A stretch of 64,000 bases of DNA from Gynurincola endophyticus (GTDB taxonomy: Bacteria; Bacteroidota; Bacteroidia; Chitinophagales; Chitinophagaceae): the NCBI RefSeq assembly GCF_003991195.1, contig NZ_RCWL01000001.1, positions 62,001 through 126,000 on the forward strand. Direction: 5' to 3'. Every line of letters starts with the position of its first letter. Position 1 is the first letter of the stretch. Positions 1 to 64,000 of the stretch are shown in pieces. The notes under the pieces are model-generated. The model had not been told where the DNA came from. It worked only from the letters and a program-made list of their open reading frames with translations, and did no database searches. Both the position numbers and the translations under genes were made by a program.

Positions 1-1
1 G

Positions 2-664
2 AAAAACTTTGACCCGGCATTTGTGTCGCACGCATTTCGTTTGAGAGAAGGCCAGATCTCACCGGTATTTAAATCAAAATTCGGGTATCACATCATACTA
101 ATGGAGGCTCGTGCCGGGGATGACGCTACGGTACGCCACATCCTTCGAATTCCACGTATTACACCATCTGAAATTAATGAAGCCAAACAACGATTAGATT
201 CCGTAAGATCTTTAATCATGGCCGGAACTATTTCTTTCGGAGATGCCGTTCAAAGATATTCAGACGATGATCTGTCTAAATTCACCGGAGGAATGATTTC
301 TGAACCTGGAAAACCCACTTATCTGAATTATGATGAATTAGACCGAACCATTATTCAGGTACTGGATAAAGAGAAATTACAACCAGGTCAGTACTCTCAG
401 CCGCATGAATACACTGACCCCTACTCAGGAAAACAAGCTGTTCGGATCTTATTCCTGAAAACCAGATCGGTGCCGCACCTTGAAAACCTGAAAGACGATT
501 ATGATAAAGTGGCAATCAGGGCGTTAGAACAAAAGAAACAGGAATATATCTTAAAATGGTTCAATAGCAAGATTCCTACTTTTTATCTTAACATCGATCC
601 TTCGTTCCAAAAATGTGAAATGTTAAGTATTTGGTTTGAAAATGCTAAAAACATTCAAAAATAA
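2..664 (+). CDS. Peptidyl-prolyl cis-trans isomerase (SurA/PpiC-like), C-terminal part
   Basis: This is the 3' end of a gene that enters from the left edge; the frame is open from base 2, so a GTG at 23 is probably internal. The first residues (NFDPAFVSHAFRL, then GQISPVFKSKFGYHII) match the end of a parvulin rotamase domain, where the FGYHII segment is characteristic. A second parvulin-like segment follows (VRHILRIPRIT, then FGDAVQRYSDD and GGMIS). Two parvulin units are the SurA layout, so a periplasmic outer-membrane-protein foldase is the likely role. The signal peptide and N-terminal domain lie outside the window. The gene is closed by a strong hairpin. Confidence 0.8.
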   Translation, partial: KNFDPAFVSHAFRLREGQISPVFKSKFGYHIILMEARAGDDATVRHILRIPRITPSEINEAKQRLDSVRSLIMAGTISFGDAVQRYSDDDLSKFTGGMISEPGKPTYLNYDELDRTIIQVLDKEKLQPGQYSQPHEYTDPYSGKQAVRILFLKTRSVPHLENLKDDYDKVAIRALEQKKQEYILKWFNSKIPTFYLNIDPSFQKCEMLSIWFENAKNIQK

Positions 665-670
665 TCAGTT

Positions 671-722
671 AAATCCCTATAGACTTTTATAAAAGTAAAA
701 TTTATAAAATCTATAGGGATTT
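671..722 (+). terminator. Hairpin after the PPIase gene
   Basis: AAATCCCTATAGA (671-683) pairs perfectly with TCTATAGGGATTT (710-722), and TTTCTT follows. It begins 7 bases after the stop codon, so an intrinsic terminator is likely. The remaining 300 bases up to 1030 are AT-rich and carry no gene I can recognise; they presumably hold the promoter of the next gene. Confidence 0.7.
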
Positions 723-1030
723 TCTTATAATATTGTATCTTAGTTTCCTGCATCACATTGACTTCAGTTCACAAAAGGCGAATAAAATACCAGGCACATT
801 ATAGCAATCTCTCTAAATCCGATTACCATAAGAAAATAATTTGTAATGGGTTGTAAATAGTTTTACCAGCTCAAAATATTTTTTGGGTTCATTCGTTAAG
901 AAACATTAGGTGTTAACTCTTATTGTATTAATAACATTTAATGAATAATCTTGACCCCCGAAAGTTATTTATTATGGAATGGTTTTGCTAAGACAACACA
1001 AAGCCGTTAACATTAAAACAAACCAAACTT

Positions 1031-1672
1031 ATGGAAAAGATCAGCGTGTTGATTGCTGATGATCACAAACTTATTCGTGAAACTTGGAGTTTTGTGCTTA
1101 ATAATGATCCAAGATTCTCAGTGATAGCAGAATGTGCAGATGCTTACGAAGCCATTGAGCAAGCTAAAGTAACGAAGCCAAATATTGTGCTCATGGACAT
1201 TAATATGCCTTCAATGACAGGTTTTGAAGCCGCAGAGAAAATCAGAAAAGTTTCTCCCAGCTCAAGAATCATAGGTATTTCGATTCATTCGCAACCTGCG
1301 TATGCAAAAAAAATGTTGCAGATAGGAGCTAAAGGGTATGTTACCAAAAACTCCTCTAAAAAGGAAATGATAGAAGCGATACTCACCGTGCATGCCGGCG
1401 GAAAGTATATTTGTGAGGAGATTAAGAACAACATTTCTGAATTAGTATTGGAAGAGAATAAAGATTTGCCGAATATCAATGCTTTAACAGAACGTGAGAT
1501 TCAAATTATCAACCTCATTAAAGACGGACAGTCTTCTAAAGAAATTGCCGCTCAATTGGATATTTCTCTAAAGACAGTAGAAGTTCACCGTCACAACATT
1601 CTGAAGAAGTTGAAACTCAAAAACTCAGCTTCACTTGTAAACTTTATTAATAGTGCAGCTACCAATTTATAA
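1031..1672 (+). CDS. LuxR/NarL-family response regulator
   Basis: A two-component transcription regulator of 213 residues. The receiver domain (about 3-120) has the acidic pair D10/D11, the likely phosphoacceptor D56 in LMDINMP, and the conserved lysine in YVTKNS. The C-terminal half (about 148-208) is a LuxR-type helix-turn-helix that starts LTEREIQIINLI and includes the recognition stretch SLKTVEVHRHNI. Length and order are standard for NarL/FixJ regulators. No histidine kinase is next to it, so its partner is elsewhere. It is a single-gene unit: long flanking intergenic regions and a terminator at 1795 separate it from its neighbours. The regulated genes cannot be read from the sequence. 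Confidence 0.92.
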   Translation: MEKISVLIADDHKLIRETWSFVLNNDPRFSVIAECADAYEAIEQAKVTKPNIVLMDINMPSMTGFEAAEKIRKVSPSSRIIGISIHSQPAYAKKMLQIGAKGYVTKNSSKKEMIEAILTVHAGGKYICEEIKNNISELVLEENKDLPNINALTEREIQIINLIKDGQSSKEIAAQLDISLKTVEVHRHNILKKLKLKNSASLVNFINSAATNL

Positions 1673-1794
1673 GAAATTACTTAGAATACTTTGAGTGAAA
1701 TACTTAATTGATGTTGAAACCTGAAGTTAAACTTTGTTATTTATCAAAAAGAACTGAAATTGTTCGTGGTTAAGGCTAATCGCCTAAAAAATTT

Positions 1795-1828
1795 AAAAAA
1801 GCACCCCAAATTCCGGAGGTGCTTTTTT
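1795..1828 (+). terminator. Intrinsic terminator of the LuxR-type regulator
   Basis: AAAAAAGCACC (1795-1805) pairs with GGTGCTTTTTT (1818-1828), giving a classical hairpin that ends in a run of T. Confidence 0.8.
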
Positions 1829-1922
1829 AATTTAATGTTTATTCCTTATCTTCAATAGATATAAATACTTAGTCATTTTTTGCTTTTAATAAATTTTTTG
1901 ATTGATTTACAATGGTTTAGTC

Positions 1923-2017
1923 AATGTTTGACCTCATTTTAAAATCCAATCTCCTTATTGTTTTATCCGTATTTTATGAATAACGAAGCCCGTGTCCGTG
2001 CTGGAACGGGCTTTTTT
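1923..2017 (+). ncRNA. Possible small RNA unit (promoter-like box plus terminator, no ORF)
   Basis: A second intrinsic terminator (AAGCCCGT 1986-1993, ACGGGCTT 2006-2013, then a T run to 2017) lies 160 bases beyond the regulator's own terminator, with no coding frame between. A Bacteroidota -7-like box AATGTTTG sits at 1923-1930, one mismatch from TAnnTTTG, with TTTG 22 bases upstream. A transcript from about 1936 to 2017 would be some 80 nt. This is inference from signals only; the hairpin could simply be a back-up terminator. Confidence 0.3.
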
Positions 2018-2053
2018 CATGCATAACGTTAAAAATGAGGCATCTCTCTTCGA

Positions 2054-2087
2054 TTGTCAATTAATTCGTAAAATAAAATTAACTTTG
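2054..2087 (+). promoter_or_regulatory. Promoter candidate for the PurF-family gene
   Basis: TAACTTTG at 2080-2087 fits the Bacteroidota -7 consensus TAnnTTTG, with a TTG at 2054-2056. The 23-base gap is slightly long. The start codon follows 26 bases downstream. Confidence 0.45.
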
Positions 2088-2113
2088 CATTTCCTTCAAA
2101 TAGGACAGATTTC

Positions 2114-3961
<1,848 letters not shown>

Positions 3962-3988
3962 TTTTCTCTTTGATAAATAAATATATGC

Positions 3989-4022
3989 AAGCTGTTCAGA
4001 GTTAACTCTGAACAGCTTTTGT
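3989..4022 (+). terminator. Terminator of the PurF-family gene
   Basis: AAGCTGTTCAGAGTT (3989-4003) is followed directly by its reverse complement (4004-4018) and then TTGTTTTT. The 30-base palindrome will form a strong hairpin. Confidence 0.8.
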
Positions 4023-4088
4023 TTTTCAATACATTACAGATACCTCTTTTACGAATAGTACTTTCGGTGATGTGGGTATTTGTTTTAC

Positions 4089-4122
4089 TTTTGAATCGTA
4101 CTTCTTTTTATTTATATCTTTG
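4089..4122 (+). promoter_or_regulatory. Promoter of pdxH
   Basis: TTTTG at 4089-4093 and TATCTTTG at 4115-4122 are separated by 21 bases, an excellent match to the Bacteroidota -33/-7 pattern. The ATG of pdxH follows 14 bases later, so the leader is very short. Confidence 0.6.
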
Positions 4123-4136
4123 AAAAAAATCTGATC

Positions 4137-4784
4137 ATGTTATCGAAAGAAATTGCGGCAATCCGGAATGATTATGTTCAAATGGCATTAGGAGAAGACA
4201 ATGTGGTGGCTAATCCGATTGCACAGTTTGAAGTATGGTTTCAACAGGCAATTGCTGCTGAAATTACTGAGGTAAATGCAATGACATTGGCAACTGTCAG
4301 AGAAGATGGTTTTCCGAATGCAAGAATTGTTTTGTTGAAAGGATTAGATGAAAAAGGTTTTCAGTTTTTTACCAATTATCATAGCCAGAAAGGAAAAGAA
4401 ATTGAAGAAAACAGCAAAGCCTGCTTAGTTTTCTTTTGGAAGGAGCTGGAACGGCAGGTAAGGATAGTGGGTATTGTAGAAAAAATGAATTCAAAAGAAA
4501 GTGATGATTATTTCAACAGCCGCCCGGAAGGAAGTAAAATCGGTGCCTGGACATCCCCGCAAAGTGCGGTAATTCCTGATAGAAACTGGTTGGAACAGAT
4601 GGAAGCGAAAATGAAAGATAAATTTGCTGAAGAACCGATTATACGGCCGGAGCATTGGGGAGGATTTGTAGTACAGCCCATTACTGTGGAGTTCTGGCAA
4701 GGACGGGCCAGCAGGTTACATGATCGCATTCAGTATCAACTTACTGAAGAAAATCAATGGAAAATTGTACGCCTGGCTCCATAA
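4137..4784 (+). CDS. pdxH: Pyridoxamine 5'-phosphate oxidase
   Basis: PdxH oxidises pyridoxine or pyridoxamine 5'-phosphate to pyridoxal 5'-phosphate with FMN and oxygen, in the cytoplasm. The 215-residue length is typical. Family segments seen in order are NAMTLATV, NARIVLLKG, GFQFFTNYHSQKG (FMN phosphate contacts), CLVFFWKELERQVRI, SRPEGSKIGAWTSPQS, and the C-terminal FWQGRASRLHDR with the terminal RLAP. All the expected blocks are present. It is a single gene with its own promoter, convergent with the bTHX gene on the other strand. Confidence 0.95.
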   Translation: MLSKEIAAIRNDYVQMALGEDNVVANPIAQFEVWFQQAIAAEITEVNAMTLATVREDGFPNARIVLLKGLDEKGFQFFTNYHSQKGKEIEENSKACLVFFWKELERQVRIVGIVEKMNSKESDDYFNSRPEGSKIGAWTSPQSAVIPDRNWLEQMEAKMKDKFAEEPIIRPEHWGGFVVQPITVEFWQGRASRLHDRIQYQLTEENQWKIVRLAP

Positions 4785-4815
4785 AAAAGAAAAGTTGAAA
4801 GATCCTCTTTCAACT
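4783..4815 (-). terminator. Terminator of the bTHX gene
   Basis: AGTTGAAAG (4793-4801) pairs with CTTTCAACT (4807-4815). Read on the minus strand the hairpin is followed by TTTTCTTTTTT, so it ends the leftward transcript; it may also slow readthrough from pdxH. Confidence 0.75.
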
Positions 4816-4823
4816 CTAATTCA

Positions 4824-4928
4824 TTAAGCGTCTTTTTTAGCCACTTTCTTAGCTCTGGCTAATCTGGACTTTCCATAAGAACCTTTAAAGATTTTACCTT
4901 TTTTGGTCTTTTTATCACCTCTACCCAT
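4824..4928 (-). CDS. 30S ribosomal protein bTHX
   Basis: A 34-residue, very basic protein, MGRGDKKTKKGKIFKGSYGK followed by SRLARAKKVAKKDA. The GRGDKKTKKGKIFKGSYGK block matches the bTHX (Thx) family first described on the Thermus 30S subunit, where the peptide sits in a cavity at the top of the small-subunit head. Such genes are often missed because of their size. It starts with ATG, has its own downstream terminator and lies just downstream of HU in the same direction, separated from it by the HU terminator. Confidence 0.9.
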   Translation of the reverse strand: MGRGDKKTKKGKIFKGSYGKSRLARAKKVAKKDA

Positions 4929-4981
4929 GGTTGAAAAATTATAATGTTTAACAAATATTCCTTAACAGGAAGTACAAATGT

Positions 4982-5018
4982 AAAAAAAAGTCCGGAAATT
5001 ATTTCATTGCCGGACTTT
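4982..5018 (-). terminator. Terminator of the HU gene
   Basis: AAAGTCCGG (4987-4995) pairs with CCGGACTTT (5010-5018). On the minus strand a run of T follows, placing it as the end of the HU transcript. Confidence 0.8.
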
Positions 5019-5038
5019 AAATTGTGATTCAATCAATA

Positions 5039-5308
5039 TTATAATTGAGCTTGTAAGTCTTTACCAGCTTTAAATCGAGCCACACTCTTCGCTTTAATCT
5101 TAATCACTTCACCTGTCTGTGGATTACGACCATTGCGAGCCTGTCTACTTGATACTGAGAATGTACCAAATCCAACTAATGTAACTTTTTCATCACTTTT
5201 CAAGGCGTTTGTAACTGCATCAATGAATGAATCTAATGCAGCGTTTGCCTGAGTTTTGGTAATTCCCGCGTCTTCAGCAAGTTTCGCAATTAATTCAGCT
5301 TTGTTCAT
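5039..5308 (-). CDS. HU family DNA-binding protein
   Basis: A nucleoid-associated protein that binds and bends DNA as a dimer. At 89 residues it has the full HU/IHF fold: the helical start MNKAELIAKLAEDAGITK, the strand VTLVGFGTFSV, and the DNA-binding arm RQARNGRNPQTGEVIKI with the proline that intercalates into the minor groove. It ends shortly after ARFKAGKDLQ. A good promoter lies upstream at 5339-5370 and a terminator downstream, so it is expressed as a single gene. Confidence 0.96.
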   Translation of the reverse strand: MNKAELIAKLAEDAGITKTQANAALDSFIDAVTNALKSDEKVTLVGFGTFSVSSRQARNGRNPQTGEVIKIKAKSVARFKAGKDLQAQL

Positions 5309-5338
5309 GTTAATATTATTTTAGATTTTACTCAGCGG

Positions 5339-5370
5339 CAAATTTAAATCGTTTTTAGTACCTACAAAAA
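5339..5370 (-). promoter_or_regulatory. Promoter of the HU gene
   Basis: On the minus strand TAAATTTG (plus-strand 5339-5346) matches TAnnTTTG, with a TTTTTTG element 18 bases upstream (plus-strand CAAA at 5365-5368). The position, about 30 bases before the start codon, fits a strong housekeeping promoter. Confidence 0.6.
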
Positions 5371-5491
5371 ATTTATACAAAAATTTAATATGCTGAAAGC
5401 TAAGCCCAACATGCATTACAAAATAATGACGAAAATGATTGGTAAAAATTTCCTGTTGTACTACCTACTATACGAAGAATCAGGCAATTTA

Positions 5492-5797
5492 TTATTCAAT
5501 CACTTCTAATAAACTTCTGAAAGCGATCATTTGGTTTCCCCATTTGCCAAGTGTTTCTTTTCTAAGGGTATCAGCAAAATTTGCCAGATAGTTTTCGAAT
5601 TGATCCAGGTTATTAAAGTAATAGGAAATAGCATATACAGCACCGTCTTTATCTTCGTCATCCATTACACGAACAAACTGATATTTTACGAAACAATTGG
5701 TGCCCATCACTTGAGGAATATGCTCTTCCAGCATCCATTTTTTCCAGCTTTCCTCAATAACAAAATCTATTTTCGTACTCACATTATAGATATGCAT
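5492..5797 (-). CDS. DUF4286 family protein
   Basis: A 101-residue protein with a single compact alpha/beta domain and no signal peptide. The opening MHIYNVSTKIDFVIEESWKKW, a central FVRVMDDEDKDGAVYAISYYF and the end WGNQMIAFRSLLEVIE match the DUF4286 family, a Bacteroidota-specific ferredoxin-like fold of unknown function. It starts 6 bases after the exonuclease III stop codon in the same direction, so the two are probably co-transcribed. No biochemical role can be assigned. Confidence 0.85.
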   Translation of the reverse strand: MHIYNVSTKIDFVIEESWKKWMLEEHIPQVMGTNCFVKYQFVRVMDDEDKDGAVYAISYYFNNLDQFENYLANFADTLRKETLGKWGNQMIAFRSLLEVIE

Positions 5798-5803
5798 CTT
5801 ATT

Positions 5804-6568
5804 CTATTTTAATTCCAGATAAATCGGACAGTGATCGCTTTGTTTAACATCAGGATAAATAGCAGCGCCTTTTATACTGGATTTTAATGCTTCTGTTACA
5901 CTGATATAATCAATTCTCCATCCTTTATTATTTAATCGAACCGAAGGGAAACGTTGACTCCACCAGGTGTAACTATGAGGTGTGTCGTGTAAATGTCTGA
6001 AAGTATCAACCCAGCCATTTTCCAGAAATTTATCCATCCATGCTCTTTCTTCCGGAAGGAAACCCGATGATTTTTTGTTTCCTTTAGGGTCGTGTATATC
6101 TATTTCTCTATGTGCGATGTTATAATCACCACACAAAATAATTTTAGGAAACCTGGTTTTTAATTCTTCAAGATAAGCGTACATTTCTTCCAGCCAAACA
6201 TATTTATAACTTTGACGTTCATCTCCTGATGTTCCTGACGGGAAATAAGCATTAATAATTAATGTATCTTTAATGCGAACGGTTATTACTCTACCCTCTT
6301 CGTCACTGATAGAGTGGCCCGTACCATAAAATACTTCGTCGATGGGTAATTTTGAAAAGACTGCTACCCCGCTATATCCTTTTTTCTTTGCACTATACCA
6401 ATAATCAGTATATCCTAAATCAATAAATTGCTGATAATCTACGTTATCTCTATGTGCCTTTGTTTCCTGTAAACAAATGATATCGGCAGGATCGGTTTTA
6501 AGCCAATCGATCAATCCTTTTTTCATAGCGGCACGAACACCGTTTACATTATAACTTACAATACGCAT
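5804..6568 (-). CDS. xth: Exodeoxyribonuclease III
   Basis: An AP endonuclease and 3'-5' exonuclease for base excision repair. The 254 residues show the endonuclease/exonuclease/phosphatase motifs: MRIVSYNVNGVRAA with the metal-site asparagine, LQETKAH with the metal-binding glutamate, GDYNIAH, and the C-terminal SDHCPIYLEL with the catalytic aspartate-histidine pair. The ATG at 6568 is preferred over an in-frame TTG one codon upstream, because family members begin at MRIVSYN. DUF4286 follows 6 bases downstream. The gene is divergent from the LOG-family gene. Confidence 0.94.
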   Translation of the reverse strand: MRIVSYNVNGVRAAMKKGLIDWLKTDPADIICLQETKAHRDNVDYQQFIDLGYTDYWYSAKKKGYSGVAVFSKLPIDEVFYGTGHSISDEEGRVITVRIKDTLIINAYFPSGTSGDERQSYKYVWLEEMYAYLEELKTRFPKIILCGDYNIAHREIDIHDPKGNKKSSGFLPEERAWMDKFLENGWVDTFRHLHDTPHSYTWWSQRFPSVRLNNKGWRIDYISVTEALKSSIKGAAIYPDVKQSDHCPIYLELK

Positions 6569-6616
6569 CAATTAAAATATTTATAGTTATATTGAGGAGC
6601 AATTTACAATTTAGAT

Positions 6617-7366
6617 ATGGAAGCTACACAAATAAAGAAGAAAATTTCACCTATAATTCCTCGCAAAGAGCCAATTTATCTGGAGGGGCCAAAAAGTCGT
6701 GGGTACGAATTGAAATTTGCATGGAGTGTATTTACTCAGTTCATCAAAGCTTTTAGAAAGTTTCACTTCGTTGGACCATGTATTACCGTTTTCGGTTCAG
6801 CAAGATTTAAAGAAGACCATCCTTATTATCAGGCAGCTGTTGAATTCGGTAAACGAATCGCTGAATCGGGTCTTACAACAATGACAGGTGGCGGCCCGGG
6901 AATTATGGAAGCTGCCAATAAAGGTGCATACGAAAATGACGGTATGTCAATCGGTGCTAATATCATTTTACCTTTCGAACAACATGGTAATCCATACTTA
7001 CATGAGTATTTTAACTTTGAACACTTTTTTGTAAGAAAAACGGTGCTTACGAAATACTCCTATGCTTTTATTATTTTACCGGGAGGTTTCGGAACACTGG
7101 ATGAGTTTTTCGAAATTTTAACATTGGTTCAAACAAAGTCGGTAACACAGTTTCCGATTGTTCTGTACGGACGTCAATATCATGAAAAACTGTGGGATTA
7201 TATATTGAGTATGAAAGATGAAGGAACTATTTCAGCTGAAGACCTTGACCTGATTCTTTATACCGATGATGTAGATGAGGCCATGGATCATATCCATAAA
7301 TACATCGATTCTAACTATAAAATCAAGCCACGTAAAGAGAGATGGTGGCTGTTCGAGAAAAGATAG
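6617..7366 (+). CDS. LOG family protein (TIGR00730; nucleotide 5'-monophosphate phosphoribohydrolase-like)
   Basis: Members cleave the N-glycosidic bond of cytokinin-like or ordinary nucleoside 5'-monophosphates, releasing base and ribose phosphate. The diagnostic motifs are present: TGGGPGIMEAANKGA at about 91-105 and LPGGFGTLDEFFE at about 154-166, the PGGxGTxxE signature. The N-terminal 50 residues are an extension before the Rossmann-like core at ITVFGSARF. Length 249. It is cytoplasmic, with no signal peptide. The true substrate is not evident. A hairpin separates it from the AsmA-like gene downstream. Confidence 0.88.
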   Translation: MEATQIKKKISPIIPRKEPIYLEGPKSRGYELKFAWSVFTQFIKAFRKFHFVGPCITVFGSARFKEDHPYYQAAVEFGKRIAESGLTTMTGGGPGIMEAANKGAYENDGMSIGANIILPFEQHGNPYLHEYFNFEHFFVRKTVLTKYSYAFIILPGGFGTLDEFFEILTLVQTKSVTQFPIVLYGRQYHEKLWDYILSMKDEGTISAEDLDLILYTDDVDEAMDHIHKYIDSNYKIKPRKERWWLFEKR

Positions 7367-7370
7367 TACT

Positions 7371-7399
7371 TTTAGGTGGTCTTAACCAGACCACCTAAA
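7371..7399 (+). terminator. Hairpin between the LOG and AsmA-like genes
   Basis: TTTAGGTGGTCT (7371-7382) pairs with AGACCACCTAAA (7388-7399) around a 5-base loop. There is no T run, and the next ATG is only 9 bases away. It may be a factor-dependent terminator or attenuator, or it may cover the ribosome entry site of the downstream gene. Confidence 0.5.
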
Positions 7400-7407
7400 T
7401 CTATATT

Positions 7408-10400
7408 ATGTTTCAGCGAGTGAAAAAAATTGGCATATCTCTATTTGCCATCATCGTTTCGTTGTTAGTTTTGCTATTTATTCTCCCTTATCTTTTTCCT
7501 TCTGCTGTTGAAAGGCAGGTTAAATTATGGGCAAATCAGTCCATCACAGGAAAACTGGATTTCGAAAATTCAAAACTTTCTTTCTTTAAACATTTTCCTT
7601 CTCTTACTTTAAGTCTTGATAATGTGATCTTAAAAGGAGCTGCTCCTTTTGAGAAAGATACACTTATTGCTGCCCGCGAACTGGCTTTTGGTATTAACTT
7701 GTGGCAGTTGGCAAAAGGAGATATTAACATCAACAAAATCTTCCTCGAAGATGGCCTTGTATCAGTTCTTGTTAATGAAGAAGGCTTACCTAATTACAAC
7801 ATTTTTAAGACCTCCAAAGAAACAGTAGCAGCAGCTGATACTGTTAATACAGATTTGAAACTGGAGAATATTGTTTTAAACAATATTAACTTAACCTACG
7901 TTGACCGTACAATTCCGATATTAATAACTGCGCAAGGGTTAAATTATAAAGGTAACGGAGACCTTAGTTCAGAAGAGTTTGATCTGAAGTCAAGATTAAA
8001 AATAGACGCCGCCATATTAAATTACGACGGTACTTATTATATAAAGAATCAATCACTGGCTGCTAAACTCAATACAAGAATCAATACAAAATCTTTACAA
8101 CTTGAGTTTAAAGACAATGGCTTTCTGTTGAACAAGTTACCGGTACGTTTTGACGCTTCTGTTTCGTTTTTAGCAGATGGCTACGATTTTAACTTTGACG
8201 TAAAAACAAAGAAGTCTGCTTTTGAAGATCTTTTATCGGCTATTCCGCAAACAATGGGAGAATGGTTGGATAAAACTAAGGTTAAAGGAGATGCCCAACT
8301 TGCTTTTACACTCAAAGGCAAGTATATTCCTTCGCAGAACCTGTATCCTGACCTTACGCTGAAAACGGATATCTATAGAGGTTATATAAAATATACAGGA
8401 GCTCCGATGCCTGTTAGTGATATAGAGCTACGTTTCGATTTTAAAATGCCTCAGTTGAATACCGATAGTATGCAGGTGAAAATAGATACACTAATTGCTA
8501 AGTTAGGTACCGACCATTTAAGAGCGAAGCTTGAAACGAACGGACTCGAACGTATGTTCATCAATGGCGATGCTCAGTTGAATTTGCAATTTGAACAATG
8601 GGTGAAAGCGTTGGGTATTACTGACTTCCGGTTATCAGGTAACTATATTGCTGATTTAAAGATTAACGGTTATTACCATTACGGTGCAGATGCTGCCTCA
8701 ATCAGAAAAAAGAACAAACTATATTCTATTCCTGCTTTTGTATTTAAATCAGACTTTAAAAACGGTTCGGTAAAATTTGCGGGTGTTAGCCAGTCAATTG
8801 ATGATATTCAATTTAAATTGAATGCCAGCAATAGTTCTTCCAATTGGAAAGATACCAGAATAAGTATCGATCAGTTAAATGCAAAAGCGCTGAATTCAAT
8901 TATTCATGGATTTTTTCACATAAATAAAGAAGGGGAAGAGCCTGTGAATGCAGCTATTCAATCAACCTTTTCATTGAAGGAGTTTCAGGAGTTTATTCCT
9001 CTCGACAGCACTTTTATTCAGGGAGATCTGACGATTGACCTGGTAAGTAAAGGGAATATTGATCTCGATAAAAATATCTTTCCGGTTAGTAAAGCTTTAT
9101 TCTTATTAAAAGACGGGTTAATTCAGACAAAATACTATCCGACACCAATCCGGAATATTCAGATAGAAGTGGAGGCAAGTGATAATAAAGGAAGTTTATC
9201 AGACCTTAAAGTTGAAATCAAGCCTATTTCTTTTGAGTTAGCGGGACTGCCATTTTTTATCAAAGCTAATTTTGAGAACTTTGATGATATTCACTACAAC
9301 TTAATATCAAAAGGAAAGCTGGATATAGGAACTCTGTACAAAGTTTTTCATGTTGATGGTTACAATGTTAATGGAACGCTGGATACTGATTTCTTTATGA
9401 AAGGAAAGGCCAGTGATATCATCAACGGAAAATACAATCAGGTGGAAAGCAATGGTAAACTTGAAGTGAATGATATCTATCTCACCGCAGAGGTGCTTCC
9501 TAAACCTTTACATCTTTATCACGGAGTGTTTACATTCGACAGAGAAAAGATGCGCTTCAATAATTTCAAAGCAAAATATGCCAGTGCAGACCTTGAACTG
9601 AATGGTTATTTTCTGAATATGTTGAACTGGATGTTATTGTCTGATCAAAAACTGGAAGGATCATTCACTTTAAAAGCCCCTTATCTGAATGTGGATGAGT
9701 GGATGGTGTATAGTGATCAGCCGGTAGCTGTTGATACTGCAAAAGCAGTCAATGGAGTAGTAATGTTACCTTCAGACATGAAGCTGAAATTTGAAGCATT
9801 AGTAGATAAAATCAACTACAATCAGATTTTATTAACCGATTTTAAGGGAGCCATTACATTAGATAACTCTATTCTTTCTTTAAAAGAGACCATGTTTAAA
9901 ATTGCAGGGGCAACTATTCGTATGAATGGAAATTATCAGGGTCTGACCCCATTGTCGGCTCAATTTGATTATGCAGTTAAGGCAGACAGCTTCGATATAC
10001 AAAACGGATATAAATCTATTCCGATTTTCAGAGAATTGGCACCAGCTGCGAAGAATGCTTACGGATTAATTGGATTAGATTATAAACTGTCAGGGTTACT
10101 AAATGAAGAAATGTTCCCGGTTTTATCCTCTTTGAAGGGAGGCGGAACAATTTCTGTAAAAGATGTTAAGCTTTTAGGCTTTAAATTGATGAATGCGGTT
10201 AGTAAGAGTGCAGAAAATGATGAACTAAAGGATCCTGCATTAAAAGGTGTGAATATTGTTTCTAAAATTGATCAATCGATCATTACGATAGAACCGGTGA
10301 AAATGAGAATTGCAGGATTCAGACCTAAGTTTCAGGGACAGATGGCAATGGACGGAAGGTTACAAATGAAAGGTCGTATCGGATTGCCGCCATTAGGTAT

Positions 10401-10578
10401 TTTCGGTATTCCGTTTAATATATCAGGAACGAGTGATAATCCTGTGGTGAAGTTAAAACGTGGCCCTGATAATAAACCATTAACGGTAAGAGATGATAGT
10501 GAAGCTGATGAAGAAGAGGTGATTGCGATGGATAGTACTGCGGTATCTGTGTTAATAAGTCAACCATTAAGAGATTAA
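7408..10578 (+). CDS. AsmA-like large envelope protein
   Basis: A 1056-residue protein with one N-terminal membrane anchor (about 8-30, rich in I/L/V/F) and a long beta-rich remainder. The segment after the anchor (SITGKLDFENSKLSFFKHFPSLTL) and the C-terminal part (GGGTISVKDVKL, then GRIGLPPLGIFGIPFNISGT) match AsmA-family proteins, which form long lipid-carrying grooves across the periplasm. Related proteins (TamB, YhdP) work in phospholipid transport or outer-membrane assembly. A role in envelope biogenesis is inferred from family only. The last codons and the stop lie inside a long inverted repeat at 10564-10619. Confidence 0.8.
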   Translation: MFQRVKKIGISLFAIIVSLLVLLFILPYLFPSAVERQVKLWANQSITGKLDFENSKLSFFKHFPSLTLSLDNVILKGAAPFEKDTLIAARELAFGINLWQLAKGDININKIFLEDGLVSVLVNEEGLPNYNIFKTSKETVAAADTVNTDLKLENIVLNNINLTYVDRTIPILITAQGLNYKGNGDLSSEEFDLKSRLKIDAAILNYDGTYYIKNQSLAAKLNTRINTKSLQLEFKDNGFLLNKLPVRFDASVSFLADGYDFNFDVKTKKSAFEDLLSAIPQTMGEWLDKTKVKGDAQLAFTLKGKYIPSQNLYPDLTLKTDIYRGYIKYTGAPMPVSDIELRFDFKMPQLNTDSMQVKIDTLIAKLGTDHLRAKLETNGLERMFINGDAQLNLQFEQWVKALGITDFRLSGNYIADLKINGYYHYGADAASIRKKNKLYSIPAFVFKSDFKNGSVKFAGVSQSIDDIQFKLNASNSSSNWKDTRISIDQLNAKALNSIIHGFFHINKEGEEPVNAAIQSTFSLKEFQEFIPLDSTFIQGDLTIDLVSKGNIDLDKNIFPVSKALFLLKDGLIQTKYYPTPIRNIQIEVEASDNKGSLSDLKVEIKPISFELAGLPFFIKANFENFDDIHYNLISKGKLDIGTLYKVFHVDGYNVNGTLDTDFFMKGKASDIINGKYNQVESNGKLEVNDIYLTAEVLPKPLHLYHGVFTFDREKMRFNNFKAKYASADLELNGYFLNMLNWMLLSDQKLEGSFTLKAPYLNVDEWMVYSDQPVAVDTAKAVNGVVMLPSDMKLKFEALVDKINYNQILLTDFKGAITLDNSILSLKETMFKIAGATIRMNGNYQGLTPLSAQFDYAVKADSFDIQNGYKSIPIFRELAPAAKNAYGLIGLDYKLSGLLNEEMFPVLSSLKGGGTISVKDVKLLGFKLMNAVSKSAENDELKDPALKGVNIVSKIDQSIITIEPVKMRIAGFRPKFQGQMAMDGRLQMKGRIGLPPLGIFGIPFNISGTSDNPVVKLKRGPDNKPLTVRDDSEADEEEVIAMDSTAVSVLISQPLRD

Positions 10579-10619
10579 GGTGATTAAGCGTTTTCTTAAT
10601 TCCCTTAATCTCTTAATGG
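10564..10619. terminator. Convergent hairpin between the AsmA-like gene and metH
   Basis: A perfect 17-bp stem, CCATTAAGAGATTAAGG (10564-10580) with its reverse complement at 10603-10619, overlaps the last codons and stop of the AsmA-like gene and ends 7 bases before the metH stop. The loop contains a smaller TTAAG/CTTAA pairing. It probably terminates transcription from both sides. Confidence 0.65.
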
Positions 10620-10626
10620 TAAAAAT

Positions 10627-13302
10627 TTAATAATCGAGTACCGGTCTTAACCATTTTTCAACCTCTTCGATACTCATTTCTTTTTTTATTGCGTAGGCTT
10701 CGATCTGGTCTTTCTGAATTTTTCCTAAACCGAAGTACTGACTCTGCGGATGTGCAAAATACCAACCGCAAACAGAAGATGCGGGATACATTGCCAGTGA
10801 TTCAGTTAGTTGAATGCCTGTTTTTTCATTTCCCAACAATTCAAAAAGTTTTATTTTTTCGGTATGATCAGGGCAGGCCGGATAACCTGGTGCAGGGCGG
10901 ATACCCTGATAAGCTTCTTTAATCAACGCTTCGTTGTCGAGTTGCTCATCAGCTACATAACCCCAATAGTTCTTCCTTGTTTTTTCATGTAAGTACTCTG
11001 CAAATGCTTCTACCAGGCGATCGCTTAATACTTGTAACATGATTTTTTTATAGTCATCCTGTTCTGCCTGAAATTGTTGTATGTAAGGTTCAATTCCTTC
11101 AATAGTAACAGAAAAGGCGCCTATATAATCTTCGTATTGAGCAGACGGTTTAATAAAGTCTGCCAGACTAAAGTTCGGTTGTCCGGCGGCTTTTTTACTT
11201 TGCTGGCGTAAAAACTCGAGGTTTCTTTCACCATTATCTGTTTGTATAGTAACAGTATCCGTGTCAGTTCTTTTTGCTTTCCAGAAACCGATCGTGCCTT
11301 TAGGCGTTACCCAATTCTCTTCAACGATGCGTTCCAGCATCGATAGCGCATCTATGTGTAATTTAGTTGCTTCTTCTCCTACTATTTCATCTTTCAGGAT
11401 AGCAGGAAACTTTCCGTGTAACTCCCATGCAATAAAGAAGGGATTCCAGTCAATGTATGGAATTAAATCTTTAGCAGTGACCTGATCAATATATTTCACA
11501 CCGGTGAATGTTGGTTCGGTTACTTTGTAATCAGACCAATCTATTTTTACCGGATTATTTTTTGCATCGCTGTAAGAAATATATGCTTTTACACCTTTTT
11601 TCTTTTCAAAATCACTTCTTAGTTGAATATATTCAGTTGAAATGTTTGATAAGAAGTTCGGTTTGGTATCAAAGTTTAATAATTGCCCGGCTACGGTTAC
11701 ACTTCTGGATGCGTCTAATACATGCACCACACCGTAATCATATTGAGGTGCAATTTTAATAGCTGTGTGCATTCTGGAAGTAGTAGCTCCACCAATCATT
11801 AATGGAATATTCAGGTTACGTCGTTTCATTTCGTGTGCAACGTGCACCATTTCATCCAGTGAAGGAGTAATTAATCCACTCAGTCCGATTATGTCCACTT
11901 TTTCCTTTTCTGCAGTATCCAGTATTTTATCTGCAGGAACCATTACACCGAGGTCAATCACATCATAACCGTTACATCCCAGTACAACTCCTACGATATT
12001 TTTTCCGATATCATGCACGTCGCCTTTTACGGTAGCCATCAGAATTTTCGCAGCTCCGCCTTGTTGTGCCAACGGATTTTTTTTCTTTTCTTCTTCAATA
12101 TAAGGTGTTAAAATGGCTACGGATTTTTTCATTACCCGGGCGCTTTTAACTACTTGTGGTAAAAACATTTTACCACTACCAAATAAATCTCCTACCACAT
12201 TCATTCCATCCATGAGTGGTCCTTCGATAACGTCCAGTGGTTTAGGATATTTGAGGCGTGCTTCTTCCGTATCAATATCAATATAATCCGTAATGCCGTT
12301 TACAAGGGCATGTTTGAGTCTTTCTTCTACCGGAATCAATCTCCATGATTCGTCTTTTTCAATGGTTTTGCCTTTTGCTTTTACTTTTTCTGCGTAAACA
12401 ATTAACGCATCGGTAGCTTCTGCATTTCTATTAAGAATAACGTCTTCACAAAGTGTTTTCAGAGGTTCTTCAATCTGATCGTACACTACAAGTTGCCCGG
12501 CATTTACGATTCCCATATCCATGCCGGCTTTAATGGCATAGAATAGAAATACACTGTGCATTGCTTCGCGCACGTATTCATTACCTCTGAAAGAAAAAGA
12601 TATATTACTGACGCCGCCTGATATTTTAGCCAGTGGCATTTTCTGTTTGATAATCCGGGTAGCTTCTATGAAGTCAACGGCATAGTTATTATGTTCTTCA
12701 ATTCCGGTTGCAATAGCGAAGATGTTAGGATCAAAGATGATATCCTGTGGTGCAAAGCCTACTTCTTTCGTTAAGATATTATAAGCTCGTTCGCAAATAT
12801 CGACTCTACGTTGCAGGGTATCAGCTTGTCCGCTTTCGTCAAATGCCATCACTACTACAGCAGCGCCGAACTTTCTGCAAATGCGTGCCTGCTGTATGAA
12901 TTTCTCCACGCCTTCTTTCATCGAGATGGAGTTAACGATACATTTACCCTGTACGCATTTTAAACCCGCTTCGATGATCTCAAACTTTGAACTATCGATC
13001 ATCACCGGAATTTTTGCGATATCCGGTTCACTTTGCAGTAAGTTAAGAAATGTAGTCATGGCCTGAACACCGTCTAACAATGCATCATCCATGTTTACAT
13101 CGATGATCTGCGCACCGTTTTCAACTTGCTGACGTGCTACACTCAGGGCTTCTTCGTACTTATTTTCTTTGATAAGACGGGCAAACTTCTTTGATCCGGT
13201 AACGTTTGTACGTTCTCCGATATTGACGAAGTTAGTTTCTGGCCTGATAGTAAGTGGTTCCAGTCCACTGAACTGACTATACGAATGAATAATAGTACTC
13301 AT
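10627..13302 (-). CDS. metH: Cobalamin-dependent methionine synthase, folate/B12/activation part
   Basis: Carries every MetH domain except homocysteine binding. A pterin-binding barrel lies at about 20-290 ([38 protein letters not shown]). The cobalamin domain is at about 330-560, with the DVHDIGKN motif near 430 whose histidine ligates cobalt, followed by [12 protein letters not shown] and MIGGATTSR. The reactivation domain follows, with [15 protein letters not shown] and [10 protein letters not shown]. The 891 residues would normally be fused behind a homocysteine domain; here that domain is the separate gene 9 bases upstream. The two proteins must act together to make methionine from homocysteine and methyl-folate. 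Split forms occur in other Bacteroidota. Confidence 0.93.
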
Positions 13303-13311
13303 AGTAATAAC

Positions 13312-14313
13312 CTAAACAATAGTGGGTAATTTTCTTGGGCTGATTGTTTTTACATTTTCCGCAATTTTACGGATGTGATCAGGGGTTGTTCCGCAACAAC
13401 CGCCAACAATATTTACAAAACCTGCTTTAGCCCAATCTTCAAGGTAATGTCCTGTTTCTTCCGGATGTTCGTCATACTCTCCCATGGCATTTGGCAGGCC
13501 GGCATTGGGGTAGGCAGATACGAAACAGCTGGATATTTGTGATAGCTCTTCAATATGCGGCCGCATTTCTCTTGCACCGAGCGCACAGTTTAATCCGATG
13601 CTTAACGGATTTGAGTGTTGAACGGATATATAGAAGGCTTCCAGTGTTTGTCCGCTTAGAGTTCTTCCTGATGCATCGGTAATGGTACCGCTGATCATGA
13701 TGGGTAATGGTATTTGTTCCGGATGATCTTCATTGAACTCCTGGATGGCATAAATTGCCGCTTTGGCATTTAAGGTATCAAAGATGGTTTCAATGAGTAA
13801 AAGGTCAACACCGCCCTTTACGAGGCCTTTCACCTGTTCGTAGTAAGCATTTTTAGCTTCATCGAAGGTGAGTGCCCGGAACCCGGGATTATTAACATCC
13901 GGAGAGAGGCTCAATGTTTTATTCAGAGGGCCTATAGCGCCGGCAATCCACTTTTTATCCGGATGACTCTGATTGTATTTGATGACGGCATTTCTGGCAC
14001 ATTGGCCTGCGGCAACATTCAGTTCATAAGCGAATGCCTGCATGTCATAATCAGCCTGAGCGATAGATGTACTGGAAAAAGTATTGGTTTCGATAATATC
14101 AGCTCCAGCTTCTAAGTACTGGAGATGTATTTCTTCAATAATCTGTGGTTGTGTAAGGCATAAAAGATCATTATTCCCTTTTACGTCTGAATGCCAGCTT
14201 TTAAAACGTTCGCCCCGATAATCCGCTTCTGATAACTTATATCGTTGAATCATGGTACCCATTGCACCATCAATTACAAGAATACGTTCATTCAAGGCAT
14301 CTTTAATGTCCAT
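13312..14313 (-). CDS. Homocysteine S-methyltransferase subunit of split MetH
   Basis: Corresponds to the N-terminal homocysteine-binding barrel of MetH. Zinc ligands are visible as the cysteine in [11 protein letters not shown] (about residue 244) and the cysteine pair in [12 protein letters not shown] (about 307). The opening [17 protein letters not shown] and [13 protein letters not shown] are typical. The ATG at 14313 is chosen over an in-frame TTG three codons earlier. The next gene begins 9 bases after the stop and supplies the folate, B12 and reactivation domains, so the pair forms one operon. A structured leader of about 145 nt precedes it and probably controls it. Confidence 0.92.
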
Positions 14314-14344
14314 GAACTTCAATATTTAATCTGTTTAATGAAAA

Positions 14345-14460
14345 CTTAGCTGCAGAATGAGGGATAAATAGAACGATGCAAAAGAGTGGTTGCTTACGTT
14401 TATTAGTTCAGTTCATTCCAGCTAAGGTAAAGGCCGAACAATAAACAAATCTACCTTTAC
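14345..14460 (-). promoter_or_regulatory. Structured RNA leader of the methionine synthase operon
   Basis: On the minus strand the transcript should begin with a hairpin, GTAAAGG (14454-14460) with CCTTTAC (14427-14433). A nested long stem follows at once: CTTAGCT/AGCTAAG (14420-14426 with 14345-14351), GAATGA/TCATTC (14413-14418 with 14355-14360), AACG/CGTT (14397-14400 with 14372-14375), and GCAA/TTGC (14390-14393 with 14378-14381), with an 8-base loop. The structure fills the space between promoter and start codon, as a riboswitch or other cis-acting RNA would. It does not match the SAM or cobalamin riboswitch consensus as I remember them. Pairings were found by eye. Confidence 0.5.
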
Positions 14461-14464
14461 ATCG

Positions 14465-14497
14465 CAAAGGTACTCTTAATATATGTATTTGTCAAAA
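14465..14497 (-). promoter_or_regulatory. Promoter of the split methionine synthase operon
   Basis: On the minus strand TTTTG (plus-strand 14493-14497) and TACCTTTG (plus-strand 14465-14472) are 20 bases apart, an ideal Bacteroidota promoter. The predicted start lies near 14458, giving a leader of about 145 nt to the ATG at 14313. The promoter begins just after the recR stop codon. Confidence 0.65.
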
Positions 14498-14501
14498 CAC
14501 A

Positions 14502-15122
14502 TTATTTGCGGGAAACATAGTTTTCTACCGGAAGCCTGTTGGTGAGTGAGCGGGCAAGGGTCATTTCATCGGCATATTCGAGCTCTCCGCCAAAAGCAAT
14601 GCCTCTGGCAATGGTCGTAAACTGAATAGGTATATGCTGAAGCTTCTTCTGTATAAAGTAAATAGTTGTATCTCCTTGAATAGTAGGGTTTAAGGCAAAT
14701 ATCAGCTCTTCTACATTTCCATCCGATGCTCTTTTAATAAGGCTTTCGATATTTAGTTGGTCAGGGCCGATACCATCTAACGGTGAAATAACTCCTCCTA
14801 AAACATGATATACACCGCTGAACTGCTGTGTGTTTTCAATAGCTATTACATCCTTGATGGTTTCTACCACACAAATCTGTGTCTGTTTTCTGGAAGTATT
14901 TAAGCATATAGAGCAAATAGCCTGATCTGATACATTAAAGCATTTTTCACAGAACCTGATATGCTGTTTCATTTGCATGATAGCCTCCCCGAATTGGTTA
15001 ACCGCCTGTTCGTCTTGTTTGAGTAAATGCAAAACCATCCGCAAAGCTGTTTTTTTGCCTATTCCGGGAAGTTTTGAAAACTCTTGAACCGCTTTTTCCA
15101 GTAAAATCGAGGAGAATTCCAT
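14502..15122 (-). CDS. recR: Recombination mediator protein RecR
   Basis: RecR works with RecF/RecO to load RecA at gapped DNA. The 206-residue protein has the N-terminal helix-hairpin-helix (EFSKLPGIGKKTALRM), a zinc finger with four cysteines (CEKCFNVSDQAICSIC), and the Toprim domain starting at CVVETIKDVIAIE and continuing through YHVLGGVISPLDGIGP. The end, TRLPVENYVS, carries the family's conserved C-terminal block. It is followed on the same strand by the methionine synthase promoter and starts 17 bases after the upstream lipoprotein gene, so it may share that transcript. Confidence 0.96.
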   Translation of the reverse strand: MEFSSILLEKAVQEFSKLPGIGKKTALRMVLHLLKQDEQAVNQFGEAIMQMKQHIRFCEKCFNVSDQAICSICLNTSRKQTQICVVETIKDVIAIENTQQFSGVYHVLGGVISPLDGIGPDQLNIESLIKRASDGNVEELIFALNPTIQGDTTIYFIQKKLQHIPIQFTTIARGIAFGGELEYADEMTLARSLTNRLPVENYVSRK

Positions 15123-15139
15123 AGCTGCAAATTTATATA

Positions 15140-16573
15140 TTAAAGCTCAATATCCAACTCACATTCCCAATTAGCACGTACAGCTGCTTTTACAGGAATT
15201 GCATACACTTTTTCAGGCTGGCGTTTCTCTCCAAAAAAATTACCCGGATCCCATTTTCCATTTTTGTTTTCATCATACACCAGTCGTAATTCATATTCAC
15301 TCGGTTGAAATAGTTTAGCAAAAAACTCAGGACCGGTTAATGTTTTTTCATATACAACTTTATTGTTGCTGATAAATTGCAGAATAGGATTTTTATCTAA
15401 TGCAAGATTCTTAAATCGAAGTCTTACCAAACCATACTCACTCTCTTTTTTAGAATAAAATGAAAGCGTATCGTTTTGTTTTAACGACATGTTTAATGTA
15501 TCTGTAGCGAATGTAGAATCTAAAATCAGGTAATAAGAATGATCGGGTATCCAGTTATTACGTAAGGTTACCTTAGTCATATTGGTATCCAGCTCAAAAC
15601 GTACTCCTTTTACAGGAGTGCTATCTGCACCATACAAAACAATCTTACTGGTATCTACCGTTTTGAAAGGTGCTTGTTTACTTTCCAGCACTAAAGGTTC
15701 TAAAAGGTCTTGTTTACCCCCGGCAACATTTGTATTAATCACCAGAAAGTTTTTTAAAGCAGCTTCTTTTTCTTTGCTTTTGTTCTGGTTGCTGATGTTA
15801 GAGAATATATCATCTTGCTCTTCGTCTGTTTCTGCATCCGGCTCTATGTAGGCAAACAGGTAAATCGAATCGGTTTGTGTAGTGGTGTTTACTCTTTCGT
15901 CATAGAAGGCAAATGCCTGAGAATTACTAAGGTATTTTCTTTGCCCACCTTCGTCTTTCATCGCGTAAATAGAATATTCCGCTGCGGGAAGGCGTTCAAA
16001 TTTAAAAACGCCGTCTTTATTCAAGGGGGTATAATATCTCGGAAATTCTTTGATAACCGCCGAGTCTTCGCTATTTAAATGAAGTACTACTATATAGGTA
16101 CTATCAGGTTTGCCTGTTTCTGCATTCAACACCTTCCCATAAAGTGTCAGTGAATCAAGATAATTACCGGTAGAAAATACGTATTTAAGATTTTGCGCAA
16201 TGTTACCTTCATTCACATCTTTAATCGATTTTCCAAAGTCGATCGTGTAAGTTGTATTAGCGTCAAGGCTATCTCTTAAACGAACAGTCACCACTCTGAG
16301 TTTACTTTCTACTACAGGTTGGCGTTTAGGTAAAGGAGAAACGATCATGTTCTGAAAAGCATTATCCAGCTGAACGTACTCATCAAACTCTAAAACGATT
16401 TTCGTTTCTTTAAAGTTTAATTGCTCATTTATAGGATTCGATTTAACCAATACAGGAGGTAAACTGTCTCTGGGGCCGCCCATCGGAGCTGCCATTTGTC
16501 CACATCCTACCTGTCCTATACAAATTAGCAGGATAAAATATATGCTGATAATCGAAATGAAAAAATTGCGCAT
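15140..16573 (-). CDS. Ig-like domain lipoprotein
   Basis: A 477-residue outer-membrane or periplasmic lipoprotein. The signal peptide ends in a lipobox (GQVGC, modified cysteine at about 24). After it comes a bacterial Ig-like domain of the SbsA type (about 40-135): PPVLVKSNPINEQLNF, KIVLEFDEYVQL and TYTIDFGKSIKDVNEGN are characteristic. The rest is beta-rich and resembles carboxypeptidase-regulatory-like and C-terminal beta domains, ending DENKNGKWDPGNFF. Such lipoproteins are widespread in Bacteroidota, without a defined role. It may form a transcription unit with recR downstream. Confidence 0.8.
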   Translation of the reverse strand: MRNFFISIISIYFILLICIGQVGCGQMAAPMGGPRDSLPPVLVKSNPINEQLNFKETKIVLEFDEYVQLDNAFQNMIVSPLPKRQPVVESKLRVVTVRLRDSLDANTTYTIDFGKSIKDVNEGNIAQNLKYVFSTGNYLDSLTLYGKVLNAETGKPDSTYIVVLHLNSEDSAVIKEFPRYYTPLNKDGVFKFERLPAAEYSIYAMKDEGGQRKYLSNSQAFAFYDERVNTTTQTDSIYLFAYIEPDAETDEEQDDIFSNISNQNKSKEKEAALKNFLVINTNVAGGKQDLLEPLVLESKQAPFKTVDTSKIVLYGADSTPVKGVRFELDTNMTKVTLRNNWIPDHSYYLILDSTFATDTLNMSLKQNDTLSFYSKKESEYGLVRLRFKNLALDKNPILQFISNNKVVYEKTLTGPEFFAKLFQPSEYELRLVYDENKNGKWDPGNFFGEKRQPEKVYAIPVKAAVRANWECELDIEL

Positions 16574-16623
16574 TTGTATCTAAAATATTTGCAAACTTAA
16601 TCGCTTTTTATGGTAATAAAATA

Positions 16624-19600
16624 TTAAAAATCCTGTTCATCGGGTTCTTCCAGGTCGTGAAGTGCTACTGCCAACTGATTGGTTTTAACAAAATTACACC
16701 AATGGCAATCTTCGCTTCCACATCCTACGTAAAAATCTTTTTGTTGAATTTTATTCCATACTTCCACAATCTGTCCGGTTACAAACTCAATGTCTTCAGG
16801 AGTAATCACTACTTTTTCGCGCTTATACTCTTTCTTTTTATTAGGCTCTACAAAGTCGAATTCGGTGCTGACTACTTTCCAGTTTTTAGACTCATTATTG
16901 TCTACCAGAATTTTATAAAAAACTGCCTGACGCCAGTAATCTCCCCCTTTGGGTTCTTTCGGATTCGGACGTACCAGTTTGTTTTTGGCGTTATCAGGGT
17001 CTCCGGTTTTGTAATCCACTACATTTACATCGCTTCCGTTAAACTCCAGCTTGTCTAATTTCCCTTTTAAGGGAACATTTTTAACGGTCACATTTCGGAT
17101 GCTTCTTTCCACTACCACTACTTTATTGAAGTATTTAACGTGTGTCTCGTAGTAATCGTTCAGAATCTGCTCGCCATATTCCAGCCTTCTTTCATACTGC
17201 TCTTTGGTGAAACTCTCACGGTGACGCTTCATGTACCATTTAAAGTCGGCAATGAACTGATCTTTTCCGTGGAATTGTTCATTCGGGTCTTGTTTCATTT
17301 TCATGAATAGTTGTTCCAACGCATGGTGAACGGCCGAACCGAACTCGGTTGCTTCATTTTTGGGTGATGGAATACGGATCAGGTTTTTAAAGTAGAAATC
17401 AAGCGGACATTTTAAATAGTTATTCAATGCCGTCACATTCATTACAAATTTTTCCAGCATCCGGTTGATCAGGTCTTGTTCCATATGATCAATTTCAGGA
17501 CGTTGCGGTTTCTGAAAATTGACCAGCTCAAACTCGGTGAGTTGTTCGTTTGTGAGTTGAATACTTTCAATACCCAGCGGATATTTTTCAATAATTTCCG
17601 CAATAAACATACTCGGCTCTAAGTCGCGGTTGTCATTTTTAAATCTGCTGTACGAAATGGTGAGGTGTTGCTCCGCACGTGTCAGCGCTACATAAAATAA
17701 ACGTCTTAATTCTTCCAGGTCATTATTATTATTCGTTTGTCCGATAACGGTATCCGGAATTTTGTATCCACCCCCCGGTTTTCTTTTTTTCTCCCAGCTC
17801 GATGCATTACAGCCGGCAAAAAATACGTATTCGAATTCCAGTCCTTTCGATCCATGTGCCGTCAGTAAATTGACTCCTTTATCAGTACCGCTTACCTGAA
17901 TCAGGTTGATAGGAATTTCTTCTTTAATCATCAGTTTCAGCATATTTACCAATCCGTGCAATTGCAGTGTAGGTGTGCGACGGGTTTCTTCTTTGATGAA
18001 ATCAAAGAAAGCGGTCAGTATTTGCAACAGCCATACTTTTTCTTCGCTTTGCATAATAGCGCCTAGTAAACCAGACTCCCGGATGCAGCATTCAATCAAC
18101 CCCTGTAAGGTTTGGTTCGGTACGTCTTTTATCAATTGTTCAATTGCTTTGGAAGCATTGACCAGATTGGCAGAAGGTGCCGGACTGAACAGGTCGCGTG
18201 GCGGGAGGTTGGCTTTGTCGTATAAAAGTTTTCTCAGTGAAACGGCGTCTTCCTTAAACTGCTTGTCGGCCACTTCAGCAGTGATTTGGGCAATTTGAAT
18301 GGGAGGGATTTTAAACCAGTCAAAATGCAGTATTTCAAACAACATCTCATCGCCTGAATATGGAATGTCATGTTCAGAATCAAGGTAATTCAACAGTAGT
18401 ACAAACTTCTCTATCAGATTGGTATGCAGTACGTTAACGTGTCGTTTGGAAAAAACCGGAATATTTCGTATCTTATAATATTGAGCTAGTTCTTCTCCGT
18501 ATTTATTCTCTTTATAGATAACAGCGATTTTACCCGGTTCTACTCCTTTTTGAATCAGTTCACTCACTTCTAAAGTAATACCCACCATTTCCATTCGCAC
18601 TGATGTATATTCACGAATTGCGGGTTTCACCACCGTGATTTTTTCGTATTTCGGGTGTGCGGCAATCAGTTGTTTTGAAAGATCGGGGATGCGGTTAATT
18701 AACCGATCATCATTTCTTTCTATCAGAGATTTTGAGACGTCAAGAATCGGTTGTGTGGAGCGGTAGTTATTCGATAAAACAATTACTTTGATGAGGTCGG
18801 CATAACGATTTCTGAAGACCAGCATATTATCCATATTGGCTCCCTGAAAACGATAGATCGACTGATCATCATCACCCACCACAAAGATGTTCGGTTCTTC
18901 CCAGAAGTTGATCAACAATTCTACGATCCGGTTTTGGGTACCGGAGGTATCCTGATATTCGTCTACCAGTATGTACAGGTATTTTTCCTGGTAATGGGCG
19001 AGCAGGTTTTTATCAGATTCAAATTTTTCAATTACCCAGTTGATCATGTCATCGAAATCGTAACGGTTCCGTTTTCGCATGAGGTCCTGGTAATTATAAA
19101 ACTCGTTGACCGCTGCCCGCAGCTTGTCCATTTTTTCTTTTTCTTCTTCGATTTTGTCCCAGCGAACATCACCTTTTTTGAAATCCCCGACTTTACGTTT
19201 GGCGATATACTCGTCGCGGGTAGGAAGGTCATTTAAATAAGCATCGATCTGTTCATTTAAGAACCCGGGTTTCCAACCCTCCCGTTTCATAGTGGAAAAA
19301 AGTCTTTGAAGGTTATTCATTTCAAAGTAAACATCCCCACGGTATCTTTTGAGGGGGTGTCCTTTGGGAAATTGATCGATTAAATGGGTATATAATTCAA
19401 TGCGTTCCAGCTCGGAGATGGGGTCGAGGCTGTTTTTGTCGAAAAGCGACAGGTTTTCCTGTATCACTTCGTTACAAAAAGCGTGAAAAGTGTTGATATT
19501 AACTTTATAAGCGTCAGTTCCAATGAATTGTAATAACCTTTTACGCATAGCCACCACTCCGGCGTCGGTATAGGTTAAACAGAGGATATTTTCTGCCTGC

Positions 19601-19779
19601 GCATCGGTATCCAATAAGATTTTACCGATTCTGCTGGCTAAGATCTGCGTTTTACCGGTTCCCGGGCCTGCAATCACCATCACTGGACCTTCTATGGTGT
19701 CCACAGCTTCTTTCTGTGCGTCGTTTAGCCTGGCATATTCCGCTAAAAAGTGTTCCTGAAGTTTCTGACGTTGTATCAT
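16624..19779 (-). CDS. UvrD/PcrA-type helicase with PD-(D/E)XK nuclease domain
   Basis: A DNA helicase-nuclease of 1051 residues. The helicase core shows LNDAQKEAV (Q motif), the P-loop VIAGPGTGKTQ near 38, LVDEYQDTSGTQ (Walker B), GDDDQSIYRFQGA, LSNNYRST and the late motif VALTRAEQHL. The C-terminal third is a RecB/AddB-like nuclease: the VNVVDYKTGDPDN motif and a terminal cysteine cluster CGSEDCHWC, as in Cas4/AddB iron-sulphur nucleases. A role in recombination or repair is likely. A GTG seven codons upstream is rejected because a promoter element (19786-19793) lies inside that extension. The ATG at 19779 leaves the mRNA nearly leaderless. Confidence 0.87.
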   Translation of the reverse strand: MIQRQKLQEHFLAEYARLNDAQKEAVDTIEGPVMVIAGPGTGKTQILASRIGKILLDTDAQAENILCLTYTDAGVVAMRKRLLQFIGTDAYKVNINTFHAFCNEVIQENLSLFDKNSLDPISELERIELYTHLIDQFPKGHPLKRYRGDVYFEMNNLQRLFSTMKREGWKPGFLNEQIDAYLNDLPTRDEYIAKRKVGDFKKGDVRWDKIEEEKEKMDKLRAAVNEFYNYQDLMRKRNRYDFDDMINWVIEKFESDKNLLAHYQEKYLYILVDEYQDTSGTQNRIVELLINFWEEPNIFVVGDDDQSIYRFQGANMDNMLVFRNRYADLIKVIVLSNNYRSTQPILDVSKSLIERNDDRLINRIPDLSKQLIAAHPKYEKITVVKPAIREYTSVRMEMVGITLEVSELIQKGVEPGKIAVIYKENKYGEELAQYYKIRNIPVFSKRHVNVLHTNLIEKFVLLLNYLDSEHDIPYSGDEMLFEILHFDWFKIPPIQIAQITAEVADKQFKEDAVSLRKLLYDKANLPPRDLFSPAPSANLVNASKAIEQLIKDVPNQTLQGLIECCIRESGLLGAIMQSEEKVWLLQILTAFFDFIKEETRRTPTLQLHGLVNMLKLMIKEEIPINLIQVSGTDKGVNLLTAHGSKGLEFEYVFFAGCNASSWEKKRKPGGGYKIPDTVIGQTNNNNDLEELRRLFYVALTRAEQHLTISYSRFKNDNRDLEPSMFIAEIIEKYPLGIESIQLTNEQLTEFELVNFQKPQRPEIDHMEQDLINRMLEKFVMNVTALNNYLKCPLDFYFKNLIRIPSPKNEATEFGSAVHHALEQLFMKMKQDPNEQFHGKDQFIADFKWYMKRHRESFTKEQYERRLEYGEQILNDYYETHVKYFNKVVVVERSIRNVTVKNVPLKGKLDKLEFNGSDVNVVDYKTGDPDNAKNKLVRPNPKEPKGGDYWRQAVFYKILVDNNESKNWKVVSTEFDFVEPNKKKEYKREKVVITPEDIEFVTGQIVEVWNKIQQKDFYVGCGSEDCHWCNFVKTNQLAVALHDLEEPDEQDF

Positions 19780-19785
19780 ATGTTT

Positions 19786-19793
19786 CAAAGATA
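19786..19793 (-). promoter_or_regulatory. -7 element that decides the helicase start
   Basis: On the minus strand TATCTTTG (TAnnTTTG) ends only 6 bases before the ATG at 19779. Transcription starting the usual few bases downstream would begin at or within a base or two of the start codon, which suggests a leaderless message. No clear TTTG -33 box is seen, only a run of T at about the right distance. Confidence 0.45.
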
Positions 19794-19892
19794 ACACCAC
19801 AGAAAGCTTAAAAAATCTGTGATGGGCTGGATAAAAAGTTTATTTTAGTGTAAAATTTGGAAAATTTCCCACAATAGGAAATAAAATAGCTT

Positions 19893-21275
19893 ATGTCTCT
19901 CAAACTTCTGCCACAACCACTAAAAATTTTCATTTTAGACGATGATGCTTTTTTCGTGAAAGCTTTGGCTCATTTTCTGAACTTAAACCCTGACAATACA
20001 GTTAAACCGTTTTTGGATGCAAAAAGTTTATTTGCCAATATTCATGAACAACCGGATGTGATTACATTAGACTATCAGATGCCGGGGATGGATGGGGCGC
20101 AGGTGTTAAAAAAGATCCGTTCTATTAATGAAAACATCAAGGTAATTGTTATTTCTTCACAAGAGAAGGTGAAGGTGGCGGTGGAGTTATTAAATAACGG
20201 AGCCTATGATTATCTGGTAAAAGGCGAAGACCCAACAGAGACGCATACGCTTTTATGGGATTTGCTGACAAAGATTGCCAATGCGAAAAGATTAGAGGCG
20301 CGCGTTGAAGAATTACAGGAACAGGTGGCGCAGCGATATGATTATTCAAAATTTCTGATAGGCAAGGATGCCAGTATTGCTACGATTTATTCGCTGATTG
20401 AAAAAGCGTGTAAAACAAATATTACGGTATCAATTACGGGTGAAACAGGTACCGGTAAAGAGATGGTCGCCAAAGCGATTCATTATAATTCGGAGCGAAA
20501 AAAGGCGCCTTTTGTTGCAGTAAACGTAGCTGCAATTCCGAAAGAACTGATTGAAAGTGAATTGTTCGGTTATGAAAAAGGAGCATTTACCGGTGCTCAT
20601 AGCAGAAGGATCGGCAAATTTGAAGAAGCCAACGGCGGTACATTATTTTTAGACGAAATCGGAGAGTTGGAACTGAGCCTGCAGGCGAAATTATTACGTA
20701 TAGTGCAGGAAAGAGAGGTTTCGCGTATCGGTGGGAATGAAATAGTACCTTTAAATATCAGAATCATTGTAGCAACACATAAGAACTTATTAGAAGAAGC
20801 AAAGAAAAAAACATTCCGTGAAGATCTTTATTATCGTTTAATGGGTTTACCGATACAGTTACCTCCTCTGCGTGATCGGGGTAATGATGTGATATTGCTG
20901 GCATTACATTTTACAGATCTGTTCGTAAAAGAAAATAAACTACCCAAAAAAACACTGAGTCAGGATGCCCGGCAAAAACTGTTAAAGCACCCGTTTCCCG
21001 GAAATGTGCGTGAATTGAAGTCGGTGATGGAATTAGCTTGTGTTATGAGCGACGATTTAAATACAATCGATGCAGAACATATTACGTTGTATAATACCAG
21101 CACGATTGATGATTTACTAAATCAGGAGAGAACTTTAAAAGAGTATGAACATCAGATCATTCAATACTTTTTAGATAAGTATAATAATGATGTACTGCTG
21201 GTAGCGAAAAAACTCGATGTGGGAAAAAGTACATTGTACCGGATGATTCAGGCCGGGGAACTAAAGGTTAAATAA
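19893..21275 (+). CDS. Sigma-54-dependent response regulator (NtrC family)
   Basis: A three-domain activator of 460 residues. The receiver (about 10-125) has the acidic pocket DDD near 17 and phosphoacceptor D60 in ITLDYQMPGMDG. The AAA+ domain (about 150-385) shows GETGTGKE, the sigma-54 contact loop GAFTGA, LDEIGE, and the sensor segment FPGNVRELK. The C-terminal Fis-type helix-turn-helix (about 430-458) reads DVLLVAKKLDVGKSTLYRMI. It activates sigma-54 promoters after phosphorylation. The stop codon is 5 bases before the REC-HPt gene, so the two are co-transcribed and probably belong to one phosphorelay. No kinase gene is adjacent. Confidence 0.95.
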   Translation: MSLKLLPQPLKIFILDDDAFFVKALAHFLNLNPDNTVKPFLDAKSLFANIHEQPDVITLDYQMPGMDGAQVLKKIRSINENIKVIVISSQEKVKVAVELLNNGAYDYLVKGEDPTETHTLLWDLLTKIANAKRLEARVEELQEQVAQRYDYSKFLIGKDASIATIYSLIEKACKTNITVSITGETGTGKEMVAKAIHYNSERKKAPFVAVNVAAIPKELIESELFGYEKGAFTGAHSRRIGKFEEANGGTLFLDEIGELELSLQAKLLRIVQEREVSRIGGNEIVPLNIRIIVATHKNLLEEAKKKTFREDLYYRLMGLPIQLPPLRDRGNDVILLALHFTDLFVKENKLPKKTLSQDARQKLLKHPFPGNVRELKSVMELACVMSDDLNTIDAEHITLYNTSTIDDLLNQERTLKEYEHQIIQYFLDKYNNDVLLVAKKLDVGKSTLYRMIQAGELKVK

Positions 21276-21280
21276 AATAT

Positions 21281-22078
21281 ATGTTACAACCTAAAGACGC
21301 ACTGCAAAAACTAGGTGCCAGATCTATACTGCTTGCAGAAGATCTGGAACTGAATCAACGTTTGGTAAAACATATAGTAGAGGGCTGGGGCTTTAGGGTA
21401 GATATAGCCGATAATGGTGCAATAGCGTTAGAAAAGCTACAAAAAAATGAGTATGACCTCATTTTGATGGATATACAAATGCCCGTGATGGATGGCGTTG
21501 AAGCTACCAGGCAAATCCGTTCCTGGAAAAATTCAAAGGCAGATATTCTTATTATAGCAGTGACTGCAAATAGTTTACAGGAAGACGTTATAAAATATCG
21601 GGCTGCCGGAATAGATGATGTGGTGCCAAAACCGGTAAATGAATTAAATTTGCTGAATGTAATTGATAAAAACCTACAGCAAAAGAAAGATTCATCTGAA
21701 ATACACCGCACTATGGAACTTACTCATTCAGCCGAACATCCTATTTATTCACTAGAGCTTTTACATTCATTTTCGAGTGACGAACAGTTTATTAAAGAAA
21801 TGATTGTGATGTTTGTGAACAGTATACCTGAATACGTTGAACTGTTAAAGACGCATAGTGAAGCAGATGAATGGGAACAAGTCGAGAAAGTTGCCCACAA
21901 AATCAAAGGCACGATCAGTTATCTAAAAGTAGAAGAGGCAATGGCCGAAGTGGCTATCCTTCGAAATTATGTTGCGGAAGATAAAAGAAGTTTACGGGCT
22001 TCAACAGAACGTCTCATCAAAGTACTCGAATTCTGCGCAGCAGTAATGAAACGCGAATTGCTCAACGACGCACAATAA
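21281..22078 (+). CDS. Receiver plus histidine phosphotransfer (REC-HPt) protein
   Basis: A 265-residue phosphorelay protein without kinase or DNA-binding domain. The receiver (about 15-132) contains LLAEDLELNQ and phosphoacceptor D64 in LMDIQMPVMDG; the lysine in VVPKPVNE is present. After a linker an HPt four-helix domain (about 150-260) carries the phospho-histidine in VAHKIKGTISYL near 205. This layout equals the last two modules of a hybrid sensor kinase. It sits 5 bases behind the sigma-54 activator gene, so it may shuttle phosphate between an unlinked kinase and that activator. Confidence 0.88.
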   Translation: MLQPKDALQKLGARSILLAEDLELNQRLVKHIVEGWGFRVDIADNGAIALEKLQKNEYDLILMDIQMPVMDGVEATRQIRSWKNSKADILIIAVTANSLQEDVIKYRAAGIDDVVPKPVNELNLLNVIDKNLQQKKDSSEIHRTMELTHSAEHPIYSLELLHSFSSDEQFIKEMIVMFVNSIPEYVELLKTHSEADEWEQVEKVAHKIKGTISYLKVEEAMAEVAILRNYVAEDKRSLRASTERLIKVLEFCAAVMKRELLNDAQ

Positions 22079-22341
22079 TTAATAATACCTCAAAAGAATA
22101 CTTTTCTCCGAATGTTATAATATATTCGGTTTACCAATGGATTGTACTTCGTTTTTGTTTTAATCTTACTCATTTTAACCTATATCTATTATTGACCTAT
22201 TGCTGAAGTTGAAACATATTTCTACTTCAGGGCATGATATTTTTAGCCACTGACAAAATCTCTTTTCCCTGCCACTGTACCAGACACTGTTTGTGCGTAT
22301 TGTTGACGACATAGCAATATTAATCACTAAAAATCAGTACT

Positions 22342-22899
22342 ATGAGCTCTATTAACAACAAAAAAGTGGCATTATTAGTCGACAATGGCTTTGAAGAGTC
22401 AGAGTTTAAAAAACCTTTTGATGCTATTAAAAAGGCGGGCGGAATACCACATTTGATTTCTCCTCAAAAAAGTAAAGTAAAGTCGTGGGCTGGTGAAGAC
22501 TGGGGGCCTGAATATGATGTAGACAAAAAGCTAGGTGATGCCAATGCCGCAGATTATGATGCCATTGTATTACCGGGCGGACAAATTAATCCTGATTTGC
22601 TTCGCGTAAACAAAGATGCCCTGGCTTTTGTGCAACATTTTATTGATAATGATAAACTGATAGCCGCTATCTGTCATGCACCGTGGGTTTTAGTAGAACT
22701 GGATTATGTGAAAGGGAAAAAAATGACCTCTTATCATTCTATCGTAAAGGATGTGAAAAATGCCGGCGCTGACTGGCAGGATAAAGAAGTAGTGATAGAT
22801 GGAAATCTGATTACCAGCCGGTCACCGAAAGACCTGAATGCTTTTAATGAAGCAATAATAGAGATGTTAAGTATATCTGATGATGAAAAAATAGTATAA
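22342..22899 (+). CDS. DJ-1/PfpI family protein
   Basis: A class I glutamine-amidotransferase-like protein of 185 residues. The nucleophile elbow AAICHAPWVLVE places the cysteine at about 113, next to the histidine as usual in PfpI/YhbO proteins. The start KKVALLVDNGFEESEF and the central DYDAIVLPGGQINPDLLR are also typical. Related proteins act as proteases, chaperones or protein/nucleotide deglycases under stress; which applies here cannot be told. The next gene (PPC/DUF296) begins 11 bases downstream and is likely in the same operon. The 263 bases upstream hold no recognisable gene. Confidence 0.88.
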   Translation: MSSINNKKVALLVDNGFEESEFKKPFDAIKKAGGIPHLISPQKSKVKSWAGEDWGPEYDVDKKLGDANAADYDAIVLPGGQINPDLLRVNKDALAFVQHFIDNDKLIAAICHAPWVLVELDYVKGKKMTSYHSIVKDVKNAGADWQDKEVVIDGNLITSRSPKDLNAFNEAIIEMLSISDDEKIV

Positions 22900-22910
22900 G
22901 CGATCAGCAT

Positions 22911-23354
22911 ATGGAAAAAATGAAAGGTAAAAACTGGAGTGCTTTAAAAGAAGGTTACTTATTTGTAGTGAGTATTGATGATAAAGAAGCAATTGTTGCT
23001 ACATTAAATGACTTTGTTGCACAAACAGGAATAAAAGCCGGTTCTATAATTGGTATCGGTGCGGTGAATCAGGTAACGCTGAAATTTTATGAACCGGAAA
23101 ACGGAGAATATAAGGAGAAGGTGTTTACCGAACAATTGGAAATGACTAATCTGACAGGCAATATAGCTTTGCTAAATGGTGAGCCGCTTTTACATTTACA
23201 TATTACGCTGGGCCGGGGTGATTATACGGCTTTAGCCGGTCATCTGGAAGAAGCTATTGTAAGCGGTGCCTGCGAGTTGTATGTTCAGGAGATCAGGGGT
23301 GAAGTTAAAAAAGACGTACATCCTGAGAACGGTTTAAATATTTATACATTCTGA
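22911..23354 (+). CDS. PPC (DUF296) domain protein
   Basis: A 147-residue single-domain protein. The PPC fold is shown by the start EGYLFVVSIDDKEAIVATL, the central AGSIIGIGAVNQVTL and the metal-site block LLHLHITLGRGDY (about 92-104), where bacterial family members hold a divalent metal with three histidines. The C-terminal half AGHLEEAIVSGACELYVQEI closes the trimer-forming sheet. In plants the domain is fused to AT-hooks; stand-alone bacterial versions have no assigned role. It shares an operon with the DJ-1/PfpI gene 11 bases upstream. Confidence 0.85.
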   Translation: MEKMKGKNWSALKEGYLFVVSIDDKEAIVATLNDFVAQTGIKAGSIIGIGAVNQVTLKFYEPENGEYKEKVFTEQLEMTNLTGNIALLNGEPLLHLHITLGRGDYTALAGHLEEAIVSGACELYVQEIRGEVKKDVHPENGLNIYTF

Positions 23355-23370
23355 TAGGCTCTTACATACA

Positions 23371-23416
23371 AAACATTCAAACGGGATAATCATTCAGATA
23401 TCCGGTTTGAATGTTT
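23371..23416 (+). terminator. Hairpin after the PPC gene
   Basis: AAACATTCAAAC (23371-23382) and GGATA pair with TATCC and GTTTGAATGTTT (to about 23416), one mismatch in 18. There is no T run, but its place directly after the stop codon suggests transcript termination. Confidence 0.5.
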
Positions 23417-23495
23417 ATACAAAAAGAATTTGGCAAAACCTTATGAATATTATGAGTATATTTAGTACATACAAAACTAAATAATACTTCCGGGA

Positions 23496-24761
23496 ATGAA
23501 AGCTCTATTTTTTATTTTACTGCTATTCGGTAGTGCACAGGCAATGGCTGCGTCGTCACTTGTAAAGTTGAGTAATAATACCAAAGTAAATGTTTCATTT
23601 GTAAAGTATGATGAGTTCGGTAATTATCAGTTTTTTCAAATAGCGCCAGGTACTACAACGGAAATTTCTGTAGAACATGACTATTTGAATATATTTTCTC
23701 TGGAGAATGATAAAAATGTACCCTATTTTTTCTTTCCCGGTGACGATATTGAAATCGATTCTGTTAAAGAAAGTTTTTATTATTTCAAGAGTAAAAGCAA
23801 AATAAGAGAAAATGAGCTGGAGCTCTCACTCACTTTTTTTAAATTATTTCAAAACGAACTTAATGTCAGCAATGCAGCTTCTTCAATAAAGCGGACACAA
23901 TATCAGATAGATTCGGTTTTTACTGCGCAGCAACAATCAGCTGTTTCCGATAATTATAAGCACCTTACAAAACAGTTCTATTTGTATGAAATACTCGGGA
24001 AAAACATCCGGTACAATACAAAAGAAAAGAAATCAGAAGCCTACGATACCTATTGGCTGAAAAAATTCGACGGAAATCTGCAATCATATATTCTAACCTT
24101 TAGAACTTATGTGCTGAGTTATCTCCCGTTATTTGTAAAGAAAGAAGAGTTGTTAAAAGATTACAATACGCGTTTTCAACATGAACATAAAGAAATAGCG
24201 CTGTATACTGTGATGCATATGGCTTATTACAGAGACAAAGAATGGTTTGCCACGAATTTTGAGCAGTATGAATCAATAGCAGGCGATAAAACCTTCTCTG
24301 AAAAAATGGCTTATTTTAAACTAACCCATGATTTATCAAAGTCAGAAGAAGTCACTCTTATGAATGAAGCAAATGATACGATTTCATTCAAGCGTTTGCT
24401 CACTCAGTTAAGGGGCAAAGTAGTATTAATTGATTTATGGGCCAGCTGGTGTGTACCTTGTATTGGGGAAATGCCTTTTACTGCAGAACTTTCAAAAGTT
24501 TTCGAATCACAGCCTTTTCAAGTGCTTTATCTGAGCCTCGATCGGGAAATGCACTTGTTTTCAAACTTTTCTGAGAAAAACTTAAAGGGAAAACTGAACT
24601 ATAATATTCTAGGCAATTTTAATTCGTCATTTGCTGTGTTGAACAAGATAACAGAGATACCCAGATATATGCTGATTGATAAGCAGGGTAATATTATTAA
24701 TAACAAAGCCCCGCGCCCGAGTAATAAAGAACTTAAAGAAATGATTGAGAAATTACTATAA
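23496..24761 (+). CDS. TlpA-like thioredoxin-fold protein (periplasmic)
   Basis: A 421-residue exported protein. A signal peptide (about 1-18, ending AQAMAA) precedes a 280-residue N-terminal region without clear homology, then a TlpA/AhpC-type thioredoxin domain (about 285-421). The redox motif WCVPC lies near 318-322 in GKVVLIDLWASWCVPC, and the cis-proline is in TEIPRYMLID. The layout, long N-domain plus TlpA domain, is common in Bacteroidota, where such proteins handle disulphides or maturation of secreted proteins. It is a single gene ending at a bidirectional terminator shared with the TPR gene. Confidence 0.85.
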   Translation: MKALFFILLLFGSAQAMAASSLVKLSNNTKVNVSFVKYDEFGNYQFFQIAPGTTTEISVEHDYLNIFSLENDKNVPYFFFPGDDIEIDSVKESFYYFKSKSKIRENELELSLTFFKLFQNELNVSNAASSIKRTQYQIDSVFTAQQQSAVSDNYKHLTKQFYLYEILGKNIRYNTKEKKSEAYDTYWLKKFDGNLQSYILTFRTYVLSYLPLFVKKEELLKDYNTRFQHEHKEIALYTVMHMAYYRDKEWFATNFEQYESIAGDKTFSEKMAYFKLTHDLSKSEEVTLMNEANDTISFKRLLTQLRGKVVLIDLWASWCVPCIGEMPFTAELSKVFESQPFQVLYLSLDREMHLFSNFSEKNLKGKLNYNILGNFNSSFAVLNKITEIPRYMLIDKQGNIINNKAPRPSNKELKEMIEKLL

Positions 24762-24795
24762 AAAAGCCCCCAAAAGTTGTCTGACTTTTGGGGGC
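24761..24795 (-). terminator. Bidirectional terminator, TPR gene and TlpA-like gene
   Basis: GCCCCCAAAAGT (24766-24777) pairs with ACTTTTGGGGGC (24784-24795). On the minus strand it is followed by TTTTTTATAG, so it ends the TPR transcript; it also faces the convergent TlpA-like gene. Confidence 0.8.
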
Positions 24796-24819
24796 AGTCT
24801 ATTTTGATAGTGGCTTTTG

Positions 24820-25470
24820 TTAACCGGGAATTCTGGAAATATATTTTTCAACCTCTTTTACCTGTTTAACGATTTCAGGGTTGTTAGATTTTTGTGCTTT
24901 AGCTTTTCTGAAGAAGTCTTTTGCAGCTCTGAATTCTCTTTTATTCATCATGATACTGCACATTTGAAGATAAGCAGCTGCGGCGTTATCTGCATCCGGT
25001 AAACCTTCACGAAGCGCCTGGCGGATATAAGCTTCCCCTTGTTTTAAGTTGCCTTTCTGAAGAGCAATCATACCCATTTGTAACAAGCTTGCTCCTTTAG
25101 CGTCCTGCATGGGTGAACCCAGTGCCAGGCCTTTTTTCATGTTTGACTCTGCTGTATCAAAATCCTGATTCATCATGGCCAACTGCCCTTTTAGGGTATA
25201 GTAAGCAGAGCGGATCGGTTTGTATAATAAATTAGGATATTTAATAGAATCCAGCACTCTTACGGCACCATCTACGTCACCGTTTTCCATATGTTCCTGA
25301 ATTAAACGCATCGGTCCGATAAAAAAGTGACCGAAAATCAAGACAGCTCCAATCAGATAAGCCGGGAACGCAGGCCAGAAACTAGCATAAATATTCGTCA
25401 CCACACCAATTATGATTAAAACAATACTCAGCGGAAGACGATATTTAATAACCCAATTATAAAACTTCAT
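24820..25470 (-). CDS. TPR-containing inner-membrane protein
   Basis: A 216-residue protein with two hydrophobic segments near the N-terminus (about 10-25 and 30-50) followed by tetratricopeptide-like helices (about 60-205): DVDGAVRVLDSI, QDFDTAESNMKKGLALG, GNLKQGEAYIRQALREG and REFRAAKDFFRKAKAQ. TPR helices mediate protein-protein contacts; the partner is unknown. An in-frame ATG ten codons upstream (25500) is rejected because the -7 promoter element TATCTTTG lies at 25490-25497 inside that extension. The start MKFYNWVIKYRLPLS is therefore preferred. Confidence 0.78.
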   Translation of the reverse strand: MKFYNWVIKYRLPLSIVLIIIGVVTNIYASFWPAFPAYLIGAVLIFGHFFIGPMRLIQEHMENGDVDGAVRVLDSIKYPNLLYKPIRSAYYTLKGQLAMMNQDFDTAESNMKKGLALGSPMQDAKGASLLQMGMIALQKGNLKQGEAYIRQALREGLPDADNAAAAYLQMCSIMMNKREFRAAKDFFRKAKAQKSNNPEIVKQVKEVEKYISRIPG

Positions 25471-25489
25471 AAACCAATTTTTAGAGCGG

Positions 25490-25497
25490 CAAAGATA
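25490..25497 (-). promoter_or_regulatory. -7 promoter element of the TPR gene
   Basis: On the minus strand TATCTTTG fits TAnnTTTG and lies 19 bases upstream of the ATG at 25470. It supports the shorter reading frame. Confidence 0.5.
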
Positions 25498-25550
25498 CAA
25501 TAATGACCATTATATTCCCGAAATGAATAAATTTGAGTAAAATTTAATAA

Positions 25551-25622
25551 GGTTCTGTAGTTCAACGGATAGAATAGAAGTTTCCTAAACTTTAGATCCG
25601 GGTTCGATTCCCGGCGGAACCA
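25551..25622 (+). tRNA. tRNA-Arg (anticodon CCT)
   Basis: A full cloverleaf can be drawn: acceptor stem GGTTCTG/CGGAACC with discriminator A, a D arm, an anticodon stem with loop TTCCTAA (CCT at 25584-25586), and the T arm CCGGGTTCGATTCCCGG. CCA is not encoded. Its last 15 bases plus 2 downstream bases are repeated at 28050-28066, which makes it the likely attachment site of the island that follows. Confidence 0.93.
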
Positions 25623-25624
25623 CA
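25608..25624 (+). repeat. attL-like direct repeat inside tRNA-Arg
   Basis: The 17-base copy overlapping the T arm, the acceptor stem and two bases beyond the tRNA. Confidence 0.75.
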
Positions 25625-25670
25625 TTTTATATCTCTTTTAAGCTCAGAAGTATGGTTTGAGTTGGTGTAG

Positions 25671-25704
25671 GTTAATTAAAAAAGAACGCTGTTTTTTAAT
25701 TAAC
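25671..25704 (+). terminator. AT-rich hairpin downstream of tRNA-Arg
   Basis: GTTAATTAAAAAA (25671-25683) pairs perfectly with TTTTTTAATTAAC (25692-25704) around an 8-base loop. It lies 49 bases after the tRNA and may end its transcript, although it belongs to the inserted DNA. Confidence 0.5.
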
Positions 25705-25764
25705 AATGTCCTTATTTAAAAATAATGGATTAAATTTAAATAAGCTACCGGTAAATAAGGAATA

Positions 25765-25863
25765 ATGAAAAACTTTAATGCAGGCGTATATATCAATCAG
25801 GGTTATTATAAGAGCTTTCAGCCTTCCAGAATCTACAGGGAATGGTTATTGGAAGACAAGTAA
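25765..25863 (+). pseudogene. Fic family protein, N-terminal fragment
   Basis: An ATG frame of 32 codons, beginning MKNFNAGVYINQGYYKSFQP and continuing through SRIYREWLLEDK to a stop. The YINQGYYKSFQPxxINREW pattern is how many Bacteroidota Fic (AMP-transferase) proteins begin, ahead of the Fic_N domain. The catalytic HPFxxGN core, about 300 residues further on in complete proteins, is absent. Only 28 bases separate this stop from the end of the oppositely oriented DUF262 remnant, so the rest was deleted. The identification rests on remembered family sequences. Confidence 0.5.
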
Positions 25864-25891
25864 ATGCAACCATTAGCGATGCCTGTATTTA

Positions 25892-26202
25892 CTAATTTCT
25901 GAAGTCCGCTTTGAGTTTTAGCAAATTATCTTTATATCTCAAAATAGTTTGGTATCGTTGCCGACCATCAATAATTTCGATTTTATCGGAATCTCTAAAA
26001 TATACTAATGGTGGAATTTCTGTACCTAAAAGAATACTTTCAATAAAGTATGAGGCTTTTCATCATCCCAAACATAATTTCTTTGATAGGATGGCTTAAA
26101 GTCTGTATTTTTTACTCGTTCCTGGTTATAAAACAGACTGTCAATAGACATTACTTTTGCCTCTATTTTTATTTTATCTTCAAAAATTTCTTTTATATCC
26201 AT
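25892..26202 (-). pseudogene. DUF262 (GmrSD N-terminal-like) gene, frameshifted and truncated
   Basis: From ATG 26202 the minus strand reads MDIKEIFEDKIKIEAKVMSI, then PSYQRNYVWDDEK, and then runs out of frame near 26045. A one-base shift restores ASYFIESILLGTEIPPLVYF and EIIDGRQRYQTIL, ending at a TAG at 25892-25894. QRNYVW and IDGRQR are the DUF262 signature of GmrS-type nucleotide-dependent restriction proteins and relatives. Complete proteins are several hundred residues long, so the gene has lost both frame and C-terminus. It begins 20 bases after the ATPase stop and was probably its operon partner. Confidence 0.75.
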
Positions 26203-26222
26203 GACTTTATAGTTATAAAGTT

Positions 26223-27545
26223 CTACATATTTTCCAACGATAAACAAACCACTTCAATCTGATATTTCGGCAACAACTTGTGTTTAAGATGTTCCACCTT
26301 CGATGCCAGTAGTTCAGGTTTGAAATTTTTCTTCTGTCGTTTCACTTCTGCTGCTACCGCTTGGTTTTTCTCTAATTTCAACGCAACAATATCAATTTCG
26401 TTCTGATTGCCTTTAGGTTCCCACCACGAACCGATAGCACGATATTGAAAACTTTCAGCAAATTGTTGCTTGAAATATCTCTCTAGCATGATACCTGAAT
26501 AAGTCGGGTAATCAGATTGGATGATTGTTTGCAGGCCGATAAAATTCTTTATCTCAATCAGTGAGCGATGACGGTCAAAATAGTTAAACCAAAACCGAAT
26601 GAAGTTATCCTGTATCTCGTACCGCACGGTTTGACTTCCTTCTTTTGCCAATATCGGACGTTGGCGAACGATGATATTATAGTCTTCGATCAACCGTTTG
26701 ATTTGTCCACCTAAGCTTTTATCTCCCAATGCAGCTTCAATTTCAGGCTGTGTATTGATACCGCCCGAAATAGCACTTAGGATAGAGAAATAGGTAGCAT
26801 AGTTCTTACCAAATTCTTCTATCAAGAGGTTTTTTCCTTCGTCGGTAAAAGGCGAATTTTCCCGAACCATAAACCCAATCATTTCGTCTATATTTAATGT
26901 GATGTTATCGCAGAACAATTCTACATATTTTGGAACTCCGCCTGTGAAAGAATAAAGAGCAAGCAGATCGTCATTGGTGTAATTAGGATTGTAATCACGA
27001 ATAATCTCCTTTAATGTCGTCAAGTCAAATGCTGAAAGTTTAATGATATTGTCAGCCCTACCGAATAGAGGTTCTTTTTTGTTCTGAAATATCTTCTGCA
27101 TCAACGAATAAATAGAGCCGGATACAATCAGATTCATTTTAGATTTCTTCCTATAGGTATCCCAAATATTCTGCATATCACTGTAAACGGATTCATTGAT
27201 GTTATAAAACTCCTGAAATTCGTCAATAACAAGATTAAATGCCCTGTTAGAAGCCAACTCCATTAAGTATTGGAATAGTGACCGGAATGTGCGTATTTCT
27301 GCCGGAACAAATGTGTCAAGCGATTGAGAAATAACCGGAATAAACTCTGTACAAAGCGCAGCTTCGGCTTTGCGGCCGACAAATAAATACACAGTCGGTA
27401 AATCTTCGACCGACTTCATAATTAGGCTCGTTTTTCCAATACGCCTTCTGCCAGTTACCACTGTCAAACGGGAGTGGTCGTTAAACGACAAATTTTGTAT
27501 TCGTTGAAGTTCAGCTAATTGACTTGTCCTGTTATAAAACTTCAT
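26223..27545 (-). CDS. AAA ATPase with DUF234-like nuclease-fold C-terminus
   Basis: A 440-residue STAND-like ATPase of the archaeal ATPase family. The P-loop is VTGRRRIGKTSL (about 30-41) and Walker B is FNLVIDEFQEF (about 106-116); VSGSIYSLMQKIF and TGGVPKYVELF follow as in this family. The C-terminal third (DUF234) has an ordered NEIDIVAL followed by AVAAEVKRQ, the acid and E-x-K pattern of PD-(D/E)XK nucleases. Homologues are common, often single, genes in Bacteroidota mobile regions; a defence or selfish-element role is possible but unproven. This is the only intact gene in the island. A -7 box lies at 27588-27595. Confidence 0.85.
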   Translation of the reverse strand: MKFYNRTSQLAELQRIQNLSFNDHSRLTVVTGRRRIGKTSLIMKSVEDLPTVYLFVGRKAEAALCTEFIPVISQSLDTFVPAEIRTFRSLFQYLMELASNRAFNLVIDEFQEFYNINESVYSDMQNIWDTYRKKSKMNLIVSGSIYSLMQKIFQNKKEPLFGRADNIIKLSAFDLTTLKEIIRDYNPNYTNDDLLALYSFTGGVPKYVELFCDNITLNIDEMIGFMVRENSPFTDEGKNLLIEEFGKNYATYFSILSAISGGINTQPEIEAALGDKSLGGQIKRLIEDYNIIVRQRPILAKEGSQTVRYEIQDNFIRFWFNYFDRHRSLIEIKNFIGLQTIIQSDYPTYSGIMLERYFKQQFAESFQYRAIGSWWEPKGNQNEIDIVALKLEKNQAVAAEVKRQKKNFKPELLASKVEHLKHKLLPKYQIEVVCLSLENM

Positions 27546-27587
27546 GCTTTGTTATTTTTGTTATTTCCGTAACAGTTACGACGGTTA

Positions 27588-27595
27588 CAAAGTTA
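27588..27595 (-). promoter_or_regulatory. -7 element of the island ATPase gene
   Basis: TAACTTTG on the minus strand fits TAnnTTTG, 42 bases before the ATG. No convincing -33 element is seen. A GTAAC-A-GTTAC palindrome lies close by, between the box and the gene. Confidence 0.4.
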
Positions 27596-28049
27596 ATAAG
27601 AAATTTGGTATACACATAATTCTTCTTAACAATGATAATAAGCAAGATTGTAGCATAATAGAAATGAAAATAAGACAAAGGATTTTTTTATTTTATGTGC
27701 AAAACAAAAAAGTTAATTATTGATTTGTCGATAAAACAATAGTGAGGAAACAGGAAAACCAGATGCGAGAGTCTCACCGTTTTTGTTATCTATTTTGTGT
27801 TGATTTTATTTCCATATTTCACATTTTGTAGCATTATGGAAGTGAAACCACAATAAGTAATTTGCAATAAAGGACAGAGGCTACACATCTTTGTAAAATA
27901 TTTACGAGAAGGAATTGTCTTCTTTAATTCTTCAACCCTGCTAGTAACGACCAGAACGATGAAAAATAATCCTGTGCTAAATGGTGTAGGATTCCAATTT
28001 GGTATACGACAAAAGATTGACTATCAATGGAGTTAAAATTTAATTTCTC
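27596..28049. other. Non-coding right end of the island
   Basis: AT-rich DNA between the ATPase promoter and the right-hand repeat. There is no convincing gene. One open frame on the plus strand (27857-28036, about 59 codons, with an ATG only at 27959) ends GVGFQFGIRQKIDYQWS, faintly like the last strand of an outer-membrane barrel; it could be a gene remnant or chance. No integrase or relaxase fragment was recognised. Confidence 0.4.
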
Positions 28050-28066
28050 TTCCCGGCGGAACCACA
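28050..28066 (+). repeat. attR-like direct repeat of the tRNA-Arg 3' end
   Basis: TTCCCGGCGGAACCACA, identical to 25608-25624. The surrounding bases do not form a tRNA, so this is a duplicated fragment, not a second gene. Confidence 0.75.
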
Positions 28067-28190
28067 AAATTTTAGTGTCATATAAGTTCAAGAAGATGAA
28101 AATGTAGGAAAAATAGTACAGATTTTATTACAATTATATATGATAGTAATACTATTATTAATAATTGCTTAACATTTATTTTTATAGGTT

Positions 28191-28229
28191 TTGCTATTTT
28201 TGCAATAGTATTCACCTCCTGCAATAGAA
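28191..28229 (+). promoter_or_regulatory. Promoter and possible TetR operator of the export operon
   Basis: TATTTTTG at 28195-28202 fits TAnnTTTG. It overlaps CTATT-N5-AATAG, and TGCAATAG occurs twice, at 28201-28208 and 28220-28227. The repeats around the -7 box, just upstream of a TetR gene, would suit autoregulation. Confidence 0.4.
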
Positions 28230-28234
28230 TCTGT

Positions 28235-28909
28235 ATGGACGTTTTGTTGAAATTTAAGCTGAATGAACATCTTTATCTGCGCGACCCTGAGTCGAGCGAA
28301 ATAGGAAAATCGATCGTCAGTAACGCTATTGAATTAATTTATGAAATTGGTTTTGAACAATTTACGTTTAAAAAACTAGCTCAAAAGATAGATTCTACCG
28401 AAGCTACCATTTACCGGTATTTTTCTTCAAAATACAAACTACTCACCTACATTCTAAATTGGTACTGGTGTTACCTGGAGTTTGTGGCTAAAATTCGGCT
28501 ACAGCAGATCAACGATCCGGCTGAAAAGCTGCAATTAATGTTGCGTATTATTATGCACGACGAAGGTGTTGTGTCCCGGGTACAGGATTATAGTCTTGAA
28601 AAGTTACACAGCATTGTTATCGGAGAAAGCAGCAAGGCTTATCTGGTGAAGGAGGTTGATGAAATCAATCAGGAAAAAGTATTTAGCCCCTTGAAGAGTC
28701 TGTGTAATTTTATACATGAGATCATTTTAGAGCTGAACCCAAATTTCAAGTATCCGAAATCACTGGCCAGTACGCTATTGGAAACGGCCCATGCACAACA
28801 GTTTTTTAGTGAACACCTGCCAGCGCTTACGGATAATTCTGCGCGGGTTGAACACCGGCAATATGTTTTTAACTATCTCCATCAACTTGCATTCTCAGCA
28901 CTTAAATAA
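28235..28909 (+). CDS. TetR/AcrR family transcriptional regulator
   Basis: A 224-residue one-component repressor. The helix-turn-helix lies at about 30-75: SNAIELIYEIGFEQFTFKKL followed by STEATIYRYFSSKYKLLTYI, the TetR pattern with the YRYF recognition helix. The C-terminal two thirds form the usual ligand-binding helices without recognisable specificity. It is the first gene of a four-gene unit; the ABC exporter gene starts 8 bases after its stop. It probably represses its own operon and responds to the exported compound or to another signal. Confidence 0.88.
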   Translation: MDVLLKFKLNEHLYLRDPESSEIGKSIVSNAIELIYEIGFEQFTFKKLAQKIDSTEATIYRYFSSKYKLLTYILNWYWCYLEFVAKIRLQQINDPAEKLQLMLRIIMHDEGVVSRVQDYSLEKLHSIVIGESSKAYLVKEVDEINQEKVFSPLKSLCNFIHEIILELNPNFKYPKSLASTLLETAHAQQFFSEHLPALTDNSARVEHRQYVFNYLHQLAFSALK

Positions 28910-28917
28910 ATTGTACA

Positions 28918-30585
28918 GTGGCAAAGAATATAAACTCGCAATTCAGCAGCAGAAAACTTTTTCAATATATCACCAAAGAGAAGAAAGATGTTGGCAGTAT
29001 TTACATGTATGCGATACTGAGTGGTTTGGTACAATTGAGTATTCCATTGGGTATACAGGCGATCGTTAGTTTTGTAATGGGAGCTACCATGGTTACTTCA
29101 TTGTATCTGCTCATCGCTTTTGTTGTGTTGGGCACTTTTCTGGCTGGTTTTTTCCGTATCAGAGTAATGCAGATTATTGAAAAAATTCAACAGAAGATAT
29201 TCGTTGAGTATGCACTCGCTTTTGCTGAAAAGCTACCCAAAATAAACCTTACCGATACCAAGAAGTATTACCTGCCCGAATTAGTTAACCGCTTTTTTGA
29301 CGCACCGAATCTTCAAAAAGGGATTTCAAAAATTTTACTGGAAATACCCACCGCTTTAATACAAATTGTTTTCGGTATTGTACTACTTTCTTTTTATCAC
29401 CCCTGGTTTCTTGTATTTGGTGCAATGGTACTTGCTATTGTTATTCTGATTTTCAGGTTTACGATGAATTCGGGTGTTGAATCAAGTCTTGAAGAAAGCG
29501 ACAGAAAATATGAAGTGGTTTCCTGGTTAGAAGATATTGCCGGGTCTGTTAAAACATTTAAAATTAATTCGAAAGCAAACACGCATCTTTTCGGAACAGA
29601 CAATAGAGTAGTTAATTACTTAAAATATAGAACCTCCCACTTTAAAGTATTGCTGTTCCAATACTGGGCAATTGTTGGGTTTAAGGTATTGATCACTTTA
29701 CTGATGCTTGCTATCGGTACTTACCTGCTCATTAATCAGGAATTGAATATCGGCGCTTTCATTGCAACGGAAATTGTTGTGTTGATGATGCTCACCGCTG
29801 TAGAAAAATTGATCAAAAGCCTCGAAAGTTATTATGATGTGATCACTTCACTGACGAAACTAAGTAAAGTAACCGAACTGGCTGAAGAACATTCTGCTGA
29901 AATAGAGATGGGCCCTTCTGACGAAGGTGTTAAAATTTTGTTCAGCGATGTTACTTTTCAATTCAACGATCAAAAACCTATTCTTTCAAACATGAATTTC
30001 GATATTCAGGCGAATACGATTACTATTATCAATGGAAAATTAGGCGCCGGAAAATCGTTACTACTGAATATGATGGCGGGGTTTTATGAACCTTCCAGCG
30101 GCAGTATACTCTTCGATCAGGTACCATTAAAGAATCTTGACAAAGCATCTTTCAGAAACACCACCGGTTTGTATTTAGAGGATATGGCCGTGATCAAAGG
30201 GTCCTTGCTGGATAATTTATTGTTGGGCAGAGAAAATCTGGACACGCACGACATTCTCAGATTAGCTGAGGAGTTGGGAATGGATGATTTTCCGGGTCGA
30301 TTCACAGGAGGTTTTCTCACACAATTGAGTAATACCGATACCGAGCTTTCTTTCAGTTCACGAAAAAGAATTCTATTGCTGAGGGCTTTGTTGGGTAAGA
30401 AAAGATTGTTGTTGCTGGAAGACCCGATCGATGGAATGGATGCTGTATTCGCTAAGAATATGATTAACTATTTAAAGAAAATAAAAACCAATACCACTAT
30501 TATTATTGTTTCGGAAAATCCGTCATTACAGGGTATAGCCGACAATGTTTTTCATTTGAAAAACGGTCATATTATCCGCGATTAA
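28918..30585 (+). CDS. ABC transporter, fused permease and ATPase, with degenerate catalytic motifs
   Basis: A 555-residue half-transporter. The membrane domain (about 1-310) contains several hydrophobic helices, and the ATPase domain spans about 330-555. Walker A is present (NGKLGAGKSLL). The rest departs from consensus: the signature reads LSFSSRKRILLLRALL instead of LSGGQxQR; Walker B reads LLLLEDPIDGMD, with the D-E order reversed; and the switch histidine is replaced in IIIVSENPS. It may hydrolyse ATP poorly or need a partner. The GTG start at 28918 lies 8 bases after the TetR stop. HlyD- and TolC-like genes follow, so it drives export across both membranes. Confidence 0.85.
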   Translation: MAKNINSQFSSRKLFQYITKEKKDVGSIYMYAILSGLVQLSIPLGIQAIVSFVMGATMVTSLYLLIAFVVLGTFLAGFFRIRVMQIIEKIQQKIFVEYALAFAEKLPKINLTDTKKYYLPELVNRFFDAPNLQKGISKILLEIPTALIQIVFGIVLLSFYHPWFLVFGAMVLAIVILIFRFTMNSGVESSLEESDRKYEVVSWLEDIAGSVKTFKINSKANTHLFGTDNRVVNYLKYRTSHFKVLLFQYWAIVGFKVLITLLMLAIGTYLLINQELNIGAFIATEIVVLMMLTAVEKLIKSLESYYDVITSLTKLSKVTELAEEHSAEIEMGPSDEGVKILFSDVTFQFNDQKPILSNMNFDIQANTITIINGKLGAGKSLLLNMMAGFYEPSSGSILFDQVPLKNLDKASFRNTTGLYLEDMAVIKGSLLDNLLLGRENLDTHDILRLAEELGMDDFPGRFTGGFLTQLSNTDTELSFSSRKRILLLRALLGKKRLLLLEDPIDGMDAVFAKNMINYLKKIKTNTTIIIVSENPSLQGIADNVFHLKNGHIIRD

Positions 30586-30633
30586 TAATTGCTGAGCTTT
30601 GAACACTACTCAGTCAACATCAAACACAACAAA

Positions 30634-31950
30634 ATGAAACCGAAATCATTTGAATACATATATCATGTTCACCGGAATTCGAGAGTAAAACGCTGGTTTT
30701 TCTTTTTTCTGGGACTTGGCCTGATCATTCTATTTCTACCCTGGACGCAAAATGTAAAAGCGAAAGGTGCCGTTACTACTTTGTATCAGGATCAACGTCC
30801 GCAACAGCTTAATTCACCTATACCTGGCCGCATCATCAAATGGCACGTAAAGAATGGTGATGCCGTTAGTAAAGGTGATACGCTTCTTCAGCTTGCCGAA
30901 GTAAAAGAAGATTATATGGATCCATTACTCGTTGACCGCACTCAACAACAGGTGGAAGCAAAAAAAGGAATGAGAAATTATTATGAAGCTAAGGTTGGTG
31001 CGGCAGATGCACAACTTACGGCACTAAATAGTTCACGAGACCTGAAATTGCAACAGCTGAAAGTAAAACTTTCTCAGTTGAATAATAAACTCATCGCTGA
31101 ACAGGCTGAACTCGAAGCCGCCGACAATGAGCTGAAACTTTCAGATAATCAATATCAGCGGCAGAAAAAAATGTATGAAGAAGGACTGGTTTCACTCACT
31201 CAATTTCAACAGAGAAGTGTTTCTTATCAGAACGCGGTAGCTAAAAAAACGGCTGTAGAAAACAAACTCGCACAAACACAACAGGAAGTGGTAACTGTAA
31301 CACTTGAACAGAATGCTACGATTCAGGACTACACTGAAAAACTCAGTAAGATACAGGGAGAACGTTTTCAAAGTATGGGCCAGATTGAGAGTAGCATCGG
31401 AGATATAGCCAAACTCGAAAATCAGATGAGTAACTATAAAATACGGCAAGGGTTATATTATGTGCTGGCGTCGCAGGATGGTCAGATCGTTCAACTGAAT
31501 AAAGCCGGTATCGGAGAAATATTAAAAGACGGAGAAAGTATCGGAACAATTGTGCCGGCGAATGTAAATTATGCAGTTGAAATTTATATCAAACCTGTTG
31601 ACCTGCCATTAGTGAAAGCCGGACAAAAAGTAATGTGTGTATTTGACGGGTTTCCGGCAATCGTTTTTTCAGGATGGCCCAACACCAGCTATGGAACTTT
31701 TGCAGGAAAAGTAATCGCCGTAGAAAGTAATATCAATACAAACGGGCTTTTTAAGGCATTGGTGATTGAAGATAAAGACCAGAAACCCTGGCCCCCGCAA
31801 ATAAAAATGGGCGCTGGTGTACAGGCCATCGCTATTTTAAATGATGTGCCGGTGTGGTACGAATTATGGAGAAATATTAATGGATTCCCTCCCGATTATT
31901 ATACAGTAACGCCTGATAAATCCGTCGCCGGAAATGAAAAAATTAAATAA
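30634..31950 (+). CDS. HlyD family membrane-fusion (periplasmic adaptor) protein
   Basis: About 438 residues. One N-terminal transmembrane helix (about 23-38, WFFFFLGLGLIILFLPW) is followed by a lipoyl/barrel-sandwich half (NSPIPGRIIKWHVKNGDAVSKG). A long periplasmic coiled coil comes next (about 90-260, rich in L, Q, E and K), then the second lipoyl half (GLYYVLASQDGQIVQLNKAG) and a beta domain. It links the ABC exporter to the TolC-like channel. The ATG at 30634 is preferred over a TTG at 30589, though both are possible. It overlaps the TolC-like gene by 17 bases, a sign of coupled translation. Confidence 0.88.
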   Translation: MKPKSFEYIYHVHRNSRVKRWFFFFLGLGLIILFLPWTQNVKAKGAVTTLYQDQRPQQLNSPIPGRIIKWHVKNGDAVSKGDTLLQLAEVKEDYMDPLLVDRTQQQVEAKKGMRNYYEAKVGAADAQLTALNSSRDLKLQQLKVKLSQLNNKLIAEQAELEAADNELKLSDNQYQRQKKMYEEGLVSLTQFQQRSVSYQNAVAKKTAVENKLAQTQQEVVTVTLEQNATIQDYTEKLSKIQGERFQSMGQIESSIGDIAKLENQMSNYKIRQGLYYVLASQDGQIVQLNKAGIGEILKDGESIGTIVPANVNYAVEIYIKPVDLPLVKAGQKVMCVFDGFPAIVFSGWPNTSYGTFAGKVIAVESNINTNGLFKALVIEDKDQKPWPPQIKMGAGVQAIAILNDVPVWYELWRNINGFPPDYYTVTPDKSVAGNEKIK

Positions 31951-33346
31951 ATATAGCTTACTACTACTGTTAATTTTGAGTGCCGGGCATATTGTTTTTG
32001 GCCAGGATACTTTGCGTCTGACACACCGCGAATTTTTAGCAGTGGTTAAAAATTATCATCCGCTGGCATTCAGATACCGCTTACAAAATCGAATGGCCGA
32101 AGCTGAAATACAAAAAGCACGCGGTAATTTTGACCCCCAGCTGAATGGTAAAAATGGCGCTAAAACAATTGACGGACTCGATTATTATCAGGAAACAAAT
32201 GTAGGACTTGATATTCCTACCTGGTATGGTGTTGAGTTGAATGGTAATTACACTCACCTTGACGGACAGAAATTGAATAACAGTGATACCAGAGGAGGTT
32301 TATATCAGTTTGGTATAACACTTCCTATTGCAAAAAACCTATTGTACGACAAGAGAAGAGCAATGCTTGATCAGGCTAAATTTGCGTTGCAAATGACCGC
32401 AGCAGAACAACAGCTACTAACTAACCAGCTGCTGTTGGATGCAGACAATGCTTATTGGACCTGGGTAAAAACTCACGACGCTTATACATTACAAAAGCAA
32501 GCGGTTGAAATCAACCGGCAACGTTTAGAACTGATTCGTAAAACCTATGAATATGGAGAAAGAGCTGCTATCGATACAACCGAAGCGCTTTCGCAATTAC
32601 AGAGCTTTGAACTGCAATTGGAGGATGTTTTTCTTGCATTTATAAAATCTACCCAGGAGTTGTCCCTTTTTCTATGGACGGAAAATCAGCAACCATACGA
32701 TATTCCCTTCATGCTGTTTCCTGTAGAAAAGATAATTGGAAATACTGCTTATGATGAATATTCCACCATGTTGATGCAAATGGAAAATCAGGCGATGACC
32801 GAACATGCAGCTATGCAATTTTATTTTCAGAAACAAAATATCCTGGAAAGTGAAAGACGTCTTAAATGGCAGAGTTTTTTACCGAAACTGGACCTTACTT
32901 ATAACTTCTTCAATAAAGAAAGTTATAGCTCAAAATATTTTCCTTTATTCAGAGATAACTATCAATATGGGGTAAAGCTGGAAATTCCATTATTTCTGCG
33001 ACAGGCCCGGGCTGATTATCAGATTATCAAAGCAAAAATTCAGCAAAACCAGCTGGATGCTGATTTTAAGTTGCAGGAGTTGAATGCTAAAATAACATCA
33101 TCCCGTAATGAAGTACTGAACTATAAAAGACAGATCGATATCGCCCAACAGAATATTCAGAACTATCGTCGATTACTGAATGCTGAAGAACAACTTTTCA
33201 GTAATGGAGAAAGTTCATTGTTCCTGATTAATTCAAGAGAAAATAAGTTATTGGAATCGGAACTAAAATTACTGGATTTGCGGTTGAAGTTCGTGAGTAG
33301 TTATAATAACCTGAAATGGTTAAATGAGAATTTTCGGAATGATTAG
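31934..33346 (+). CDS. TolC family outer-membrane efflux protein
   Basis: A 470-residue exported channel protein. The signal peptide (about 1-23, ending HIVFGQ) is followed by the two OEP repeats of long alpha-helices and beta strands; helix-rich stretches such as LQNRMAEAEIQKARGNFDP and RQIDIAQQNIQNYRRLLNAE are typical, as is FDPQLNGKNG. It would form the trimeric outer-membrane tunnel of the TetR-ABC-HlyD-TolC operon and is its last gene. No obvious terminator follows; 30 bases later the convergent PIN pseudogene ends. The exported substrate is unknown. Confidence 0.9.
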   Translation: MKKLNKYSLLLLLILSAGHIVFGQDTLRLTHREFLAVVKNYHPLAFRYRLQNRMAEAEIQKARGNFDPQLNGKNGAKTIDGLDYYQETNVGLDIPTWYGVELNGNYTHLDGQKLNNSDTRGGLYQFGITLPIAKNLLYDKRRAMLDQAKFALQMTAAEQQLLTNQLLLDADNAYWTWVKTHDAYTLQKQAVEINRQRLELIRKTYEYGERAAIDTTEALSQLQSFELQLEDVFLAFIKSTQELSLFLWTENQQPYDIPFMLFPVEKIIGNTAYDEYSTMLMQMENQAMTEHAAMQFYFQKQNILESERRLKWQSFLPKLDLTYNFFNKESYSSKYFPLFRDNYQYGVKLEIPLFLRQARADYQIIKAKIQQNQLDADFKLQELNAKITSSRNEVLNYKRQIDIAQQNIQNYRRLLNAEEQLFSNGESSLFLINSRENKLLESELKLLDLRLKFVSSYNNLKWLNENFRND

Positions 33347-33376
33347 GACGTAAGGATACTAAAAAAAATGCAGTAA

Positions 33377-33726
33377 TTATAATAGGGCATGTAGATCGTT
33401 GGCGGTATCTGATAATCCACACTTTCTGAGCAGACTTAGAACGTAGTAATCGTCAGCATCCGGTAGTTGTAAGTTGGGTATAATATCTTCATAGTAAGTA
33501 ACCAGCGCATCGGGAAAAGCAAGGTTGGCTTTTGCTACTCTTTTTTGAATTTGTTCTTCAGCGACACCTTTATTTCTCATTACTCTTTCCCTTCAATGAA
33601 AACCTGTAGGCTCCATTTAGGCGTTTATAAATCGTAATGGGCAAACCAAAATAATAAATCTCTGATCACTATAGGATATATAACATTCGTATCTAATACT
33701 GCTTTGAATCTTACGCTATGAATCAT
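33377..33726 (-). pseudogene. PIN-domain toxin gene, inactivated
   Basis: From ATG 33726, overlapping the antitoxin stop, the minus strand reads FKAVLDTNVIYPIVIRDLL and FWFAHYDL, then an in-frame TAA, then TPKWSLQVFIEGKE. A frameshift follows; the next frame, from 33580, continues MRNKGVAEEQIQKRVAKANL and PNLQLPDADDYYVLS before diverging. LDTN with its catalytic aspartate, and FPDALVTYYEDIIPNLQLPDADD, are the hallmarks of the PIN toxins paired with excisionase-type antitoxins. With a nonsense codon, at least one indel and a lost C-terminus, no active RNase can be made. Confidence 0.8.
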
Positions 33727-34171
33727 ATAAATCAATTTCTTCGTCGGTATTCATGATGTCAATAATATGCTTTTTCTGTTCTTCTTTCATTTTACTTTTA
33801 TACTTAATAACATCTTCGAGTTTAATTCTCCTATGCTTTCCTATTTTAGTAAAAGCAATCTTCCCTTCGTCTAACAGTTTAACCAGGTGTGGCCGAGAAC
33901 ATCCTATTATTTCCGCTGCTTTTTGCGTTGTTACCTCTGTTGCAACAGGAACAATGGAGATAGGAGAGCCTTGTCCCATGGCTTTAAGAATATCTCTCAA
34001 TAGTTTAAGCGCGCGAACAGGAATTACAATTTTTTCTCTGGTCTCTTCAATCTCTATTTCAGTAGTGTCTGTAATAAGTTGTTCAATTGCTGAATGAAGA
34101 GCCTGATATGATTGTAATGCTGTTTTTTGCTCATTTTTTGAAGGCCTTTTGATTTGATCAAGGGTGTTCAT
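33716..34171 (-). CDS. Excisionase-type HTH antitoxin
   Basis: A 151-residue protein. The N-terminal half is helical, with no clear domain. The C-terminal part (about 83-130) is an excisionase/MerR-like helix-turn-helix: VTTQKAAEIIGCSRPHLVKLL followed by GKIAFTKIGKHRRIKLEDV. This domain, fused to such an N-terminus and placed directly before a PIN gene with overlapping stop and start, is a known Bacteroidota antitoxin arrangement. It is intact while its toxin is broken. Tandem TTCGAA sites beside a -7-like box upstream suggest that it still autoregulates. Confidence 0.85.
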   Translation of the reverse strand: MNTLDQIKRPSKNEQKTALQSYQALHSAIEQLITDTTEIEIEETREKIVIPVRALKLLRDILKAMGQGSPISIVPVATEVTTQKAAEIIGCSRPHLVKLLDEGKIAFTKIGKHRRIKLEDVIKYKSKMKEEQKKHIIDIMNTDEEIDLYDS

Positions 34172-34197
34172 TTTTTGGAATTTGATCTATGTAGGGG

Positions 34198-34220
34198 TAA
34201 ATTTATTCGAAATATTCGAA
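34198..34220 (-). promoter_or_regulatory. Promoter and operator candidate of the antitoxin gene
   Basis: TAAATTTA (34198-34205), close to TAnnTTTG on the minus strand, is flanked upstream by two TTCGAA palindromes 9 bases apart (34206-34211 and 34215-34220). Repressor binding there would cover the promoter. The remaining 420 bases to 34641 hold no gene I can see, apart from a TAGCTTTG box at 34501-34508 that could serve the PKD gene. Confidence 0.4.
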
Positions 34221-34641
34221 AATTTTAATAAATCCTTAATATACACATTCTCAGACTTGAATGTAATTAATTGACTATTAATGATTCATGAAAGTCGGGA
34301 AAATGCCGGAATTTGACTACGCCATGAATTAAACGAAATAATTGAGATGATATCATTCTTAGTGTTGTTTTAAACAGTGACAGGCCACCGGATAAACTAT
34401 TGTGTTTTTTACTCATTTAGTAAATTATCCATACACTATGTTATGTAAAAGTGTATTAATAATAAAAGATTTACAAGCTAAACCCCATATTTCCCGGCAT
34501 TAGCTTTGTATTAATTACTTGGTTATAAGACGTTTTTATGCAAACCATCTTTTACTTATTAAAGTATGAGTCGATGTTTTGAAATCGTTGCCTTCATTGC
34601 AGCAAAAACGAATTTGCATTCAATCAATAATCTAAGTAATC

Positions 34642-34998
34642 ATGAAAAAAATTACCAGCATCATTTTAACGATCATAGTATTAGTGATATTCGGGTGTGA
34701 GAAGGAAAAAGAGTCTGGTGCAAATTGTACCGGTGAATCTCGTTTGGTAGGAGTTAGCCATACTGCATCTCCTAACGATTCTAAACAAATTAACTTTGTA
34801 GTGAGCTATAGCGGTAGTCAATCGGTTGATAACAGTGTGAAATGGGATTTTGGAGATGGTACTGATATACAAACAGTGAATTCATTAAGTACTAATCATA
34901 TCTATTCCGGTTCTGGAACCTTTAATGTAAAGGCTACTATAACGTTAAACGATGGCGAATGTTCCTATAGTATTGATGAAGCAGTAACGGTACAGTAA
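34642..34998 (+). CDS. PKD-domain lipoprotein (small)
   Basis: A 118-residue secreted lipoprotein. The signal peptide ends in the lipobox IFGC, with C19 as the lipidation site. The rest is one PKD/Ig-like domain (about 30-118) with the diagnostic VKWDFGDGTDIQ and a late NHIYSGSGTFNVKATITL. PKD domains are extracellular beta-sandwiches that bind proteins or sugars; alone on a lipid anchor the role is unknown. DUF4349 follows 39 bases downstream and may be co-transcribed. Confidence 0.8.
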   Translation: MKKITSIILTIIVLVIFGCEKEKESGANCTGESRLVGVSHTASPNDSKQINFVVSYSGSQSVDNSVKWDFGDGTDIQTVNSLSTNHIYSGSGTFNVKATITLNDGECSYSIDEAVTVQ

Positions 34999-35079
34999 TT
35001 AAAATGTAATCTCAGTATATTTTATTGGTCAGGATTTATGGAAAAATCAAAAAGAATAATCTTAATAGAAAAGGTTGCC

Positions 35080-35877
35080 ATGAGATACTTTACCCGATAT
35101 TTAGCTTTAATACTTGTGCTCGTTATTATTGGATGTAGGCAAAATGCCGATACGGCCAGTTATGAGGTGGCTGATCAGACAGTTTATAATAATCTGAAAA
35201 AAGAAGAAGGAGCAGAAGGGATCATTGAAAGAAAGCTCATCAAAGAAGGGCGGATAGAGTTTGAAACCTCAGATTTACAGTCAACAAGAAAAGTAATTTT
35301 AGAGGCGGTTACAAAATACAAAGCTTACATTTCATCTGACCGCGAGTCTAAATACACCGGCAGAACAAGCCATACAATTATTATCCGTGTACCTGCTGCT
35401 GATTTTGATAACTTGTTAAATGAAACGACTCGTGGTGTTAAAAGGTTCGATAGTAAAGAAGTAAACGTTAAAGATGTAACAGAAGAATTTCTTGATATTC
35501 AGATAAGGTTAAAAACAAAGAAAGAATTTGAGCAGCGTTACATTGCTTTACTGAAACAAGCTAAAACTGTATCAGAGATCTTAGAAATAGAGAAACAGAT
35601 AGGCGAATTAAGATCGGAGATTGAATCAATCGAGGGGAGAATGAAATATCTGGAAGACAGAGTGTCTTTATCTGCCTTAACTATTACTTTTTATGAAAGT
35701 ATCCCTGAGCAAACTGCTTTTGGCCAAAAGTTCAAAAATGGGTTTAGAAACGGGTTTGATAACCTGATCTGGTTTTTTGTAGGAATTGTGAATCTATGGC
35801 CATTTATTCTGATCATAGCAGCTCTTATAATCGCCTTCAGGGTTTATAAAAAGAAAAGAAAAAATAAAAATATTTAA
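35080..35877 (+). CDS. DUF4349 lipoprotein
   Basis: About 265 residues. The signal peptide ends at the lipobox IIGC (C19 from this start). The DUF4349 domain follows (about 60-245): EGRIEFETSDLQSTRKVI, IIIRVPAADFDNLL and VTEEFLDIQIRLKTKK. It has a central coiled coil (EILEIEKQIGELRSEIESIE) and a C-terminal transmembrane helix (about 235-255) before a basic tail KKKRKNKN. The family's function is not established. An in-frame ATG at 35038 would add 14 residues; the one at 35080 gives a normal-length signal peptide. Confidence 0.82.
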   Translation: MRYFTRYLALILVLVIIGCRQNADTASYEVADQTVYNNLKKEEGAEGIIERKLIKEGRIEFETSDLQSTRKVILEAVTKYKAYISSDRESKYTGRTSHTIIIRVPAADFDNLLNETTRGVKRFDSKEVNVKDVTEEFLDIQIRLKTKKEFEQRYIALLKQAKTVSEILEIEKQIGELRSEIESIEGRMKYLEDRVSLSALTITFYESIPEQTAFGQKFKNGFRNGFDNLIWFFVGIVNLWPFILIIAALIIAFRVYKKKRKNKNI

Positions 35878-35890
35878 GTTTCTGCTAAGG

Positions 35891-35930
35891 ATACAACAAG
35901 GGCATTCATCAATGAATGCCCTTGTTGTAT
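35891..35930. terminator. Convergent terminator hairpin
   Basis: ATACAACAAGGGCATTCAT (35891-35909) and its exact reverse complement (35912-35930) are separated by 2 bases. It sits between two convergent genes, 8-14 bases from each stop, and probably ends both transcripts. Confidence 0.7.
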
Positions 35931-35938
35931 ATAATAGA

Positions 35939-37132
35939 TTAATTATTTGTTTTTTCAGGAAAGTTTTTACTGATCCATTGCTCGCTCGATTTAGTACTTT
36001 CATTTTCTTCTTTTCCTTTTTCTATCGCCTTTTTCATTGTTTCCAGCGACTGTTCTTTTTTTCCAAGTTTGAAAAGTAATAGCGCATAGTTCTCAAGATA
36101 ATAGTAGGATGGTTGTTTTTGGGTGATTTTCTTTACCCATTTAGCGGTTTTATTCAGTACGGTTTTATCTTCACATTTGTCTGATACATTGCTGCTGAAC
36201 CAGATAATATCTTCGGGTGATACCTCGTTTTTTTTCTTGAGTGCTTCCATAAAACGATAAGCGTCCTTCCATCTGTTCTCTGCCTGCAACATTCTTAATT
36301 CCATCAGGTTGATATACTTCTTTGTCTTTTCTTCTCCTCCCATATGGATTTTAACCATTTCTACCGCATTGTTAAATTTCACCCGGTCAACTTTCTCTAT
36401 GGCACTATACAACCTGTCACTAATAATCATTGTTGCAGCAAAAAGCACATCTAATTCTCCATAAAGATCAGTAAAGGTTTGCTTGTTTTCGAAAAAATAC
36501 TCATTCCATTTTTCATTACCGCCACTGAAATAGCAGAATATCTTAAAAGGAATTTCTGGCAGCAGGCTGCTGATAGTGTCCCAATATCTGTTAAGCTCCT
36601 CCCGGTTCATTTTTGCGCTGGTACGATTGATATAATTGACATAAAAATCAGGATAGGCTAATTTCAGGTCAGCAGAAATTCCCTTTAGAAAAAAATTATC
36701 CTGATTCAGTTGTTTTGCTTTTTGCAAGAAACTCAGATAATTTACTGCCATCAGGCTATCGGCTCCACCCGTACCATATTGTTGATGTACTACCTGCTGG
36801 TTTGCATTGAGCACAACTGCTGAAGGATACATTCTGATATGGTGTTTTTTAGTGAGGTTGTAAATACTGTCTTTCTCTGCATTGTAGCGAAGTACTATAT
36901 AATCTTTAGCAATCTTTGCACTATTGGCACTATTCCTGAACAATTGTTCATCCAGAATTTTACAGGGGGCACACCAGGTAGTGTAAAAATCAATGAGTAA
37001 CATTTTGTTTTGCTGATGTGAAAGTTGTTTCGCTTTTTCATAATCCTGTTCAACGATACTCAGTTGTTGTGAGAATAGTGATGTAGAAAACAAAAATGTT
37101 TTTAGTAGGTAAATCAAACAGATTTTTTTCAT
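35939..37132 (-). CDS. Thioredoxin-fold exported protein with helical C-terminal region
   Basis: A 397-residue protein. The signal peptide (about 1-21, ending LFSQ) is followed by a thioredoxin domain (about 25-140) with the redox motif WCAPC (cysteines at 54 and 57) in LLIDFYTTWCAPCKIL and the cis-proline in RMYPSAVVL. The rest, about 250 residues, is helical and TPR-like near its end (LENYALLLFKLGKKEQSLE). It probably acts in periplasmic thiol redox. An 80-base gap separates it from the M56 gene upstream on the same strand, so co-transcription is possible. Confidence 0.82.
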   Translation of the reverse strand: MKKICLIYLLKTFLFSTSLFSQQLSIVEQDYEKAKQLSHQQNKMLLIDFYTTWCAPCKILDEQLFRNSANSAKIAKDYIVLRYNAEKDSIYNLTKKHHIRMYPSAVVLNANQQVVHQQYGTGGADSLMAVNYLSFLQKAKQLNQDNFFLKGISADLKLAYPDFYVNYINRTSAKMNREELNRYWDTISSLLPEIPFKIFCYFSGGNEKWNEYFFENKQTFTDLYGELDVLFAATMIISDRLYSAIEKVDRVKFNNAVEMVKIHMGGEEKTKKYINLMELRMLQAENRWKDAYRFMEALKKKNEVSPEDIIWFSSNVSDKCEDKTVLNKTAKWVKKITQKQPSYYYLENYALLLFKLGKKEQSLETMKKAIEKGKEENESTKSSEQWISKNFPEKTNN

Positions 37133-37218
37133 GGCTATATTTTATTTAAAGTTTAGGCAATACAATGCAGATCACCCTTTTTTGAAGGAATGACATTTAG
37201 AAAATATTAGTGTATGAT

Positions 37219-38652
37219 TTAACCTCTTACAGGTTCTGCATTAGAAACGTCCTGTTGTTTATTGGAAGACGTTTCAGTTTTTTGCTGGTGTTCTTTGAAT
37301 TCGGCAACAATTGCAGCAAATGCCTGATCGTATTCAGACCAGTGTTCAGGTAATATGTCTTCTCCATTAACAATAAGACGGGTCATTCGGCTTTTTGCAA
37401 CGCCTATGATATAATGAGTGTTTTGGTAAGTAGTATTAAATTCTCCTGTTAACCGTGAAAGCATTGCACTATCCATTTCTATAGTTGATGTTAACTGCTC
37501 TTTGATCGTTGGTTTTGCAGGAGGTATATTCCGTACTGCAAGAACAGTGGTATCTTTTGGTATGTATACATCTATTGAGTTAGCTTCCGGTATTGTTTTA
37601 ACTGTTTCGGCGATAGTATTTTCTTTCGAACGATTTGTATCATTATAAGAAAAAAAAGCAATTGCAAGAACAGTTGATAAAGCACACAAAAGTGAAGAAA
37701 AACTAATTGAAGCGGTATTCGCCGGCTGACCCAGAATACGTAGTATACGGTAACGTAGTTGTAAGGGGTGTTTTGTAAAAGCAACTACCGGAACAGATTT
37801 TTGAAGAGTATACTTTTTAAACGCTACAAGTGCAATTGCAAATTCTTCCCTGTTGTTCATGTCTTGGATTGCAATATCATCGCAGCAATATTCTCTTTTT
37901 TCACGCAACTGATCAGATAACCATACAAAAGATGGATTGAAGAAGTACAACGCATCTAAAAACAGCTGTATAATGTTAATTACATAATCATGCCTGCATA
38001 TATGTGCCAATTCATGTCGAAGTACTGCTTCTATCTGTACCGGTGGTAAATTGCTGAGAATGCCTAGTGGTAATAATATAACCGGCTTCAGGAAACCTAT
38101 TGTTACAGGTACTTTCATCATTGCTGATTCGAATAACTGAACCTTCTTTTTTATATTCATTTGTTGCACTAGCTGCTCAAAGCGCAGTTGCCACTCTTCG
38201 GGTATGCTGTACAATTGTTGGCGGCGCATTTGTTGAGCTTGCCTCCATCCAAGGACATAAATAGTTAATCGATAACAGAAGAAAACAAACCAGGTAAACA
38301 CTATCCAGGAAGCTGTCTGATTAATATAAGTAGTGAATGAATTTAGTAATGCCGGGTTTTCAATATTCATATCCCCAGAAAACGGTAATAAAGAAAACAC
38401 CTGATCGGGATTTTCCGGTAAAATACTTTTACTACCGGTATAGTATAATAGAAAAGTACTCAGGTTGATGATTGTAAAAGTAAATAAAGAAATAAGCAGC
38501 AACCTGTAATGTAAAGCTGCACTTTTACCACGAGTCAGGTACAAACAAAAGCCGGTAAGCAATGCGATTAAACCTCCTTGCCAGAAAGAGTGCACCAGCA
38601 TCCAACCAAAAGCGGGTACAAAATCGTATGTGAATAAGCCTCCCGTAATCAT
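37219..38652 (-). CDS. M56 family metallopeptidase (BlaR1-like sensor)
   Basis: A 477-residue membrane protein with about four transmembrane helices (near 10-30, 38-60, 100-120 and 305-325). The cytoplasmic zinc protease site HELAHICRHD is near 210 and is preceded by PVTIGFLKPVILLP, the usual M56 block. The C-terminal 150 residues are extracytoplasmic, without a penicillin-binding sensor domain, so the signal is not necessarily a beta-lactam. In this family the protease inactivates a BlaI-type repressor. The BlaI gene overlaps it by 4 bases upstream, which confirms the pairing. Confidence 0.9.
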   Translation of the reverse strand: MITGGLFTYDFVPAFGWMLVHSFWQGGLIALLTGFCLYLTRGKSAALHYRLLLISLFTFTIINLSTFLLYYTGSKSILPENPDQVFSLLPFSGDMNIENPALLNSFTTYINQTASWIVFTWFVFFCYRLTIYVLGWRQAQQMRRQQLYSIPEEWQLRFEQLVQQMNIKKKVQLFESAMMKVPVTIGFLKPVILLPLGILSNLPPVQIEAVLRHELAHICRHDYVINIIQLFLDALYFFNPSFVWLSDQLREKREYCCDDIAIQDMNNREEFAIALVAFKKYTLQKSVPVVAFTKHPLQLRYRILRILGQPANTASISFSSLLCALSTVLAIAFFSYNDTNRSKENTIAETVKTIPEANSIDVYIPKDTTVLAVRNIPPAKPTIKEQLTSTIEMDSAMLSRLTGEFNTTYQNTHYIIGVAKSRMTRLIVNGEDILPEHWSEYDQAFAAIVAEFKEHQQKTETSSNKQQDVSNAEPVRG

Positions 38653-39047
38653 TTCTTGTTTTTTGAAGCAGTGTGCTGATCAATAAGGGTTTTTATTTTC
38701 TCCAGCTCATCATCGCTGGTGTTGTCATTTCCTAATAATGCCATAAAAACCTGACTGCTGGAGCCATTGTAAATGGTGTCAACAAATTGTTGCAGCATCC
38801 CTTTTTTTACTTTCTCTTCTTTAAGAATAGCTGAGTAAACGTGCTTCATGGCCGTTTCATCGCGATCAAGCATACCTTTCTCTTTCATTACCTGCATCAG
38901 CTTCAATGTGGAAGTGTATATCACGGCTTCCTTTTGTTCATTGAGTTTATCATGTACAAAACGAACTGTGGAGGGACCATGTTGCCAGAGTATCTGGAGG
39001 ACATCCATTTCAGTTTTAGTAGGCAATAGATTGTTCTTAGGCTTCAT
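38649..39047 (-). CDS. BlaI/MecI/CopY family repressor
   Basis: A 132-residue winged-helix repressor. The start, TKTEMDVLQILWQHGPSTVRFV, followed by VIYTSTLKLMQVMKEKGML, is the BlaI DNA-binding domain; the remaining helices dimerise and hold the cleavage region. Its stop overlaps the start of the M56 gene by 4 bases, so the two are translationally coupled and form a one-signal switch. A palindrome at 39067-39080, 20 bases upstream, is the probable operator for autorepression. Confidence 0.93.
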   Translation of the reverse strand: MKPKNNLLPTKTEMDVLQILWQHGPSTVRFVHDKLNEQKEAVIYTSTLKLMQVMKEKGMLDRDETAMKHVYSAILKEEKVKKGMLQQFVDTIYNGSSSQVFMALLGNDNTSDDELEKIKTLIDQHTASKNKK

Positions 39048-39066
39048 ATAGTAAAGGTATGCATTA

Positions 39067-39080
39067 AAAACGTACGTTTT
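39067..39080. promoter_or_regulatory. Probable BlaI operator
   Basis: AAAACGTACGTTTT is a perfect 14-bp palindrome. On the minus strand it lies just upstream of TACCTTTA (a -7-like box) and the BlaI start codon, the right place for autorepression. Confidence 0.4.
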
Positions 39081-39161
39081 GATATTTTAGCTTTTTTTTC
39101 TTTAGAAAATATAGAGATTTGTTTTTTAAATTATATAAATGCTTGATTACGTGCATGTAAC

Positions 39162-39202
39162 AAAAAGGCAATAAGAAACGGTACATATCGGTTCTTATTG
39201 CC
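39162..39202 (-). terminator. Terminator of the amine oxidase-aminotransferase-Hint operon
   Basis: GGCAATAAGAA (39167-39177) pairs with TTCTTATTGCC (39192-39202). On the minus strand the stem is followed by TTTTTGTT. Confidence 0.7.
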
Positions 39203-39230
39203 TGCATTATAAACAATAGGATTATTAAAA

Positions 39231-40223
39231 CTATTTTTGGCGCACCATAACTCCGTTCATGATAAATGTATCGCCTCCGGTGGTTTCCATGTTGTAGACG
39301 ATCTGAACACCTTCAGGTTTTTCAGACTTACTCCATACTTCGAATCGCTCGAAGTTACCGGTAGTTGGATTTTTGCAAAGGATACTTTCTCCTTTTTCAA
39401 TTGCTCCGATGTTTTTTAAACCTTTACTGGTAGTCATGGGGTGATTGGGTGTAGCAGAAACTGCGAGTGTATTCAGGTAAGTTCCTTCCTCTTTTACAAC
39501 TGTGTTAAACAACGTTAGGGTAGTAATCGCATAATTCTCTGCCTTGTGTTCAATCAACTTCGTTACGGTTACTACCTGTGGTTGTGCAGTCTGAGTATGG
39601 AGGGTTAAAATCTGATCACCAGTTTTGATGTTCTTTAATAATTTCTGTGAGCCGTCAGCCATTGCTACGAGATCTGTTCCCGGAAAACAAATATCATTTC
39701 CATAAGTACCCGCTTCTGCTCTGCTATCGTCTTCTCCTTTTAATAAAACCTTGTAATTAGCATAGCTTAATTCACGTGAAAGGATATAAGATAGCTTCAG
39801 TACAAAGTTGGCCTCAACTTTATCGATTGCGTGAATATCTGTGAAATATTGCTCCCAAACAGCACCGGCCGCAAAGTTATTGGGTAAACAGGCTATATAG
39901 CGTTTACCGGTTTCTGTAGTATAATAAATGATCAAACCTAATGAGACGTCTTCTCCTTTTTTAGTCAGGGAGTAGAGATCAATACGTTTTCTTTTGCCAT
40001 CATCGCCGGTTACGAAATACGGTTTTTTATCTTCATAACGTTCAACGATGTATTGGTTGTTGCCAAACTTGGCATAATTGTCTTCATCGGGCTTCTCAAT
40101 ATTATAAGTTTTGGCATTCTTGTATTCTTCCATTGTAATGCCTCGTGTTTCTTTGCTTTGAGCAGTAGCTGTGTTAATTGACAGCGAAAGGATGCTTACA
40201 ATGCTCCAGCATAATTTTCTCAT
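39231..40223 (-). CDS. Secreted protein with C-terminal Hint (hedgehog/intein) domain
   Basis: A 330-residue protein. The signal peptide (about 1-22, ending NTATAQ) is followed by about 155 residues of a domain I do not recognise, then a Hint domain from C179. Block A reads CFPGTDLVAMADGSQKLLKN, block B reads ATPNHPMTTSKG with the catalytic histidine at about 261, and the end METTGGDTFIMNGVMV matches the last intein block, without the usual terminal H-N and with no C-extein. Hint domains cut the bond before their cysteine, so this one could release or modify the N-terminal domain. It is the last gene of an operon with two Tat-exported enzymes. The ATG at 40223 is chosen because the signal peptide begins there. 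Confidence 0.75.
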   Translation of the reverse strand: MRKLCWSIVSILSLSINTATAQSKETRGITMEEYKNAKTYNIEKPDEDNYAKFGNNQYIVERYEDKKPYFVTGDDGKRKRIDLYSLTKKGEDVSLGLIIYYTTETGKRYIACLPNNFAAGAVWEQYFTDIHAIDKVEANFVLKLSYILSRELSYANYKVLLKGEDDSRAEAGTYGNDICFPGTDLVAMADGSQKLLKNIKTGDQILTLHTQTAQPQVVTVTKLIEHKAENYAITTLTLFNTVVKEEGTYLNTLAVSATPNHPMTTSKGLKNIGAIEKGESILCKNPTTGNFERFEVWSKSEKPEGVQIVYNMETTGGDTFIMNGVMVRQK

Positions 40224-40257
40224 AGTATTCTCTTTTGGTAGTTGATTCAAAACTTTA

Positions 40258-41427
40258 TCAGGATATTTTTGCCAGCGATAACGCGAAAGCCTTCATCTCT
40301 TCTAGTGTACCTATAGATACTCTGCACCATTGTTGATTGTTGAATTGCCAGCTTCTGACACTCACACCGTTGTTCGACATTTTGGTGGCAAAACTTCTGC
40401 TGTCTTCTTTAACCGGAAAAATTACAAAATTTGCGCTGGAAGGAATGTAGGTATAACCTTCTTCTTTCAGTACATTGTATAAGTATTCTTTAGACTCTTT
40501 AATTTTTGTGTACGCATCTCTTAAAAAGTCTTTGTCTTCGTAAGATGAAATAGCTGCAGCCCAGGTGGTAGAAGCAATACTGTTTGAGCCGGGTGTAAGA
40601 GCACTGAATTTTTTGATGGTTTCGGGTTGCGCTACCATATAGCCGAAACGCATGCCGGCCATCCCGTATAACTTTGAAAAAGTTCTTACAATAATTACAT
40701 TGTGTCCTTCTTTCACGAGCGGCATCATACTGCTTACAGCAGGATCTTCAACCAGATCTATGTATGCTTCATCAATAAAGACAGGTACTTTTTTTGATAC
40801 TTTCTCACAGAAAGATTTCAGTTTGACCGGATCGAGTAAAGTAGCGGTTGGGTTATTGGGGTTGCAGATATATATCAGTGAAGTGGTAGCGTCTATTGCT
40901 TTTTCGATAGCATCCAGATCATATTTATAAGCGGATGTCAGTGGTAAGCGAATTACTTTCGTACCCATACTTTCAGCTTTGCTTAACAGGTCTTCATAAG
41001 TAGGTTGTGCGGATAGAATAGTTCCGGAATTATAAACCATTGCTCCGGCCTGTAGCAATGCGCTTGAGCCGGCACTTAAAAGAATCTGGTTAGGTTGAAG
41101 TGCTTCGGCTTTTGCAATCAACTCTATCATTTTTCTACCTTCAAAGAATGCATATCGATACGTGTTTCCGATGGCTTCTATTATAGCCTGTTTGGCTTTC
41201 GGAGAAGGACCGAAAGGGTTTTCGTTAGCGCTGAGCCTTGCTTTAATTTCGGGTGGCGTAGTTTCTCTGGCCAGTTCCTCATCTGTGAGAAAATTGACAA
41301 AAGAAGCCGGCTCAATTTGCCTGCGCGGTGCGGCTTTTAACGAAGTGAGCACACCTGGTAATAATGCCATGCCTGAAAGGAGGGCACCATTCCGGAGCAG
41401 TTGACGGCGGTTGAAAGATGCTGGCAT
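40258..41427 (-). CDS. Tat-exported PLP-dependent aminotransferase (HisC-like)
   Basis: A 389-residue fold-type I aminotransferase of the histidinol-phosphate-aminotransferase-like group. The N-terminus has a twin-arginine signal: NRRQLLRNG, then a hydrophobic stretch to about 32. The enzyme core shows LSANENPFGPSP, CNPNNPTATLL, FIDEAYIDL, and the PLP lysine in RTFSKLYGMAGMRFGY near 250. Export of a PLP enzyme in folded form through Tat is unusual but consistent with cofactor loading in the cytoplasm. The amine oxidase gene is 45 bases upstream and the Hint gene about 34 bases downstream, all on one strand. The substrate is unknown; it is probably an amino acid or amine. Confidence 0.85.
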   Translation of the reverse strand: MPASFNRRQLLRNGALLSGMALLPGVLTSLKAAPRRQIEPASFVNFLTDEELARETTPPEIKARLSANENPFGPSPKAKQAIIEAIGNTYRYAFFEGRKMIELIAKAEALQPNQILLSAGSSALLQAGAMVYNSGTILSAQPTYEDLLSKAESMGTKVIRLPLTSAYKYDLDAIEKAIDATTSLIYICNPNNPTATLLDPVKLKSFCEKVSKKVPVFIDEAYIDLVEDPAVSSMMPLVKEGHNVIIVRTFSKLYGMAGMRFGYMVAQPETIKKFSALTPGSNSIASTTWAAAISSYEDKDFLRDAYTKIKESKEYLYNVLKEEGYTYIPSSANFVIFPVKEDSRSFATKMSNNGVSVRSWQFNNQQWCRVSIGTLEEMKAFALSLAKIS

Positions 41428-41472
41428 AAAGAATGTTTTTGTTGTTTAGTATAGTAAATGCTGGTATTCAGG

Positions 41473-43083
41473 CTAAAGGAATGTTTTACCGGTAACTCTG
41501 CTATGAATAGCTTTCACGGCCGTTCTTCCCGATTGTAATGCACCAGCCATCCATCCGTTCAGATAAGTGAGGTGATCACCGGCGAAATAAGTCCGTTTAT
41601 CCGGTTCAAGTAAAGCTGTATAAAAGCTATGACGTTCTTTCTCAGAATAGATACCCCAGCCCCCTAGAGAATATTTGGTTTTATGCCAGCTGACAGAAAA
41701 GCTTTTTCTTTCATACGTTGAAGCATATTGCGGATGTATCAGCAACCCTTTCTCATATGCCAGTTTTTCTCTTTCGGCATAAGATAACTCTCCCACAATC
41801 CGGGCACGTTCATTTAAATTGTAATAACCAATCAGCATTCCTTTTTTCGACAGGTAATCGTTAGAAGGATAAAATATCTGATATATTTCGTTATTGGTAT
41901 GCGTGATGCCCCCAAATATTTCTTCGTCTTCTTCCCAGAATCTCCGGTTGAATTGCATACCGATTTTACCACACAGGATATAGGCTGTTTTGTCAATCGC
42001 TCTGGTGTGATTAGAAGCATAATTGTGATCGATATCACTTAAAACTTTAAGAGGGATGGTATTAATGCAGAAATCACCTTTTATTTGCTGATTGCCCTTT
42101 TTGTTGCGATATAAAATGGTAACACCTTCATCGCCATTGATAATTTTTGTGACTTCGGCATTCAGTAGAATATTGGATCTTAACCGTTTTTCAAACTCAA
42201 GAACAAGTGCGTCGTTACCACCTGTCATTTGCAGCATGGTTTGTTGTAATTCGTAGACGTACTCGGCAACTCCGTAAAAGTCAGGACCGATCAGGCCAGA
42301 CTGTATAATATCGTTTAGTGGATGTGGGTTTGCTACAGTTCCCGGATAGAGGCCCGCCGCAGGATACTCAATATACCCTCTGCGTGATGAACCTTTATAA
42401 ATATTATCAATGTCTAGAGCTCCTTCTGCACGTACATACTCCAATAATTTTTCAGTATCTTCTTTGGTAACCGGTAAATCTAAAGCGCTGCTGTCAAGCG
42501 ATTTCGCTAACAATTCTGCTGTATAGCCGCGCATGTCGTTGTGCAGGGTACCTTTTTTTATTTTCCGGTTAGAGAGTTTTCCGTTTCCTTCACTGAAGTA
42601 GTAAGCTGCTTCATTAATGTTATTGTAAACTTCCAGTTTTACGCCGAATTCACGACAATAATGTAGTGTGACTTCGTGAAAATGTGGTATTCTTGAAGGC
42701 CCTGCATTGAAGTATTGTCCTTCGTCAAATTCAGCCGTCAATTTGCCATTGGTAATTTCTTCTGAGAAACTTCCTTTACGAACGGTAAACACTCTGCCTC
42801 CCACCCGTTCACGTGCTTCAATAACAGTACATTTATACCCGAGTTTATTCAGTTCGTAGGCGGCTACCAATCCGGAAAGTCCGGCACCGAGAATGATTAC
42901 ATTTTTCGAATCAGGGTTTGGGAGTTTGTCGGCCATATCCGGTAAGGCATTTACCGGTGCGGCGTGTAAAAGATCCCAGGATAACATGCCGGGGAGGGTT
43001 AATCCTGTAAGCATTCCTAATCTGGTCAAAAATTCTCTTCTGGTAGGCACAGTCTGCCCCTTATATGTACTTTTTTCAGTCAT
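41473..43083 (-). CDS. Tat-exported FAD-dependent amine/L-amino-acid oxidase
   Basis: A 536-residue flavoprotein of the flavin amine oxidase (monoamine oxidase/LAAO) family. The twin-arginine signal is TRREFLTRLGML with a hydrophobic run to about 42. The FAD-binding motif VIILGAGLSGLVAAYEL follows (about 62-78), then VIEARERVGGRV; the C-terminal FAD block is RTYFAGDHLTYLNGWMAGAL. It should oxidise an amine or amino acid with hydrogen peroxide as by-product, outside the cytoplasm. It is the first gene of a three-gene operon. A 23-bp AT palindrome lies about 100 bases upstream. Confidence 0.87.
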   Translation of the reverse strand: MTEKSTYKGQTVPTRREFLTRLGMLTGLTLPGMLSWDLLHAAPVNALPDMADKLPNPDSKNVIILGAGLSGLVAAYELNKLGYKCTVIEARERVGGRVFTVRKGSFSEEITNGKLTAEFDEGQYFNAGPSRIPHFHEVTLHYCREFGVKLEVYNNINEAAYYFSEGNGKLSNRKIKKGTLHNDMRGYTAELLAKSLDSSALDLPVTKEDTEKLLEYVRAEGALDIDNIYKGSSRRGYIEYPAAGLYPGTVANPHPLNDIIQSGLIGPDFYGVAEYVYELQQTMLQMTGGNDALVLEFEKRLRSNILLNAEVTKIINGDEGVTILYRNKKGNQQIKGDFCINTIPLKVLSDIDHNYASNHTRAIDKTAYILCGKIGMQFNRRFWEEDEEIFGGITHTNNEIYQIFYPSNDYLSKKGMLIGYYNLNERARIVGELSYAEREKLAYEKGLLIHPQYASTYERKSFSVSWHKTKYSLGGWGIYSEKERHSFYTALLEPDKRTYFAGDHLTYLNGWMAGALQSGRTAVKAIHSRVTGKTFL

Positions 43084-43185
43084 AGTGCAGTATGGCGGTG
43101 GCAGGCAAAGTGTTAGAAAGAAACAGATAGTTTTGGTTCGCTTCGCATCTGTAGCCGAAGCAGGTTTTGGTTAAAAGACAATTCG

Positions 43186-43208
43186 TATTATTATTTAAAA
43201 TAATAATA
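43186..43208. promoter_or_regulatory. AT-rich palindrome upstream of the amine oxidase operon
   Basis: Eleven bases, TATTATTATTT, followed by the reverse-complementary arm, make a 23-bp palindrome with one central base. It could be an operator. The rest of the intergenic stretch 43084-43483 is very AT-rich and holds no gene I can see. Confidence 0.3.
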
Positions 43209-43483
43209 TTGTTTGTTGTTCAAATATATTAAAAAGTAAATAGAATTGATTCATATTAATACATAGAATTAATTATAATATGTTGAAAGTTCCTTGTTTT
43301 TAAAAGAAAAGTATTTTCTGAATAACGAACAATTGAATAGATTGGATTATACTTATTTGATTATTATTATTTTGTCAGTTTTTTAAGAATAAGATTATTT
43401 TGTTTTTGTTATATTAGAATAAATAATATATTAATTATATTTTATCTTATATACGATAAATGCACAGAGGAAAATAGAAAAAT

Positions 43484-43518
43484 GAAAAAGCCCCCGACAG
43501 TCAGGGACTGCCAGAGGC
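43484..43518 (-). terminator. Terminator of the SRPBCC-DUF1801-VOC operon
   Basis: The arms 43490-43502 and 43506-43518 pair over 13 positions, including G-T pairs. On the minus strand the stem is followed by TTTTTCATTTTT. Confidence 0.7.
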
Positions 43519-43554
43519 CGTGTTATGTACAATTTCAGTTACTAAAATAATAAA

Positions 43555-44004
43555 TTATGCATTATGTTGTCCTTTATTTCCTTCGAAATGGATCATCCAG
43601 GGAATTCCGAACTTATCAGTAAATGATGCATATACTTCTGCAAAAAATTGTTCACCCAGTGGCATTTCGATAATCTTCGCATCTTTGGATAATGCATGAT
43701 ATAATTCAGTGGCTTCGGCAGCTGAACTTGTATCCAGCATAATATAGGTATTGGTACCTTCTACGGCCTTATGTCCAAAACCTTCGATACAATCTGAGCC
43801 CATTAACATTGTATTGTCGTTGATCATTATGGCAGTGTGCATTACTTTATTTTTATCTGCATCAGCCATTTTGAATTCAGGGTTTTCAGGAATGTCGCCG
43901 AAACGATGAATACCAATATTCGGTTTTTTAAAAACTGTTTCGTAAAATCTGAAAGCGTCTTCGCAGTTGCCGTTGAAGTTCAGATAAGCATGGATTCGTG
44001 TCAT
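43555..44004 (-). CDS. VOC family protein (PhnB-like)
   Basis: A 149-residue member of the vicinal oxygen chelate superfamily, PhnB/3-demethylubiquinone-methyltransferase-like subgroup. The opening MTRIHAYLNFNGNCEDAFRF, the central VMHTAIMINDNTMLMGSD and the end FGIPWMIHFEG are typical. The protein forms paired beta-alpha-beta modules; most such bacterial proteins have no known substrate. It is the last of three genes read leftward after the SRPBCC and DUF1801 proteins, 52 bases after the latter. Confidence 0.87.
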   Translation of the reverse strand: MTRIHAYLNFNGNCEDAFRFYETVFKKPNIGIHRFGDIPENPEFKMADADKNKVMHTAIMINDNTMLMGSDCIEGFGHKAVEGTNTYIMLDTSSAAEATELYHALSKDAKIIEMPLGEQFFAEVYASFTDKFGIPWMIHFEGNKGQHNA

Positions 44005-44056
44005 GGTACTGTTTTTTATATGTATGATTTAGTTAGTCAATTGCAACCGGCATTGC

Positions 44057-44485
44057 CTATAATTTGATTCTTGTGTATTTTTCACTTACATAGTTTATGG
44101 TAGCCTGCATCAGTTTGACGAGGACGTCTTCATTGATGTCAGCAAGTTTTTTTACATAAATACACGCTTTCCCGATTTTGTACTTTCCCAGATTTTCAAG
44201 TAGGTGCTGGTGTTCTTCAGCACCGGTAAACACATATAATGAAATAGCAGCTTTTCTGGGCGAAAAACCCAGGAGCGGCGCTTCTCCCGCATGCCCTGAG
44301 GCATACTTGTATTGATATTGCCCGAAACCGATGATTGTTGCACCAAACATGCGGGGTTCTTCTTTCGAAACTTTTTTCATTAATCGGATGAGTGATAAAC
44401 TATCTGCTTGTTGCTGTTGGTCTTCAAGGTTATTGATGAAATCTGTAACAGCTACTTCGGTATAGGCAGTTTTATTTTTGGGCAT
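44057..44485 (-). CDS. DUF1801 domain protein
   Basis: A 142-residue cytoplasmic protein. DUF1801 features are the N-terminal VTDFINNLEDQQQQADSLSL, the central EPRMFGATIIGFGQYQYKY, and the end LGKYKIGKACIYVKKLADIN. The family is small and alpha/beta, of unknown function, and is often found near SRPBCC and VOC proteins, as here. It is the middle gene of the three-gene unit. Confidence 0.87.
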   Translation of the reverse strand: MPKNKTAYTEVAVTDFINNLEDQQQQADSLSLIRLMKKVSKEEPRMFGATIIGFGQYQYKYASGHAGEAPLLGFSPRKAAISLYVFTGAEEHQHLLENLGKYKIGKACIYVKKLADINEDVLVKLMQATINYVSEKYTRIKL

Positions 44486-44537
44486 ATATGCAGATTTTTG
44501 AGAAATGTTTATAAGAAAGAAGAATGACAGAAATTAT

Positions 44538-44993
44538 TTATTCTGCTGGCTTCATGAAGTCAAAAGCACCTTTACGGAGATTGATGCCGTATTCAAGATA
44601 GGCTTTCAGACATGCCAGAAAATTTGCCCACCCTTCGGTTTGCTGTTTCATTTGCTGAATACCTTCTTCTGTGACCGGCATCGAATGTTCAATCACTTTT
44701 ACTATAGTAGAGTTGTTTGTAGTATTATTAAGCGTGATTTCAACTAATTGATCATCGCCACCTCCACTCCAGTTAAAGGAAATGTATTCGTTTGCTTTAA
44801 CCGTTTTCACCTGTACCGGAAAGCTATCAGGAAATTCGGGGAAACTCCATTGTACGGTGGTGTTTGCAACAAGCCGGGCGGTAGCGTTTTTAATAAAATA
44901 ATTACTCATTTTTGCCGGATCAACAATGGCTTCAAAAACTTCATTTGCAGGTTTTGAAATCTGTATGACGGCATTGGCAGTTAAACTTTTCAT
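44538..44993 (-). CDS. SRPBCC (AHSA1-like START) domain protein
   Basis: A 151-residue protein with the Bet v1/START fold. The start AVIQISKPANEVFEAIVDPA and the central EYISFNWSGGGDDQLVEITL are characteristic of AHSA1-type members, and the end TEGWANFLACLKAYLEYG forms the long C-terminal helix. The fold makes a hydrophobic ligand cavity; the ligand is unknown. It is the first gene of the operon with DUF1801 and VOC, with an inverted repeat at 45020-45041 just upstream. Confidence 0.87.
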   Translation of the reverse strand: MKSLTANAVIQISKPANEVFEAIVDPAKMSNYFIKNATARLVANTTVQWSFPEFPDSFPVQVKTVKANEYISFNWSGGGDDQLVEITLNNTTNNSTIVKVIEHSMPVTEEGIQQMKQQTEGWANFLACLKAYLEYGINLRKGAFDFMKPAE

Positions 44994-45019
44994 ATGAATC
45001 GTTCATTGACTATATAAAT

Positions 45020-45041
45020 TATACTCTTTTAGAAGAGTATA
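45020..45041. promoter_or_regulatory. Inverted repeat upstream of the SRPBCC operon
   Basis: TATACTCTT and AAGAGTATA are separated by 4 bases, 27 bases before the start codon. It may be an operator or a leader hairpin. The remaining 250 bases up to 45293 show no gene. Confidence 0.35.
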
Positions 45042-45293
45042 TTTATAACCGGATGTAATGAATGTGTTAATAATTGTATTGATATAATAAATCTACTCTG
45101 ATAAAATTCTTGTCGAACAACAATTGTTGCCGTTACAAGGATTATCGTAATTGCCGGATGATGTTTGGGTGAGTAAGTATCGTTAAGTAAGATACAAATT
45201 AACTGCAGAACAGACAATTTTTTTTGTAATGTTTGTTGAAACAATGATGAGGTAATTTATACGGATATATTCTACGAAATAATTTATTTATAA

Positions 45294-45322
45294 TAAAAAA
45301 GGAACCCGTTGGGCTCCTTTTT
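45294..45322 (-). terminator. Terminator of the S9 peptidase gene
   Basis: The arms AAAAAGGA-x-CCC and GGG-x-TCCTTTTT form a hairpin directly after the stop codon; on the minus strand a T run follows. Confidence 0.75.
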
Positions 45323-45323
45323 A

Positions 45324-47438
45324 TTATAAACGAAAAGCGTTTCTTTTTTCAATAGGGTATTTCAACTTTGCTTGTTTTAATAACCATTCAGCTGTTTTGT
45401 TTTTTACTTTCAGCATATTTTCAAAATATTGCCAATGGTGTGTTTCATCTGGTAACACTAAGTAGTCAACTTCTACACCTTTGGCAGTCAGTAACTGGTA
45501 CATTAATAATGATTGTCTGAAATTTACATTCTGGTCGTCATCGCCATGAATCAATATTACGGGCGACTTCCATGTTTCTACGAATTTCGCCGGCGATGAT
45601 TCCCAGGCTAAGGCCGCCGCTTTTTCAAAGTCAGGATTGTAATTTTCAAGGTTGTATTTTTTTTGACGGTCATGTACTCCATGTATGTCTGCACCGAATT
45701 TGAAGATGTCAGAATGTTTGGCTAATCCCATGGCCGTTAAATAACCTCCATAAGAGCCACCGAATAATCCTAGTTTGCCGGCATCTACAAAACTTTGTTT
45801 ACGTAACCATTCACCAGCAGCCTGAATGTCGATATATTCAGAAGCTCCCAGTATTCCGAAGTTTTCAGGGTGTTGAAATTCGTAGCCGTAACCTGTTCCT
45901 GAACGGTAGTTTACTGATAGCACGTAAAATCCTTGTTGAGCGAGATATTGATTCAGTATATAATCGTAAAAATAGTAACTGCTGTTATGCCAGCCTACAT
46001 ACATTTGTCTTCTGGGGCCACCGTGAATGTATAATAAAGCGGGAACTTTACTTTTCATGTTTTTGGGCTTAAACGCTTGTGCATAGTATGTTTTTCCATC
46101 AGGTGCTTTTAATTCAACATGCTCCGGTGTTACGAAATGGCTGAAGTTCCATCCTTTGAAAAAGTCGTTGCCGACCAGCGTTTGCTTTCCGCTTTTTGTT
46201 TCGAGTACCAACGGTTGTCCGGGTCTTTGTACATCACTGCTCAACCATACCATTTTTTCTCCGTTTGCGAAAGAAGAGGGAGTGAAGTTTAAAACAGTTC
46301 CTTTGCTGAGTTGCTCGAGTTTTCCACTTTGTAAATCTGCAATGAATACCTGCAATTTGTCTTTATCTTCTTTTGCAGTACCGTGGTTTGCCGAAAACAG
46401 TGCTTGTTTACCATCGTTGATGATGCGTAAACTTTGTATTTCGTAGTTGCCTTTTGTAATTTGAGTTACTTTTTTGCTGGCGATATCCAGCCGGTAAAGG
46501 TGTGGCCAGCCATCTTCATAGGAGGTAAATGTAACATAGTCATTGTGTGACCAGTCAAGATTTACGCCACCGGAAATTCTAGGAAAGCCGGCTGATAGTT
46601 TTTTAGGTGCTGCATATAGCTCAGTTGCCTTCTCGTCGTTCACTTCCGCACTCATGATACTCCATGCATCAAAGCGATTCACTGTTAAAGAATCAATCGG
46701 TCCACCGCCGGAGGGCCTTCTTACAAAAATAACTCTTTTGCCATCTTTAGACCATTTGGGTGAGCTGTCGCTGTTATAGGCAGGAGTTATCCAATGAATA
46801 CGGTCAATTCCTTTTGTAAAGATACCGATAAAGCTATGGGTTCCTCTGGCAGAAACAAACAATAATTGTTTTTGATCAGGTGACCATTGAATCGCATTCA
46901 CGCGGCCTCTTACATTAAATAACTGTTTAGGAGATTTTTCATTTCCGTAGCCTGCTTCAAAAACCTGTCCGTTCCGTATGAAGTAAAATATATCATTATT
47001 GAAGAAAACCGGATTGTCGCCGGATCCGTAATCATACACTTTTCCTGTGGTTAAATCGATAGAATGTACGCTTACTTTAGTAGCTTCTACAAGAGAGGCA
47101 GAATTGATCGGAACGGTTGCGGAATTGCCACCATGATCGCCCCCGCGAACAAACAATATTTTTTGTCCGTCGGCAGAAATACTCAGACTGGTAATTTCCT
47201 GCGCATCGTCAATATTGTATTGAGTTTGCTTAACCGGTTGATAACCCGGTCCATCGGCAGTATATACATTTATTTTTCCCTGTTCGTTTACGAGAAATGC
47301 AATTCTGTCAACTTGTTTGGCACCTGTTACACTACTTACGAAAGGTGTTTTAATGTAATCAGATAGCGTTTGTGCATTGATGTTAAATACTATTGTTGCA
47401 AATAGTATGGTAAGAATAGAGGTTAATTTCCATTTCAT
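45324..47438 (-). CDS. S9 family peptidase (dipeptidyl-peptidase/prolyl-oligopeptidase type)
   Basis: A 704-residue exported serine peptidase. The signal peptide ends at about 22 (NINAQ). A WD40/TolB-like propeller (about 40-420) precedes an alpha/beta hydrolase (about 440-690). The catalytic triad is visible: serine in GLFGGSYGGYLTAM near 557, aspartate in LIHGDDDQNV near 640, and histidine in PDETHHWQYF near 672. The oxyanion segment LLYIHGGPR is present. It cleaves peptides after proline or small residues and probably feeds on external peptides in the periplasm. It is a single gene. Confidence 0.92.
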   Translation of the reverse strand: MKWKLTSILTILFATIVFNINAQTLSDYIKTPFVSSVTGAKQVDRIAFLVNEQGKINVYTADGPGYQPVKQTQYNIDDAQEITSLSISADGQKILFVRGGDHGGNSATVPINSASLVEATKVSVHSIDLTTGKVYDYGSGDNPVFFNNDIFYFIRNGQVFEAGYGNEKSPKQLFNVRGRVNAIQWSPDQKQLLFVSARGTHSFIGIFTKGIDRIHWITPAYNSDSSPKWSKDGKRVIFVRRPSGGGPIDSLTVNRFDAWSIMSAEVNDEKATELYAAPKKLSAGFPRISGGVNLDWSHNDYVTFTSYEDGWPHLYRLDIASKKVTQITKGNYEIQSLRIINDGKQALFSANHGTAKEDKDKLQVFIADLQSGKLEQLSKGTVLNFTPSSFANGEKMVWLSSDVQRPGQPLVLETKSGKQTLVGNDFFKGWNFSHFVTPEHVELKAPDGKTYYAQAFKPKNMKSKVPALLYIHGGPRRQMYVGWHNSSYYFYDYILNQYLAQQGFYVLSVNYRSGTGYGYEFQHPENFGILGASEYIDIQAAGEWLRKQSFVDAGKLGLFGGSYGGYLTAMGLAKHSDIFKFGADIHGVHDRQKKYNLENYNPDFEKAAALAWESSPAKFVETWKSPVILIHGDDDQNVNFRQSLLMYQLLTAKGVEVDYLVLPDETHHWQYFENMLKVKNKTAEWLLKQAKLKYPIEKRNAFRL

Positions 47439-47465
47439 AATCAGTAGTTGTGTTGAAGTTCTTTC

Positions 47466-47494
47466 TAAAGTTACTGAAAAGGATTGAAAACCAA
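47466..47494 (-). promoter_or_regulatory. Promoter candidate of the S9 peptidase gene
   Basis: On the minus strand TTG and TAACTTTA (one mismatch from TAnnTTTG) are 18 bases apart, 28 bases before the start codon. Confidence 0.4.
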
Positions 47495-47510
47495 CCTGGT
47501 GAATCGGTGT

Positions 47511-48329
47511 TTATCCGAGTGCAACATCCAGCGACATCATAATTACAAAGCCTAAGATAAATCCCAGGATAGGAACGTCAGAGTGTTGTTCCTGCTGTGT
47601 TTCCGGAATTACTTCTTCAATTACTACAAAAATCATTGCTCCTGCAGCAAATGCGAGTGCGTAGGGTAATATAGGCATAAAAAATCCTACAGCCAGGGCA
47701 CCGAGTACGGCGAAGACCGGTTCCACAATAGCACTTAGTTGTCCGTAAGTGAATGATTTCCATTTAGAAAGCCCCATTCTTCTCAATGGCATCGATACTG
47801 CAATTCCTTCAGGAAAATTTTGGAGCCCGATACCGATAGCGAGTAATACCGCTCCTGAAATAGTTGCTTCGGGTACACCATGTGCAACGCCCCCGAATAA
47901 TACACCTACTGCTAATCCTTCAGGAATATTATGTAATGCGATGGCTATTGTTAAAAGTGTAGTTCTTTTTAAAGATGATTTCGGCCCTTCAGATTTGATA
48001 AAATTTATATGTAAGTGGGGCATCAGTTTATCAAGCCCGAATATAAAAAGAGCACCCAGTACAAATCCTGTTGCAGCCGGCAATACTTTTGTAAATCCTT
48101 CACCTTTTGACATTTCAATAGCAGGTGAAAGCAAACTCCAAAAGCTGGCGGCGATCATTACTCCTCCTGTAAAACCCAGCATTCCATTCATCAGTTGTTT
48201 GTTTAACCCTTTGAAAAAGAATACTAAGGCGGCACCAAGGGCGGTAACTCCCCACGTGAATAATCCTGCATATAAAGCTGCGAGAACCGGGTCTATCGTT
48301 GATAAATATTCTGTCAATTGTTCTATCAT
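47511..48329 (-). CDS. ZIP family metal transporter
   Basis: A 272-residue inner-membrane protein with about eight hydrophobic helices. The signature metal-site helices are ALHNIPEGLAVGVLFG (near 131) and GLQNFPEGIAVSMPL (near 166), with the histidine/asparagine, PE and G residues that form the binuclear centre of ZupT/GufA-like transporters. It imports divalent metals such as zinc, iron or manganese; specificity cannot be read here. It is transcribed leftward alone, divergent from the N-formylglutamate-amidohydrolase-like gene. Confidence 0.92.
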   Translation of the reverse strand: MIEQLTEYLSTIDPVLAALYAGLFTWGVTALGAALVFFFKGLNKQLMNGMLGFTGGVMIAASFWSLLSPAIEMSKGEGFTKVLPAATGFVLGALFIFGLDKLMPHLHINFIKSEGPKSSLKRTTLLTIAIALHNIPEGLAVGVLFGGVAHGVPEATISGAVLLAIGIGLQNFPEGIAVSMPLRRMGLSKWKSFTYGQLSAIVEPVFAVLGALAVGFFMPILPYALAFAAGAMIFVVIEEVIPETQQEQHSDVPILGFILGFVIMMSLDVALG

Positions 48330-48454
48330 GCAGTAAAAATAAGTTAGAAATATCTAATAATTAAAAAAATGTTTTACTGAATTTATCTGTGTGTCGCGGG
48401 TTTAAAAGAGATCATTATATAAAATATGTATTGGTCACCTTTAACCTATTATCT

Positions 48455-49606
48455 ATGATCCTAAAGAACGTTTTATTATTTGCATCCATTGCATCCGTGA
48501 TTGTTTCCTGTGATAAGAAGCAATCCGAAAATCTCCTCACATTAACCGGAGATGACACGCTGGCAATTACTTCATCAGGTGTTGTTGAGTTTAACTCGGT
48601 TTGGTATAACGAAGGCGATACGATTTGGGGATTTAAAGATTATGTGTATCTGGTAGTCGGCAGTGCCGGTAGTCCGCTTATTTTGGGTGTACCGCACGAC
48701 GGTGTGGGCGAAGGTAGCCCCGTAATGCCTGAGGCTACTACTACAGGAAGGGATATTTATTCTCATCCGTTTGCGAATCTGATTGCTACGTATTTTGAAC
48801 AGGATACCGATAAAAAACCATGGATGATGGTGAATACAATTGGCAGACGAAGAGTTGACCCAAATACCTATCCTGCATCTGTTGCCAGTACTTATTCTAA
48901 CGCTGATGCTATTGCTACCTACAATAGTTACCATGAACTTTTATCATTGGCACGTGCAACCGTTGCAGCTGAGCAGGCGGGCGGAAACGGTGCGCTGTTT
49001 TTAGATGTACACGGACACGCGCACGGATATACCGGCAGTGTAACACAAACCTACCGATCGGTGGTAAATGGTAGTAACCTTAGCAGTAATTTCATTCATC
49101 AGACTGATGTGGGTTATGCCTTAAGCAACTGGGCTTTAGAACAAAGTGACAGCTATGTGGATGGACTTAAAGATTCTTCAAGCGTATATTATATCGGTAA
49201 TAAGTATTCGTCTATTCCTTTCTCAAGAGTGATTCGTGGCGATTCAAGTTTCGGAGGCCTGTTAGTAAAAGAAGGTGTTCCGGCTGTACCAGGTACGACC
49301 ATTCCGGTTCTTAACAGAAGTACTGCTTTGTTTGGCGGAACCACTGCTAATCCAGGAAGAAGACCATATTTTAACGGAGGTTATTGTACCAGAAATTATG
49401 GAACGGTTCAGTTAGGTAACCCAACCGGCTTTAATGATAATGTTGTTTCAATTCAGATCGAAACACCGGGTATCAATGTACGAAATAATGGTAATACCCG
49501 TGAAAGATCAAGCCATCAGTTTAAAAGAGCAATTGTCAATTATCTGAATATCTGGATGGGTTATTCGTATCCGAATAGCGCTTATCCTTATACTAAATAT
49601 TGGTAG
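48455..49606 (+). CDS. N-formylglutamate amidohydrolase-like lipoprotein
   Basis: About 383 residues. The signal peptide ends at a lipobox (VIVSC), which fixes the start at 48455 instead of an ATG 22 codons earlier. The body resembles the FGase/poly-gamma-glutamate hydrolase fold: SPLILGVPHDGVGEG (the PHxG motif), MVNTIGRRRVDPNT (the R-x-x-D-x-N block) and ALFLDVHGHAHG (zinc-site aspartate and histidines). Such enzymes cut amide bonds of N-formylglutamate or related substrates. A lipid anchor suggests an envelope substrate, so the classical histidine-degradation role is unlikely. It has its own terminator at 49769-49797. Confidence 0.65.
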   Translation: MILKNVLLFASIASVIVSCDKKQSENLLTLTGDDTLAITSSGVVEFNSVWYNEGDTIWGFKDYVYLVVGSAGSPLILGVPHDGVGEGSPVMPEATTTGRDIYSHPFANLIATYFEQDTDKKPWMMVNTIGRRRVDPNTYPASVASTYSNADAIATYNSYHELLSLARATVAAEQAGGNGALFLDVHGHAHGYTGSVTQTYRSVVNGSNLSSNFIHQTDVGYALSNWALEQSDSYVDGLKDSSSVYYIGNKYSSIPFSRVIRGDSSFGGLLVKEGVPAVPGTTIPVLNRSTALFGGTTANPGRRPYFNGGYCTRNYGTVQLGNPTGFNDNVVSIQIETPGINVRNNGNTRERSSHQFKRAIVNYLNIWMGYSYPNSAYPYTKYW

Positions 49607-49768
49607 TGATTGATCCTGGTCTATGAAAAGTGTAAATAACAAGTTAAATTCAGCTATACGCTTGAACATATTAGAAATAATTTTTAACTTAATAGTAGTG
49701 TTGAAACCGATTTTAAACCGTCATTAAGCTATTATTATAAGTTTATATTTTGGATAAGGCTGATAACG

Positions 49769-49797
49769 AAAGGGGAAGAGCAATCTTCCCTTTTTTA
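49769..49797 (+). terminator. Intrinsic terminator after the FGase-like gene
   Basis: GGGAAGA and TCTTCCC pair around 4 bases and are followed by TTTTTTATTTT. Confidence 0.7.
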
Positions 49798-50047
49798 TTT
49801 TAAAAAGTCAAACTATGAGTTTAACTTTTTCATCTGCAAGTTTTTCGAGTAAAGCGTGCTTTGTGCCATAAGTTCTGCAGTTGTCAGCATTTTGTTTGTA
49901 GCAGATCGTCTTATGAATAATTAAGCCTGATTAAAAGTCAAAATATTCCTATCAATAAATTTTTTTGAAATTTTTCACTTATATTTTATGTCAAAGTCGG
50001 GTTGATTTGTCATTGTTTTTGTTGTCTCTTACAATTACCGCTAACGT

Positions 50048-50107
50048 TTCACAGCTACCCGAAGGAGGCGATTTCGGAGTATTTCACCGTTAACCAATCA
50101 CGAACAT
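50048..50107. repeat. Left element of an inverted pair flanking the propeller gene
   Basis: Three ordered blocks, TTCACAGCT (50048-50056), TTTCGG (50072-50077) and CCAATCACGAAC (50094-50105), recur on the opposite strand at 51339-51397. CCGAA/TTCGG and TAACG/CGTTA can also fold this copy into an imperfect hairpin. The rest of 49798-50181 shows no gene. Confidence 0.5.
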
Positions 50108-50181
50108 TGATAGAAGCATAAAGCTTGATTTAACTACTGAATCGTCACTTTTGTATAGGTGCTGTTGTGCGTTCGTACTTC

Positions 50182-51291
50182 TTAAAATTGCTTTTCAAAA
50201 GTCTTTCCGTTAAATTTATATATGTTTCCGTCTGCCATACCAAACCATAATTCACTATTTCTATCTTCGTAAATTGAAAGAACGAAATCATTTTCCAATC
50301 CATCTTTTTGGGTATAATTTTCAAATTGTTTACCATCATATTTCCAGATTCCGGCATCTCTATCTCCAAACCAAATGTTTCCTGTGTTGTCTTCAGCGAT
50401 TACAAAAACGTGTTCCAGGGTGCCTTGAGGTGATTTGTATTCTCCTTTTCGTTTGCTATTGGGGTGAATCAGGTGATGCTTATTTGAAAAATTTATGAGT
50501 GAATTACCTTCTTTAAGTAATACTCCAATTCCGTTATTACCAATCCAAAGCCTGCCTTTAGAATCTTCAAAAATACTTCGTATATGTAAAGGTTCTGTTT
50601 TTCTATCATAACCTAATGTTTCATCGTTTATGATTGTAAAATTGCTTCCATTATACCCAAAAACACCTGCATAGGTGGCAAACCATATCATATTATTTTT
50701 GCCTTTTGAAATATCAGTTACAGCAAACAAATTATCGTGTGGGTTAAGCACTTTTTGAGGAGGTAAGTCTAAATAATGTAATTGTTGCCCATCGTATCTA
50801 TACACTCCTGATTGATTACCGGCTTCAAACCATAAGTCATTTTCAGATTTTATCCATTCACTTTTTTTTGAGTCATTGCCCTGAATTGGAAAAATATTTT
50901 GATAATTTTCTTTACTTGCTTTTGTGCGATTACTAACTCTTGTGCCATCGTAACTGCTAACTCCGGTTTGTGTGTCAAACCAAATAATTCCTTCTTTGTC
51001 TTCTTGAATGGAATGGATTTGGTTGTCAGTTAGCCCTTCATTAATAGTGAAGTATTTGAACGATTTACCATTATAAACCGCAACTCCCTCCTGAAGACTT
51101 CCAAACCAATAATTTCCTTTGCTGTCTTGGAAGATAGCACGAATTCCAGAAGTGAATTTTAAGGTGTCGTTTTTTGAAGTTATTACCAATTCAGGCTTGT
51201 AAGTTTCCTTTTCGGTTGATTTGTTTTCAACACAAGAAAAGTTCAGTGTCAATATGAATATTAGATAAATCAATTTTATTTTTTTATCCAT
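50182..51291 (-). CDS. Beta-propeller lipoprotein (two-component-regulator propeller type)
   Basis: A 369-residue secreted lipoprotein with lipobox NFSC near 20. At least five propeller blades repeat the pattern IxxDxxGxxWFGxxxGVxxYNG: IFQDSKGNYWFGSLQEGVAV, IQEDKEGIIWFDTQTGVSSY, IFEDSKGRLWIGNNGIGVLL, IAEDNTGNIWFGDRDAGIWK and IYEDRNSELWFGMADGNIYK. In hybrid sensors of gut Bacteroidota this propeller binds glycans; here it stands alone, without kinase or DNA-binding parts. The gene is bracketed by related inverted elements at 50048 and 51339, which suggests arrival as a cassette. The ligand is unknown. Confidence 0.8.
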   Translation of the reverse strand: MDKKIKLIYLIFILTLNFSCVENKSTEKETYKPELVITSKNDTLKFTSGIRAIFQDSKGNYWFGSLQEGVAVYNGKSFKYFTINEGLTDNQIHSIQEDKEGIIWFDTQTGVSSYDGTRVSNRTKASKENYQNIFPIQGNDSKKSEWIKSENDLWFEAGNQSGVYRYDGQQLHYLDLPPQKVLNPHDNLFAVTDISKGKNNMIWFATYAGVFGYNGSNFTIINDETLGYDRKTEPLHIRSIFEDSKGRLWIGNNGIGVLLKEGNSLINFSNKHHLIHPNSKRKGEYKSPQGTLEHVFVIAEDNTGNIWFGDRDAGIWKYDGKQFENYTQKDGLENDFVLSIYEDRNSELWFGMADGNIYKFNGKTFEKQF

Positions 51292-51338
51292 TTCAGGTTT
51301 TTATAATATGATGAACAACGGGCCGCGGTTTGGCGATA

Positions 51339-51397
51339 GTGCGTGATTGGATTGGACGAAAGTTCAATTCAGACCGAAACTGAGCCAAAGCTGTGAA
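51339..51397. repeat. Right element of the inverted pair flanking the propeller gene
   Basis: GTGCGTGATTGG (51339-51350), CCGAAA (51374-51379) and AGCTGTGAA (51389-51397) are the reverse complements of the left element's blocks. The total length is the same (about 60), although spacing inside differs. Confidence 0.5.
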
Positions 51398-51412
51398 TCT
51401 TTTGGTAAATCT

Positions 51413-51446
51413 AATAAAAAACAGAAGCACCTTCTAAAAGTGCTTC
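51413..51446 (-). terminator. Terminator downstream of the AlkA-like gene
   Basis: GAAGCAC (51424-51430) pairs with GTGCTTC (51440-51446), followed on the minus strand by TTTTTTATT. The 226 bases between it and the glycosylase stop codon hold no gene I can support. Confidence 0.65.
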
Positions 51447-51672
51447 ATATAATATTGAACTTACTTTAGATTCATATTTTTGTAAAGTGTGTAGAGGCTC
51501 ATATACTATTTAATATCCGAGATCTTTATTGGTGATTTGTTTTGAAGGAGCCTGAAAAAACTCATTAACGTTTCAATATTGTTATTGGAACTAAATTGCG
51601 TACAACGCCCAGATTGGTGAAAGTTATCCGTTTTTAATTGTTTGTAAATGGTTGATGAATCTTTGCTAAAAA

Positions 51673-52263
51673 TTATTTTAAACTTTCCCAAAGATGCAGG
51701 CTTGCATAAGTTTTATAAGGGTGCCATGATTCACTGATTTCTGTCATTATTTTCTTCAGTATGCGCTTATTGGTTTCTGTAATTTCGTAGTGTTGTATCA
51801 TCGCTTTTTGAATGCCCAGATCGTCGATAGGAAATACATTTTCCCGTTCTAATGTGAACATTAATAACATTTCAACAGTCCATTGACCGATACCTTTTAT
51901 TTGTGTCAGCAATGTTATGATTTCGTTATCCGGTAGTTTTTTTAGTTTTTGATGCGTCAGCTTATTGTCTAAAGTAAATGTGGCAATATTGTGAATGTAA
52001 GTTGCTTTTGCATTGGATAAGCCCAGGGTTCTCAGATCGGCCACCGGCGTGTTTAGTATCTGTTCAGGACTGGGGTCTTTTGTATAATAATCTAAAAACC
52101 TCTTTTTGATAGCAGCCGCAGCTTTCGTAGAGAGTTGTTGTCCCACTACCGCACAATATAACTGTACAATTGCGTTGGGTTTACTACTTAATGGAATGTA
52201 TCCGTGCGATTTTATCAATGCACGCATGACAGGGTCTTTCTTTAATATTTTTGCGTATTCCAT
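51673..52263 (-). CDS. DNA-3-methyladenine glycosylase (AlkA-like, HhH-GPD)
   Basis: A base-excision repair glycosylase of 196 residues. The helix-hairpin-helix and catalytic region reads LTQIKGIGQWTVEMLLMFTL followed by NVFPIDDLGIQKAM, where the second aspartate of PIDD is the expected catalytic residue. The earlier segments AVVGQQLSTKAAAAIKKRF and LRTLGLSNAKATYIHNIA are standard. It lacks the N-terminal AlkA domain of the E. coli enzyme, as short bacterial forms do. The ATG at 52263 is used; the only upstream candidate is a TTG nine codons earlier. It is divergent from mnmD. Confidence 0.9.
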   Translation of the reverse strand: MEYAKILKKDPVMRALIKSHGYIPLSSKPNAIVQLYCAVVGQQLSTKAAAAIKKRFLDYYTKDPSPEQILNTPVADLRTLGLSNAKATYIHNIATFTLDNKLTHQKLKKLPDNEIITLLTQIKGIGQWTVEMLLMFTLERENVFPIDDLGIQKAMIQHYEITETNKRILKKIMTEISESWHPYKTYASLHLWESLK

Positions 52264-52353
52264 ATGTTTTGATGATAGCGTCTTATACAAGTTAGGTACA
52301 ATCTCAGATTTTAAAAATATTTTTTACCTTCATTCTTCTCAAGTATTTGGCAG

Positions 52354-53025
52354 ATGGAACATGAAATCAGAGCTACGGCAGACGGTAGTTTTACGGTGGT
52401 AAAAAAAGATCAGGGAATTACCTATCATTCGCTGCATGGTGCGGCGAGTGAATCGATGCATGTTTATATTAACGCCGGCTTACAATATTTTGCAGATCAA
52501 CACCCTGACGCTGTTATCAGGATACTGGAAATGGGTTTCGGTACAGGTTTTAACGCGTATTTGTCTGCTATGTGGGCCACCGGACAGTTGAGAAAAGTAG
52601 TGTATGAAACGTTGGAAAAGTATCCTCTTCCGGCATCTATAATCAGTGCCTATGCCGATCATCTGAAACCGGGTATACTTTTTCAGCAGATACATGGCGT
52701 TAGCTGGAATCAATGGGAGGTGATCGATCCTTATTTTACTTTGTATAAACACACGGGAGATATTTTTACTGCTTCTTTTCAGCAATTGTATGACATTGTT
52801 TTCTACGATGCTTTTGCACCAACTGCTCAACCTGAGTTATGGACAGAGGAGGTTTTTCGTAAAATAGCCACAACAATGAATCCTAATGGTATACTCGTTA
52901 CTTATTGTACCAAAGGCATTGTAAAGCGGGCTTTGAAAGCTGCCGGTTTTAAAGTGCAGGCATTACCGGGGCCACCACGCAAAAGAGAAATGTTAAGAGC
53001 TGTTTATACTGGCTCTTCTTTATAA
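52354..53025 (+). CDS. mnmD: tRNA 5-aminomethyl-2-thiouridine methyltransferase (MnmD domain)
   Basis: The methyltransferase half of MnmC, which converts nm5s2U to mnm5s2U at position 34 of tRNAs. The 223-residue protein has the SAM-binding motif ILEMGFGTGFNAYLSA (near 56-71), the catalytic-site block IVFYDAFAPTAQPELW, and GILVTYCTKGIVKRALKAAGF followed by LPGPPRKREMLRA, all typical of DUF752/MnmD. The FAD-dependent MnmC1 oxidase domain is absent, as in organisms that reach nm5U through a different route. It ends at a bidirectional terminator shared with cysS. Confidence 0.9.
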   Translation: MEHEIRATADGSFTVVKKDQGITYHSLHGAASESMHVYINAGLQYFADQHPDAVIRILEMGFGTGFNAYLSAMWATGQLRKVVYETLEKYPLPASIISAYADHLKPGILFQQIHGVSWNQWEVIDPYFTLYKHTGDIFTASFQQLYDIVFYDAFAPTAQPELWTEEVFRKIATTMNPNGILVTYCTKGIVKRALKAAGFKVQALPGPPRKREMLRAVYTGSSL

Positions 53026-53026
53026 C

Positions 53027-53062
53027 AAAAACCCCTGCAACGAATAATTCGTTACAGGGGTT
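53027..53062 (-). terminator. Bidirectional terminator, cysS and mnmD
   Basis: AACCCCTG-x-AACGAA (53030-53044) pairs with TTCGTT-x-CAGGGGTT (53048-53062). On the minus strand TTTTTGTT follows, so it ends cysS. Confidence 0.8.
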
Positions 53063-53079
53063 CAGCTATATAATAAAGA

Positions 53080-54567
53080 CTAATAACTAAAACTAACAGT
53101 TCCGTCTTTTTCGTCTTTCATCTGAATGCCTATACCTGCCAGTTGATTTCTGATTTTGTCGCTGGTAGCGTAGTCTTTTTTGCTTCTGGCTTCTTTTCTG
53201 ATTTCTACCAATAAGTCTAATACGCCTTTTAACTTATCATCGTTTTGTTCTTTTTCATTTCTCAGGCCAAGTACTTCTTCGAGATAAGTGTGAAAGTATG
53301 TTTTTAGTTTTTCGATCGTAGCTGTTGATAATGCATTTGCATTAATATGTTTATCCTTGATAGAGTTAATAGTCGGAACCAGTTCAAACATATCCGCTAA
53401 TACACGTGCAGTATTGAAATCGTCGTTCATACTGTTATCCATATCTGCCAGCAATTTGTTTACTTTCTCATCCAGCTCAGGGTTTGCAGCGGTTACTGCG
53501 GTGCCCTCCAGCTTTTTAAGATTGTCGTAGCTTTCCCAGATACGTTTAAACCCTTTTTCTGCCGCCTGTAAGGCTTCATTGCTGAAATCAAGTGTACTCC
53601 TGTAGTGCGTCTGTAGAATGAAGAATCTAACTGTCATAGGAGAATATGCCTGTTCCAGAATTTCATGATTTCCACTAAACAGCTCAGTCAGTTTAATAAC
53701 ATTATTATAACTCTTGCCCATCTTTTTGCCGTTAATGGTAATCATGTTGTTGTGTAACCAATAACGTGCTGGGGTATGATGATTACAGATTGTGCTTTGG
53801 GCAATTTCACTTTCATGGTGAGGGAATTGCAGGTCCATGCCTCCTCCGTGAATATCAAATTCTTTTCCAAGATATTTGGTACTCATCGCAGAGCACTCGA
53901 TATGCCATCCGGGGAAACCTTCGCCCCAGGGACTGTTCCAGCGCATGATATGTTGCGGAGGTGCAGCTTTCCATAGTGCAAAATCTTGTTTATTGAGTTT
54001 TTCGTCCTGACCGGAAAGATCTCTGGTGGTTTCGAGTAAATCGTCAATGACTCTGCCGCTTAATTTTCCATATGGATAATTTTCAGCATATTTTTTTACG
54101 TTGAAGTAAACTGATCCGTTCTTTTCGTAGGCATAACCTGCTTCAATGATTTTTTTAATCATTTCAATTTGTTCTACGATATGCCCTGTTGCTGTAGGTT
54201 CAATGCTGGGTTCAAGATTATTGAATTCTTTCATTGCCCAATGAAAGAGGTTGGTATATTTTTGTACCAGCTCCATTGGTTCGAGTTTTTCCAGCACTGC
54301 TTTGTCGGCAATTTTATCTACTGCTTCACGGCCTTCTTCTTCAAAGTGTCCGGCATCCGTGATATTTCTTACGTAGCGAACTTTGTATCCCAGGTGTAAA
54401 AGGTAACGGTAAACAACATCGAAAGTAATGAATGGGCGGGCGTGTCCTAAATGTGATTCGCCGCTAACGGTCGGGCCACAAACATACATCCCTACATGCC
54501 CGGGTGTTAAAGCGGTGAAGACCTCTTTTTGTCGTGAATAAGAATTAACTACTTTCAGTTCGCTCAT
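53080..54567 (-). CDS. cysS: Cysteinyl-tRNA synthetase
   Basis: Charges tRNA-Cys. The 495-residue class I synthetase shows the zinc-binding and HIGH region YVCGPTVSGESHLGHARPFI (with HLGH as the HIGH variant), the second zinc cysteine in WHIECSAMS, FDIHGGGMDLQFPHHESEIAQS, and the KMSKS loop as KMGKSYNNV near 283. The C-terminal DALR-type helical domain ends with LAGIGIQMKDEKDGTVSF. Complete and normal in length. It is transcribed alone, upstream of its terminator. Confidence 0.97.
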   Translation of the reverse strand: MSELKVVNSYSRQKEVFTALTPGHVGMYVCGPTVSGESHLGHARPFITFDVVYRYLLHLGYKVRYVRNITDAGHFEEEGREAVDKIADKAVLEKLEPMELVQKYTNLFHWAMKEFNNLEPSIEPTATGHIVEQIEMIKKIIEAGYAYEKNGSVYFNVKKYAENYPYGKLSGRVIDDLLETTRDLSGQDEKLNKQDFALWKAAPPQHIMRWNSPWGEGFPGWHIECSAMSTKYLGKEFDIHGGGMDLQFPHHESEIAQSTICNHHTPARYWLHNNMITINGKKMGKSYNNVIKLTELFSGNHEILEQAYSPMTVRFFILQTHYRSTLDFSNEALQAAEKGFKRIWESYDNLKKLEGTAVTAANPELDEKVNKLLADMDNSMNDDFNTARVLADMFELVPTINSIKDKHINANALSTATIEKLKTYFHTYLEEVLGLRNEKEQNDDKLKGVLDLLVEIRKEARSKKDYATSDKIRNQLAGIGIQMKDEKDGTVSFSY

Positions 54568-54620
54568 ATAATAGGTTTGTATAGTTGCTTTAATTGCGAT
54601 AAAGATAAAGAAATCCCCGT

Positions 54621-55748
54621 TTACGGTATTTTAAAAACCGCTTTGATAGGATAGTGATCAGAGTATGGCACTCTGAATCTTTCATAAGCCAGTACCTCGA
54701 ACGCCGGGTCACAAATTAAGTAATCGATTCGCAAAGTAATGCCCAGTTCGCGGTAGGTTCTTCCGATAAAAGTACCTTTTTCCACAAAAGCGTCTTTATG
54801 TTCACCTTTGATCTTAAAATAAGTATAAGAATTAGGCACGTCGTTAAAGTCGCCGCAAACGATGGCAGGATAATCAGATGCATTCAAGGTTTCACTAACA
54901 ATTTCTGCCTGCTGGCTTCTAAACTTGTAACCGGTTCTGAGCTTCCGGAATATCGGCATAGAGTTATTGATGACCGATTCATTTGCCGACATCATTTTCT
55001 GCAGATTTTCATAATCTTCATTGTTTAGCAGAATAGATTGCAAATGGGTATTAAATATGCGGATGGTATCTTTTTTCTTTACCAGGTCAACACTGATCAG
55101 GCTTTCAGCGGCTCTTTCTTTTACGGTGCCGGGATATCTTAAACGTGTAGTATTGAAAAACGGATATTTGGAGAAAATGGCTACTCCGACCTCTGTGTTT
55201 CTTTCAGTAGAGCCATAATCTATTACCCGGTGATAATATTTGTAGCCGATTTTTTTCAGCGCTTCCACATTCGAATGTTCAATGTCTTTCGGTTGTTCGA
55301 GAAACTCCTGAAAGCATAAAACGTCGGCATCAATTTCTTTAATGAGTGCCAACATACTTTCACGATAATCTTTTACTTCATCACGATCGTTTCTTTTTTG
55401 TTTATCGAACCAGCGTACATTCCAGCTAAGAACAGAAACAGTATTACTGTCTGTACGAACAACTTCTTTGTTTGGAGGTAAGTTGAAAGCGATTAAAGCG
55501 GCAATGTGCTGGTAACCGAGCATAAGAGAAAACAAGGGCAGAATGAACCACTTCGAACGATAACTGACCCATAAAATAAGAAACAACAATTGCAGGATGA
55601 GGAATATCGGAAATGCTATTCCCAACATAGCAATCGGCCACCAGTTGTATGGCGGAATAAATGAGTTCGTAAGCGCTAATAGAAAAAGTACAGCAACAGA
55701 TATGTTGCTGATGATAAGAACCTTTTTCGTAATTTTTCTAATTAGCAT
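54621..55748 (-). CDS. Membrane-anchored endonuclease/exonuclease/phosphatase family protein
   Basis: A 375-residue protein. Three hydrophobic helices (about 10-30, 38-60 and 65-90) anchor a C-terminal EEP domain (about 103-375) with VSVLSWNVRWFDK, VLCFQEFLEQP (metal-site glutamate), AIVCGDFNDVPNSYTY, and the final SDHYPIKAVF (catalytic aspartate-histidine). EEP enzymes cut phosphodiesters in DNA, lipids or phosphoinositides; the membrane anchor leaves the substrate open. It follows the pseudo-rhomboid gene by 8 bases and is the last gene of the rhomboid operon. Confidence 0.87.
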   Translation of the reverse strand: MLIRKITKKVLIISNISVAVLFLLALTNSFIPPYNWWPIAMLGIAFPIFLILQLLFLILWVSYRSKWFILPLFSLMLGYQHIAALIAFNLPPNKEVVRTDSNTVSVLSWNVRWFDKQKRNDRDEVKDYRESMLALIKEIDADVLCFQEFLEQPKDIEHSNVEALKKIGYKYYHRVIDYGSTERNTEVGVAIFSKYPFFNTTRLRYPGTVKERAAESLISVDLVKKKDTIRIFNTHLQSILLNNEDYENLQKMMSANESVINNSMPIFRKLRTGYKFRSQQAEIVSETLNASDYPAIVCGDFNDVPNSYTYFKIKGEHKDAFVEKGTFIGRTYRELGITLRIDYLICDPAFEVLAYERFRVPYSDHYPIKAVFKIP

Positions 55749-55756
55749 AATTCCTG

Positions 55757-56674
55757 TTAAATATCTTCATCGTCTGCAGCTCTTTTCAGGAGCTTTTTTT
55801 CTTCGTCTGTAAGGTGACGATAACCCTGTTGATTTATTTTATCAAGAATTTCGTCAATTCTTTTTTGTGTCAGGTTCTGATGTTTTTGGAATGGAGGTTT
55901 ATCGTCCACCATATAAAAGTATTCCCTGCTGGGTGGTTCTTTTGTTTCTTTTTTATCAGGATTAAAAAGGTTGTTCAGCTTGAAAAAGAGTTTATTCAGA
56001 AATGCACCCGGATCTTTACCCTGTTTCAGTTTTGTTCCGTAAAACACTCCCCATAATACAGCACCTGCATAAGTGATTTGTACACTAACAGGCAGTGCTA
56101 CCACCTGCACCGTTTTAATAATCACTAAGATGATGCCTAAAATCCATAAAGGAATACCTCCGTTAATACGTGGAAAGATTCTGTAATTAAAGCTGCATAC
56201 ACAAATTGTTGCAGCAATCGCCAGAATTGCGGGAGAGCTGCCATTCAGGTAATAAGCTTTTTCAGGTGCAAAGAAGAAATTTGCAACAATGAAGATAAGA
56301 CCAGCTACAAAACTGCTGATAATATAATTCGGTAGTAAACTGCTGCGTTTACCTACGTCCTGAGTAACATATCCGAATGCAGCCAACCATAGCATATTAC
56401 CAAAAAACAATAAGTCCTGATCGTGTAGCCACGAGTAAGTCAGCAAGCTCCATGGTTGATTGAAAACCGTTTCGTTGTTGCTCGATAAGAACAGATAGGA
56501 TGCGATTTCGTTAAAATAGCGGGATTCTGATTTTCCACTCAGAAAATAACCGACCATTAAAAACTTAAATAGAAAATAAATCATCAGGAGAGCACCCACT
56601 AATTTAATCATTGAGTTGCGGTCATCTCCTAAAGTAAGCTTTTGCGATTTATTATATGTTGATGGGTTGGCCAT
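55757..56674 (-). CDS. Rhomboid-like membrane protein, probably catalytically inactive
   Basis: A 305-residue protein with about six hydrophobic helices and a cytosolic tail. It aligns with its neighbour's rhomboid core: WLHDQDLLFFGNMLWLAAFG stands for the second helix, NGSSPAILAI for the serine helix (GxSG replaced by GSSP), and QITYAGAVLWGVFYG for the histidine helix, where the catalytic histidine is missing. Without the Ser-His dyad it cannot be an ordinary protease and may bind or route substrates. The tail ends KRIDEILDKINQQGYRHLT, a helical motif seen in several Bacteroidota rhomboids. The EEP gene starts 8 bases later. Confidence 0.82.
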   Translation of the reverse strand: MANPSTYNKSQKLTLGDDRNSMIKLVGALLMIYFLFKFLMVGYFLSGKSESRYFNEIASYLFLSSNNETVFNQPWSLLTYSWLHDQDLLFFGNMLWLAAFGYVTQDVGKRSSLLPNYIISSFVAGLIFIVANFFFAPEKAYYLNGSSPAILAIAATICVCSFNYRIFPRINGGIPLWILGIILVIIKTVQVVALPVSVQITYAGAVLWGVFYGTKLKQGKDPGAFLNKLFFKLNNLFNPDKKETKEPPSREYFYMVDDKPPFQKHQNLTQKRIDEILDKINQQGYRHLTDEEKKLLKRAADDEDI

Positions 56675-56736
56675 TATGTTTTTTATTCTTCTGATATTAC
56701 TTTTTTACAACAACTTAAAGCTGTTTTTAGTTGATT

Positions 56737-57438
56737 TTAATTCCACCTGTTGTCAAAACGTCGTTTCTTCCAGAAATAGGCGAAAAGAAAGCCGAAAACG
56801 GCTCCACCGAGGTGGGCAAAGTGCGCTACATTATCGCCGGGATTGTTCTGAATGCCCATGTAAAGTTCTGCAGCAGCATATATTATTACAAACCATTTGG
56901 CTTTCAACGGTATAAAGAAGTAAATATAAATTAAGCTATTAGGGAAAAGGAAGCCAAAAGCTGCCAGACAGCCGAAAACAGCACCGGAAGCCCCAACAGT
57001 GGCCACATTGATATTCATCCGGGGATTGTAAATATATTGGGCGGCGGCATCAGTCGAAAGGCGGGACAATTCCTCATAAGCCGGACTTAGCTCCACATAA
57101 AGAGTTCCGAGGTGTAACAATGCTGCTCCGATACCACTCACCATATAAAAAATAAGAAACTTTTTAGCACCAAAATAGTTTTCCAGTGCTGCTCCGAACA
57201 TCCACAGTGCGAACATGTTAAAAAACAAGTGAGCAAAGCCTCCATGCATGAATAAGTGGGTAACAATCTGATGCGGCTTAAAGAAATAAGATCTTACGTC
57301 ATGAAGGGCAAAGAAATTACTCATGCCGTTTGTTTCATCGAAGGTCAGTTGAGCAATAAACACCAGCACATTAATAATTATCAGGTTTTTTACTACCGAC
57401 GGAATCAGTTGAAAACTATTGGGACGAAAAGTATTCAT
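56737..57438 (-). CDS. Rhomboid family intramembrane serine protease
   Basis: A 233-residue polytopic protease. The catalytic serine lies in VGASGAVFGCLAAFGFL (GASG motif), the catalytic histidine in VAHFAHLGGAVFGFLFAYF, and the oxyanion-site H-x-x-x-N in FAHLFFNMFALWMFG. All functional residues are present. It cleaves transmembrane segments of other proteins within the inner membrane. It is first in an operon with the inactive rhomboid paralogue (62 bases downstream) and the membrane EEP protein; rlmD ends 23 bases upstream on the same strand. Confidence 0.93.
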   Translation of the reverse strand: MNTFRPNSFQLIPSVVKNLIIINVLVFIAQLTFDETNGMSNFFALHDVRSYFFKPHQIVTHLFMHGGFAHLFFNMFALWMFGAALENYFGAKKFLIFYMVSGIGAALLHLGTLYVELSPAYEELSRLSTDAAAQYIYNPRMNINVATVGASGAVFGCLAAFGFLFPNSLIYIYFFIPLKAKWFVIIYAAAELYMGIQNNPGDNVAHFAHLGGAVFGFLFAYFWKKRRFDNRWN

Positions 57439-57461
57439 ATCAATAAATAAGTTATCAGTAA

Positions 57462-58865
57462 TTATTTTCTAAGTTTTAGTTGTACCACATTTTCAATGTG
57501 GTGGGTGTGCGGAAACATATCTACCGGCCGCACTTTAGTCACTTCATATTTTGCATCCAGTTTTTGCAGGTCACGTGCCTGGGTAGCCGGGTTACAACTT
57601 ACATACACAACAGTCGGGGCTTCCATGTCTAATATTTTCTGCACCAGTTTATCGTGCATTCCGGCACGTGGAGGGTCTGTGATGATAACATCCGGCTGAC
57701 CGTGTTTTTTAAAGAACTGGTCGTCGCAAATATCAATAACGTCACCGGCAAAAAAACTGGCATGTTCAATTTTATTGAGTTGAGCATTGAGTTTTGCATC
57801 GTCGATGGCCTCTTTTACTACTTCAACACCAATGATTTTTTTTGCTTTTTCGCTTACAAACAAACCAATACTACCGGTTCCGCAATATAGGTCATAAACA
57901 ATTTCGTTTCCGGTGAGTTCGGCAAATTCACGGGTTACCTGGTAAAGCTTTTCTGCCTGTTTGCTATTGGTCTGGAAAAACGATTTCGGTCCGATTTTAA
58001 AAGACAATCCCTCCAGTTTTTCAATAATATAACCGGGCCCATGCCAGGCAACCGGCTCCAGGTCATAGATGGTATCGTTTTTCTTCGGGTTTATCGTGTA
58101 CAGCAGCGTAGTGATCTGCGGTACTTCTTTCATCAGGTGCGTGAAAAGTGCTTCCCGCTGCTCTTTGTTTTCATGGCCGAAGCAAACGTTCACCATAATT
58201 TCTTCCGTACTGACGATCCGGATAATTAAAGTACGTAACCATCCGTGGTGTTCACGGATATCATAGAAAGAATAATTGTTTTCTTTGGCAAATGAACGAA
58301 TGGTGTTTTTGATTTTATTAACAGGCTCCTGCATCAGGTGGCAGGTTTCAATATCAATAACTTTATCAAATAACCTGGGTACGTGAAAACCCAATGCATT
58401 TTCCTGCTCGATGTTTTCTGCGCGCTGAATTTCTTCAGGTAGTAAATATCTTTTATTGCTGAATGTAAATTCAAGCTTATTTCTATAATGAGAAGTTTCT
58501 TCACAGCCTAAAATGGGTTGAAAAGGCGGGAGGTTGATCTTCCCGATCCGTTTTAGATTTTGCTCAGTTTCCTGTTGTTTATATTGTAATTGTTTTTCGT
58601 AAGGTAACATCTGCCATTTGCATCCGCCACAAACGCCGAAATGTTGACAAAAAGAATCTACCCGGTCATCGGAGTAAGAGTGAAAATGAACGGCTTTACC
58701 TTCAGCCCAGTCTTTTTTGCTTTTTGATAACCGAACATCTACCACGTCACCGGGAACTGCTCCTGCAATAAAAATCACTTTACCCGTTGATTTATTAATT
58801 GCCATCCCTTCTGCTGCATAGTCTTCCACTAACAAACCTGGAACTACTACGTTTTTATTTCTCAT
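57462..58865 (-). CDS. rlmD: 23S rRNA (uracil-5-)-methyltransferase RlmD
   Basis: A TrmA/RlmD-type SAM-dependent m5U methyltransferase of 467 residues. An N-terminal TRAM domain (about 5-65) is followed by the iron-sulphur cysteines CQHFGVCGGCKWQ, the SAM-binding VYDLYCGTGSIGLF, DPPRAGMHDKLV, and the catalytic cysteine in VVYVSCNPATQARDL. The cluster plus TRAM fits the RlmD/RlmCD group that modifies 23S rRNA (U1939 in E. coli). The exact site here is inferred from family. The rhomboid operon follows on the same strand. Confidence 0.88.
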   Translation of the reverse strand: MRNKNVVVPGLLVEDYAAEGMAINKSTGKVIFIAGAVPGDVVDVRLSKSKKDWAEGKAVHFHSYSDDRVDSFCQHFGVCGGCKWQMLPYEKQLQYKQQETEQNLKRIGKINLPPFQPILGCEETSHYRNKLEFTFSNKRYLLPEEIQRAENIEQENALGFHVPRLFDKVIDIETCHLMQEPVNKIKNTIRSFAKENNYSFYDIREHHGWLRTLIIRIVSTEEIMVNVCFGHENKEQREALFTHLMKEVPQITTLLYTINPKKNDTIYDLEPVAWHGPGYIIEKLEGLSFKIGPKSFFQTNSKQAEKLYQVTREFAELTGNEIVYDLYCGTGSIGLFVSEKAKKIIGVEVVKEAIDDAKLNAQLNKIEHASFFAGDVIDICDDQFFKKHGQPDVIITDPPRAGMHDKLVQKILDMEAPTVVYVSCNPATQARDLQKLDAKYEVTKVRPVDMFPHTHHIENVVQLKLRK

Positions 58866-58897
58866 ACTGCAAAGATAATGTTATTCTAAGGCCTAAT

Positions 58898-58928
58898 TAT
58901 AATAAAACAGGGCTATGTGATAGCCCTG
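58898..58928 (-). terminator. Terminator of msrB
   Basis: CAGGGCTAT (58908-58916) pairs with ATAGCCCTG (58920-58928); on the minus strand TTTTATTATAATT follows. Confidence 0.75.
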
Positions 58929-58948
58929 ATGTATTGAGATTAAAATTT

Positions 58949-59482
58949 TTATTTTTTCTTATCGAAATGTAAAATTACACCATTAATACAATATCTCAAA
59001 CCGGTTGGCGGCGGGCCGTCTTCAAATACGTGGCCTAAATGGGCTTTACACCGGCCGCAGCTTACCTCGGTCCGTTCCATTCCGTGAGAATGATCGGGGG
59101 TATAAATAATAGAAGTTTTTGAAATGGGCTTGTAAAAGCTGGGCCATCCGCAGCCGCTTTCAAATTTTGTATCGCTCTGGAATAAAGCATTACCGCAGGC
59201 TTTGCAATGGTAGGTTCCGATTTCTTTAGATTCTTCAAAAGGACTCGTCCACGGGCGTTCTGTTCCCTTTTCACGGGCAATGTGGTACACTTCGGGCGAT
59301 AAAACCTTTCTCCAATCTGACTCACTAACCTGCAAACGGCCGGTATCATCCAAAGAAAAGTATGGATTCTGGTTTTGATCAGTATTCATAGTTAAGTTTT
59401 TTGTCTTACTAGTTGATTCACAGCTGCTTATTGCGGCTGCGAATGATAAAATCAGCAAATATGAAACGAATGTTTTAAACAT
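58949..59482 (-). CDS. msrB: Peptide-methionine (R)-S-oxide reductase, lipoprotein form
   Basis: Repairs oxidised methionine (R epimer) in proteins. The 177-residue protein begins with a lipoprotein signal (ISSC, cysteine near 21), placing it in the envelope. The MsrB domain (about 55-175) has zinc cysteines in CKACGNA and CGRCKAHLG, the active-site FESGCGWPSF, GTERPWTSPF, and the catalytic cysteine in LRYCINGVIL. Envelope MsrB fits protection of exported proteins from oxidants. A good terminator follows. The 205 bases upstream to adk, divergent, contain the promoters for both. Confidence 0.93.
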   Translation of the reverse strand: MFKTFVSYLLILSFAAAISSCESTSKTKNLTMNTDQNQNPYFSLDDTGRLQVSESDWRKVLSPEVYHIAREKGTERPWTSPFEESKEIGTYHCKACGNALFQSDTKFESGCGWPSFYKPISKTSIIYTPDHSHGMERTEVSCGRCKAHLGHVFEDGPPPTGLRYCINGVILHFDKKK

Positions 59483-59653
59483 AATCGCAATTATAAATAT
59501 CTAACAAAAAAAATAAATGATATGTTGAAAAAACTTTGAAAATTTAACAGCAAATTCAATCGAATAGTACTTTTTTTCAATCAAATTGGGCTTTTTTGTG
59601 TACTTTTTTAGAAAAGCTATTGTATTATTAAACGATTTTTAATCTGATTACTT

Positions 59654-59661
59654 TATATTTG
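59654..59661 (+). promoter_or_regulatory. -7 promoter element of adk
   Basis: TATATTTG fits TAnnTTTG exactly, 26 bases upstream of the adk ATG. No -33 TTTG is found at the normal distance. Confidence 0.5.
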
Positions 59662-59687
59662 TACACTCACCATCGTAAACAACGAAG

Positions 59688-60257
59688 ATGTTCAACTTGA
59701 TATTATTTGGTCCTCCAGGCAGTGGAAAAGGTACACAATCGGAAAAATTAATCGAAAAGTATGGTTTGATCCATCTTTCTACTGGTAATTTATTAAGAGA
59801 GGAAATAGCAAATGAAACAACCTTAGGTTTAGCGGCGAAATCTTATATGGATCAAGGGCAGTTGGTACCTGATGAAGTGGTGATTGGTATGATTCGCTCA
59901 ATGATTAATGCTAAGCCGGAAGCCAAAGGCTTTTTATTCGACGGTTTTCCGCGTACTGTTGCACAAGCAGAAGCATTAGATAATCTTTTAGCAGAAAAAC
60001 AAAACGAAATCAATATAGTTTTAGCGCTTATTGTAGATGAAGAAGAGCTGGTTTCCCGTTTGCTGAACAGAGGTAAAACTTCAGGAAGAAGTGATGATAC
60101 CAATGAATCTGTAATAAGAGCCAGAATTGTTGAATATGAAACTAAAACAGCTCCGGTTGCAGATCATTATGCAAAATCTAATAAAGTAGTTAAAGTGAAA
60201 GGTGTAGGAAGTATCGATGAAATTTTCGGTAGCCTTACACAACACATCAAATTATAA
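59688..60257 (+). CDS. adk: Adenylate kinase
   Basis: Interconverts AMP + ATP and 2 ADP. The 189-residue protein has the P-loop ILFGPPGSGKGTQ (about 4-16), the AMP-binding LIHLSTGNLLREEI, the FLFDGFPRTVAQAEAL block, and the LID region reduced to RLLNRGKTSGRSDD, so the long zinc-type LID is absent. This short-LID form is typical of Bacteroidota. It is a single gene with its own terminator. Confidence 0.96.
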   Translation: MFNLILFGPPGSGKGTQSEKLIEKYGLIHLSTGNLLREEIANETTLGLAAKSYMDQGQLVPDEVVIGMIRSMINAKPEAKGFLFDGFPRTVAQAEALDNLLAEKQNEINIVLALIVDEEELVSRLLNRGKTSGRSDDTNESVIRARIVEYETKTAPVADHYAKSNKVVKVKGVGSIDEIFGSLTQHIKL

Positions 60258-60264
60258 AAGAAAG

Positions 60265-60290
60265 GCTGCTCTTCACGAGCAGCTTTTTTT
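60265..60290 (+). terminator. Terminator of adk
   Basis: GCTGCTC and GAGCAGC pair around 5 bases and are followed by TTTTTTT. Confidence 0.85.
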
Positions 60291-60511
60291 AACTGCAGCC
60301 ACAGATTTTAATTTTGTTATTAAAGTTTTTACGTTCATCTCTCCGTACTCATCTAACACTGATTCAAATCAGATCATTGGCTATTCGTGAATTTATTGCT
60401 ATCTCTTTTATGTGTTTTACCAAACCGGTTAATCAATAATTGGTGCCGTTACCGGAAAAAGTAAACCCTCTGTAAAATATAATAGTTCAATAACAGCGCA
60501 CTGCTGATTTC

Positions 60512-60530
60512 TTAAACCAAATTGGTTTAA
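60512..60530. promoter_or_regulatory. Palindrome upstream of the DUF1569-like gene
   Basis: TTAAACCAAATTGGTTTAA is a 19-bp palindrome with one central base, 33 bases before the start codon; ATTGGTT repeats just after it. It is a possible repressor site near the phenylacetate genes. The rest of 60291-60563 shows no gene. Confidence 0.3.
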
Positions 60531-60563
60531 ATTGGTTAACTTGTATAAAGTAATTTTTTAGCA

Positions 60564-61022
60564 ATGGATAAAATTGAATTTTTAAAGAAAGAATTGATTT
60601 TCCATTTAAAGCATGTTGCGCCTAACGAACATGGTAAGTGGGGGAAGATGACCGGCCAACATATGGTTGAGCACCTGATAGATGTATTTAAAATGGCAAA
60701 TGGTAAGCTGGTTATTAAATCAACTTTGCCACCGGAGATTATTGAACGTAATTATAAATTTTTACAAAGCGATATCCCTTTTAAAGAGAATACTAAAAAT
60801 CCTTTATTACCGGAACTGCCTTTGCCTTTACGATTTCAAACTATTCAACAGGCAGTGGAGGCATTACAGATAGAAGTAAACGATTTCTTTGAAGCGTATA
60901 CCAACCAGCCAGACCTGATATTGCCTAACCCCGTATTCGGCGAGTTAAATTATCAGGATCAGTTGCAGCTTTTAGTGAAACATTGTTCTCATCATTTACG
61001 TCAATTCGGACTCATTTCATAA
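60564..61022 (+). CDS. DinB-superfamily protein (DUF1569-like)
   Basis: A 152-residue four-helix protein. The KMTGQHMVEHLIDVFK segment and the late VKHCSHHLRQFGLI supply the histidines expected for the metal site of DinB/YfiT-like proteins, and the general pattern fits DUF1569. Proteins of this superfamily include thiol-dependent transferases and hydrolases, but no substrate is indicated. It lies upstream of paaZ on the same strand, though a lipoprotein gene on the other strand and a terminator separate them, so a link to phenylacetate catabolism is only suggestive. Confidence 0.72.
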   Translation: MDKIEFLKKELIFHLKHVAPNEHGKWGKMTGQHMVEHLIDVFKMANGKLVIKSTLPPEIIERNYKFLQSDIPFKENTKNPLLPELPLPLRFQTIQQAVEALQIEVNDFFEAYTNQPDLILPNPVFGELNYQDQLQLLVKHCSHHLRQFGLIS

Positions 61023-61027
61023 AATAA

Positions 61028-61062
61028 TACGGGCTGTTCAGGTTTTATCCGAACAGCCCGTA
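61028..61062. terminator. Convergent terminator hairpin
   Basis: TACGGGCTGTTC (61028-61039) pairs with GAACAGCCCGTA (61051-61062). It lies just after the DUF1569-like gene and downstream of the oppositely oriented lipoprotein gene. Confidence 0.75.
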
Positions 61063-61154
61063 CTATTTCAGTACAACAAGTGTATTCTATTAAGATACTA
61101 AAAAATAACCACTATTCAAAATTTATAACTTGTACTAAATCAGTGAGTTATATT

Positions 61155-61628
61155 TTAGTCGAGTTTCTTGCTTAAAAATTCTGCAGTTACTGAATCTGCA
61201 TATGCCAATCCATTCAGAATTTTATCTTTTACAATTGTAACCGATACTTTTTCGCTGGTTAAATAAGCAATACGTTTTTTAACATCATCCGCAGCAGAAT
61301 CCACCTTGAATTCTTCCATCCATTTGAACATCGCTTTGTTAGCCTCATCCAGGTCTGTGATGGCTTTGTTCATACCGGCCTTCATTTCTGCACTGATTTT
61401 AACCTTGTTGCTTTCAATACTATCCAGCATTCTCACTAACTGTGCCTTGGTTTTATTGATCGTGTTGATTTTAGCCATTCCAACATCATGACCTTCAATC
61501 ACTTCTTTATATAGTTGTTCGTCGGCACTCAGGTTCGACTGGTCATAAGCCTTACTTTTCGGGTCTTCATTATTTCCACATGCCCAGAAAATGAAACATA
61601 CGGAAGACAATAAAATTAATTTTTTCAT
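61155..61628 (-). CDS. Small helical lipoprotein of unknown function
   Basis: A 157-residue protein. The signal peptide ends at the lipobox FWAC (cysteine near 17). The rest is predicted from composition to be alpha-helical, with heptad-like stretches (TKAQLVRMLDSIESNKVKIS and MNKAITDLDEANKAMFKWME) that suggest a coiled coil. Similar Bacteroidota lipoproteins are annotated as hypothetical or, loosely, as viral A-type inclusion proteins. I do not assign a function. It is single, between convergent and divergent neighbours. Confidence 0.75.
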   Translation of the reverse strand: MKKLILLSSVCFIFWACGNNEDPKSKAYDQSNLSADEQLYKEVIEGHDVGMAKINTINKTKAQLVRMLDSIESNKVKISAEMKAGMNKAITDLDEANKAMFKWMEEFKVDSAADDVKKRIAYLTSEKVSVTIVKDKILNGLAYADSVTAEFLSKKLD

Positions 61629-61797
61629 TGCTTTTATTTTAGAATTACAAATTTAGATATTGTTCTGTTGATTAAAATTATGTTTACTGCAATTTTAACA
61701 TTATTTCATTGAATCATAATGCTTAAAGCTATTTACGGGTCATAAAATGTGATTAAGATTTACTACTTTAGAGACAACGATTCAAACCATTGTTTAT

Positions 61798-63840
61798 ATG
61801 AAATTAGTACAAAGTTATGTTTGTGGAAGTTGGCAGATAGGAGATCTTTCTTCAGCTCAGGTACTTTATAATGCCGTTACAGGTGAACCTATCGGACAGG
61901 CATCTACGAAAGGACTGGATTTTAAGAATATTGTTGAGTATGCCAGAAAACATGGGGGTACTGCGCTATCGAAAATGACTTTTCATGAGCGCGGATTAAT
62001 GCTGCGTGCACTGGCTTTACACTTAAGAAATCATTTGCCAGAGTTATATAAATGCAGTTATCAGTCGGGTGCTACCAAAGCCGATAGCTGGATAGATATT
62101 GAGGGAGGAATTGGTAATCTTTTTTCGTATGCGTCGCTACGCCGTCAATTTCCGGATGAATATTTTTGTACTGACGGGGATGCTGTTCCTTTAGGAAAAC
62201 AAGGTTTTTTTATGGCGCAGCACATCCTGGTGCCGAAAGAAGGTGTGGCAGTACATATTAATGCATTCAACTTTCCTGTTTGGGGGATGCTTGAAAAAAT
62301 AGCGGTTAATCTGCTGGCCGGCGTTCCGGCAATTGTGAAACCGGCAACAGTAACTTCTTATTTAACAGAACTGGCTGTTAAAATTATTATAGATTCGAAG
62401 ATACTTCCCGAAGGAGCTTTGCAGTTGATTACCGGTAGTGCCGGTGATTTATTAAATCACCTTTCTTATCAGGACGTGGTTACTTTTACCGGGTCAGCAC
62501 AAACTGGCGCCATGTTAAAAGCACATCCGAGGATTCTGGGCGAAAACATTCCGTTCAACATGGAGGCAGACTCGTTAAATGCCATCGTATTAGGAAATGA
62601 TGTAGCTCCTTCCGACCCAGAATGGGATATTTTTATTAAAGAAGTAAGAAGAGAATTAACTATAAAAGCCGGTCAGAAATGTACGGCTATCCGTAGAATT
62701 TTTATTCCTCATGATAAAGTGAATGCTGTTGTTGAAGCATTAAAAGCGGCATTAACCGGACTGGTAATCGGTAATCCTGCTAATGAAAAAGTGAGAATGG
62801 GCAGCCTTGCAGGTCAGGACCAGAAAAAGGAGCTTAAAGCGCAATTATCTAAATTAACAGCCGAGTCAAGTATAATTTTCGGATCGCTGGATGAGGTGGA
62901 TGTGCTGGATGCAGATGCCGAAACCGGAGCGTTTGTATCACCGGTTTTATTGTACAATGAAAATCCGTTCAGCAGCGTTTTAGTACATGAAGTGGAAGCG
63001 TTCGGACCAGTCAGTACGATTATGCCGTATCATCATCTTGACGAAGCTATTCACCTGACCAAGTTAGGAAAGGGATCGCTGGTGTCAACAATAGTAACGG
63101 CTGATGACCGCTTGGCACGCCAGTTTGTATTAGGAGCAGCCACACACCATGGCAGGATTTTGATTTTGAACAGAACTTCGGCAAAGGAAAGTACAGGTCA
63201 TGGTTCGCCATTGCCATTGCTCATTCACGGTGGTCCGGGAAGAGCAGGTGGCGGAGAAGAAATGGGCGGTGTTCGCGGGGTAAAACATTATATGCAGAGA
63301 GTAGCCGTTCAGGGATCTCCGACCTCACTCACCAGGTTGATTAATCAGTATCAACCCAATGCAGAAACAATCAGTGATGGTAAACATCCTTTCAGGAAAT
63401 ATTTTGATGAGCTGGTAATCGGTGAAGAATGGGTGACACATAAACGTACGGTCACCGATGCTGACATCGTGAACTTTGCCAATGTTAGCTGGGATCACTT
63501 TTATGCCCATACAGACCATACTTCTCTTGAAGGAACAATATTTGAAAAACCGGTTGCGCACGGTTATTTTATTCTCAGTGCAGCAGCAGGATTGTTTGTT
63601 GATCCGGCAAAAGGGCCTGTATTATTGAACTATGGATTAGAAGAGTGTAGATTTTTAAAACCGGTTTATGCTGGTACAACAATTGGAGTAAGATTAATCT
63701 GTAAACAGAAAATAAAACAAGAAACAAAATCAGAAGAAGATATTCCTAAAGGTATTGTTAAATGGTATGTGGAAGTGTTGGATCAGCAAAATGAATTAGT
63801 GGCGGTAGCTACCATTTTAACCATGGTAAAAATGAAATAA
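61798..63840 (+). CDS. paaZ: Bifunctional PaaZ: oxepin-CoA hydrolase / semialdehyde dehydrogenase
   Basis: A central enzyme of aerobic phenylacetate breakdown. It opens the oxepin-CoA ring and oxidises the resulting semialdehyde. The 680-residue fusion shows an N-terminal aldehyde dehydrogenase (about 1-520) with HINAFNFPVWGML, TFTGSAQTGAML and the catalytic cysteine in KAGQKCTAIRR near 295. A C-terminal MaoC (R)-hydratase domain (about 535-680) shows FANVSWDHFYAHTD followed by KPVAHGYFILS. The order matches E. coli PaaZ. A crotonase gene begins 11 bases downstream, as expected for a paa cluster that continues past the window. Confidence 0.94.
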   Translation: MKLVQSYVCGSWQIGDLSSAQVLYNAVTGEPIGQASTKGLDFKNIVEYARKHGGTALSKMTFHERGLMLRALALHLRNHLPELYKCSYQSGATKADSWIDIEGGIGNLFSYASLRRQFPDEYFCTDGDAVPLGKQGFFMAQHILVPKEGVAVHINAFNFPVWGMLEKIAVNLLAGVPAIVKPATVTSYLTELAVKIIIDSKILPEGALQLITGSAGDLLNHLSYQDVVTFTGSAQTGAMLKAHPRILGENIPFNMEADSLNAIVLGNDVAPSDPEWDIFIKEVRRELTIKAGQKCTAIRRIFIPHDKVNAVVEALKAALTGLVIGNPANEKVRMGSLAGQDQKKELKAQLSKLTAESSIIFGSLDEVDVLDADAETGAFVSPVLLYNENPFSSVLVHEVEAFGPVSTIMPYHHLDEAIHLTKLGKGSLVSTIVTADDRLARQFVLGAATHHGRILILNRTSAKESTGHGSPLPLLIHGGPGRAGGGEEMGGVRGVKHYMQRVAVQGSPTSLTRLINQYQPNAETISDGKHPFRKYFDELVIGEEWVTHKRTVTDADIVNFANVSWDHFYAHTDHTSLEGTIFEKPVAHGYFILSAAAGLFVDPAKGPVLLNYGLEECRFLKPVYAGTTIGVRLICKQKIKQETKSEEDIPKGIVKWYVEVLDQQNELVAVATILTMVKMK

Positions 63841-63851
63841 AAATTATTCTT

Positions 63852-64000
63852 ATGTTACAAGAAATTAAAGATGGATTTGTTCGGTCAGAAACAAACAATG
63901 GCGTTACGATTATAGAGTTTTATCATCCCCAGCAAAATTCTTTACCATCTAAAATTTTAGCTGAACTCGCAAATACAATTAGTGGTGTAGGTAATGAACC
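63852..64000 (+). CDS. Enoyl-CoA hydratase/isomerase family protein, N-terminal part
   Basis: The gene runs off the right edge, with 49 codons visible. The N-terminus (EIKDGFVRSETNNGVTIIEF, then HPQQNSLPSKILAELANTI) fits the crotonase beginning, in which a V-x-x-I-x-x-x-x-P-x-x-x-N-S/A pattern precedes the first helix. Directly behind paaZ this is probably PaaF or PaaG, but the catalytic residues lie outside the window. Confidence 0.72.
   Translation, partial: MLQEIKDGFVRSETNNGVTIIEFYHPQQNSLPSKILAELANTISGVGNE

Follow-up and report, generated by a model that had tools for sequence, protein, structure and literature searches.

The window, a 64,000-nucleotide stretch of Gynurincola endophyticus contig NZ_RCWL01000001.1 (positions 62,001 to 126,000), carries on its minus strand a trio of genes encoding an L-amino-acid oxidase (LAAO, 5'-most), a HisC-like aminotransferase (AT) and a protein with a C-terminal Hint domain (the Hint protein), separated by 45 and 34 bp. 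These coordinates, and a hairpin beyond the last gene, agree with the preliminary description of a same-strand trio with gaps of 45 and about 34 bases and a common terminator. Hint-family counts below refer to 126 Hint proteins (88 from the first searches, the window member included, and 38 from a second lineage) or to the 124 intact ones; the two set aside, L035 and L166, stop early and have a broken C-terminus.

41473..43083, minus strand: LAAO, Tat-type L-amino-acid oxidase, 536 aa (PF01593, 2jae)
40258..41427, minus strand: AT, Tat-type HisC-like PLP aminotransferase, 389 aa (PF00155, NCBIfam hisC)
39231..40223, minus strand: Hint protein, 330 aa from ATG, plus stop
40158..40223, minus strand: Sec-type signal of the Hint protein, residues 1-22 (hydrophobic stretch, then ATAQ)
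39690..40157, minus strand: N-domain, residues 23-178 of the Hint protein (model pLDDT 89)
39234..39689, minus strand: Hint domain, residues 179-330 (1at0 match, PF01079)
39687..39689, minus strand: codon of C179, the Hint nucleophile (124/124)
39546..39548, minus strand: codon of H226, candidate general base (His 121/124, Asn 3)
39441..39452, minus strand: T258-P-N-H261 block (T258 and H261 124/124)
39234..39236, minus strand: codon of K330, at the intein +1 position by alignment ranges (124/124)
39158..39203, minus strand: terminator-like hairpin and U-run 3' of the Hint gene, found by folding
43221..43228, minus strand: TATATTTG, 145 nt before the LAAO start, which we take to resemble the Bacteroidota -7 element (a short match, weak evidence)

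The hairpin itself (39166-39203) was absent from the terminator scan and was revealed by folding, with a z of -3.96 and none of 200 shuffles folding equally well. The promoter scan was uninformative: it gave 23 sigma-70-like sites, and shuffled sequence 15.4 (sd 4.1). An alternative TTG start of the Hint protein is possible 27 bp upstream of the ATG. Full-length and Hint-profile searches both found one copy of this protein in its own genome, and no plasmid match was found.

Export signals were assigned by sequence pattern. The twin arginines R15-R16 of LAAO were present in all 101 family sequences covering them (103 aligned) and R7-R8 of AT in all 111 (112 aligned), which bears out the twin-arginine signals first reported for both enzymes. 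The Sec signal reported for the third protein is likewise present as a pattern. Across the Hint family, a signal-peptidase-like A-x-[AGSV]-Q was seen in 100/126 proteins, a hydrophobic stretch in 114/126 and a loose lipobox pattern in 8/126.

LAAO matched PF01593 (E 1.5e-48), consistent with its description as an FAD amine oxidase, but that assignment can be narrowed. Its nearest solved chain was the Rhodococcus opacus L-amino-acid oxidase 2jae, matched over the full length at E 1.1e-91 (next chain 7.9e-38). R131 (102/102), Y421 (103/103) and W476 (103/103) were conserved in all sequences covering each position; we take them to be the counterparts of the R. opacus residues that hold the substrate carboxylate. 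By family and by these residues, LAAO is a predicted L-amino-acid oxidase. It differs from the R. opacus enzyme in its Tat-type signal and, in the near-complete genomes tested, in always accompanying a Hint gene. AT matched PF00155 (E 2.8e-50), with the PLP lysine K252 in 112/112. It shares class I/II membership and this lysine with HisC-like aminotransferases but fell under every cut-off: NCBIfam hisC 234.4 bits (curated cut-off 276.55, so equivalog level was not reached), the Tat-type subfamily PRK09105 269 bits (cut-off 444) and pyoverdine PtaA 219 bits (cut-off 500). On these sequence scores AT is a PLP aminotransferase relative and not a curated HisC.

LAAO and AT matches were present at all 75 loci found through the Hint protein (named records; neighbours counted as ATG frames of at least 100 aa). 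Order and strand passed a strict script at 74 of these; at the 75th, L034, an additional AT comes after LAAO-AT-Hint. The LAAO of L058 is a fragment at a contig edge and that of L048 lies in two pieces, and the Hint frame stops early at L035. L014 (a frame of 199 aa, E 8.8e-4, with neither Hint domain nor signal), G448 (E 0.002, overlying other frames) and G205 (E 0.001) were dropped as chance matches.

In a second lineage the module persists in reshuffled form. Among 38 loci, hand-picked across score ranges from 80 Hint-positive genomes (200 searched), the order was AT-LAAO-Hint at 26 and AT-Hint at 10. Either enzyme gene was absent at some loci and the Hint gene never; the Hint protein was the criterion by which the loci were chosen. 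A search for a close LAAO elsewhere in 11 of the 12 Hint-only genomes found none (G766, 84% complete and with its match near a contig end, was left out). The partnership with two amine-metabolising enzymes proposed at the outset thus holds as a trio at 75/75 loci, but LAAO is dispensable, since the AT-Hint order occurs in 10/38 second-lineage loci. Independent searches with LAAO found the Hint protein in 10/10 LAAO-carrying genomes of a phylum sample and in 68/69 of those among the 200 second-lineage genomes, figures that ignore shared ancestry and that treat the Hint and LAAO searches of the 200 genomes as one set (handles coincide; most genomes lacking a match do not appear in the output).

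The third protein is a member of the HINT superfamily by its cysteine, its T-x-x-H block and its predicted fold. The Hint model aligned with hedgehog 1at0 at Z 20.1 (rmsd 1.7, 137 aligned), on a par with inteins and a BIL domain, and its predicted N-terminus coincided with that of hedgehog and inteins. The domain arrangement is uncertain because model pTM was 0.53. PF01079 was matched at E <= 0.01 by 29/29 members tested, the window member scoring 28.8-29.2 bits, just below the curated cut-off of 29.7. Although pairwise identity in the set falls as low as 19%, eight positions never varied among the 124 intact proteins: D75, P114, C179, F180, T258, H261, P262 and K330. The catalytic cysteine and T-x-x-H noted earlier therefore proved conserved in all intact orthologues. 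Other positions vary. Residue 311, placed by hand, is N in 110, S in 9, H in 3 and T in 2, and residue 178, immediately before C179, is Ile in the window protein and Ile, Phe, Tyr or Val in the family. H226 lies two residues from hedgehog D46 (D303) by MAFFT (three settings) and one by Pfam coordinates of truncated fragments, while a hand alignment suggests a match.

The Hint domain had been described as ending without a C-extein. The C-extein is indeed absent, but the chain extends by one residue beyond the position of the intein terminal Asn, and the invariant Lys330 there had been overlooked. Structural-alignment ranges place residue 329 on intein terminal Asn/Gln (440, 454, 185, 159, 198) and 330 on +1 (441, 146, 144, 199); most rows agree on this, whereas the range of 6zgq (N146A protein) ends at 150 and disagrees. 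K330 is the final residue in 99/124 proteins, the other 25 carrying 1-6 residues beyond it. Residue 329 is Q (87), D (22), E (6) or N (3) in 118/124 and K, T, V or R in the remaining 6; residue 328 is mostly L or M and never His. A type IX sorting domain as the reason for K330 gave no profile match in the window protein (Pfam E up to 1; NCBIfam E up to 0.1). Invariant cutting residues together with a lysine at or near the end make this look like an undescribed protein-processing system, carried by many Bacteroidota.

The N-domain of about 155 residues, unrecognised in the preliminary description, found no convincing match in profile or structure searches. Pfam gave none for the window member and, across 29 members, inconsistent matches to six families, each seen in 1-4 members (best E 0.0013). 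The single PDB sequence-profile match, at E 3.1, was taken as chance. Foldseek with the N-domain alone returned nothing at E <= 0.001, and the best VIA-align score was Z 4.5, with CENP-P and polo-box chains tied; as VIA-align re-aligns Foldseek candidates only, a known fold may remain. D75 and P114 lie in this domain. In 80/80 genomes it occurred only in fusion with a Hint domain, within open frames of 303-396 aa. Its mean pairwise column identity was 0.52 against 0.44 for the Hint domain, as expected if the N-domain is the working product.

We propose, at a probability of about 0.55, that the Hint protein is an exported precursor that cleaves itself between residues 178 and 179, releasing an N-domain that works alongside AT and LAAO. 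The precursor would be exported via Sec. The Hint domain would then shift the carbonyl of residue 178 onto the C179 thiol, with T258 and H261 assisting, and the resulting thioester would be broken by a nucleophile, most simply water. The released N-domain would be active in the periplasm or on the cell surface, together with Tat-exported AT and, usually, LAAO. PMC9163320 and PMC7765530 state that Hint domains cut before their own cysteine. Gene content, export-type patterns, invariant catalytic residues, the predicted Hint fold and co-inheritance are directly supported; we infer cleavage, the final protein locations, the attacker of the thioester and cooperation of the N-domain with the enzymes. 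Favouring a precursor are C179, F180, T258, H261 and P262, fixed despite low identity, the hedgehog- and intein-like N-terminus, the higher conservation of the N-domain, the synteny at 75/75 loci and the co-occurrence in the reshuffled lineage. Against it stand the variation at residue 311, a bulky residue 178 where hedgehog has Gly, and the low pTM. The earlier idea that the Hint step matures or attaches a factor may be kept in part: maturation of an exported factor tied to amino-acid enzymes is a reasonable reading because gene order and the Hint cysteine with T-x-x-H are conserved. Lipid attachment was unsupported, and a sterol-recognition region would not fit, since the chain stops at the end of the Hint fold.

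Acceptors other than water were also considered. A hedgehog-like transfer, in which the C179 thioester is attacked by an alcohol or amine on an outside molecule (lipid, glycan, cell-wall component or small molecule) and the N-domain is left anchored or tagged at residue 178, is possible but unlikely; the acceptor would perhaps be made or altered by AT and LAAO. The Hint model is as near to hedgehog as to any chain, and the nearly invariant H226 lies in the strand region of hedgehog D46. PMC9163320 reports that a D46-to-His swap (Zhao 2019) retains activity and broadens the acceptors, and PMC7765530 gives Asp or His for cholesterol activation as a mark of Hog-Hint domains. However, the sterol-recognition region is lacking, the model fits inteins and a BIL domain just as well, and H226 is off D46 by one or two residues in the MAFFT and Pfam alignments and Asn in 3/124. 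We hold it improbable that the acceptor is instead K330, whose side-chain amine at +1 would attack the thioester and join the N-domain by an isopeptide bond into a branched protein. Should residue 329 then cyclise, which Q, D, E and N permit at an intein end (PMC4031507), the product would be an N-domain with an epsilon-linked lysine as its cap, whose free L-alpha-amino acid end LAAO and AT could oxidise or transaminate. Such a reaction would explain the two partner enzymes, and K330 equals the catalytic cysteine in conservation, occupies +1 by the alignment ranges, usually ends the chain and follows a cyclisable residue in 118/124. On the other hand, 6/124 have K, T, V or R at 329, 25/124 extend beyond K330, a lysine amine is largely protonated at neutral pH, LAAO is absent in AT-Hint genomes, and K330 may serve catalysis or structure instead. 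There is little chance that this is a novel Hint class with an invariant +1 lysine as acyl acceptor, its alpha-amino acid end processed by Tat-exported neighbours into a self-made protein-bound amino or keto acid outside the cytoplasm.

Folds can persist in other proteins after catalysis is lost, and the position of Asp F:4 seems replaced here; a structural or binding Hint module, with the uncut protein as the active form, would fit both observations. We judge this quite improbable, as the cysteine and T-x-x-H are strictly invariant while the remaining domain drifts. The sequences of LAAO and AT suggest functional catabolic enzymes, and the operon might serve ordinary periplasmic amino-acid catabolism and the Hint gene an unrelated job. 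That is very unlikely: Hint is the constant member across the 38 second-lineage loci (selected by Hint) while the enzymes are sometimes missing, and the independent LAAO searches recovered Hint in nearly every LAAO genome. Weak matches to PF07591 (pretoxin Hint) in 17/29 Hint domains, best E 2.6e-06, raise a polymorphic toxin or hypervariable BIL protein whose Hint domain releases a toxin. The protein is small, with a conserved N-domain, almost nothing beyond the Hint domain, fixed partners and one copy in its own genome, whereas BIL domains come from hypervariable regions in non-conserved proteins (PMC7765530). This is the least credible of the alternatives and is largely refuted already by the conserved N-domain and synteny.

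Among known systems, hedgehog (1at0; PF01079) is alike in being a secreted-type precursor with a signal, a conserved N-domain and a C-terminal Hint domain with Cys1 and T-x-x-H. Unlike hedgehog, the present protein ends with the Hint fold (0-6 residue tails, 124/124), has an N-domain unrelated by profile search and H226 only as candidate general base, and lies in a bacterial operon with LAAO and AT. Inteins such as Mtu RecA and Npu DnaB share the fold (Z about 19), Cys1, T-x-x-H and a cyclisable terminal residue (here 329, Q/D/E/N in 118/124), but class 1 inteins have Cys, Ser or Thr at +1 where Lys is invariant here; penultimate His and a C-extein to rejoin are missing, and the joined N-domain is constant. 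BIL domains of types A and B (2lwy, 6y75) are bacterial, share the Hint fold (2lwy Z 19.3) and are expected to cleave N-terminally. Type A ends in His-Asn, whereas here His never occurs at 328 and Asn occurs at 329 in only 3/124; type B, like BIL domains generally in PMC7765530, belongs to hypervariable proteins, in contrast to a dedicated protein with conserved N-domain, synteny and invariant K330. No title on the LAAO-AT-Hint gene set was found in open-licence PMC literature.

Descriptions of bacterial Hint domains outside inteins come chiefly from toxins and hypervariable proteins. In several Bacteroidota lineages, by contrast, a dedicated, conserved Hint protein, with an N-domain for which the searched libraries hold no recognised relative, is tied to two enzymes, so that the Hint reaction may be connected with a physiological role. 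With an acceptor other than water, the system would represent the bacterial equivalent of hedgehog-type protein transfer, or a variant of it that relies on lysine, and could be of use in protein engineering.

The operon lies on the minus strand of the window at 39231-43083, with these features:

41473-43083, minus strand: first gene, LAAO, a Tat-type L-amino-acid oxidase-like protein
40258-41427, minus strand: second gene, AT, a Tat-type HisC-like PLP aminotransferase
39231-40223, minus strand: third gene, the Hint protein, with an ATG start
39166-39203, minus strand: hairpin, with a U-run, 3' of the last operon gene (folding z -3.96)

The intergenic gaps are 45 bp and 34 bp, and a match to TAnnTTTG lies 145 nt upstream of the operon's first ATG. 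The preliminary description of the operon was accurate overall; the oxidase, which it called an FAD amine oxidase, is nearest to a Rhodococcus L-amino-acid oxidase. Directly after the terminator, a penicillinase-repressor-type gene (PF03965) overlaps an M56/BlaR1-type peptidase gene (PF05569) at 37219-39047, minus strand; this is an ordinary BlaI/BlaR-like pair.

The LAAO-AT-Hint module is a genuine one. We scanned one-genome-per-species records by pattern, a method limited to close relatives, and obtained 75 Hint loci, whose record titles point to Bacteroidota, including Cnuella, Paraflavitalea, Mucilaginibacter, Pedobacter, Hymenobacter, Adhaeribacter, Pontibacter, Rufibacter and Chryseolinea. 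LAAO and AT matches adjoined the Hint gene at 75/75 loci, counting an LAAO contig-edge fragment (locus L058) and an LAAO in two pieces (L048). A strict order-and-strand script passed 74; the remaining locus, L034, carries LAAO-AT-Hint plus a second AT. There was no other constant neighbour, the next commonest family occurring at 17/75 loci. The Hint protein was found in 13 of 195 sampled genomes of the window's family, the window's own counted and one chance match dropped, and LAAO was present in all 14 other Hint genomes tested (12 from this family, 2 from the phylum sample). In the phylum sample, LAAO was detected at E ≤ 1e-60 in 10/395 genomes, and each of the nine other than the window's encoded a Hint protein. 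Loci L110 (7944-10386) and L034 (6692-10402) have two HisC-like aminotransferase genes, tandem or flanking, versus the usual one.

Gene content varied in a second lineage, family f10, where the first two Hint proteins found were 25-29% identical to the window's. The 38 loci read there comprised AT-LAAO-Hint (26), AT-Hint (10) and LAAO-Hint (2); of the last, L167 is a contig of 3.9 kb, and the nearest AT to L185 lies at another site of that genome. All ten AT-Hint loci belong to genus g126. When their genomes and one further g126 genome were searched again for LAAO at E ≤ 1e-10, six gave no match and five gave a distant oxidase only (26-28% identity). Across 200 f10 genomes, Hint was present in 80, LAAO in 69 and both in 68 (Fisher p 1.3e-39, shared ancestry ignored). 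The sole genome with LAAO but no Hint protein, G640, has a completeness of 71% and a broken LAAO frame; no near-complete genome of the samples examined had LAAO without the Hint protein. Because of the f10 gene orders and the co-occurrence over 200 genomes, we regard the module as flexible and the Hint protein as its constant member. In two genomes lacking LAAO, G377 (L196) and G636 (L195), a further related aminotransferase is encoded on the opposite strand, about 6 kb away from the AT-Hint pair.

Residues were counted in the 124 of 126 aligned Hint proteins with an intact C-terminus. Although pairwise identity falls to 19%, D75, P114, C179, F180, T258, H261, P262 and K330 are strictly invariant (124/124). 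Position 226 holds His in 121 proteins and Asn in three; the latter (L171, L172 and L173, all g126 AT-Hint loci in genomes without LAAO) retain C179, T-x-x-H and K330. Residue 178 is I in 87, F in 26, Y in 10 and V in one. In the enzymes, the PLP lysine K252 of AT was conserved in 112/112 sequences, Y421 and W476 of LAAO in 103/103 and R131 in the 102/102 covering it, and the twin arginines in every covering sequence (101 LAAO, 111 AT). Conservation is higher in the N-domain (residues 23-178) than in the Hint domain (mean pairwise column identity 0.52 vs 0.44; 70% vs 59% in 29 sequences). Modelled alone, the N-domain reached pLDDT 89, and sequence and fold searches with it gave no convincing match.

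The Hint protein belongs to the HINT superfamily. The whole-protein model had a mean pLDDT of 90 and pTM of 0.53, and its residues 179-330 form a Hint fold. This domain matched hedgehog 1at0 at Z 20.1 (rmsd 1.7, 137 aligned, 18% identity), 6tyy (hedgehog D46H) at 20.1, the BIL 2lwy at 19.3 and the Npu DnaB intein at 19.2; the tied scores mean that the fold does not favour hedgehog over intein. All 29 Hint proteins tested matched PF01079 at E ≤ 0.01 (best 9.5e-12), the window's scoring 28.8 bits where the cut-off is 29.7. We compared the protein with the class definitions given in the reviews PMC7765530, PMC4031507 and PMC9163320. It lacks the sterol region that is part of the hedgehog definition, differs from inteins in having Lys at +1 and no C-extein, lacks the His-Asn required of BIL type A, and its setting does not fit the hypervariable one of BIL type B (PMC7765530). 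Residue 311, hand-placed at intein Asp F:4, is N in 110, S in nine, H in three and T in two of the 124, a composition that argues against an ordinary active site of intein type.

Structural-alignment ranges placed residue 329 on Mtu RecA 440, PI-PfuI 454, Pab PolII 185 and Ssp DnaE 159, each the final residue of its intein. Residue 330 fell on 5i0a 441, 6riy 146 and 6y75 144, where 6riy is by its title an N145 mutant and 6y75 an N143A protein; the 6zgq row disagrees with this placement. On these ranges, residue 329 of the model corresponds to the intein terminal Asn/Gln position and K330 to +1. The preliminary description, which had the Hint domain ending without a C-extein, overlooked K330: the chain extends one residue beyond the terminal Asn position. 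Residue 329 is Q in 87, D in 22, E in six, N in three and another residue in six of the 124. According to the relevant passages of PMC4031507, class 1 inteins have Cys, Ser or Thr at +1, and cyclisation is also possible for Gln, Glu and Asp. K330 is as conserved as the catalytic cysteine and is the final residue in 99/124; its role may be to aid catalysis, to keep the active site in place or to serve as acyl acceptor.

The analysis shows co-inheritance, export-type patterns, invariant catalytic residues and, in the predicted model, a Hint fold. We propose that the Hint domain would move the carbonyl of residue 178 onto C179, that a nucleophile would then resolve the C179 thioester and free the N-domain, and that the freed N-domain would act outside the cytoplasm together with AT and LAAO. 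Hydrolysis would be the simplest way of resolving the thioester. Hedgehog-like transfer of the N-domain from C179 to an external acceptor is possible, but the protein has no sterol-recognition region and its general base is only a candidate, H226 being placed one or two residues off D46 in alignments.

Literature searches in an open-licence library turned up no publication on this operon. The proposed chemistry is of a known kind; its setting is new and conserved, and includes an unusual invariant residue. The boldest reading, transfer of the N-domain to K330, draws on that residue's conservation and position, and we consider it improbable. If it were true, the product would be a lysine attached to the protein with its alpha-amino acid end left free, and that end would be a plausible substrate for the neighbouring AT and LAAO.
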